DNA of 31,753 nt from a virus, in IMG/VR virus record IMGVR_UViG_3300037189_008519, positions 1 to 31,753 of that record; one strand, 5' to 3'. The translations under genes were made by a program, and so were the position numbers. The notes below the pieces were generated by a model, which was given only the letters and a program-made list of their open reading frames with translations, made no database searches and had not been told where the DNA came from. Each line of letters starts with the position of its first letter. Within the stretch, counting starts at the first letter, position 1. Of the stretch, positions 1 through 31,753 are shown one piece after another.

Positions 1-719
1 TGACTACTATTGTTAACACGGAGTTTTTGCATAACAGCTCTAATGTTACGACCCATTGGAGTCAAGCTGCCATCTGCTCTTTGTATTAGTTGTTCGCCTG
101 TGCGTGGATCAACCCAAGTCATAATCTCTGGACGAACCTTGCCCCACTTGTCCAGTTTCTCACCCATTGCTTTGGGTTCAATAGGACCCAATACTTCATA
201 TGAGATCATGCCATTCTTGTACTTGCGAAACAAGGTATGAACCTTTTTGCCACGAGCACGGTATTCACTATCTGGATGTGGCACAAATGGTGAAAAGAAT
301 TGATTCTGTAATTCCGACTCCGGTGGCAAGGATGGATCGCGTGGAGGCACTGGTTTCATTTCTTCAACAGGAACCATTTCGGCTTTGTCAATGTATGGAT
401 TTTCACCGCCCATGAACTTGGGATCAATCTCCCGGCCATTCAATGCGTCCATGGCTATTTGATATTTTAACTTGTTGGCACGGCCTTTCAGGTTTAGTAC
501 TATGCCGGTTTCATCAAACACAAAGCGTTCCAAGTCTTTGGCTGTGGGAAAGTCTGTCATCAAGCCTTCGATATCAAAGTCTGGATGTGTGACTTCGGGA
601 TCTGCCTTGAGCTTGGCAGCTTCACGGCGTTTTTCTTTTAATTGGGGAGTGGGTTCTACTGCTTGTTCATCCCAGATGTTTTCGTCTGGTTCTTGAGGTA
701 CATCTGTTCGCTTATTCAT
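1..719 (-). CDS. Partial phage protein of unknown function, cut by the left window edge
   Basis: The minus-strand frame opens with ATG at 717-719 and stays open to base 1, giving about 239 visible residues with no stop, so the C-terminus lies outside the window. The start is supported by a strong purine-rich ribosome binding site (AAAAGGAAAAGAA) directly upstream. The N-terminus is acidic and proline-rich (begins MNKRTDVPQEPDENIWDE), followed by a mixed-charge region and a basic stretch containing RARGKKVHTLFRKYKNG. I do not recognise a family, and no terminase ATPase motif is seen in the visible part. It is preceded by a 322-nt structured gap with a late-like promoter motif, so it may head its own transcription unit. 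It sits downstream of the small virion-type genes. Confidence 0.8.
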   Translation of the reverse strand, partial: MNKRTDVPQEPDENIWDEQAVEPTPQLKEKRREAAKLKADPEVTHPDFDIEGLMTDFPTAKDLERFVFDETGIVLNLKGRANKLKYQIAMDALNGREIDPKFMGGENPYIDKAEMVPVEEMKPVPPRDPSLPPESELQNQFFSPFVPHPDSEYRARGKKVHTLFRKYKNGMISYEVLGPIEPKAMGEKLDKWGKVRPEIMTWVDPRTGEQLIQRADGSLTPMGRNIRAVMQKLRVNNSS

Positions 720-1041
720 TTCTTTTCCTTTTCAAATAAGTGACAAGGTGTTTAAGGCACACCCTGCCAAAGCCTCGGATAGCGGAGTGATTACGAGCCA
801 TTCTGCTATCCCAGATTGATTACAAAGCCGTTGGGGACTTGTAACCGAAACCTAAAAACTATGTAAGGTTTTTCCACTGTCTAGGAAGGGTGCCTTACAA
901 CCTTCTCAACTCTTACCATATATAGGATTTTATGACTAAACAGGATACGACATGTAAGAGCGATACCGTTACTACTACAATCTTTTTCGTGCTACTTGAT
1001 TTTATTTAGCCTGGTTCACTTGATCCACGCTAGTACTTGTG
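720..1041 (-). ncRNA. Structured intergenic region / candidate leader RNA upstream of the partial gene
   Basis: This 322-nt gap contains no convincing ORF but many nested complementary segments. An outer stem pairs 753-760 with 890-897 and 763-765 with 887-889, across a 2-nt bulge. Inside it lie a 10-bp hairpin (777-786 with 802-811, one G-U), a 6-bp hairpin (820-825 with 839-844) and a 6-bp hairpin (848-853 with 866-871). Together they make a four-stem, cloverleaf-like shape of about 145 nt. A separate 7-bp hairpin pairs 910-916 with 954-960. Read on the minus strand, the structure ends about 34 nt before the ATG at 719 and a late-like promoter motif (1003-1008) lies upstream. That fits a 5' leader, but either strand could fold. 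Pairing was found by eye; no energy calculation was made. Confidence 0.5.
1003..1010 (-). promoter_or_regulatory. Late-promoter-like motif GCTAAATA upstream of the structured leader
   Basis: The minus strand reads GCTAAATA here. It resembles the T4-type late promoter TATAAATA and matches the motif in front of most other operons in the window. Transcription from it would include the whole folded region and then the gene starting at 719. Confidence 0.45.
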
Positions 1042-1866
1042 TTAAAACAGGCTGAACAAGCTACCTAATAAGCCGCCGCCACCGCTGGGTTTATTCCGCA
1101 CAGCTGACCTCACTGGGTTAGTACGGCTGCCACGATCACGAGATCCAGTGTTAGCAGGACGAGGAGTGTTCAAAGCAGCACCCATAGTAGGAGCGGGTCT
1201 TGGTGCGCGACCGCCCATTTGGCCAGGTCTCACAGCGCCTGCTACACCACCGCGACTGCCCATGTCACGCCGGGGTTGGTCGACAACTTGTGGTGTGTTC
1301 AATTGGCTACCGCCAGTTGGAGCTTGAACAGCAGGACGGGTAACAGCGGGTGTACTCAATCCCGCACCAAAACGGCTAGGAGCTACAGGACCTGCTGCTT
1401 GTGGAGGTTGATTAAGTCCACTTAGTGCGCCAGTAAATCCATCCACTTGTCCCATTTGATTAATTAGTTGCTGTAAGCCAGCTTGATCCATTGAGCCCGG
1501 TTGTGTGCCCGTTACGGTATCATCCAATGGCATGCCCAACATGCTACCAGGAGGCATAGCGCCGGGTCCACCAGTTTCGGGTTGAACAAAAGGAGTTACG
1601 ACTGGCGTCATGCCACCGTACTGACTGGTTTGACCTTGTTGTGCCATTTCTTCTGAATAAGCAGGTTGACCCAACATGTCGCCTGGTTGGCTAGCGGGAG
1701 CAACTGGAGCTGCTTGAGGAGGTTGGGATGGTGGATTACTAAATGCTGTGCCACCTTGTGCTTGTGCTGTAGTGCCTTGGTCGGTCCAGCTTTGAGCAGG
1801 CGGCAAGACAAATGGACTATTAGTAGGCTGTTGAAAAGGGGCCGTTATGGCGCCGCCGGCCTTCAT
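1042..1866 (-). CDS. Disordered Pro/Gln/Gly-rich putative virion protein
   Basis: This 274-residue protein is dominated by proline, glutamine, glycine and alanine, with little predicted fold. The N-terminal two thirds are neutral and PQ-rich. The last 90 residues carry many arginines (MGSRGGVAGAVRPGQMGGR, then SRDRGSRTNPVRSAVRNK), and the protein ends in a glycine patch and a short hydrophobic tail (GGGGLLGSLFSLF). No catalytic motif is visible. The start is backed by an AAGGG site overlapping the end of the upstream gene, whose stop lies only a few bases away, so the two are translationally adjacent. Low-complexity proteins like this occur among minor structural or ejected phage proteins. 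That role is inferred from the neighbours only. Confidence 0.7.
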   Translation of the reverse strand: MKAGGAITAPFQQPTNSPFVLPPAQSWTDQGTTAQAQGGTAFSNPPSQPPQAAPVAPASQPGDMLGQPAYSEEMAQQGQTSQYGGMTPVVTPFVQPETGGPGAMPPGSMLGMPLDDTVTGTQPGSMDQAGLQQLINQMGQVDGFTGALSGLNQPPQAAGPVAPSRFGAGLSTPAVTRPAVQAPTGGSQLNTPQVVDQPRRDMGSRGGVAGAVRPGQMGGRAPRPAPTMGAALNTPRPANTGSRDRGSRTNPVRSAVRNKPSGGGGLLGSLFSLF

Positions 1867-1871
1867 GGCAA

Positions 1872-2198
1872 TTAACCCTTAGTTTTTGGCTGCTTGTACT
1901 TGCTAGGCAAGCGAGTGCCATCAGCTGTGACATTCTTTTTAATGCCAGTTGACTTAGCTGAGTTTGGACTTAGATTCTCCAAGGCAGGGTTAATTGCAGG
2001 TTTGGTTCCGTTACCGCGGCCTTCTAGTGCGGAGATAACAAAGTCTGCCAATTTAGATTTCTCGGAGCTACGATCCGACTTCATACTTTTGAAGTCATCG
2101 CGCTTGGATGGTGTGCCCATGTTGCCTGTGCGTGGACCTTGCTTTTGGTTAATAGCTCGATCTTGTGGATTGCCGGTTTGTGTTTTCTTAGTTGCCAT
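1872..2198 (-). CDS. Small basic disordered phage protein
   Basis: This 108-residue, lysine-, serine- and asparagine-rich protein has no hydrophobic core segment apart from a short KLADFVISALEGRG helix-like stretch near residues 49-62. It has a clear AAGGAAA ribosome binding site in front of ATG. It lies between the PQ-rich gene at 1042-1866 and the beta-rich gene at 2209-2727, in one tightly spaced minus-strand series. I do not recognise a family. A nucleic-acid-binding or minor virion role is possible from charge and context but not shown. Confidence 0.7.
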   Translation of the reverse strand: MATKKTQTGNPQDRAINQKQGPRTGNMGTPSKRDDFKSMKSDRSSEKSKLADFVISALEGRGNGTKPAINPALENLSPNSAKSTGIKKNVTADGTRLPSKYKQPKTKG

Positions 2199-2208
2199 TG
2201 TGTTTTCC

Positions 2209-2727
2209 TTATGCTACTTCATAGCCAGATACAGCCGTTACTATAGCACTAGCATTGACTACTTGTGCGGGATAGCTAAATGGCTCAGCGCCATAGTTGA
2301 ATACTCTTACTGCTACTGTCACATTGGCGCCAGTGTTGTTAAGGTAAGTGGTTGACACAGGAGTGCCAATTGGAGCTACAGTTCCAATTACATTGCCTGA
2401 AGTGGTGTTGACCCAACCGTATGTGACTGGTTGAGCAAAGCCGGGTGCGCCTGCGACATCAACCGAAGCCGACAAGTTATAAGCTATGTTGGCCACATTA
2501 CTGCCTGCCAGTGTGAAAAGGCTGCTGGAGGCAAAAGTAATGTCTGTACCAATGTCATTCAGTGTGGTATCGAATGTTACTGTAGCTGGACTGGCTATAG
2601 TTGAAAATGTTGTGGCGCCCACTTGTGCTGGATCGGTTGGAATGGTTGTCAGTGCGCCAATGGTAAACAAGTTCTGTGGCACCGCATTCTTTACTGTGGT
2701 TACTGCTGTGGTTATTGTGGTTGGCAT
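2209..2727 (-). CDS. Beta-rich putative virion surface/decoration protein
   Basis: This 172-residue protein is rich in Thr, Val, Ala, Asn and Gly, with alternating hydrophobic residues typical of a beta-sandwich and almost no lysine or arginine. A segment around residues 65-140 (ASSSLFTLAGSNVANIAYNL, then a Trp-containing strand and VAVRVFNYG) has the rhythm of a TNF/C1q-like jelly roll as found in trimeric phage decoration or receptor-binding domains. This is a pattern judgement, not a database match. AAAGGA precedes the ATG. Neighbour 2738-3091 is another small beta-rich protein, and the two may work together on the capsid surface. Confidence 0.7.
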   Translation of the reverse strand: MPTTITTAVTTVKNAVPQNLFTIGALTTIPTDPAQVGATTFSTIASPATVTFDTTLNDIGTDITFASSSLFTLAGSNVANIAYNLSASVDVAGAPGFAQPVTYGWVNTTSGNVIGTVAPIGTPVSTTYLNNTGANVTVAVRVFNYGAEPFSYPAQVVNASAIVTAVSGYEVA

Positions 2728-2737
2728 TTGGTATCCT

Positions 2738-3091
2738 TTAAGCTGCTACTGGTGTAATGTAAACATTAGCGGTGCCACTGGGAGTAACCGCTGTGATGTA
2801 AATGTTGCCAGGCGCTTGATTATATTTTTGTCCTGCGTTGATAACGATTGGATAGTATGGATATACCATTATGCCACGACCGTTTTGATCACCTGAAGCC
2901 ACAACAGCATTGGCTGTGGGGCTGGTCGAAATGTTTACACAAACACTTTGGCTACTACTATCATTCATTACATAAAACACGCTGGGGTATTGACCATTGT
3001 TGGTATTCATGACGATCTGTGTGTTGCCACTTGTGGTATTGGCTTCCAGTACTGAACTGTTGCCATTCAATTGAACATTAACTAAGGCCAT
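2738..3091 (-). CDS. Small beta-rich putative virion protein
   Basis: This 117-residue protein has a beta-strand pattern throughout, is poor in charged residues and has no signal peptide. The C-terminal half (INAGQKYNQAPGNIYITAV, then TANVYITPVAA) looks like the edge strands of a compact beta-barrel of the sort seen in head decoration or head-fibre proteins. The start codon overlaps the stop of the upstream gene as TAATG, indicating translational coupling with 3091-3501. Function is inferred from composition and from its place in a cluster of putative structural genes. Confidence 0.7.
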   Translation of the reverse strand: MALVNVQLNGNSSVLEANTTSGNTQIVMNTNNGQYPSVFYVMNDSSSQSVCVNISTSPTANAVVASGDQNGRGIMVYPYYPIVINAGQKYNQAPGNIYITAVTPSGTANVYITPVAA

Positions 3092-3501
3092 TATTGACTG
3101 TTCCCTTTTGTTGGACCGCGACCAAAGTTGATACGGTTGTAATCACCTTGGTAGTTTTCAGTAGCGGATGGCATGAATGGACGAGTGCCGCCTGGTGTGC
3201 GCTCTTGCTTGCCGCGGTTGATATTATCGCGAACACTACCTTGAGCAGGCAAAGTAGGAACGGCGGAGTATGGAGGGCAAGCTGGTCCTTCGATACCGCA
3301 ACCTTTGTTACCAACTGTAGGACCACGACCAAAGTTACCTTCTGCCGCTCCACCATGTTGGTTGCCGGAATATTTGCTTAATGCCTTGTAGGAAGGATGG
3401 TCATCATTCTTCATGCCGTCGGCATAGTCAGCTGAGCTGTATTGCCAACTAGCTGTTTGTGTGCGGAGCGCGGCTCCTGTGTTTTTTGGTTTCATTGCCA
3501 T
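3091..3501 (-). CDS. Glycine-rich protein with a duplicated NFGRGPT motif
   Basis: This 136-residue protein is hydrophilic and largely disordered, with the motif NFGRGPT-x-GN appearing twice: once mid-protein, followed by a Cys-containing segment (GCGIEGPACPP), and once at the extreme C-terminus. AAGGAC precedes the ATG. The end overlaps the start of 2738-3091. I do not recognise a family. A duplicated short motif in a virion-type cluster could be a peptide that docks onto capsid or portal, but that is speculation. Confidence 0.7.
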   Translation of the reverse strand: MAMKPKNTGAALRTQTASWQYSSADYADGMKNDDHPSYKALSKYSGNQHGGAAEGNFGRGPTVGNKGCGIEGPACPPYSAVPTLPAQGSVRDNINRGKQERTPGGTRPFMPSATENYQGDYNRINFGRGPTKGNSQ

Positions 3502-3502
3502 A

Positions 3503-3790
3503 TTAGTCCTTTGTTGATTTCATTCTGCTGGCTGTAACAGCAGGGTGGAAATCCTGCTTGGTATGAGCAACTGAATGCTCATAAGCTGATGCCATTTCAC
3601 TTGAATGTTTGGAATGGCTATCATCCTTGTCTTTCTTAATGCTCTTGCTAATCTTGTCACCAGTGCGCTTGGCTTTGTCAGCTACATTATATGCAATAGC
3701 CACGGCCTGCTTGGGTTCTTTACCTGCTGCGATCTCAGCCTTGATATTGGCTTGGAATGCTTTAGGTGATTTTGAATGACTGATTGGCAT
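3503..3790 (-). CDS. Small Lys/His/Ser-rich phage protein with an NIKAEI-QAVAIAY segment
   Basis: This 95-residue protein begins MPISHSKSPKAFQANIKAEI, and a PKQAVAIAYNVADKAK helix follows. The pattern S-x-K-A-F-x-x-N-I-K-x-E followed by KQAVAIAY recurs in small phage and prophage proteins of unknown function. The rest is very basic and histidine-rich. A good AAGGA site precedes the ATG, and a late-like promoter motif (3809-3816, overlapping the end of the upstream gene) lies 18-25 nt upstream. DNA binding is plausible from charge alone. Confidence 0.75.
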   Translation of the reverse strand: MPISHSKSPKAFQANIKAEIAAGKEPKQAVAIAYNVADKAKRTGDKISKSIKKDKDDSHSKHSSEMASAYEHSVAHTKQDFHPAVTASRMKSTKD

Positions 3791-3807
3791 ATAGTTTCCT
3801 TGTATGT

Positions 3808-4185
3808 TTATTTAGTGTTGTTTAAAGAATCCTGGTTGGCATCGTGTTGATTTGCCACAGTTCCCAGATTTTCCAAGGCCTTTAAAAACGCCGCTTGGCG
3901 ACTCTCTACACTAGTTGTTTCATCTATTTCAATCTGTTGGCGGTCGGCCATTACTTTGTTAAGGAACATCTGTTCATAGGAGTGTGCCAACTTGGGATCG
4001 GTTAGTGAGCGGACATAGTTGTCAGCTATCTGATCTTCAAGTGGTTGGCCCAACTTGGTGTCAATGCTGGTGAGTAGTTTGTCTATGGTCAGCTTGGAGC
4101 CCGAACCTTTTGGTCTGCCCGCACCTGGGCGTGCTCCGCCGTGCTGTGGCTTACTAGATTTTGTTGAATCCTTTTCAAGTTCCAT
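3808..4185 (-). CDS. Terminase small subunit-like protein
   Basis: This 125-residue protein carries GGARPGAGRPKGSG at residues 16-29. That arginine/glycine/proline motif is common near the N-terminus of phage small terminase subunits and related DNA-binding proteins. The remainder is helical and charged (TIDKLLTSIDTKLGQ, then YEQMFLNKVMADRQQIEID), consistent with oligomerising helices. A small terminase would recognise phage DNA and hand it to the large subunit, which is not in this window. The gene stands at the head of a minus-strand run. The late-like motif GCTAAATA ends 5 nt before the ATG and no Shine-Dalgarno sequence is present. The motif also occurs in some non-terminase proteins, so the call is moderate. 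Confidence 0.55.
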   Translation of the reverse strand: MELEKDSTKSSKPQHGGARPGAGRPKGSGSKLTIDKLLTSIDTKLGQPLEDQIADNYVRSLTDPKLAHSYEQMFLNKVMADRQQIEIDETTSVESRQAAFLKALENLGTVANQHDANQDSLNNTK

Positions 4186-4190
4186 ATTGT

Positions 4191-4198
4191 TATTTAGC
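4191..4198 (-). promoter_or_regulatory. Late-promoter-like motif GCTAAATA, 5 nt before ATG 4185
   Basis: On the minus strand, TAAATA (4191-4196) is followed by five bases and then ATG. By analogy with T4 late promoters, transcription would start about at the start codon, giving a leaderless message. It directly follows the terminator at 4212-4229. Confidence 0.5.
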
Positions 4199-4210
4199 GA
4201 ATCAAGAAAA

Positions 4211-4230
4211 AGCCCACGGTAAAGTGGGCC
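4211..4230 (-). terminator. Rho-independent terminator after the 4791-4250 operon
   Basis: A 6-bp GC-rich stem, GCCCAC at 4212-4217 with GTGGGC at 4224-4229, has a 6-nt loop. On the minus strand it is followed by a run of five T. It lies 20 bases after the stop of the 54-residue gene, so it ends that three-gene operon. A-rich flanks on both sides could let it work in either direction. Confidence 0.8.
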
Positions 4231-4249
4231 AAAAACAGGCTATCGAAAG

Positions 4250-4414
4250 TTAGTAATAGTGTTGTATTTCAATCCTGTCCCAAGGCCTATCACCCAGTAG
4301 GGTTTGCGCTTGTAGTATAACATTGGGGCTTTGTACTGTTTCACCCTCTTGTAGTTCTAAATCAGTTACATCAACAAATTCATCGCGGAGATATATTTTT
4401 ACATTGGCTAGCAT
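4250..4414 (-). CDS. Small phage protein, 54 residues
   Basis: The minus-strand frame starts at ATG 4412-4414, preceded by an AAAGGAAA ribosome binding site, and ends at TAA 4250-4252. The product begins MLANVKIYLRDEFVDVTDLE and ends in RPWDRIEIQHYY. It looks like a compact alpha/beta fold with no membrane segment. The spacing to the upstream 30-residue gene is 9 bases, and a terminator follows 20 bases after the stop. That arrangement supports a real gene despite its length. No family is recognised. Confidence 0.7.
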   Translation of the reverse strand: MLANVKIYLRDEFVDVTDLELQEGETVQSPNVILQAQTLLGDRPWDRIEIQHYY

Positions 4415-4423
4415 GGTTTTCCT

Positions 4424-4516
4424 TTATTTGACTGGTAATGGATTGGGATTGGGTCTAGTAGTTCTGCCCGGCATGCGTATGGGGCCAGGTCCGTTTTGTG
4501 GTATGTATTGTGTCAT
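4424..4516 (-). CDS. Very small proline-rich peptide, 30 residues
   Basis: ATG at 4514-4516 has a GTAAAGGAAATAAA ribosome binding site and overlaps the stop of the upstream 92-residue gene as ATGA. The product begins MTQYIPQNGPGPIRMPG and is rich in Pro, Asn and Arg. It ends at TAA 4424-4426, just ahead of the next gene's ribosome binding site. The overlap, binding site and operon position support translation; function is unknown. Confidence 0.5.
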   Translation of the reverse strand: MTQYIPQNGPGPIRMPGRTTRPNPNPLPVK

Positions 4517-4791
4517 TTTATTTCCTTTACAGTAAATTTATCAGTATTGAACAGTTTATTCAATTTCTCAGCATGCCGTTCAGCATGTCCTGGATGTGGG
4601 TAACCCGTTTTCATATAGCGTCTAGTGTTAGCCCACAAATGTTGACTACGGTTTTCATGTATAATATTGATGTGTTTGTTGTCATATTGTATTATGTAAT
4701 AGGCTTGAGTAGGTACTACCTGTACTTCAATGTGCTTTAGTTTGGGATCTAGTGTTTTTAACAGGATTCGGGGTTTTGGGCGTCCACTCAT
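4513..4791 (-). CDS. Hypothetical phage protein, 92 residues
   Basis: This basic, histidine-rich protein is first in a three-gene minus-strand operon (4791 to 4250) that ends in a terminator. It starts MSGRPKPRILLKTL, and the middle is beta-like (KHIEVQVVPTQAYYIIQYDN). The C-terminal helix contains GHAERHAEKLNKLFN. The ATG has no Shine-Dalgarno sequence; instead AGTAAATA ends 5 nt upstream, as part of the inverted repeat shared with the divergent gene at 4824. No family is recognised. Confidence 0.65.
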   Translation of the reverse strand: MSGRPKPRILLKTLDPKLKHIEVQVVPTQAYYIIQYDNKHINIIHENRSQHLWANTRRYMKTGYPHPGHAERHAEKLNKLFNTDKFTVKEIK

Positions 4792-4823
4792 ACTAGTATT
4801 TACTAGTTTGGGTAAATACTCGT
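4792..4823. promoter_or_regulatory. Divergent, back-to-back late-like promoters in an inverted repeat
   Basis: GTATTTAC at 4796-4803 and GTAAATAC at 4812-4819 form a perfect 8-bp inverted repeat with an 8-nt spacer. Each arm contains TAAATA on the strand of the gene it faces, exactly 5 nt from the ATG at 4791 (minus) and at 4824 (plus). ACTAGT also appears twice (4792-4797 and 4802-4807). The whole gap is 32 bp, too short for two separate sigma70 promoters with -35 boxes that do not run into the opposite gene. Confidence 0.6.
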
Positions 4824-5099
4824 ATGACTTTAGAGTTTATTGAACCCATTCAAGCTGAATCCGAGAACCTAGACTTACACACCAAATTGTGTGCGGCTCG
4901 TTATCAGCAGATTACTCAGCGTTTTGATGTTATCGAGTATAGATTAAGTAATATCGAAACCACACTCAAAGATATCCAAGCGTCAATCACACACAATCAA
5001 ACTGCCATATTGAATAGATTTTTATCATGGGGTGGTATCGCAATTTTAACCATGTTGGGCGCAATTGGTTGGCTAGTCACAAACTATGTGCTAAAATGA
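4824..5099 (+). CDS. XhlA-like coiled-coil protein with a C-terminal membrane segment
   Basis: The 91-residue product has a charged heptad-like helix at about residues 18-60 (RFDVIEYRLSNIETTLKDIQ) followed by one strongly hydrophobic segment at about 68-89 (LSWGGIAILTMLGAIGWLV) and a single terminal lysine. This is the layout of haemolysin XhlA-type phage proteins, which sit at the inner membrane and are often found with holins or lysis genes. No endolysin lies next to it, so a lysis role is inferred. The start has no Shine-Dalgarno sequence and follows TAAATA by 5 nt. The stop overlaps the next start as ATGA. Confidence 0.7.
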   Translation: MTLEFIEPIQAESENLDLHTKLCAARYQQITQRFDVIEYRLSNIETTLKDIQASITHNQTAILNRFLSWGGIAILTMLGAIGWLVTNYVLK

Positions 5100-5266
5100 A
5101 AATTAGAGTATTCAAATTTCGGTATCAGCGTAGTGGTGTCAAACCTTTCAAACGCCTATGGGTAAAAGAACACAAAGCATATCATTACGAAATAGCCGAA
5201 GAAACAGTGAAATTCGTAGAAACTTGGACCAACCGTGATAATAGTGAACTTCAGCGAAATAGCTAA
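5096..5266 (+). CDS. Small basic hypothetical protein, 56 residues
   Basis: ATG at 5096 overlaps the upstream stop (ATGA), which favours this start over an in-frame ATG at 5027 that lies inside the previous gene. The product is rich in Lys, Arg and aromatic residues (MKIRVFKFRYQRSG; KRLWVKEHKAYHYEIAEE), with no Cys or membrane segment. It also overlaps the next gene's start region. Function unknown. Confidence 0.6.
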   Translation: MKIRVFKFRYQRSGVKPFKRLWVKEHKAYHYEIAEETVKFVETWTNRDNSELQRNS

Positions 5267-5501
5267 TGTACCACCCCAAGATGTACACCCTAGCATAATC
5301 CGGACTGTATATCAAGATGCTCAGGAGTTGATTGAGCGTAGTGATCCCGACAGTTTGAATGAAACATTGTTAGATTGGGAAGTTGATTTGGTAATGACAC
5401 ATCGAAATCCCACTGAAGATTGGTACACTCGTGCCTTGTTTCTTATATGCGTGAGAGGCCTGCGTGGAGATCTTCGTCCAAATATCTTGAACATTTCCTA
5501 G
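5235..5501 (+). CDS. Small acidic hypothetical protein, up to 88 residues
   Basis: The frame has no ATG near its start. The likely initiators are GTG at 5235, with GGA six bases upstream, or GTG at 5244. The product is helical and acidic (VYQDAQELIERSDPDSLNETLLDWEVDLVM), with no recognised domain. It overlaps the end of the 56-residue gene by about 30 bases. It is the last gene of the short operon before the promoter at 5487, whose -35 box lies inside its final codons. Confidence 0.55.
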   Translation: MIIVNFSEIANVPPQDVHPSIIRTVYQDAQELIERSDPDSLNETLLDWEVDLVMTHRNPTEDWYTRALFLICVRGLRGDLRPNILNIS

Positions 5502-5515
5502 TTTTTTGCTATAAT
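5487..5515 (+). promoter_or_regulatory. Sigma70-type promoter for the polymerase-like gene
   Basis: TTGAAC at 5487-5492, a 17-nt spacer, and a perfect TATAAT at 5510-5515 preceded by TGC (extended -10). Transcription would start near 5522, giving a leader of about 225 nt. Confidence 0.75.
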
Positions 5516-5746
5516 CATTAAAGTAGTATAAATAGTAGTAGCACAAAGGTTCATAGTTTTACATCTACAAATACCCGTTCTGGGTCCTATTGTCCTTGTA
5601 AGATCCTACCTTTAATTCATAGGCCCAGCAGCTATGGTGCGTCTGCTGGAACCCGCTAATTAACGGAAAAAGGATTTTACGGTAGTAACAAGGACGGTAG
5701 GAGAATAAAATCTCCATGTAGCACAACTTACAATTTGGAGAACTAA
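5502..5746 (+). ncRNA. Long structured 5' leader before the polymerase-like gene
   Basis: No ORF is convincing in this 245-nt gap. Nested complementary segments can form one long, interrupted hairpin: 5592-5599 with 5688-5695 (8 bp, GTCCTTGT/ACAAGGAC), 5606-5610 with 5681-5685, 5612-5617 with 5658-5663, and an apical 7-bp stem 5625-5631 with 5643-5649 around an 11-nt loop. A competing pairing, TCCTACC 5604-5610 with GGTAGGA at about 5696-5702, would form a pseudoknot or alternative state. A short hairpin, GGAGA 5700-5704 with TCTCC 5711-5715, follows. The gene's own ribosome binding site (TTTGGAGAAC) starts at about 5733. A regulatory leader or replication-linked element is possible. No known riboswitch class was matched. 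Confidence 0.5.
5527..5534 (+). promoter_or_regulatory. T4-type late promoter motif TATAAATA
   Basis: An exact TATAAATA lies 11 nt downstream of the sigma70 -10 box, so the same operon could be read early from one and late from the other. Confidence 0.5.
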
Positions 5747-6994
5747 ATGAATTTGATTCAAAGCATTATTGCCTTTTGTGAAAGAACAGGCACAAAACCT
5801 AAACAAATCGCCAGTAAAAAATTAGACACAGTATTTGGTAAAAGTGCTGTAGGCAAACAATTACGCAGAGATCTAATGGTAGTAGTTAATAACTATTACA
5901 ATCCAGAAACTCATCAGTGTAAAGAATACAAAATCAATTGGCCCGTTTATCAAGATTTATTAAAAGAATATACTCAATCATTAAACCTTGATAGTTCTAC
6001 TATCAAATTAAGTACAGATGCTGTTGGGTTTGATTGTGTTAGTCAAGAACTTGAGCGTGAACATGGAGAAGAACTTACTAGTGGTAATTTTAAGTATCTA
6101 CGCAAAGGACATCGTTATTATCACGCATTACAAAATCTCCCTAAAAAAACAAGAGAACAAATATTTGCTGATCACGGTTATCGTTGGGATTATGATATAG
6201 AAGCGGCTATGCCCACACTAATCAAACAATATGCTCAACAACGCGGGTTAGTTATACCCACTCCTTATTATGATGATTTCTTGTTAAATCGAAATGATAT
6301 TCGAAATCAAATAGCACAAGACTTAGGCATTACAAAATCTCAAGCTAAAGTATTACTTACATCACTTATTAATGGAGCTAAAGTAGCACTATCAAATGGC
6401 CATAACACTTACGCAATCCACGAACTACTTGAAGATGAAACGGATCACTTAATAGCTATTTCACGCATTGTTGCTATTACTGGTTGTGATGATTGGGATA
6501 TAGCACCACATCCATGGATTAGTGGGTTTCGCGATGACATCAATACTATTTGGTTTGCTATTAAACAAGCAGGTGCCATAACTCGTAAATTCAAAGATAT
6601 TAGTTATGAGCGAGTTAACAAAGACACAGGTGAGATATATGAAATCAATTACACAAAGGAACTACCCCTGAGTAGTAAACAAAAAGCATTTCTATATCAG
6701 ATGTTAGAACATCAAGTAATGTATTCTGTTAGGAACTATTTAGAACTGAACTACATCAAGTATTATCAAATTCATGATGGAATGATGACAGACAAGCAAA
6801 TAGATACAAATGAATTGATTGATTACATCAAGAAAGAAACTGGCTTTTCTGTAAGATTTCAAGAAAGATTAATGGAACAAACATCTGATTATATACGGGG
6901 TATATGCATGCATATGCATACTCAACCAGATATCCAATCTAGCGCACTCAAAAGGTTACTGAATGAAGCGAAAAAACAAAAAATTTCGTATTAA
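5747..6994 (+). CDS. Putative palm-domain polymerase-like replication protein (HDG motif)
   Basis: The product has 415 residues and starts after TTTGGAGAAC. Three spaced motifs resemble nucleic-acid polymerase palm motifs. Motif-A-like: WDYDIEAAMPTLIKQYA, residues 147-163, with D148, D150 and P156, similar in shape to family B D-x-x-S-L-Y-P-S. Motif-B-like helix: NDIRNQIAQDLGITKSQAKV followed by LLTSLINGA, residues 183-211, with R186, K201 and N209-G210. Motif-C-like: YYQIHDGMMT, residues 339-348, with H343-D344, similar to HD in family A polymerases and T7-like RNA polymerases. A conserved-looking acidic helix (YQMLEHQVMYSVRNYL) precedes motif C, as in family A. At 415 residues it is far smaller than a usual PolA and no 3'-5' exonuclease is visible. 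It could be a compact DNA or RNA polymerase, a primase-polymerase, or an unrelated fold. The gene has its own sigma70 promoter and structured leader and overlaps the next gene. Confidence 0.5.
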   Translation: MNLIQSIIAFCERTGTKPKQIASKKLDTVFGKSAVGKQLRRDLMVVVNNYYNPETHQCKEYKINWPVYQDLLKEYTQSLNLDSSTIKLSTDAVGFDCVSQELEREHGEELTSGNFKYLRKGHRYYHALQNLPKKTREQIFADHGYRWDYDIEAAMPTLIKQYAQQRGLVIPTPYYDDFLLNRNDIRNQIAQDLGITKSQAKVLLTSLINGAKVALSNGHNTYAIHELLEDETDHLIAISRIVAITGCDDWDIAPHPWISGFRDDINTIWFAIKQAGAITRKFKDISYERVNKDTGEIYEINYTKELPLSSKQKAFLYQMLEHQVMYSVRNYLELNYIKYYQIHDGMMTDKQIDTNELIDYIKKETGFSVRFQERLMEQTSDYIRGICMHMHTQPDIQSSALKRLLNEAKKQKISY

Positions 6995-7148
6995 AATAGA
7001 TCACTCAAATCATGAGATGTTGATACTTCCGGGTAAAGGTCCACACAAAGGCCAATTAAAGTGCAAAGATTGCGACTGCCATATTCAATGGCTAAGTGCC
7101 GACGCCTATGCCGATTTAACCCGCACATTTTACCATCAGTTTCTTTAA
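6963..7148 (+). CDS. Small Cys/His putative zinc-binding protein
   Basis: This 61-residue protein has a basic N-terminus (MKRKNKKFRIKID) followed by GPHKGQLKCKDCDCHIQWL. H28, C34, C37, C39 and H40 could ligate one zinc ion. The pattern PH-K-x-x-L-x-C-x-x-C-x-x-x-I-x-W resembles small zinc-ribbon-like phage proteins of unknown role. It starts inside the last 32 bases of the polymerase-like gene, so the two are probably co-translated and may act together at DNA or RNA. Confidence 0.65.
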   Translation: MKRKNKKFRIKIDHSNHEMLILPGKGPHKGQLKCKDCDCHIQWLSADAYADLTRTFYHQFL

Positions 7149-7163
7149 TTCTACCAAATAGTC

Positions 7164-7202
7164 TTGCTTAAATATACATAATTAGTTATACTAGCATAAA
7201 TA
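7164..7202 (+). promoter_or_regulatory. Sigma70-like promoter followed by a late-like motif
   Basis: TTGCTT at 7164-7169, a 17-nt spacer and TATACT at 7187-7192 give a fair sigma70 promoter. CATAAATA at 7195-7202 follows at once. This repeats the tandem arrangement at 5487-5534 and precedes the 7228-9180 operon. Confidence 0.55.
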
Positions 7203-7227
7203 CTTAATAGAACTGAAAGGAATAGAA

Positions 7228-7638
7228 ATGCCGGAATTTCAATATACTAGTAAAAAGACTATGCCTCCTAGACCTGGAGTCAAGTATTCAACTGATTACT
7301 ACAAACAGCCTATATCCGAATATCGACTAACTGTAAGACACATACAACATGTAGCCAAAGAAGTTAGTAGAGTATGTGATGAACACAGTGGTTGGAAAGT
7401 ATGGTGTAGTAGTCCACTCAAAGGCTTTCCCAAATCAGACAATACCAAATACAGCTTAAATGACATAGTTACCGACATGCTGGGACAAACAATCAAAGAG
7501 CGAGATATACCTAGTGGTATGCTCAGTAGATGGAATCGATTATTCCATGGCACAGAATGGGATCTTGTCATGGTAACTGGCACACCAGCTAGAGCAGCAA
7601 ATTCAACTTATGGAGATATATTCGATGCGAAAAGGTGA
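7228..7638 (+). CDS. Hypothetical phage protein, 136 residues
   Basis: The ATG follows a GAAAGGAAT ribosome binding site and stands first in a five-gene plus-strand operon. The product is basic and Trp/Tyr-containing. The N-terminal part is extended (PPRPGVKYSTDYYKQPI), with a helix RHIQHVAKEVSRVCDEH and a later beta-like WDLVMVTGTPARAA. I see no nuclease, methylase or nucleotide-binding motif. The end overlaps the next gene's start by about 14 bases. Confidence 0.7.
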   Translation: MPEFQYTSKKTMPPRPGVKYSTDYYKQPISEYRLTVRHIQHVAKEVSRVCDEHSGWKVWCSSPLKGFPKSDNTKYSLNDIVTDMLGQTIKERDIPSGMLSRWNRLFHGTEWDLVMVTGTPARAANSTYGDIFDAKR

Positions 7639-7984
7639 AATTAACCCTTGTAAAGGCGTACCCCGTCCACACACTTGGATCATGGGTCCGGATGAATTAA
7701 GACGCAAACAGTATTATGTTTGGTTACAGCAACGCAATCAAGCTAGATATCGCGGTGAAGACTGGCAATTGACATTTGATGACTGGCTTGACATTTGGGG
7801 TGACGATTGGAACAAGCGAGGTCGTCGAGCAGACAATATTTGTATGAGTCGCAGAGATCCATTGAAGCCATGGAGTGTAGAAAATACCTATTTGATTAAT
7901 CGTAGAGAACACATAGTTAAGATCCGCGGAGAACGCGATTTGTACACTTCACTAGCTGCCAAAAGAAAGGCCAAAAAGAAATGA
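7625..7984 (+). CDS. Small basic protein with a phage HNH-like C-terminal pattern
   Basis: The start at 7625 (MRKGEINPCKG) is chosen over ATG 7610 because GGAG lies 9 bases upstream of it. The 119-residue product contains QRNQARYRGEDWQLTF, then WNKRGRRADNICMSRRD followed by PLKPWSVENTYLINRREH. The R-G-R-x-x-D-N-x-C-M-x-R-x-D...W-S-x-x-N pattern recurs in small phage proteins and at the ends of some HNH/AP2-type endonuclease-like proteins. No full H-N-H metal site is visible, so nuclease activity is not claimed. The stop overlaps the next start as ATGA. Confidence 0.55.
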   Translation: MRKGEINPCKGVPRPHTWIMGPDELRRKQYYVWLQQRNQARYRGEDWQLTFDDWLDIWGDDWNKRGRRADNICMSRRDPLKPWSVENTYLINRREHIVKIRGERDLYTSLAAKRKAKKK

Positions 7985-8637
7985 GTATAGACCGCTTTAG
8001 ATACAGTGAACAAGATCCATGGACTTGGGCACCAGCTCAGCCACAGGATGTAGAAGACATTATAGGATTGGTGTTTACTAATTATGGACCAGATGCCAAA
8101 AACATATTTGCTGTGGAGCCAGTAGAAGGTAGCCGCAATCTTATGCATGCTATTGTCAATCAATCTTATGCGCCAAAATCAGAATTTATTTCAGTATGTC
8201 GCGAGAAAACAACTAGAAAGATGTTAGCATTTACTTGGGCTATTAGAGATCAGCGTATGCCATTTACTTGCGAAGAAATGATAGTAACTAAATTTGCCAG
8301 CGTTGATTTAAAAATATCGTCTATTAGGCGTACTAGATTAATATTCCAAATATTTCGTTTGTGGGAACGCTGGGCAGATGTGTGTGAAATTAAAATAATT
8401 GCTAGTTGTAGTATACTGGCCAATTGGGAAAACATGATGTATCTTCACAGTTGTGCTGGATATTTGGTGCGTGGTAGTAATGCTTTTAAACGACTCAGCA
8501 TGAAAACAATCAGTTTGGATGATCCAATTTTTAGCATTGACACTATTACTAGTAAGACAGCCACATATGATCCTGCCAAATACACAGACAGTCATAGAGA
8601 GCATAGTGTTAGTTCCAAGGAGTTTAGATATGAATAA
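7981..8637 (+). CDS. GNAT-like acetyltransferase domain protein
   Basis: The 218-residue product runs, over about residues 20-170, in the order expected of the GNAT fold: an N-terminal helix-loop (PQDVEDIIGLVFTNYG), a central strand pair around EFISVCREKTTRKMLAFTW, a long helix (IRRTRLIFQIFRLWERWAD), a strand IKIIASCSI, and WENMMYLHSCAGYLVRGSN, which looks like the final helix-strand pair. A canonical acetyl-CoA loop Q/R-x-x-G-x-G/A is not clear, so activity is doubtful. Such genes are common in aquatic phage genomes with unknown targets. The gene overlaps both neighbours by a few bases. Confidence 0.5.
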   Translation: MSIDRFRYSEQDPWTWAPAQPQDVEDIIGLVFTNYGPDAKNIFAVEPVEGSRNLMHAIVNQSYAPKSEFISVCREKTTRKMLAFTWAIRDQRMPFTCEEMIVTKFASVDLKISSIRRTRLIFQIFRLWERWADVCEIKIIASCSILANWENMMYLHSCAGYLVRGSNAFKRLSMKTISLDDPIFSIDTITSKTATYDPAKYTDSHREHSVSSKEFRYE

Positions 8638-8908
8638 TCCTTGGGGTAATATTGTGGGACAGCCAGGAACCGCATGGAGTCCTCCACCGAATAATTTTTC
8701 TACCATGGCACAACAACGACAAGCAGCGGCGCAACAAATGGCTATACATGCCCAACAACAATTACATCCTATGGGTCCTGGCATACCAGTCAAAGAACTG
8801 CGTTGGATGTTTGATAGTGAACCATTAGATATAACAGATTTTGCTGACAGAGTATTTGGTGAAGACGACTCAGCAAAAAGTTTATTTTTATTAAAATATA
8901 GCAAATAA
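8630..8908 (+). CDS. Hypothetical phage protein, 92 residues
   Basis: ATG 8630 overlaps the last 8 bases of the GNAT-like gene and is preceded by AAGGAG, which fixes the start. An in-frame ATG at 8519 lies inside the upstream gene and is not used here. The product begins MNNPWGNIVGQPGTAWSPPP and is Q/A-rich in the middle (MAQQRQAAAQQMAIHAQQQ). The C-terminal half is an acidic helix-rich segment (LDITDFADRVFGEDDSAKS). No family is recognised. Confidence 0.65.
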   Translation: MNNPWGNIVGQPGTAWSPPPNNFSTMAQQRQAAAQQMAIHAQQQLHPMGPGIPVKELRWMFDSEPLDITDFADRVFGEDDSAKSLFLLKYSK

Positions 8909-8916
8909 GGAAAAGA

Positions 8917-9180
8917 ATGTCAAAATTACAAGCAATCAAAGGACATGTAATTGTCCAAGCAATCGAAACAGAAAATGTAACTGAATCAGGCCTGGTTATA
9001 CAAAGTGATTATCAAAAGCAAACTGAAGCTAGAATTGTCAGTGTTGGTAGTACTGTAGAAAGTATGAAAGTGGGCGACAGAGTCATAGTAGATTGGAATC
9101 GTGTGGGCAAAGTGACTTTTGAAAATGAAACTTATTTTGTCACTGGCCAAAGTAATATACTGGGCGTATTCGAAGACTAA
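8917..9180 (+). CDS. groES: GroES-like co-chaperonin (Cpn10 family)
   Basis: The 87-residue product matches the Cpn10 plan. An opening strand, IKGHVIVQAIE, is followed by a flexible mobile-loop-like region at about residues 17-35 holding the hydrophobic GLVI (25-28), which would bind the host GroEL. Then come ARIVSVG, the hallmark KVGDRVIVDW (51-60) and the closing strand NILGVFED. Phage co-chaperonins such as T4 gp31 replace host GroES so that large capsid proteins fold inside GroEL; that role is inferred here. No groEL is present. A strong AAGGAAAAGA site precedes the ATG. It is the last gene of the plus operon. Confidence 0.85.
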   Translation: MSKLQAIKGHVIVQAIETENVTESGLVIQSDYQKQTEARIVSVGSTVESMKVGDRVIVDWNRVGKVTFENETYFVTGQSNILGVFED

Positions 9181-9191
9181 ATATTTCGGTC

Positions 9192-9240
9192 AACGGCGCA
9201 CAAGGCTAATCCTCACCCAAATATTTTCGCCGTTTCTCTT
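9192..9240. terminator. Possible terminator between convergent genes
   Basis: AACGGCG at 9192-9198 can pair with CGCCGTT at 9228-9234, which is followed by a short T-rich run (TCTCTTT) on the plus strand. The loop is long (29 nt), so this is a weak candidate. The gap separates convergent transcripts ending at 9180 and 9270. Confidence 0.35.
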
Positions 9241-9269
9241 TGGGGCCTACTAGGTAACGGGGTGTCGCC

Positions 9270-9701
9270 TTACTCTAATGTAGACTTGAGCTTCCAGGCA
9301 AACTTGCTGTGTGCTCCAAGTCTGTCCGCGGCATAGTTAGCTATGTCTTGATCTGTAGCTAGTGTAGCTATATCGAATAATTCTTTGTAGAGATTCATCA
9401 TGTGCTCTTGTGCTTCTAACACAATGGCCAACATTGAATCAGCATCAAAGGCTGTGTCTTCGCCTAGTTCACTGCCTTCTAATATTTCCGCAATAGTTTC
9501 TGGAGCAAAAGCGCCAATGGTTCTAATGAATTCACCAATACGGTCTATTTGTTCTTGTGCGTCTTCATAGATTTTTTGTAGCAATTTGTGGTCGCTGGTA
9601 AAATTACGGCCAGTAATGTTGAGATGGCAACTGTGCGCTCTGTAGTATGACACAAAGTTATCGCAAAATACTTCTAACAGTTTTGATTTTAATTCTTCCA
9701 T
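9270..9701 (-). CDS. dps: Dps-family ferritin-like protein
   Basis: This 143-residue, all-helical protein aligns by eye with Dps. HLNITGRNFTSDHKLL corresponds to the HWNxxGxxFxxxHxxL signature. The ferroxidase ligands are kept as H26, H38, D53 and E57; the aspartate at the equivalent of E. coli Dps D67 is Q42, and the usual tryptophan is leucine. The end, HSKFAWKLKSTLE, matches the closing helix. Dps proteins form 12-mers that oxidise and store iron and may bind DNA. No long basic N-terminal DNA-binding tail is present, so iron or peroxide protection is the safer role. The gene lies last in the virion series, with AGGAT upstream, so it is probably expressed late. Confidence 0.85.
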   Translation of the reverse strand: MEELKSKLLEVFCDNFVSYYRAHSCHLNITGRNFTSDHKLLQKIYEDAQEQIDRIGEFIRTIGAFAPETIAEILEGSELGEDTAFDADSMLAIVLEAQEHMMNLYKELFDIATLATDQDIANYAADRLGAHSKFAWKLKSTLE

Positions 9702-9709
9702 AATTTATC

Positions 9710-10528
9710 CTATTGTTGAGGCTGTGGTGTTGGTGGTACTGGGCGCAAAGCTAGTTGTGCGGCTTTTAATCTAATTTCGCGATCAATAGCATCTTGTTGT
9801 AAGATAGCTTGTTCTTGTGGACTTAGCCCACCATACTGTTGCCTAGCAATAGCATTACGGCGATTAGCAGCGCCTGCTTGACCTTGTGTGGCAGCTTCGC
9901 CGCGATACATTTGTGCGTATGGATTAGTAGCATATTCTGGAGCATTTGGATTGGCGCGAATCTTTTCTTGTTCATAAGCGGCCATTTGATATGGCATGGC
10001 TAATAAACTTTCTGGAGCTGTTACTCCACTTACTACAGCGCCACCTAAATTTCTAGCACCACTAGCCAAGGCACCACCGCCTTGAGATAAAAGTTTTTTA
10101 ACACCGGCGTAAGTTTCAGCTAGCGTTGGTCCGCCACCCATTACAGCACTTTTTGCCGCGTTAAGAGTTGTACCTAATGGAACGCCAGCAGAAGCTACAC
10201 CACCTATATCAGCTAGTGTAGTTATTAAAGGTCTGTTAGCTACAAATTGTGCGCCTTGTCTAACAGCAGGAGCTACATTACGCATACCTTCTGGCACTAT
10301 GGCTCCCACTTGTTTAACTACGCTAAGAGCTTGTGGTGTTAAATCTGCTTGTGCATTAGTTGTTGTTTCGGTAGCCAATCCAAATTCAGCACGAATAGCG
10401 GCTTGAGTAGCGGCATTGGCACTAGTGTAATCCTTATCATCTGTTGAATATTGGTCAAAAATTGCCTGTTTAGTAGCCGCATTAGCATTTACATAATTAG
10501 GATCATTTTTAATATCTAATAAACTCAT
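9710..10528 (-). CDS. Putative internal/ejection protein with N-terminal AN-A-T-AI repeats
   Basis: The product has 272 residues. The first 50 contain a tandem motif (DPNYVNANAATKQAIFDQYS, then KDYTSANAATQAAIRAEFG) of the D-x-x-Y-x-x-A-N-x-A-T-x-x-A-I type, seen at the start of many phage internal or structural proteins. Residues 70-180 are glycine- and alanine-rich with amphipathic segments (PLITTLADIGGVASAGVPLG) that could insert in a membrane. The C-terminal 80 residues are Q- and R-rich helices. The start overlaps the stop of the upstream transglycosylase-like gene, implying coupling. A role in DNA delivery is inferred from the neighbourhood. Confidence 0.65.
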   Translation of the reverse strand: MSLLDIKNDPNYVNANAATKQAIFDQYSTDDKDYTSANAATQAAIRAEFGLATETTTNAQADLTPQALSVVKQVGAIVPEGMRNVAPAVRQGAQFVANRPLITTLADIGGVASAGVPLGTTLNAAKSAVMGGGPTLAETYAGVKKLLSQGGGALASGARNLGGAVVSGVTAPESLLAMPYQMAAYEQEKIRANPNAPEYATNPYAQMYRGEAATQGQAGAANRRNAIARQQYGGLSPQEQAILQQDAIDREIRLKAAQLALRPVPPTPQPQQ

Positions 10529-12975
10529 TATTTTTTCTTCTTTAATAATGGATTGTTTACATCCACTTCATTAGATTGGTCATTTTGACGCTTTTGTTCG
10601 CTGGCTAACGGTGTACCATATAATGGTTCTTCTCCAGCTTTGCGTAAATTACGGTCTACACCGCGTTTAATAATGTTTTGGAAATCATCTGCTGCCTTTT
10701 TAAACTCTGCTTCGCTTTGACTCAAGCTCATGCGACTAACAGCTTTTTGTGCTGCCTGTCCTTCGGCATTACTAATAGCACCGGTATTTTTGAGAGATTC
10801 AATACCCTGTAAAAATTGTTGTCCTTTGATTTCGTCAAATCGTGCTTTGAAGTCAGTTGCTTGTGTACCAGGAATTAGGCCAGCTATGGTAGATCCAAAC
10901 GGAATAGGTACACCACCAATATCAGCTACACCCACATTGTATTTGAATCCTGGGTCAGTAATTAGTTCATCAATTTTGGTTGTGAGGTAATCAGCATTTT
11001 CTTTAATCTTGCCAAGATTAGCTTTAACTTTACCAATGTCTTCACCAACAACTTTAGATTGCTCTTTGGCTATGGTTTCTTGAGCTATCAAATCATTCAT
11101 AGTGGGTCTGCGCTGAAACACAACATTACTCATAGGTAAAGGAGCATTTGGTGGAACAGGACCTCGACCGGCAGGAACTGGAGCTGAAACATTTTGTACA
11201 GCTGGAGCAGCTTGAGCTGGAGCTGGAGCAGCTTGAGCTGGAGCTGGAGCAGCTGGAGCTGGAGCAGCTTGAGCTGGAGCTGGAGCTGGTCGACCAGTAG
11301 AAATTTGTGGAGCTGCTAATTCAAATTCATAAGGTTGAACTGGAGGAAATCCAGCGCCTACTAATTTAGCATTGTATTCTCTAGTAATTGCATATTTTTC
11401 TTCTTGAGTCTTGCCTTGTAGTTTGATATTCCATTCTTGAATTAAGGCATCTCTCTTATTGGCCAATGTTCCACCTACGCCAATCTTGTTAAGAACATCA
11501 CTTTCTTCTTTAGTAGCTGGACGATTTGTACCAAATTCTTTAAACACAGCACCTTGTCCAGGGCGGCGCTCTAGATAGAATGTGCCTTTAACTACACCAG
11601 ATGGATCTTTATAAATCTCCCCACCAATATCACTACCTTTTGGAGCAATTTCGGTATTCAATCTAACAATTTGATTGTCATCTTGTGGTCTTGCCTTAGA
11701 ATCCCAAGCCTGTAAAATAGAGCCATCTGGCGCTTCTTTAATTAGGTATTGTTGTCCATTAATACTAGCTTGTCTAAATTTACCGCCTTCTAACTTTTGA
11801 AACTCACGATCAGCGGCGGCACTAAATCCAGCACCTTGTAATAACAAAGCTCTAACATAACTGCCTTCATTTTTACGACGCATTTCGTCTACTAATTTTT
11901 TAGAAGCCGCCATGTCATCACCAGGAAGGCCTGCTTGTATAATAGTGCCAGCAGCTGTTCTATCTCTTAAAGCAATCGCAGCTTCTACGCCTTTGTTTCT
12001 TGCTATGTCTTTAACTTCTTGTGGAATGTTAGGATCTTGACTGTCACTAATAGCAAATAATTTGGCTGGATTGTTGCCAGCCGCGGTTATTGCTTTTTGC
12101 CAAGTGGGAACTTGTTCAGGCGCAGGAGCAGCATTAGGATTGTATCCTGGGGTTTGACTCATACGAGCAACAGCTTGTTCAGTTGGAGTCAACGCAACAT
12201 CACTACTAGGAGTGCCAGCAATCATTGGACTGCGTGGTTGATTTGGATTGATTGGTCCATTTAATCTTTGCATAGCAATTTGACGAACACGATCTTCGCC
12301 ACCATTGGCAGCGGCAGCTTCTGGACTAATAGTGCCATTATTTAAAAATTGACGAGCACCGCCAGCGCCTAAAAAGTGTGCTAGGCGTAGATTTGCTTCG
12401 GTTGGTTCAACACCTTTAGCTTGAAGTTGCCGTGCGTAAACATCGCGACTAGTAGTATTGGCCAGTGTTTGCTCTTCGGGAGTCAATGTTGTAATGTCAC
12501 GGCCAGCAAACTGTGGATTGGCTCGTTGTATTTCACGATATTGTGGTTGTGTTATTCCATATGCGCCATATGCTGTTGATTTGTTAGGATCATGATAACC
12601 AATATTTGGATTAGCACCGGATTCCATTTGCTGTGTGTAACGATTGTATGCTTCAACTGGATTAACGGGAACAATGGGACGAGCAGGTGGTTGAATTTGC
12701 GGAGCTGTTTGTGTTGGAACAGCTGGAGCACTAACTGTGGGTGTTAATGGATTGTTAGCAGACAAGTCTTCAGGCTTGCCACTGATAGTCATGGTTTGCT
12801 CACCTGTAATTGGATCAGTTTTAATTGTTTGAGTTACAGGTTTGGCATTGGCTTCAGAAGTTTGTCCTGATAAACCTTTGCGAATTTGTTCTTTTAAAGC
12901 TGCTATGTCAGCACTTGGAAAGTATTGTTGTAACATAGCATCTGGCATGTCCAGATATTGTGATAGATCTGCCAT
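10528..12975 (-). CDS. Virion-associated transglycosylase-like protein with an Ala-Pro linker
   Basis: The product has 815 residues. Residues about 105-215 resemble a lysozyme/SLT-like peptidoglycan hydrolase domain: YTQQMESGANPN with candidate catalytic E118, AYGAYGITQPQ, and RLAHFLGAGGARQFL, matching the FLGxxGAxxFL motif of such domains. A long middle region follows. Residues about 565-600 are an Ala/Pro/Gln linker encoded by a GC-richer tandem repeat. The C-terminus (about 660-790) has FDEIKGQQFLQGIESLKNTG followed by AISNAEGQAAQKAV, a helical module typical of phage internal proteins. Podoviruses carry such enzymes in the virion to open a path through the cell wall during DNA entry. No separate endolysin is seen in the window. 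Confidence 0.65.
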   Translation of the reverse strand: MADLSQYLDMPDAMLQQYFPSADIAALKEQIRKGLSGQTSEANAKPVTQTIKTDPITGEQTMTISGKPEDLSANNPLTPTVSAPAVPTQTAPQIQPPARPIVPVNPVEAYNRYTQQMESGANPNIGYHDPNKSTAYGAYGITQPQYREIQRANPQFAGRDITTLTPEEQTLANTTSRDVYARQLQAKGVEPTEANLRLAHFLGAGGARQFLNNGTISPEAAAANGGEDRVRQIAMQRLNGPINPNQPRSPMIAGTPSSDVALTPTEQAVARMSQTPGYNPNAAPAPEQVPTWQKAITAAGNNPAKLFAISDSQDPNIPQEVKDIARNKGVEAAIALRDRTAAGTIIQAGLPGDDMAASKKLVDEMRRKNEGSYVRALLLQGAGFSAAADREFQKLEGGKFRQASINGQQYLIKEAPDGSILQAWDSKARPQDDNQIVRLNTEIAPKGSDIGGEIYKDPSGVVKGTFYLERRPGQGAVFKEFGTNRPATKEESDVLNKIGVGGTLANKRDALIQEWNIKLQGKTQEEKYAITREYNAKLVGAGFPPVQPYEFELAAPQISTGRPAPAPAQAAPAPAAPAPAQAAPAPAQAAPAVQNVSAPVPAGRGPVPPNAPLPMSNVVFQRRPTMNDLIAQETIAKEQSKVVGEDIGKVKANLGKIKENADYLTTKIDELITDPGFKYNVGVADIGGVPIPFGSTIAGLIPGTQATDFKARFDEIKGQQFLQGIESLKNTGAISNAEGQAAQKAVSRMSLSQSEAEFKKAADDFQNIIKRGVDRNLRKAGEEPLYGTPLASEQKRQNDQSNEVDVNNPLLKKKK
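11201..11290. repeat. Degenerate tandem repeat coding an Ala/Pro/Gln linker
   Basis: Units of GCTGGA and CTTGAGCTGGAG recur about a dozen times within 90 bases. They encode alternating AP/AQ residues in the transglycosylase-like protein. Slippage could change the linker length between relatives. Confidence 0.85.
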
Positions 12976-12977
12976 TC

Positions 12978-13937
12978 TTATTTTCCTAGTTCAATCATGT
13001 CGAATCCTAGCATGTCATACTTGACACGCAATAATCCGTCTTCTCCAACAATAACAGCTTCTGGCATATAACTTTGAACTTCTTGCGCCATAACGCCACG
13101 ATAGCGTTCAGGTTTGCCACGATAGTTAAAGTCGTATAATCTATGTTCGCCTTTAAAGCCAACAAATTCGATATTTTCTTTAGCGGTCACATCTGACAAG
13201 CCAGGAAGAATATTAATACCGCCTGAAGTATTGCCAGCATTGTTTGTTTGTGTGTACCCACCAGTTCCAGCAAAATTGCCTTTTGCGCCTTGCATCAACT
13301 GTGAAATTACAGGAGCATATTGTTGCCACATTTGCATTGGCACTTGACTTGCGGCCAAGCCAGCTTGTGCGCCTTGTAATCCACCCGTTAACGCTTGTTG
13401 TCCACCTGACATTAATTGGTTAGCGGCTGCCGCTCTTTGCTGTGCCACTTGGTTAGCGGTGTTAGCAGCTGCCATTTGTTGATTTTGTTGATTGGTCATG
13501 GCCAGTTGATTGGCAGCTAATGCGGCACGAGCACTACCCAATTGACCGGCGCCACCAAATCCAGCATTTTGATTGGCCATGTTTTGCATATATTGTTGTT
13601 GGGCAGGAATCATGCTGGCATTAATTTGTCGTTGTTCGTAGTCTGGACTAAACAAATTTTGTAAGCCTTGACTACCAACATTAAAGTTTTGTTCGCCACC
13701 AGTGCCCAATACATTCTGCATTTGTGAGCCATAGCCTGCTACATTTTGTCCAGCATAAGTTACGCCAGGTAAACTTTGATTAAACAAGGATTGACCGCCA
13801 GTAATCGCATTACCAGTAGCTCCAGCTCCCACTTGATAAACCCCTGATCCAGCAGCATTTTCAGCTATCTGAAATGGATTAATTTGTGGAACATAAGTTG
13901 TTTGTCCACTTGACGAACCTTGATTGGATGATTTCAT
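12978..13937 (-). CDS. Q/A-rich virion protein ending in an S74 intramolecular chaperone domain
   Basis: The product has 319 residues. About 1-240 are Gln/Ala/Gly/Asn-rich helices (GGAGQLGSARAALAANQLAM; NQQNQQMAAANTANQVAQQR), typical of phage internal proteins. Residues 246-315 match peptidase S74: LSDVTAKENIEFVG, with a candidate Ser248-Lys253 dyad at the usual +5 spacing, then YRGVMAQEVQSYMPEAV and RVKYDMLG. S74 domains help trimerise fibres and then cut themselves off just before the serine. Here the domain follows no visible beta-helical fibre, which is unusual. A GGAG site precedes the ATG, and a late-like motif lies about 22 bases upstream. Confidence 0.75.
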   Translation of the reverse strand: MKSSNQGSSSGQTTYVPQINPFQIAENAAGSGVYQVGAGATGNAITGGQSLFNQSLPGVTYAGQNVAGYGSQMQNVLGTGGEQNFNVGSQGLQNLFSPDYEQRQINASMIPAQQQYMQNMANQNAGFGGAGQLGSARAALAANQLAMTNQQNQQMAAANTANQVAQQRAAAANQLMSGGQQALTGGLQGAQAGLAASQVPMQMWQQYAPVISQLMQGAKGNFAGTGGYTQTNNAGNTSGGINILPGLSDVTAKENIEFVGFKGEHRLYDFNYRGKPERYRGVMAQEVQSYMPEAVIVGEDGLLRVKYDMLGFDMIELGK

Positions 13938-13958
13938 TATAATTCTCCGTATTGTGTA

Positions 13959-13966
13959 TATTTAGT
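13959..13966 (-). promoter_or_regulatory. Late-promoter-like motif ACTAAATA
   Basis: The minus strand reads ACTAAATA about 22-29 nt upstream of ATG 13937, leaving room for the GGAG ribosome binding site. It lies between the gene ending at 13995 and the S74 gene. Confidence 0.5.
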
Positions 13967-13994
13967 ATGTTTCATTTGATCCATTTTATCCTAG

Positions 13995-15509
13995 TTAAAA
14001 TAAGACCGGGTAAGATAAATCAGGTGGAGGTTGCGGACCAATTGGTATAGGACCAGGTGTTGGCATTGGCATTGGTGTTGGCATTGGTGTTGGCATTGGA
14101 CTTATTGGACCAGCTATTTGTGTGTTAGGTGGCCCACCTGGTTGTTGATAATTGGCCAAGTCACTCATTTGACTCATATAAGGCTTTGTACCCCAATTGT
14201 ATTGATTCATACTGGGGTCTTGTTTTGCCATGGTTGGATTGTAATTGGGAACTCCAGCTTGCATCCAGCCTGGATTTAATCCGCCATAACTAAGTCCTGG
14301 ATAAGTTCCAGTGCCTGGTGTAAGGCCTGTTTTACCAAACTGATCTAAATAGTTTGGACTGTCAATTCTTGGCTGATCAGGTATTGTACTTGGACCAAAT
14401 TGGCTCCATAATGCTAACCCTCCTAATGCCCATAACCAATCAGGTATTCCAGATCCTGGAGGATTTGGAGGAATGTTATTAGTAGGAGGTGTAGTAGTTC
14501 CCGGAGGTTGTGGTTGACCAGGAGGTTGTGGTTGACCAGGAGGTTGTGGTTGACCAGGAGGTTGTGGTTGACCTGGCATTGTTGTTGGCGGTCTTACACT
14601 TCTTGGATCTTGACCTTCTGGGGCACCGCCACCAGGGCCACCACCTGGAGCGCCACCACCACCACCGCCACCACCAGCTGCTGGCGATCCGCCAAACAAT
14701 TTGCTTAACATGTAAACAGTACCAGCAGCGCCAGTGCCAGCTAAAATTGGATTTTCTTTGATCCATTTCATTGAATTATCAAAGAAGCCACCGCCTTGTT
14801 GCCCGCCACCTGCTTGTCCACCACCACCTGTTTGTCCACCACCAATACCTCCTCCTGGTGTAAACACGCCTGGTCCAAAACCAATATCTATATCTGGGCC
14901 TGGTGGAACTGGTCCTTCACCTCTAGCTCTAGCATCTGCTTGTCTTATTTGTTCTTGATAAGCTGCTTCTTCTTCACTACTAAGCGGAGGTGGTTTATAA
15001 CCTTGACCAGGTTCATAAGGTTGATCTAGTTTAACTTCTACACTTCCACCTGGCTCATAACTGGTTCTAGTGCCATAACCGTCTAGATCTTTTTCTTGAC
15101 CTTGTATATCAGACCAAACTACATCATTGTCAAAATCACTAACTCTTGTTATGTTAGGATTTTCATATGCTCGAGAAGCATCCGTTTGATAGTCGGGCAA
15201 ATCATTATAACTGCCGTATTGTTCAGTTTCAGCATTATAATAACGGCCAAAATCTGGTTGTAAGTTATAAGAATTATCACCATAGCCATAGTCGCCGCCA
15301 TAACCATAATCATAGTTTTCACTTCCATAATAATCACTAGGTAAGCTGTAATCATCATAGCCATAGTCATCATAGCCGTAATCATAACTTGGTTGATCAT
15401 AACTGTAATCGTCATAGCCGTAATCGTAAGAATAGTCATCGCCGCCACCAAAATCCCACCAGTCGCCGCCGCCTGAATCACCACCACCGAAATCTAACCA
15501 ATCCCACAT
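13995..15509 (-). CDS. Repeat-rich low-complexity protein (Asp-Tyr, Gly and Pro-Gln blocks)
   Basis: The product has 504 residues. About 3-85 form an unusual Trp/Gly/Asp then Tyr-Asp-Gly array (DYGYDDYSYDQPSYDYGYDD). Residues 215-300 are glycine-rich, interrupted by a possible membrane segment (NPILAGTGAAGTVYMLSKLF). Four exact GQPQPP units follow at about 313-337. A second hydrophobic stretch (IPDWLWALGGLALWSQFG) is at about 354-372, and the end is a Pro-Met-Thr tract (PMPTPMPTPMPMPTPG). No enzyme motif is seen. Two hydrophobic stretches in a virion cluster suggest an internal or ejected protein, but this is speculative. The ribosome binding site is weak (AGAAAG). Confidence 0.65.
   Translation of the reverse strand: MWDWLDFGGGDSGGGDWWDFGGGDDYSYDYGYDDYSYDQPSYDYGYDDYGYDDYSLPSDYYGSENYDYGYGGDYGYGDNSYNLQPDFGRYYNAETEQYGSYNDLPDYQTDASRAYENPNITRVSDFDNDVVWSDIQGQEKDLDGYGTRTSYEPGGSVEVKLDQPYEPGQGYKPPPLSSEEEAAYQEQIRQADARARGEGPVPPGPDIDIGFGPGVFTPGGGIGGGQTGGGGQAGGGQQGGGFFDNSMKWIKENPILAGTGAAGTVYMLSKLFGGSPAAGGGGGGGGAPGGGPGGGAPEGQDPRSVRPPTTMPGQPQPPGQPQPPGQPQPPGQPQPPGTTTPPTNNIPPNPPGSGIPDWLWALGGLALWSQFGPSTIPDQPRIDSPNYLDQFGKTGLTPGTGTYPGLSYGGLNPGWMQAGVPNYNPTMAKQDPSMNQYNWGTKPYMSQMSDLANYQQPGGPPNTQIAGPISPMPTPMPTPMPMPTPGPIPIGPQPPPDLSYPVLF
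14500..14571. repeat. Four tandem 18-bp units coding Pro-Gly-Gln-Pro-Gln-Pro
   Basis: The unit CCAGGAGGTTGTGGTTGA occurs four times in a row with only one base differing in the first copy. On the coding (minus) strand each unit gives six residues. Near-identity of the copies suggests recent expansion by slippage. Confidence 0.95.
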
Positions 15510-15556
15510 ATTATTTTCTTTCTAAACGATATTTTTGTAATTCATTCATCATAATG

Positions 15557-15564
15557 TATTTAGT
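15557..15564 (-). promoter_or_regulatory. Late-promoter-like motif ACTAAATA
   Basis: The minus strand reads ACTAAATA 48-55 nt upstream of ATG 15509, in a 73-nt gap after the tail-assembly chaperone gene. Confidence 0.5.
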
Positions 15565-15582
15565 ACATACCCAGTAAACTAG

Positions 15583-16014
15583 TTAGAACCAACTTGGATT
15601 TGTGGGCCAAATAACATTAGCTGGAAATCCTGATTGCTGTGGAACATCCAATAATGCTTGTCTATATGTAACTAATTCTGTTTGTTGATCCGGCGTTAAA
15701 CTAGCATACCAAACAGGGTTTACTTGGTCAACAGAAGTTAAGGCAGCATCTCTTATTGATCTTATTATTTTAGCTGTGGCTGTTTCATCCAATGCCCAAG
15801 TTTTTGTTGCGTAATCAAAATTATAAACATTAAATCCATCCTTGGGTTTATCTGGAATAGGAATTATATTACCAGCTTCCCAATAGAATTTGCCTGGGGC
15901 ATGATTAGCGGCTATAACAGGTGTGTTGTTTATTTCTAATTGTGGTTCTGAATCACCATTTGAATAATTCCAAAGTAGTTGTCCAGTCTGTGGATTATAA
16001 GCTGTATAGTTCAT
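15583..16014 (-). CDS. Phage tail assembly chaperone-like protein
   Basis: The product has 143 residues. The N-terminal half is a beta-like segment with repeated W/Y (YNPQTGQLLWNYSNGD; KFYWEAGNIIPIPDKP). The C-terminal half carries the widespread phage pattern in which a basic helix (IIRSIRDAALTSVDQVNP) is followed by LTPDQQTELVTYRQALLDVP and then FPANVIWPTNPSW. This L-x-x-x-Q-x-x-x-L-x-x-Y-R-x-x-L-x-D-V-P block is typical of tail assembly chaperones encoded just after a fibre gene, which fold or trimerise the fibre. It overlaps the end of the upstream fibre gene by ATGA, as expected for such a pair. Confidence 0.75.
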   Translation of the reverse strand: MNYTAYNPQTGQLLWNYSNGDSEPQLEINNTPVIAANHAPGKFYWEAGNIIPIPDKPKDGFNVYNFDYATKTWALDETATAKIIRSIRDAALTSVDQVNPVWYASLTPDQQTELVTYRQALLDVPQQSGFPANVIWPTNPSWF

Positions 16015-18107
16015 CGTTTAATTGTTTGCGCTAATAAAGATCTTGTACGAAATTCAATGTTATTAATATCTCCAAAACCAGGGCCCGATTGCCAATAGCC
16101 CGCAACACGATACTGATATGTGCCAGGCGTTACTGGTTGATCTGTAAATCCTGAAAATATAAAGTTATTAGCATCTGTAAAATCGTTTACAGCAGTACTT
16201 TTATCATTAATTATTCTAAATGTTTCTTCAGCAATGTTTGTTCCTACGCCAAGACTATTGTATCTTATCAAAACTAGAATTAAGAAAATAGCAGAAAACG
16301 CATTCATATCATATATTAGATATGTTTGAAGTCCAGACCAAAGATAAACTGGTTGAAATGATTGTGTAGTTACAAGAGTCACACTCATATCAGTAAAGAA
16401 AAAAGTATTTTCAAGCGGTTCAACAACTATAAATGGACTATCAGCACTTCCTGATATTGCGGCAGTTCCTCCAGATATAGAATTAGCGACAATGGTAGTT
16501 GTAATAACAGTATTAGATTGTAAATTGCCGCCTGTAACCAATCCTGCTATAGCCAAATTGCCGCCTATGCTGGCATTGTTGCCAATGAATATATTATTGC
16601 CAATAGCTAAACTATTACCAATTACAGCATTGTTGCCAATTACAGCATTGTTACCGATTACTAAATTATTACCAATACTGGTAGTGTTGCCGATTACAAC
16701 ATTACCAGCAATATAAGCATTGCCAGTGCTGGCTTGCATCCAATAACCTGTTCCTGAGTAAACTCCGGGAGTTACTGCTCCGCCGCGAATAGTTAATCCA
16801 TAAATGTCATTGGCATTCATTGACGAGGCATTGATACTGCCAGTAACAAACACATTGCCATTGACAACTTGACCTGGAGCTGGTACCCATACATTTCCCG
16901 CACTATATTGATACACAGCATTTTTTGCCGCGTTACTAGCCCAACCAAAGTTTGCTGTGTCACCAGGAATTGGAGCATAGCCAGTACCAATCGGTGGTAC
17001 CAAATTTGTTCTTGATGCGGAGAATTGTGTTGTTAAAACAGCTGTCGAATTACCTGGAGCGGTAGTTGGATCAACTGCGGTCAACACATAAGCCATAGGC
17101 AAGAAACCGCGCTCACCTGGCGTACCACCAGCTCCTGTAAATTGAACAGGGGTACTCCAACTAGCATTATTACCAATCCATACACCATTTGGATTATCAG
17201 CATAGGCTTGTGCTGTTGAACTGTAAATTACCGCATTGCTGCTGCTAACAGGAGTATTAGTCCAACCTAATGGTGGCACTCCAATTAATGAGGCAAAGTT
17301 ATAACTACCACCACTTGGTGTAGGCGGCGGAGCAGCTGTTTGTTGATACACCGTATATATAAAAACACTAGTTCCATTTACGCCATTTTCTCCTGTTATT
17401 ACTGGAGTAGTCCAATTTAAACTAGGAGTGGCTGTAGTTCCATTAACTGGAGCTATGAATGTATTCTGTACACTATAAAAAGGAGCATTTCCAACTGGTA
17501 TGCTATTACTCCACCCTGTTGGCGGTGTAAATTGCAAATTACCAAAATCATAAGTACCACCCGTTGGCGTGGCAGGAGCTGTGTTGCTTCTTAAATATGA
17601 TGTTACAACTACTGTTGGTAATGCTTGCGAACTTAAAACAAAATCTAAATCAATAGCTGCCGCACTGGCTTGTTCAAAGAATGTGCTTGGTAGTGTTGTG
17701 GCTGCTGTAAATTGAACTTGTCTACCACCAAATGTGCTATAAAATAAAAATTTAGTAGTGCCAAATCCACCCGTAACTCTAAAGTACTGATAACTTGTTG
17801 GATTGTTAATATTGGGAGGATTAGGATCATTATTGTTTAACACACCATAAAATTGTTTATTAGTGGGACTTGTACTAAATCCGCCGCCTGTTGATGTATC
17901 AGCATAACGAATGTTTACATAACGATAATAGTAGGCTTGAACTGTGGTTGAACCAGCTATACTAATTGCTCCTGTGGTGGTATTCACAACCAAAGCATTG
18001 CCAGTATCAACATTGCCACCGCCACCACCGCCTGAGCCTTGAGTAGCTAGCAAATAGTTAACAGCTGAAATAGTTTCTTCGGGATTAGTTACAGCAAATG
18101 TAGTCAT
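16011..18107 (-). CDS. Tail tip/fibre protein with beta-helix repeats
   Basis: The product has 698 residues. Two related modules lie at about 170-330, each with G-G-x-Y-x-F/D-x-L-x-x-x-P-P-x-G-W (TPTGGTYDFGNLQFTPPTGW and TPSGGSYNFASLIGVPPLGW), as found in phage tip and host-specificity proteins. A short NASSMNANDIYGLTIRGG segment precedes a run of IGNN-type hexapeptides at about 467-517 (NNLVIGNNAVIGNNAVIGNS) that should fold as a left-handed beta-helix. The C-terminal 170 residues are a separate, more hydrophobic globular part that may bind the receptor. The start overlaps the nozzle gene stop as TAATG, and the assembly chaperone gene follows. Confidence 0.75.
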   Translation of the reverse strand: MTTFAVTNPEETISAVNYLLATQGSGGGGGGNVDTGNALVVNTTTGAISIAGSTTVQAYYYRYVNIRYADTSTGGGFSTSPTNKQFYGVLNNNDPNPPNINNPTSYQYFRVTGGFGTTKFLFYSTFGGRQVQFTAATTLPSTFFEQASAAAIDLDFVLSSQALPTVVVTSYLRSNTAPATPTGGTYDFGNLQFTPPTGWSNSIPVGNAPFYSVQNTFIAPVNGTTATPSLNWTTPVITGENGVNGTSVFIYTVYQQTAAPPPTPSGGSYNFASLIGVPPLGWTNTPVSSSNAVIYSSTAQAYADNPNGVWIGNNASWSTPVQFTGAGGTPGERGFLPMAYVLTAVDPTTAPGNSTAVLTTQFSASRTNLVPPIGTGYAPIPGDTANFGWASNAAKNAVYQYSAGNVWVPAPGQVVNGNVFVTGSINASSMNANDIYGLTIRGGAVTPGVYSGTGYWMQASTGNAYIAGNVVIGNTTSIGNNLVIGNNAVIGNNAVIGNSLAIGNNIFIGNNASIGGNLAIAGLVTGGNLQSNTVITTTIVANSISGGTAAISGSADSPFIVVEPLENTFFFTDMSVTLVTTQSFQPVYLWSGLQTYLIYDMNAFSAIFLILVLIRYNSLGVGTNIAEETFRIINDKSTAVNDFTDANNFIFSGFTDQPVTPGTYQYRVAGYWQSGPGFGDINNIEFRTRSLLAQTIKR

Positions 18108-19987
18108 TATCTCGCATCTTGTGTTGGAGTAAACTGCCAGTTAACAGCAGTGCATTGCCAAGTCTTGGTAGCACTTGTATCACCTAAAATCAAACTGTTA
18201 ACACGAAAAGCATTTTGATTAATCTGTGTCCATGGATTGTCAGTATTGATAGCCATGGTCACACTGGGTTTAAAATCAGGTTCTTGTCCAACTGAATTTG
18301 ATCCACCCAATGTGACTGTGATGTTGCCAGTAGCAGCATTATCCACCACTGGCAATCCACTTGTGTCTAAATTGTTAACTTCGGGCAATATACGATGTAA
18401 CAATGCTTGTTGACTATACTTTAGTCCAAGACTAATATTATCTCTACGGAATTCACTGGTAATGGGTGTGTTGCCTAGAAAGGATGTGCCTTGATCTTTT
18501 TCAACTAGTCTACTGCCAGCAACACCGCGTGTGTAAACAACAGTTCTTGTGGCAGGATTGAATTCTCCAGAAAGTAATAAAGGAGCTTCTGTGCTTTTGC
18601 TAGCGTTGCTGACATCGCGCGGCGCATTGAAAATGCCCAAATCATAACGATAACTAATCATTTTGTTACACCATCCAGTTGAATCTAAATCTGGATAATA
18701 AAATTCAATTTGATTTTTTTCTGTGTTGTTTTGTACAAATACTTTTTCAACAAAAGCTGGATTTAAGTTGGCATAGAAATAATCTTTTACTCGTTGATTG
18801 CCTAGTGATTTAAAATTGCTGCCATCAAACGACCACAAGTCACGAGCATCTAGGCCATACACCAATGTGTCAGCATTGGCCCAACAATTTTCATTTAGTA
18901 ATCCGCGGCCTTGTGTTAACAATCTTACACCAAGAATAGGAGCATTAGAACTAACATAATTGATTGGACTGAATATAACAGTATCCCAGTATGAGCAAAC
19001 ATAAAAATTACCTCCCATGGGAAAGCCATCAATAACAGGCCCACGCACTGGGACTTCCAGCTGGTTAGCCACATTGGTTATGGTTGGAGCCCATGATGTT
19101 GGACCAGCATTTAAACCAAATGCTTGACTCCATTGTACTGTGGTAGGATAGTGTTCAGTAGTGCCTGAACTAATAACCTCTGCGGTAAAATTGCCCGCAA
19201 CAAGAATTGATCCCACATTGGGTGTGCTGTATATTCGCATGAATTTAGCGGTAACAGATGACCAATCAGGATTGTAGTTCCATTGAAAGTTAGGATTAAT
19301 TTGTCCAGCTTGTGTTTGTGCGCCAGTTGTAGGATTAACATAAGTTACTGAGGTAGTCGTACTGGCTGTGACCACATAAGTGCCATTGTAACCAATTGGC
19401 ACGACGCCCGACACAACAATTTGATCACCTGGATCATAAGGTTTAGGTGATATTGTATCAAATGTCAATGTGGCAAGAACACCATTGCCACTAGCACCTG
19501 TAGTTGTTATTGTAGTACCATATTGACTGTATTGGCGTAATTCTTGTACATCCGGCAACAGATACATGGGAGCACCAATGCTATCATTGAGGAATAAAAC
19601 AGTACCGTTCCAACTGTCAGTGATAGGCATAGTGTCATAATAACCTGCGATAAAAACATTGGGATTGGCGCCATAGCCAGGAGTAATGTTGGTAGGCACG
19701 CCATTTTTATTGATAGCATACCAGCGACCTTCACTCACATTTGAAATAGTAGCTACAATAAACCAGTATTGATCATTTGCTCTATATCCTGATGTAACAT
19801 AAATTGGTGTGCCAGTAATTGCGCCCAAGATTTCTATATCGCCAAACACTGAACGAATGCCTCGTGTATTGGTTTCAACATTGAATCCAATGTTGTATTC
19901 TGTAGGCTGTAATGCTGAACTTGGAACATCGGGTGTAAAGCTCATGTTACTCAACGGTGTTTTAAATTCTGTAAATGTTTGTGGCAT
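18107..19987 (-). CDS. Tail nozzle-like (tubular protein B-like) virion protein
   Basis: The 626-residue product is beta-rich with recurring W, G and D. It starts MPQTFTEFKTPLSNMSFTPD, and a segment near residue 27 (QPTEYNIGFNVETNTRGIRS) is typical of podovirus nozzle proteins, where a beta-propeller forms the distal tail tube. Later blocks (GRGLLNENCWANADTLVYGL, then DLWSFDGSNFKSLGNQRVKD) also fit this group. An apparently inserted small beta-domain lies at about 158-230 (DPGDQIVVSGVVPIGYNGTY). AAGGA precedes the ATG. The gene lies between the LamG protein and the tip protein. Confidence 0.65.
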   Translation of the reverse strand: MPQTFTEFKTPLSNMSFTPDVPSSALQPTEYNIGFNVETNTRGIRSVFGDIEILGAITGTPIYVTSGYRANDQYWFIVATISNVSEGRWYAINKNGVPTNITPGYGANPNVFIAGYYDTMPITDSWNGTVLFLNDSIGAPMYLLPDVQELRQYSQYGTTITTTGASGNGVLATLTFDTISPKPYDPGDQIVVSGVVPIGYNGTYVVTASTTTSVTYVNPTTGAQTQAGQINPNFQWNYNPDWSSVTAKFMRIYSTPNVGSILVAGNFTAEVISSGTTEHYPTTVQWSQAFGLNAGPTSWAPTITNVANQLEVPVRGPVIDGFPMGGNFYVCSYWDTVIFSPINYVSSNAPILGVRLLTQGRGLLNENCWANADTLVYGLDARDLWSFDGSNFKSLGNQRVKDYFYANLNPAFVEKVFVQNNTEKNQIEFYYPDLDSTGWCNKMISYRYDLGIFNAPRDVSNASKSTEAPLLLSGEFNPATRTVVYTRGVAGSRLVEKDQGTSFLGNTPITSEFRRDNISLGLKYSQQALLHRILPEVNNLDTSGLPVVDNAATGNITVTLGGSNSVGQEPDFKPSVTMAINTDNPWTQINQNAFRVNSLILGDTSATKTWQCTAVNWQFTPTQDAR

Positions 19988-19995
19988 GCTATTCC

Positions 19996-20679
19996 TTAAC
20001 TATTGTCGTCTACTAAATTTCTACTGCCATTTTCTTGGTCAAAATGATACAACAAACAAGTGTTGCCATCATCTATAAATGGCTGATTGGATGGAGTATA
20101 ATTTCCTGTGTAACGGGCTATATTGCTTATGCGTAATTCATCTATAAAACCTAAAATTGGTGTACCCCCGTTGCTATAATCATCAGACGCTAAAATTAAT
20201 CTGCTGGCCAAATAATTTACACCATCAACATAAGTGCTGCCACTTTGTGTGCCATTCAAATAAATTCTTGTGTTTCCACTGTTGCGAACTAGGGCTACAC
20301 TTACCCAAGTATTGGCAACAATACTATTAGCTGCTGTGGTTATTCTTGTACTATTAGAATAAAATGTTATTACATTACCAGAGGGAAATCCACCAACTAA
20401 TGAAATATAATTGCCAGTCCCGGTTTGTGGTCTAAACCCAAGTATGCCTTGTTGAACATTGGGACTAGGAGTGTAATACCAAAATTCTATAGTAAAATTA
20501 CCAGTGCCAAAAACCATGTTGGTAACTGGTGACACATTGGCATAACTTGAAGTTCCACCGTCTAGAGAACTGCGACCAAACTTAGCTTGGGAAGTTGATA
20601 TATTACAGTTTGAACCGACCACATTGGCATTCAAACCCAATCGAATACCAGATATCAGTCCGGGTGCGGCAATAAGCAT
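19996..20679 (-). CDS. LamG/concanavalin A-like carbohydrate-binding tail protein
   Basis: The 227-residue product is almost entirely one jelly-roll domain of the LamG type: FGTGNFTIEFWYYTPSPN, then NTWVSVALVRNSGNTRIYLN and ILGFIDELRISNIARYTGNY. It ends with the common phage tail signature TCLLYHFDQENGSRNLVDDN. Such domains bind glycans and sit on tail fibres, here probably touching host polysaccharide. The start overlaps the stop of the giant fibre gene (TAATG), so the two are made together and may assemble together. Confidence 0.85.
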   Translation of the reverse strand: MLIAAPGLISGIRLGLNANVVGSNCNISTSQAKFGRSSLDGGTSSYANVSPVTNMVFGTGNFTIEFWYYTPSPNVQQGILGFRPQTGTGNYISLVGGFPSGNVITFYSNSTRITTAANSIVANTWVSVALVRNSGNTRIYLNGTQSGSTYVDGVNYLASRLILASDDYSNGGTPILGFIDELRISNIARYTGNYTPSNQPFIDDGNTCLLYHFDQENGSRNLVDDNS

Positions 20680-23600
20680 TAAGCATATCCTCTTGTCAAT
20701 GCGCCATAGTAAGTTGAACCATCATACCATATGGTAGCAATATCAATGGCATTGGCTGCGGTACTTAGTGTTTTGAATCCACCAGCCCACTTCATTGTTG
20801 ATGTCAACAATCTATTACCAGTGGCATCTTGTGTCAACACCACTACCATGCTTTGTCCAGCTTGTGGAGTTCCGCCCATGGCGTTTAATGTGATGTTGCC
20901 AGTTAAGGTGTATTTGTAGATAGAACCCTGACTAGCATCAGGAGTAATTGTGCCAGTGGCATTGCCAGCTGTGACTACTACATCTTTGTAGTTGACAAAT
21001 TGAACTGATACTGAATTGCCTGTGTTACCAATATTACCAGTGTAAGTTGGCAAGAACGCTGCCACATTGGCATCGCCATAAGTTGAAACAATACCAGTCA
21101 ACTGACTACCATTGCCCAAGAACACATTGCCTGTAATATTGCCTGATGTAGATATAACATTTGAACCAAAATCAGCTAGGAATGTAGCCACATTACTATT
21201 GCTGTAGCTAGCTGGTAAGCCAGTGATGTTTGATCCATCACCATATAGATAAGCGGCTGTTATATTGCCAGTGGCTGTTATGTTGCCTGCGCCTACAAAG
21301 TCACCTAGTAAAATATTACCAGCGTTGATATTGCCTGTAGTTGAAATGACATTTGATCCAAAGTCAGCTAGGAAGGTAGACACATTGGCATTGTCATAAC
21401 TGCTAACAATACCAGTAATGTTTGATCCATCACCATATAGATAAGCCCCTGTGATATTGCCAGTAGCGTTTACATCAAGTGCGTTAACAAAACCACCTGA
21501 TGAAATATTACCAGCATCAATATTAGCTGTAATTGAAATATTACCAGCATTGATATTGCCAGGTGCTGTGAATAAGCCATCTGAACCAAATGTGTAAATT
21601 TGTGCTGTGCCTGTGTTGGCCTGGATAGAAACATTGCCATCAGTGTTTACAGTAACATTAGAACCATTATCAGTACCAAGAATAATGTTGTTAAAGTTAC
21701 TGCCAATGTGAATATCATAAGTGGTCAAATACACATCTAGATATGCGGCAACATTGGAAGGATCTGGTTGTAAATGTAAATTGCCTGTGCCAATAACATT
21801 GATGTTGGCAAAGGTCACATTGCCTGTATTAGTTAAGCCAGTGATGTTTGATCCATCGCCGTACAAGTAACTACCAATAACATTACCAACTGTGATGTTG
21901 CCACTGGTACTAATTGAGTTACTACCGAAGTCAGCCAAGAAAGTGGCCACATTGGCATTGTCATAGCTAGCTGGCAATCCAGTGATGTTTGAACCATTGC
22001 CATACAAGTAGGCAGCTGAAATGTTACCAAGTGCTGATATGTTACCAGCCGCATAAACATTACCGCCCACATCTAATGCGTTGCCAGGATTTGGAGTATT
22101 GGCTATACCAACATTACCATTGTTAACACTAAGTCCTAGTACAGCATTGGCAGGATAAACAGCAGAAGCATTACCATTGCTGGTAAAGAAATCAATGGCA
22201 TTGTTAGCGGCTATACCAGCATTGTGGCGACTTACAATCCACTGTGGATATTCTGTACCACTTTGGAAATACAAAGTGATTTGTGTGTTGCCAACATCAA
22301 AGTTTGCGCCATCACCGTTGGTATATGTGCCTGTCTTACTGGTTATGTTTCCACTGGTACTAATTGAGTTACTGCCAAAGTCAGCTAAGAAAGTAGCAAC
22401 ATTGGCATTGTCATAGCTGCCAGCAATACCTGTAATGTTTGAACCATCGCCATACAAGAATCCAGCTATAACATTACCTGCTGTGGAAATATTGCCAGGT
22501 GCTAATAAATCACCAGAAGTATCAAATGTTAAATCTTTAAATGTGCCTTGGGAATTACTAGTTAATACAACACTTGTATTAGCAAATATAGCTATTCCGT
22601 TAAGATTGTCAATTCCTATTCCACTTGATGAAGCATTGCCAACGCCAGCATTAGCACCTAGATTTAAATTATTATTAGTAGTTGAATAAATCTGTGAACC
22701 ATTGGTAAGGAATACATTGGCAGCTATAACATTGCCAGTAGTTTCAATTGTGCCAGTGCTACTGATAACATTTGAGCCAAAGTCAGCTAAAAAACTACTT
22801 ACATTTGAATTACTGTAATTGCCACCTAACAATCCAGCATCAGCATAAGTCAATTCAAAAGTGTTGGTATCAAAGAATACCACATTACCAATCGAACTTA
22901 CATCATTGCGAACTGGATTGACATAAAAGCCTGAATTATTGCCAGTCAAATTGCCACCGGCTGTGATAATGATACTGTTAGCAGGTTGATTTTCAAAACC
23001 AGCTCCGCGTCCAATAGCAATAGCACTATTACCTTGATTATTATTACCAGCGCCTTGTCCTAAAGCAATAGCTAAAGTTCCTTGACTATTATTACCCGCT
23101 GAACGGCCAATAGCAATAGCATTAGCACTTTGTGCGCCCAGGCTACCAGCGCCAGCATTACGACCAATAGCAATACTATTGCCGCCTTGATTATTATTAC
23201 CTGCTTGGAAACCAATAGCTATACCACCATCTTCTTGACCAATTTGAGCTGTATTGCGTCCAATAGCAATAACATTGGCATTGCTAGTAGCATTACCAGC
23301 ATTTTGACCTAGTCGAACAATATTGCTAAAGTTTAACAGCACATTGGCAGCGATTGTTCCAGTTGCTGATACATTACCAGCTGTTGACAAATTACCAGCT
23401 TGAACATTGCCACTAGCACTAACATTGGTTGTTGTCAAATTGCCAGTGCTTGAAATTGTACCAATAGTCAAATTGCCAGTGGCAGAAATACTACCATTAG
23501 CAAATATGTTTGCGCCGTGAATATTGCCCAATGCGCTGACGCCCACATTGGTTACCCAAGTGTTGCTGGCAACACTATATTGAAATTGTGTAAGTGCATT

Positions 23601-25019
23601 GCCAGGATCGCCTACTACAATACCAGCATTGTTGATGTTGGCATAAGTTGTTTGGTTATTGGCTAGATTAATAAACAAATTACTTGTTGTTATAGTATTA
23701 ACGCCAGTGTAAGTTAAATTGCCCAGAACATTGAAGTTACCTATTACTGTGCCGTCGCCAGCTATTAATATATTACCAGTGGTAACATTGCCACTGGCAC
23801 TAATTGTATTTGGACTTAGATTGCCCGTGTAGGTTGGCAAGAATGCGGCCACTTCAGTATTGCCATATCCATTGATTATATTAGCGCCATTGATATTGGA
23901 CAAGTATGAACCATCGCCCACAAAGAAATCAGCTTCTACATTACCTGTAGCATAAACATCTTCAACAAAAATGTCTACAACATTGCCCAATGTGCCAACA
24001 AAGTCAGGTAAGAATGCTTGAACATTGGCATTACTGTAGTTTGCTGTGATAGCTGTTTGACTAGCATAAGTTAATTCTTTTGTGCCAGTATTAAAAAACA
24101 CAACTTGTGCCACATTGGCATTGTCATTACGGACTGGGTTGATGTATAAACCTTGTCGTGTAGCATTTAATATATTACCCGAAGCATTAATAACAATACT
24201 GTTAGCGGTTTGACCGGTAAATCCGGATAACTTACCTATAGCTATACTATTAGCTCCTTGACTAGTATTTCCAGCATCAAAACCAATAGCAATAGCATTA
24301 GCACCTTGTCCACTGCGTCCTGCGTTGAATCCAAGTGCTACAGCATAAACTCCTTGGCTTACATTACCAGATCCTCGTCCGATAGCAACAGCATTGGCGC
24401 CTTGGCTAGTCAAGCCACTGGCCACACCAATAGCAATAGCTGATTCTCCTTGATTAAGGTTACCTGAAGCGCGACCTATAGCTAGACCATCTAATCCTTG
24501 ATTGTTAAAACCTGCGGATAAACCAATAGCAATAGCATTACCGGCTTGATTGTCATAACCAGCACTGAATCCTAAAGCTACAGATTTTTCGCCTTGGTTG
24601 TCATAACCAGCCGCACGACCTATAGCAACACTATTGGCGCCTTGTGCGTTATTACCACTAAATGCGCCAATGGCTACAGCAGAATCTTGTTGTCCAAAAG
24701 CACCTGAATTTATACCAAGCGATATAGTATTAGCACTGGTTGAATTAATTCCACCAACGGTGCCTAATCTAACAACATCACTTGCTTGGAGGAAAATATT
24801 AGCTCGAACATTACCACTTACACTTACGCTATTGCCACGAAATTGATTGGCAAAAACATTGCCAGTAGTTGATATATTGCTGGTTAATACTTGTAAATAT
24901 GCCGCTACATTGGCATTGCTGTAATTTCCAGTGCCACCGCCACCGCTTATTGAAGTATTACCAGTTAGGCCGGTATATAAACCAGTGTTGTTGTTTGGGC
25001 CAATTATAATGTTTGCCAT
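20679..25019 (-). CDS. Giant tail fibre with duplicated YadA-head-like modules
   Basis: The product has 1446 residues. A module is present twice: YadA/Hep_Hag-like 14-residue repeats (SVAIGRAAG-type; residues about 100-270 and 575-690), followed by NPVRND (304-309 and 701-706), a VVFF strand, ELTYA and an NYSN-NV-x-x-FL-x-DF linker. The C-terminal half repeats GDGSNITG plus YDNANVATFLADFGSN five or so times, separated by GNI-type strands. It ends in a phage fibre tip domain (GTITPDASQGSIYKYTLTGN). The trimeric beta-roll architecture is that of adhesins and long fibres. AAGGA precedes the ATG. Nearly free of charged residues, Cys and Trp, it is clearly fibrous. No S74 domain is attached. Confidence 0.85.
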   Translation of the reverse strand: MANIIIGPNNNTGLYTGLTGNTSISGGGGTGNYSNANVAAYLQVLTSNISTTGNVFANQFRGNSVSVSGNVRANIFLQASDVVRLGTVGGINSTSANTISLGINSGAFGQQDSAVAIGAFSGNNAQGANSVAIGRAAGYDNQGEKSVALGFSAGYDNQAGNAIAIGLSAGFNNQGLDGLAIGRASGNLNQGESAIAIGVASGLTSQGANAVAIGRGSGNVSQGVYAVALGFNAGRSGQGANAIAIGFDAGNTSQGANSIAIGKLSGFTGQTANSIVINASGNILNATRQGLYINPVRNDNANVAQVVFFNTGTKELTYASQTAITANYSNANVQAFLPDFVGTLGNVVDIFVEDVYATGNVEADFFVGDGSYLSNINGANIINGYGNTEVAAFLPTYTGNLSPNTISASGNVTTGNILIAGDGTVIGNFNVLGNLTYTGVNTITTSNLFINLANNQTTYANINNAGIVVGDPGNALTQFQYSVASNTWVTNVGVSALGNIHGANIFANGSISATGNLTIGTISSTGNLTTTNVSASGNVQAGNLSTAGNVSATGTIAANVLLNFSNIVRLGQNAGNATSNANVIAIGRNTAQIGQEDGGIAIGFQAGNNNQGGNSIAIGRNAGAGSLGAQSANAIAIGRSAGNNSQGTLAIALGQGAGNNNQGNSAIAIGRGAGFENQPANSIIITAGGNLTGNNSGFYVNPVRNDVSSIGNVVFFDTNTFELTYADAGLLGGNYSNSNVSSFLADFGSNVISSTGTIETTGNVIAANVFLTNGSQIYSTTNNNLNLGANAGVGNASSSGIGIDNLNGIAIFANTSVVLTSNSQGTFKDLTFDTSGDLLAPGNISTAGNVIAGFLYGDGSNITGIAGSYDNANVATFLADFGSNSISTSGNITSKTGTYTNGDGANFDVGNTQITLYFQSGTEYPQWIVSRHNAGIAANNAIDFFTSNGNASAVYPANAVLGLSVNNGNVGIANTPNPGNALDVGGNVYAAGNISALGNISAAYLYGNGSNITGLPASYDNANVATFLADFGSNSISTSGNITVGNVIGSYLYGDGSNITGLTNTGNVTFANINVIGTGNLHLQPDPSNVAAYLDVYLTTYDIHIGSNFNNIILGTDNGSNVTVNTDGNVSIQANTGTAQIYTFGSDGLFTAPGNINAGNISITANIDAGNISSGGFVNALDVNATGNITGAYLYGDGSNITGIVSSYDNANVSTFLADFGSNVISTTGNINAGNILLGDFVGAGNITATGNITAAYLYGDGSNITGLPASYSNSNVATFLADFGSNVISTSGNITGNVFLGNGSQLTGIVSTYGDANVAAFLPTYTGNIGNTGNSVSVQFVNYKDVVVTAGNATGTITPDASQGSIYKYTLTGNITLNAMGGTPQAGQSMVVVLTQDATGNRLLTSTMKWAGGFKTLSTAANAIDIATIWYDGSTYYGALTRGYA
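21220..22450. repeat. Diverged DNA repeats inside the fibre gene
   Basis: A unit containing GTTTGATCCATCACCATA and TAGGAAGGTAGACACATTGG-like sequences recurs around 21165-21245, 21350-21445, 21835-22010 and 22370-22450. It encodes the GDGSNITG/ADFGSN repeats. Similarity at base level is high enough for recombination between copies. Confidence 0.7.
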
Positions 25020-25029
25020 TCTTTATTCC

Positions 25030-26214
25030 TTATCGGGTTGCGTAGTTCCACTGGCGGCGTGGCTGAAATACTGATGTTAATTTTGTGTGGCCACCTGACC
25101 ATTTGCCGAGATTGTTTTGATCTTCAACGGTTTTCCACGCATCAATTGCTTTTTGCTTGTAAATTTGAGCGTCGACTTCACTGTGGCGTTTAACATAGTA
25201 CTCATGTAAACTGTTGTAAACATAACCTTCTGGCCATGTTTGTAATACTGGATTGGTTTGAACTGTGGTAGGTTCATATCTACTCACATCGGTAATAGTA
25301 CCTGCTGTGGGAGCTGAATCTGAAAATGTTACGGTTATGCTAGTGCTGTTCACAATAGTGTTCACAGTGACTACATTATCACCAAGTGATCCTGTGCCAT
25401 CGGTAGCTGTAATAATGTCACCTGGAGCCAAATCAACTGTACTTGTTAATCCGCTAATAGTAGCTGAAAGTCCAGCAATTGATCCTATAGTGCCAGTAGC
25501 ACTAAAAATAATTTGTTGTTCAGCTGGAGTAAACAACAAGTTCCAAGCCTTGTAGTAGTACAAGTTAACAATTGAGCCTTCAGCTAGATATGGAAGGAAT
25601 TGATAGTTTTGTCCAACTTCACTGAACTTGCCACGAATAACCACTGGCACATTGACTGGAGCCAAGAAGAATTGAGCAACCATGCTCATGGTAATGATAT
25701 CTCTGTCACCTATACGGTCATAAACAATCCAAGGACCTGATCCACCATTGGCACCATAATTTGTAGCAAAATTGACGAGGCCATTTACTGTGCCGCTGTT
25801 GGCTACATTTAGTACCACATTGGTTGCACTGGTAATCTGACTGATAGTGGCACCATTACCAATGCCTGCGCCAGTCACAGTCATACCAACTTGTAAATTA
25901 TAACCTGGCACACTGGTCAAGGTTATGTTGAATTGTCCTGCGACACCAGTGGCATTGGCTGAAGTGGTTACATAATTATTGCCCTGTTGGAAAAACAAGA
26001 TAGGCTTGTTCATGTCAGCTGGGATAGGCATCAATTGATTAGGACCAACTGTACCAAATGTTTCGTATGGATTAGTACGCAATGCTGGTAATTCAATATT
26101 ACGCATGGACATCTCAGCCATAAAAATACATTCTTTAATTTCGTTTTCGTCTGAACTGCCAGTAAAGTTTAAGAGAAATTGTACTAGCGTATCAGCATCT
26201 GGAATAGCAAACAT
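25030..26214 (-). CDS. Head-tail adaptor-like protein with two beta-domain inserts
   Basis: The product has 394 residues. Blocks resemble phage adaptor (connector) proteins: CIFMAEMSMRNIELPALRTN, LMPIPADMNKPILFF, then WIVYDRIGDRDIITM, GSIVNLYYYKAWNLLF, and NPVLQTWPEGYVYNSLHEYY followed by a charged helix. Two apparently inserted beta-rich segments interrupt this plan at about 80-155 and 235-312 (APGDIITATDGTGSLGDNVV). Adaptors form the ring between portal and nozzle in short-tailed phages. AAGGAC precedes the start. Family assignment is by eye. Confidence 0.55.
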   Translation of the reverse strand: MFAIPDADTLVQFLLNFTGSSDENEIKECIFMAEMSMRNIELPALRTNPYETFGTVGPNQLMPIPADMNKPILFFQQGNNYVTTSANATGVAGQFNITLTSVPGYNLQVGMTVTGAGIGNGATISQITSATNVVLNVANSGTVNGLVNFATNYGANGGSGPWIVYDRIGDRDIITMSMVAQFFLAPVNVPVVIRGKFSEVGQNYQFLPYLAEGSIVNLYYYKAWNLLFTPAEQQIIFSATGTIGSIAGLSATISGLTSTVDLAPGDIITATDGTGSLGDNVVTVNTIVNSTSITVTFSDSAPTAGTITDVSRYEPTTVQTNPVLQTWPEGYVYNSLHEYYVKRHSEVDAQIYKQKAIDAWKTVEDQNNLGKWSGGHTKLTSVFQPRRQWNYATR

Positions 26215-26216
26215 TT

Positions 26217-26804
26217 TTACAGTCCTTTAAAGAATTTTGTTTCACCCGATTTGGCTGGATATTGTACTTCAATTGGGATAGGCAACCGGCCGCCGGGGTA
26301 ACAAACATATTGTGGATACTCTTGTTGAACCACACGATAAAATTGTGCTTTGAGAGTACGATCATTTTTTAACACACTCCATGGCATGCCGCCAAAGTAT
26401 GTATCTGAAATTCTAATAGCTATAACATCGGGCAAGTCCATCCATTTATAGCCAATTTTGCCATCTGGCATTAGTGGCGCTAAGGGATCATGCCAGCCTT
26501 TTTCGGCTGCTTCACGATATTCTTTACAGCGCAATGCTACATATTCGGCATTAAATTGTTCGCGTTTGATATAGAACTTGCCATCTTCACGGCCTGTAGT
26601 AACCAGTATGTTTTTGCTTTTATTGAAATCTGAGCGTTTCCAATCACCCTTCATGGAACGGTATAAATCGTTATTTTGTAGCAATTTGTCAGCTACACCG
26701 TTGTGTGCTGTAACTACGCCACCCGCATCTTGACGCATATGGTCATAATTTGTTTCGGGATCTTCGTTTGAAAGGTATTCGGGTTTGTTTATATCATTGT
26801 GCAT
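26217..26804 (-). CDS. Conserved-looking phage protein of unknown function after the capsid gene
   Basis: This 195-residue mixed alpha/beta protein is rich in Tyr, Lys and Asp (FNAEYVALRCKEYREAAEKG; VIAIRISDTYFGGMPWSVLK; QFYRVVQQEYPQYVCYPGGR). No known motif is identified. The position between capsid and adaptor suggests a head-completion or virion role. The ATG has no Shine-Dalgarno sequence; ACTAAATA ends 6 nt upstream, and the capsid terminator lies just before that, so it starts a new transcription unit. Confidence 0.7.
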   Translation of the reverse strand: MHNDINKPEYLSNEDPETNYDHMRQDAGGVVTAHNGVADKLLQNNDLYRSMKGDWKRSDFNKSKNILVTTGREDGKFYIKREQFNAEYVALRCKEYREAAEKGWHDPLAPLMPDGKIGYKWMDLPDVIAIRISDTYFGGMPWSVLKNDRTLKAQFYRVVQQEYPQYVCYPGGRLPIPIEVQYPAKSGETKFFKGL

Positions 26805-26810
26805 AACATG

Positions 26811-26818
26811 TATTTAGT
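26811..26818 (-). promoter_or_regulatory. Late-promoter-like motif ACTAAATA, 6 nt before ATG 26804
   Basis: The minus strand reads ACTAAATA, six bases and ATG. It lies immediately after the capsid terminator and would give a leaderless or nearly leaderless transcript. Confidence 0.5.
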
Positions 26819-26850
26819 GCTAGATAGAGAAAGGTGGTTTATACAAAAGA

Positions 26851-26876
26851 AAAAAGCACACCGAAGTGTGCTTTTT
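26851..26876 (-). terminator. Strong terminator after the capsid gene
   Basis: A perfect 11-bp stem (26851-26861 with 26866-26876) has a 4-nt loop. On the minus strand the loop reads TTCG closed by C-G, a very stable tetraloop, and the stem ends in five T. It separates the capsid message from the tail genes. Confidence 0.9.
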
Positions 26877-26920
26877 CATATTGCTTGTTATTAAAAACGC
26901 TACCCTAAGATAGCAGGAAA

Positions 26921-28075
26921 TTAATAAGTGTTGCTTGCGCGAAGTACTGTTGCGCTTGCGCGAGGTGCTGTTACATTGGCGCCAGTTGTAGAGATGTTGT
27001 TCAACATGCCTACGCCAGCTGGGTTACGCACAATCAAAGTACCTTCCATAATGAACTGATCTAATGACGCATCTGCGTTACTAAACACTTCATTGTTAGG
27101 ACCTAAATCGCGTAATGAACCCCATTGTAACACTTCTTCGTTCAAGAAGTAGATACTATTGCTTACACCAGCTGAGTCCATGATCCAAGAATCAAAAATC
27201 TCATATGTGTAATTGAAGTCACCTTCGTAAGTCTGGATTGTGTCACCACGCTCAGAATTTACACGGTTGATAGTACGACTTGTTGGGAATGTATCACTTA
27301 ACATTGTACGCAAACTTGTTGGCGCAACAACTGTACGGATCTTAGCATTGTAACGCTGTTCTGCTACAGTTACTAATTGACGATAGTTGATTGGGCTAAA
27401 CAATTGGTTTGTGAATGTACCAGTGTAGAATGTTGTACCGTTTGCATTAACAGTGAAACTGTTGGCTGTAGCTACGGCATTGTCAGTACTAGCATTGTTT
27501 ACACTGGTTGTGATACCTGTCAAGTTACCAGAAGTTGTATTGAAAATTTGTGTTCCAGCAAAAGAACTCAAAGAACCCATACGACGGCCAGTTTGTGTGT
27601 TGCCACTAGCGCCACCAGCTGTACCAGCTTGTCCACCATACTGTGTACCAACTTGGTCATTACGGACCAACTGTTGTTCCACATCGAACATTAATTCGAT
27701 TAGCTGCTTAACTTCTTGATATGCTTGTGGATCTCCACCGGACTGCATAACTGCGCGAGCTGAACCAGAAGCTGCGATTGTGGTCGCAAAAATCTGTGTG
27801 TAGTTAGCTAAGTTGTAACGGGTGTTACTTTCAGCTTGTGCTGTTGATACAGGTGCGCCTTCAACCCATGCTTGGGTCTCTGGTAAGCGATAGATGTCAT
27901 CTGTCCATAAAGGCAAAGTACTGTTTACTTTACGCTTTTTGGTCATACACATGTTCAATACAGGTGTGTCATCTTTAACGCGATTGGATACATCTAAATC
28001 TAAGTCTTTGACAACGATATCTGCGCCATAAGCTGTTGTACCATTACCAATTTGACTTGTTGTAATTTCTGCCAT
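26921..28075 (-). CDS. Major capsid protein, SU10-type (DUF5309-like)
   Basis: The product has 384 residues. The N-terminal third follows the SU10 capsid family plan: DVSNRVKDDTPVLNMCMTKK, PLWTDDIYRLPETQAWVEGA, NLANYTQIFATTIAASGSAR, then IELMFDVEQQLVRNDQ and TGRRMGSLSSF. Later come the E-loop- and P-domain-like segments with IRTVVAPTSLRTMLSDTFP and GTLIVRNPAGVGMLNN. It forms the HK97-fold shell. A strong AAGGAG site precedes the ATG and a strong terminator follows. The scaffold gene directly upstream and the phage GroES-like protein fit capsid assembly. Confidence 0.85.
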   Translation of the reverse strand: MAEITTSQIGNGTTAYGADIVVKDLDLDVSNRVKDDTPVLNMCMTKKRKVNSTLPLWTDDIYRLPETQAWVEGAPVSTAQAESNTRYNLANYTQIFATTIAASGSARAVMQSGGDPQAYQEVKQLIELMFDVEQQLVRNDQVGTQYGGQAGTAGGASGNTQTGRRMGSLSSFAGTQIFNTTSGNLTGITTSVNNASTDNAVATANSFTVNANGTTFYTGTFTNQLFSPINYRQLVTVAEQRYNAKIRTVVAPTSLRTMLSDTFPTSRTINRVNSERGDTIQTYEGDFNYTYEIFDSWIMDSAGVSNSIYFLNEEVLQWGSLRDLGPNNEVFSNADASLDQFIMEGTLIVRNPAGVGMLNNISTTGANVTAPRASATVLRASNTY

Positions 28076-28106
28076 GTTATTCTCCTTGAATATTATATAG
28101 GCTAAA

Positions 28107-29279
28107 TCAACGACTTCCTCTGGACGCTCTTAGCCGGGCTAATTGCGCTACGAGTAAGTTGTCTGCGGCTTTTTTATCACCGCCCTTGGCTTGTTCACGA
28201 AGTCTTTCAACAGAATCTTGTTCGTTCTTGCTGTTTGTGGTTGAAATGCCTTTACGGCCTGTCAACGCAGCTACAGAACTGCCAGCTTGTTTTACTGAAG
28301 GACGATTTCTAAACTTTAATCCATCTCTTACAAGTCCTAGTAGGAACTCATCAGATGAAATCAAATCTATATTCTTTACTCCAGGCAATGTTTCACCATT
28401 AGCATTAGCCCAAGCCTTGCCAATCTTTTCTCTTAATTCATTGTACACATATTCGTTTTTCAACTCTTTATCTGTAAATGCTTTCCGAGATTGTTCAAGG
28501 ATTCCAGCTACCTGTTGCTTGCGAAGTTCTCTAAATTGATCTAAATTAGGTTTAATGCGTCCAATAACTTGACTTTGTTGTTGCATGTAGCGATTGTTTT
28601 GCTCCATACTTGCCATTATCCTTGCTTGTTCAGCAGGGTCCTGGGTTCTATTAAGTTGTTGTTGAAAGGTCACATTATAATTTTGAGTTTTTAGGATCTC
28701 ATCATAAGCTCTTTGTAACTGCGGTGCTACTGTAAATTCCATTGCTAAAGTAAGGCCTTCTTGTTGACTTCTTTGCTCACGCAAATATTCATCAAACTCA
28801 GCTTTTTCTATCTTTAACTGTCTTGCATCTTCGTGTATCGCTGATCCTTGTCCTAATATAGCGGCTGCTTTCTTGGCATCAACAACAATCTCTTTACCAT
28901 TACGCATAAACTTGAACTTGGCGTTCGGATTAGTTTCTGCGAAATCGATAAAATCGATTAGTTCTTCTTGCGTTGAGTCTGCGTCTGTATTATCACTTAC
29001 AGTTTCCTGGGTGTCATATTCTTCAGTGCTACCTTCTACATCTTGGTACTCGTCATCTGCGACTTCTGGCTGGGCATGGCCCTCGGGTGCCACAGGGGAT
29101 TCAGCATTTGCCTCAGCTGTTTCACCTGTCTCAGTGCCTTCGGTAGCTCTAAGCTGGTTACGCAAAGTCATTGACTTCATAGCGTCCATTTTAGCGGCTA
29201 TTGATTGATCCGATATAGCAACTGCGTTGTTTTCAGTGGCCGTAGCTTGTGGGCTATTAGGCATGATATTTTCTGTCAT
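28107..29279 (-). CDS. Scaffolding protein
   Basis: The product has 390 residues. About 40-110 are strongly acidic (EDTE-type runs such as QPEVADDEYQDVEGSTEEYD). The middle is long charged helix with Gln-rich coiled-coil character (EYLREQRSQQEGLTLAMEF; ASMEQNNRYMQQQSQVIGR). The C-terminus is basic (LLVAQLARLRASRGSR), as in scaffolds that bind the capsid through a positively charged tail helix. Its position immediately before the capsid gene is diagnostic. No protease domain is seen. ATGA overlap with the upstream gene shows translational coupling. Confidence 0.8.
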   Translation of the reverse strand: MTENIMPNSPQATATENNAVAISDQSIAAKMDAMKSMTLRNQLRATEGTETGETAEANAESPVAPEGHAQPEVADDEYQDVEGSTEEYDTQETVSDNTDADSTQEELIDFIDFAETNPNAKFKFMRNGKEIVVDAKKAAAILGQGSAIHEDARQLKIEKAEFDEYLREQRSQQEGLTLAMEFTVAPQLQRAYDEILKTQNYNVTFQQQLNRTQDPAEQARIMASMEQNNRYMQQQSQVIGRIKPNLDQFRELRKQQVAGILEQSRKAFTDKELKNEYVYNELREKIGKAWANANGETLPGVKNIDLISSDEFLLGLVRDGLKFRNRPSVKQAGSSVAALTGRKGISTTNSKNEQDSVERLREQAKGGDKKAADNLLVAQLARLRASRGSR

Positions 29280-29644
29280 AAGACTTCCTTATTGTTTTCG
29301 GTGGGATCATTAGAACCATTCTGATGATTTACCACTCGTTTTTTATAATACACTGAACGAGTCAATGTATCAATAAAACTTTGTAAGCCTGCTAATTGAT
29401 TACTTATCGCGATACGGCGATTATTGTCCTCTAGCGTATGGCCTACTATGGCTGACAAACTGTCAGTCAACTCAAATTTTGTTGTGTGAATAAACAAAGC
29501 CAGTTGTTTGTTCTTTAATAATGCTTCAGCTTCAGAACCATTAGCTTTGATGCGGTCCAATTGAGCGGGAGTCATGGTCTTAATGTTGTTAAGATTAACT
29601 GTTACCCTTGAATTGAATGCTTCTAAAGCTACCTGTTCTATCAT
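29276..29644 (-). CDS. Small helical protein between portal and scaffold
   Basis: This 122-residue, mostly helical and hydrophilic protein (KTMTPAQLDRIKANGSEAEA; QLAGLQSFIDTLTRSVYYKK) has a disordered C-terminus. Its start overlaps the portal stop (TAATG) and its stop overlaps the scaffold start (ATGA), so all three are translated in series. No family is recognised; a role in head assembly is inferred from the position. Confidence 0.75.
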   Translation of the reverse strand: MIEQVALEAFNSRVTVNLNNIKTMTPAQLDRIKANGSEAEALLKNKQLALFIHTTKFELTDSLSAIVGHTLEDNNRRIAISNQLAGLQSFIDTLTRSVYYKKRVVNHQNGSNDPTENNKEVL

Positions 29645-31753
29645 TAATATACCTTGGGATCACCTTGGGCTTGCGCCATGTATTCCAACTGTGTTTTGGC
29701 ACTGGTGCCAGTCATTTCAGCTTTGATCTCTTCAATTTTAGCTTTGTTAAGGTCAGCTTGTGAGATCTTGTATTGATCTTCTGGGCTTGGTCCCTTAGCC
29801 TGTTGAGCTGCTTGTCCTTGTTGAATCATTGTCATAACTTCTTCATCAGTTGGCAAGTATGTATCACATTCTTTAATACCCAAGACATAAAGTGTATCGG
29901 CAAAAGGCTTTTTAACCTTTTTGTAAATCTCTGGAGTTAGTGTTCCAGTAGCAACCATTTGCTGAATAGTACCACTTAAACCTTGTTGTGTTTGGATAAT
30001 AATTTGTTGGCGCTGTAATTGGTTTTCTTCGCTCATCATGCCTAGGGCTAACTCCATGTGAATCTGTTTACGCTCACAGAAGTTCATTTCATCCCAGGAT
30101 TGATAGTCTAAAAATATGGGTTCTTTGCGATCATTGTATTGCTGAGCCAATTTCTTAACTCCGTAATCATCGCCATACTGTATTAGTGTACGCCATACAA
30201 TCCAAATCATTTCTTTTAAGCCATCTGCGGCATTACGCACAGCATTATCTTGGATAATTTGGTTAGGACCCAGGGCCATTTGTAGTTTGGCACCACTGTT
30301 GCCCGCACTCATGACTTCTGGATTAAACACATCTTGTGGTTGTGTCATACCCACAATGGCCATAGTGTCTTGTTGTATACGATTCATGGCCACATCCATA
30401 AAGCCTAGATTTCCGCCTGGACTTGGCATTGGATACACATCGGTACTGGGATCAAACTTAGAATCTAGAATAAAGATAGCGGCTTCGCCATCCTGCATCA
30501 TTTCAAAGTCTACTTTGTCAGGTTTAACACCAATGCGTGGTGTAGCTGTTAACAATCCCAACATGATTTCAGCGCGATGTCCAGCTGTAGCATACTCCTG
30601 CATAGGAATAACTGATTCAGCTATTGACATACCGTAGAAATTGCCTGGCAATGGCTTGGGACACATATTGGCCACAGGAATAAACTCTACTTCTTTGGCA
30701 CTAAGAATAAAACTGCCAGAGAAAACTATTTCAATTAGTTCTAATTCGCCATCTCCGTCGATGTCATAACGGTCCCATACAGTTAATATGGTAACTTGAC
30801 GACTGTCAGGATCTGCTCCAACGCCTGACTCTACTGGAATACCCATAACAGGAACACTATCACGGGCGTGGATAGCCAAATTATTGAGAACAGAACCAGC
30901 TTGGTATGCTCCATTTTGATTGTACTCCGCGTGCATACGAAATTCTTCGATATGATCATTTATTTGTGGATATAATTGTGTGGCTTCTTGAATACTCATG
31001 GGATCATAGAATCCACAAAACGCTTGATCCTTCATTTCTTGTACAGTAGGATCGCAGATCCAGTAGTGTTGTGCTATGTTTCTAAACTTGATGTGTAAGT
31101 TCCAGCCAGTCAATTTGTATTTGGCACTATAAATTGTGTTGCGATTGATAGCTTCTTGAATCATGTCATCAGTATCAGTCAATTCAATGTCTTCTGCTTC
31201 TTGTTCACCGCCCGTGTCAATACGACTTTGTAAATTGGCAGCAAATTGTTCTTGTGGCAAGTTCTGTGCGAACTGTTGTGTTTCCATCATGACTTGTTGG
31301 AAGTTAACACTTTGTTTTCTACGGCTTTGGCGTAGTACAGTAAGGCCTTGTTCTTCAGCTTGGCGTTCAAATGCCAATAATTCATCTCTAGTACCTTGTG
31401 TTTCCACATAGCGTACTGTTTGTTCACGCTTGGGTAGAACCATGAGCATGCCATTTTTGTGCATACAAGCATCCATAATCCAACGCTGTAGAATAAAATG
31501 TGGATCATTGTCTTGGTTAATGACTTTGCTAACCATGTTGGTAGCTTGTCTAGCGGCTTCGGAATCCGATTCGTTTTCGGGCACAAATTCAAGATTGATT
31601 TCGCCTTGTGGGCACAAGCCCTTGGCAATAACGGCTGTTACATAATCAACGCAGGGTTTTACTACGGGGTGAATATAATCGATGCCATTTACAGGCGCTG
31701 TACTTTCATTAACTGCCAGGCACAAGTAGTGATAATCACTGGCACGGTTTACA
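29644..31753 (-). CDS. Portal protein, N-terminus cut by the right window edge
   Basis: The reading frame remains open to the window edge: codons upstream of the TTG at 31725 continue in frame (VNRASDYHY), so the true start lies outside. More than 700 residues are visible. Blocks typical of large podovirus portals include FILQRWIMDACMHKNGMLMV, YWICDPTVQEMKDQAFCGFY, the Asp-rich DRYDIDGDGELELIEIVFSG, FYGMSIAESVIPMQEYATAG, and a Q-rich helical C-terminus (MTMIQQGQAAQQAKGPSPED) likely forming the portal barrel. It forms the ring through which DNA enters and leaves the head. It is followed directly by a small protein, the scaffold and the capsid. Confidence 0.8.
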   Translation of the reverse strand, partial: VNRASDYHYLCLAVNESTAPVNGIDYIHPVVKPCVDYVTAVIAKGLCPQGEINLEFVPENESDSEAARQATNMVSKVINQDNDPHFILQRWIMDACMHKNGMLMVLPKREQTVRYVETQGTRDELLAFERQAEEQGLTVLRQSRRKQSVNFQQVMMETQQFAQNLPQEQFAANLQSRIDTGGEQEAEDIELTDTDDMIQEAINRNTIYSAKYKLTGWNLHIKFRNIAQHYWICDPTVQEMKDQAFCGFYDPMSIQEATQLYPQINDHIEEFRMHAEYNQNGAYQAGSVLNNLAIHARDSVPVMGIPVESGVGADPDSRQVTILTVWDRYDIDGDGELELIEIVFSGSFILSAKEVEFIPVANMCPKPLPGNFYGMSIAESVIPMQEYATAGHRAEIMLGLLTATPRIGVKPDKVDFEMMQDGEAAIFILDSKFDPSTDVYPMPSPGGNLGFMDVAMNRIQQDTMAIVGMTQPQDVFNPEVMSAGNSGAKLQMALGPNQIIQDNAVRNAADGLKEMIWIVWRTLIQYGDDYGVKKLAQQYNDRKEPIFLDYQSWDEMNFCERKQIHMELALGMMSEENQLQRQQIIIQTQQGLSGTIQQMVATGTLTPEIYKKVKKPFADTLYVLGIKECDTYLPTDEEVMTMIQQGQAAQQAKGPSPEDQYKISQADLNKAKIEEIKAEMTGTSAKTQLEYMAQAQGDPKVY

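Follow-up and report, generated by a model that had tools for sequence, protein, structure and literature searches.

According to one proposal, TV-Pols represent the minimal form ancestral to DNA polymerase I and the T7-like RNA polymerases. The family was described in 2008 by Iyer, Abhiman, and Aravind as minimal family A polymerases of 400 to 600 residues that occur in mobile elements, the Sputnik virophage, and Microcystis phage Ma-LMM01, and its members were predicted to be primase-polymerases (PMC2579912). The same account treats TV-Pols as transposon genes and describes a TV-Pol element in Ma-LMM01 (PMC2579912). CcPol of SCCmec, which is included in TV-Pol, extends primers unaided (PMC7581432, PMC10061031); when paired with MP, a small SSB, it carries out de novo priming with dNTPs only, and the CcPol-MP pair is also a terminal transferase (PMC7581432). 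By 2020, CcPol was the only TV-Pol reported to be biochemically characterized (PMC7581432); CcPol itself lies near ordinary DNA polymerase I (PMC10061031).

The window analyzed here, the entire 31,753-base linear IMG/VR virus record IMGVR_UViG_3300037189_008519, carries on its plus strand, at positions 5747..6994, a reading frame of 415 open codons with an ATG start and a GGAG-type ribosome site ahead of it. A preliminary description had read the product as a compact polymerase-like protein with no exonuclease or thumb recognizable by eye and with a mixed family B and family A motif set, possibly from an unusual or undescribed polymerase group. From its relatives, profile comparisons, and fold matches, the protein is a standalone member of TV-Pol, a kind of polymerase that is known but has barely been characterized.

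Relatives and polymerase class

Pfam, NCBIfam, and PHROGs assign the 415-residue protein to no polymerase family; a PDB sequence search and NCBIfam returned nothing relevant, and a Pfam search with 16 members gave no match to PF00476 (DNA polymerase I) at E values up to 1. This phage TV-Pol escapes polymerase detection by every family library searched. A partial HU-like match covers residues 179 to 223 (PHROGs E value of 2e-6; below the cut-off in Pfam); an HU/IHF DNA-binding protein was rejected, as the match is limited to the helical fingers region of the query and appears in no other member.

A tblastn search found one distant relative (23% identity, E value of 2e-4), whose gene lies immediately upstream of repA on pW9NP1, a 7.2-kb Polaromonas plasmid. 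From the pW9NP1 protein, the search led to pH8NP1, a second plasmid, and to Desulfovibrio phage 7757, and then on to alignment-based searches; in all, iterative searching yielded about 25 remote relatives, spread over glacier plasmids, further phages, and bacterial mobile regions. They include proteins on bacterial contigs of Simplicispira, Alcaligenaceae, Rhodoferax, Nitrosospira, Pseudomonadales, SAR92, and Ignavibacteria, as well as on IMG/VR contigs, and relatives occur on mobile elements that also carry resolvases or integrases. Screening whole genomes with the HMM added a few members, with matches in 4 of 395 genomes from the phylum to which the Ignavibacteria member belongs and in 2 of 399 from the order of the Simplicispira member, two of these six being weak; the TV-Pol-like family found here is rare. 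Closest to the window protein is L082, a 413-residue protein that is likewise encoded as a standalone gene in another phage contig (24% identity, E value of 6e-22), and the two are joined in the tree with support of 100/99. Desulfovibrio phage 7757 encodes a larger TV-Pol-like protein of 767 residues (L004:4200-6503) with approximately 200 extra C-terminal residues, its gene being followed about 2 kb later by a baseplate gene, and gp222 of Erwinia phage Alexandra (L069:2164-3741), annotated as hypothetical, is a diverged relative whose motifs include WDMSSSQ and EHDG. Two diverged short family-A-like polymerases from two bacterial genomes (L028 and L031, open frames of 726 and 588 codons) have a TV-Pol-type HDG/FDG motif C and no steric-gate Glu; they were rejected as family members, as the tree groups both with DNA polymerase I (97/99), and should be seen as intermediates.

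Profile-profile comparison placed the family next to DNA polymerase I. Against bacterial and phage DNA polymerase I sequences, in a set cleaned of wrong-reading-frame rows and rows lacking the standard motif, the family profile scored 74 (P value of 5e-8, probability of 94.8%), and against the uncleaned set, it scored 60 (P value of 3.7e-6), compared with a maximum of 18.4 for 30 column-shuffled profiles and 17.4 for the reversed profile. A family profile built without the query gave the same PolA result and matched the query at a P value of 3e-16. The alignment is collinear through motif T (TGRL...LQN), motif A, the O-helix Lys with YG, the QG helix, and the HD of motif C. Seven T7-type phage RNA polymerases gave no match (P value of 0.046 or worse), and neither did the family B enzymes T4 gp43 and phi29 polymerase (P values of at least 0.27 for family profiles and 0.13 for the single sequence). 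We therefore rejected a T7-type RNA polymerase affinity, which lacks a profile signal, and likewise a family B polymerase, for which, in addition, the motif A aspartate is D150 and not D148 (DxxSLYP being expected). In this alignment, every motif is of the family A superfamily, and the mixed family B and family A set of the preliminary description is not supported.

Within that superfamily, the family HMM has exactly one match in Microcystis phage Ma-LMM01, gp030 (E value of 3.7e-16; hhalign P value of 2.6e-11 against the family), which adjoins two transposase genes, and this fits the published account (PMC2579912). Since it is the sole match in Ma-LMM01 and has transposases next to it, gp030 appears to be the TV-Pol gene listed for this phage. 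We place the window protein in TV-Pol because of the gp030 match and the virophage fold matches given below; the suggested undescribed group is thus one described earlier (PMC2579912).

Conserved motifs and predicted fold

Conservation was read from an alignment of 32 rows representing 26 distinct proteins, mostly 15 to 25% identical to the query. The three motifs noticed at first, WDYDIEAAMPT (residues 147 to 157), K201 followed by NGA (residues 209 to 211), and HDG (residues 343 to 345), do occur in polymerase order and beyond chance, and a fourth had been overlooked, a family A hairpin of the form GHRYY..LQN. This motif T-like hairpin, GHRYYHALQN (residues 121 to 130, positions 6107..6136 on the plus strand, as are all positions that follow in this section), aligns with the PolA T-GRL...LQN through its near-invariant arginine R123, which is kept in 31 of the 32 rows.

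Motif A occupies positions 6185..6217 by alignment, model, and conservation. The preliminary description had likened it to the D-x-D of family B and expected D148, D150, K201, and D344 to be invariant. D150 (positions 6194-6196), K201 (6347-6349), and D344 are indeed invariant across all rows, as are E321 and G345, whereas D148 varies (D in 14 rows, E in 11, N in 6, and S in 1); because of this variability, D150 alone is the catalytic aspartate of motif A, and similarity to family B was undetectable. Five residues after the motif A aspartate lies the steric-gate position, which is Glu in DNA polymerase I and Gly in T7-type RNA polymerases. The family has replaced the Glu in every row (His in 27, Met in 2, Gln in 2, and Val in 1); the two rows with Met are the window protein, in which M155 (positions 6209-6211) aligns with the steric-gate position, and L082.

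The fingers correspond to a tri-helical, HTH-like segment (helices 173 to 180, 182 to 193, and 197 to 209; positions 6263..6379) recognized from alignment, model, and conservation, in which K201 matches the O-helix Lys of PolA and NGA aligns with the PolA Y-G. TV-Pol fingers carry an RxxxK motif, and the residue four before K201 is Arg in none of the 32 rows. The same three lines of evidence define the acidic helix preceding motif C (residues 310 to 334, positions 6674..6748), whose Q318 and invariant E321 align with the PolA QG..A helix. Motif C, HDG (positions 6773..6781), retains H343 in 29 of 32 rows and, by model and conservation, presents D344 at the turn of the palm hairpin.

The AlphaFold2 model, built with 16 diverse sequences, has a mean pLDDT of 65, rising to about 86 to 96 in the palm and fingers core; prediction from the single sequence reached a pLDDT of 38. 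The palm is of the RRM type: strand 147-151 carries D150, and long helix 310-334 leads into a hairpin (339-342/345-348) with HD at its turn, followed by helix 354-365 and strand 371-375. D150 and D344, corresponding to the two catalytic aspartates of TV-Pols, are modeled on palm strands. Three short helices at 173 to 209 form the fingers. The N-terminal 140 residues are modeled poorly, in blocks mostly below a pLDDT of 65, and model confidence is low both for helices 65-78 and 95-112 ahead of the palm and for the R123 hairpin; TV-Pols are described as having a two-helix thumb. A PDB fold search gave weak matches (best E value of 0.028) led by mitochondrial RNA polymerases, with almost all of the top 50 being polymerases. 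The best BFVD matches (E values of 2.5e-8 to 2.4e-7, prob 1.00) are F2Y0M9, the replication protein of Zamilon virus, and a helicase/primase/polymerase from Qinghai Lake virophage, virophage replication proteins being the founding TV-Pols, and uncharacterized proteins of 400 to 547 residues from uncultured tailed phages are also among the BFVD matches. A compact palm polymerase is thus borne out by a confident palm and a fold search that returns polymerases, and neither Pfam nor PHROGs recognized a nuclease domain in the 415 residues. The fold class, the catalytic set, and the family are established.

Gene setting in the phage and upstream genes in relatives

The minus strand of the window encodes podovirus-type portal, major head, and ejection proteins. 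The polymerase gene belongs to a plus-strand cluster of small unknown genes, of which the last is GroES-like. This phage-encoded co-chaperonin gene lies at 8917-9180, and a Dps-like DNA-binding protein gene, also phage encoded, lies at 9270-9701. The G+C content of the polymerase gene is 0.336, against 0.414 for the whole window. MW202484, the closest capsid relative (portal identity of 48%), has no TV-Pol-like gene; the polymerase gene is therefore accessory in this phage lineage, and a conserved core replication gene was rejected. Overlapping its end is a 61-codon ORF with a CxxC pattern (6963..7148, plus strand), which gave no family match and is probably cotranscribed with it. Directly 5' of the polymerase gene, folding revealed a strongly folded leader RNA or DNA element (5586..5720, plus strand); for the 247-nucleotide leader, the folding z score is -3.0, with zero shuffles equally stable, and Rfam gave no match. 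A second structured intergenic element with a long stem (positions 745-905, about -59 kcal/mol on either strand) has no Rfam match either and no sequence similarity to the first.

In three proteobacterial relatives, a gene for a protein of about 125 residues lies directly upstream of the polymerase (L003:5669-6049, L013:1384-1752, and L002:6828-7205). Two of the three proteins match the phage SSB family phrog_378 (E values of 3e-5 and 6e-3), with a weak DUF669 signal in the set, and the third is their homologue; serine resolvases occur nearby. In pW9NP1, one of the three, the two genes adjoin across the start of the circular record. By sequence, these pairs are a PolA-SSB-like pairing in Betaproteobacteria, and they support a primase-polymerase acting with a single-stranded DNA-binding partner. 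To our knowledge, PolA-SSB pairing has previously been described only in Bacillota, and the upstream SSB-like gene in proteobacterial plasmids suggests that PolA-SSB primases extend beyond that phylum.

Candidate functions and comparison with known systems

Sequence and analogy point to a primase-polymerase or a gap-filling DNA polymerase as the most likely function, and with good though incomplete confidence, we favor a standalone TV-Pol, a minimal exonuclease-free polymerase of the family A superfamily acting in one of these ways. The protein would comprise an N-terminal helical part, possibly a thumb or adaptor, followed by the arginine hairpin, the palm, and HTH-type fingers, with no exonuclease domains. 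D150 and D344, positioned by conservation and alignment, would coordinate the pair of catalytic metal ions, K201 would contact the phosphates of the incoming nucleotide, and R123 would contact the template strand, these roles being those known from DNA polymerase I. DNA would be made on a single-stranded phage template by priming or short-patch gap filling, and strands started or extended without proofreading would then pass to the host replicase; we infer polymerase activity, priming, and a role in phage replication. If CcPol-MP is a guide, priming de novo would depend on an SSB-type partner or a helicase, and family searches recognized neither in the 31.8-kb window. This counts against the primase reading because known primase systems include partners; the partner may be borrowed from the host or encoded beyond the fragment. 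Alternatively, the window protein and L082 might represent a TV-Pol branch of self-sufficient primase-polymerases that use NTPs or dNTPs without SSB or helicase, the change of the Glu steric gate to Met suggesting relaxed sugar choice; we regard this as unlikely.

The lost steric gate, with Met here, mostly His in the family, and Gly in T7 RNA polymerase, would also suit a small RNA polymerase derived from the family A superfamily, either a transcriptase or an RNA-priming enzyme, as proposed for divPolA2. Motif C reads HDG and not HDE, and mitochondrial RNA polymerases provide the best PDB matches. However, the match to DNA polymerase I is strong where the T7-type enzymes show none, a promoter-recognition domain is absent, and the studied CcPol-MP primes from dNTPs only (PMC7581432), which makes an RNA polymerase unlikely. 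A polymerase for repair, template-independent end processing, or conflict (defense or antidefense) instead of replication is rather improbable: the neighbors are small unknown and morphogenesis-type genes such as the GroES-like gene and not a replication module, the low G+C content suggests late acquisition, MW202484 lacks the gene, and CcPol-MP has terminal transferase activity, but no defense genes were seen nearby, and the family has ties to mobile elements that replicate, being adjacent to RepA on a plasmid and fused to helicases in virophages (PMC2579912). That TV-Pols are transposon genes, with the Ma-LMM01 copy adjoining transposase genes (PMC2579912), and that G+C drops below the surroundings would fit cargo carried into the phage by a transposable element and possibly disused by the phage. 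Yet transposase, resolvase, and flanking repeats are absent next to the gene, the flanks share no 10-mer, the ORF and its catalytic residues are intact, and L082 occupies a like standalone position; an insertion around the gene was rejected for want of flanking repeats, and the cargo explanation is very improbable.

Among the known polymerase families tested, DNA polymerase I (PF00476) is the best profile match, with collinear palm and fingers motifs, whereas the window protein has no exonuclease domains, has HDG in place of HDE, and lacks the Glu steric gate. The divPolA2 proteins of barbaviruses and vibriophages (PMC11348598) are likewise phage encoded, of about 430 residues, and composed of a family A palm with an unusual N-terminal domain, a GR..Y and LQN-like hairpin, and no exonuclease; hhalign against the representative AUR84708 gave no convincing match (P values of 0.006 to 0.06 over about 42 to 52 columns), and identity with divPolA2 was rejected in favor of a separate or very distant lineage. 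In Flavobacterium phage immuto (divPolA1), the family profile had no match.

With TV-Pols, the window protein shares standalone size, a minimal family A core, the hairpin Arg, two palm Asp residues, a Lys in fingers modeled as HTH-like, the lack of a recognizable nuclease domain, and a distribution over mobile elements and viruses. It departs from them in the missing Arg of RxxxK, absent from all relatives found, in Met where His is common after motif A, and in having neither a fused or adjacent D5-like helicase nor a recombinase neighbor, none of the D5-like helicase, transposase, or resolvase genes being recognizable in the 31.8-kb window. Because standalone forms exist, the helicase or recombinase link is a usual association and not a strict TV-Pol requirement. 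CcPol-MP and the PolA-SSB primases likewise involve a truncated family A polymerase on mobile elements (PMC7581432, PMC10061031); their adjacent OB-fold SSB gene and helicase have no recognized counterpart in the window, whereas three relatives have the SSB-like gene directly upstream. CcPol is near housekeeping PolA and retains part of the exonuclease domain, whereas the window protein is far more diverged, and this 415-residue phage version, with its relatives and invariant residues, offers concrete targets for studying priming, polymerization, and sugar discrimination by a minimal core.
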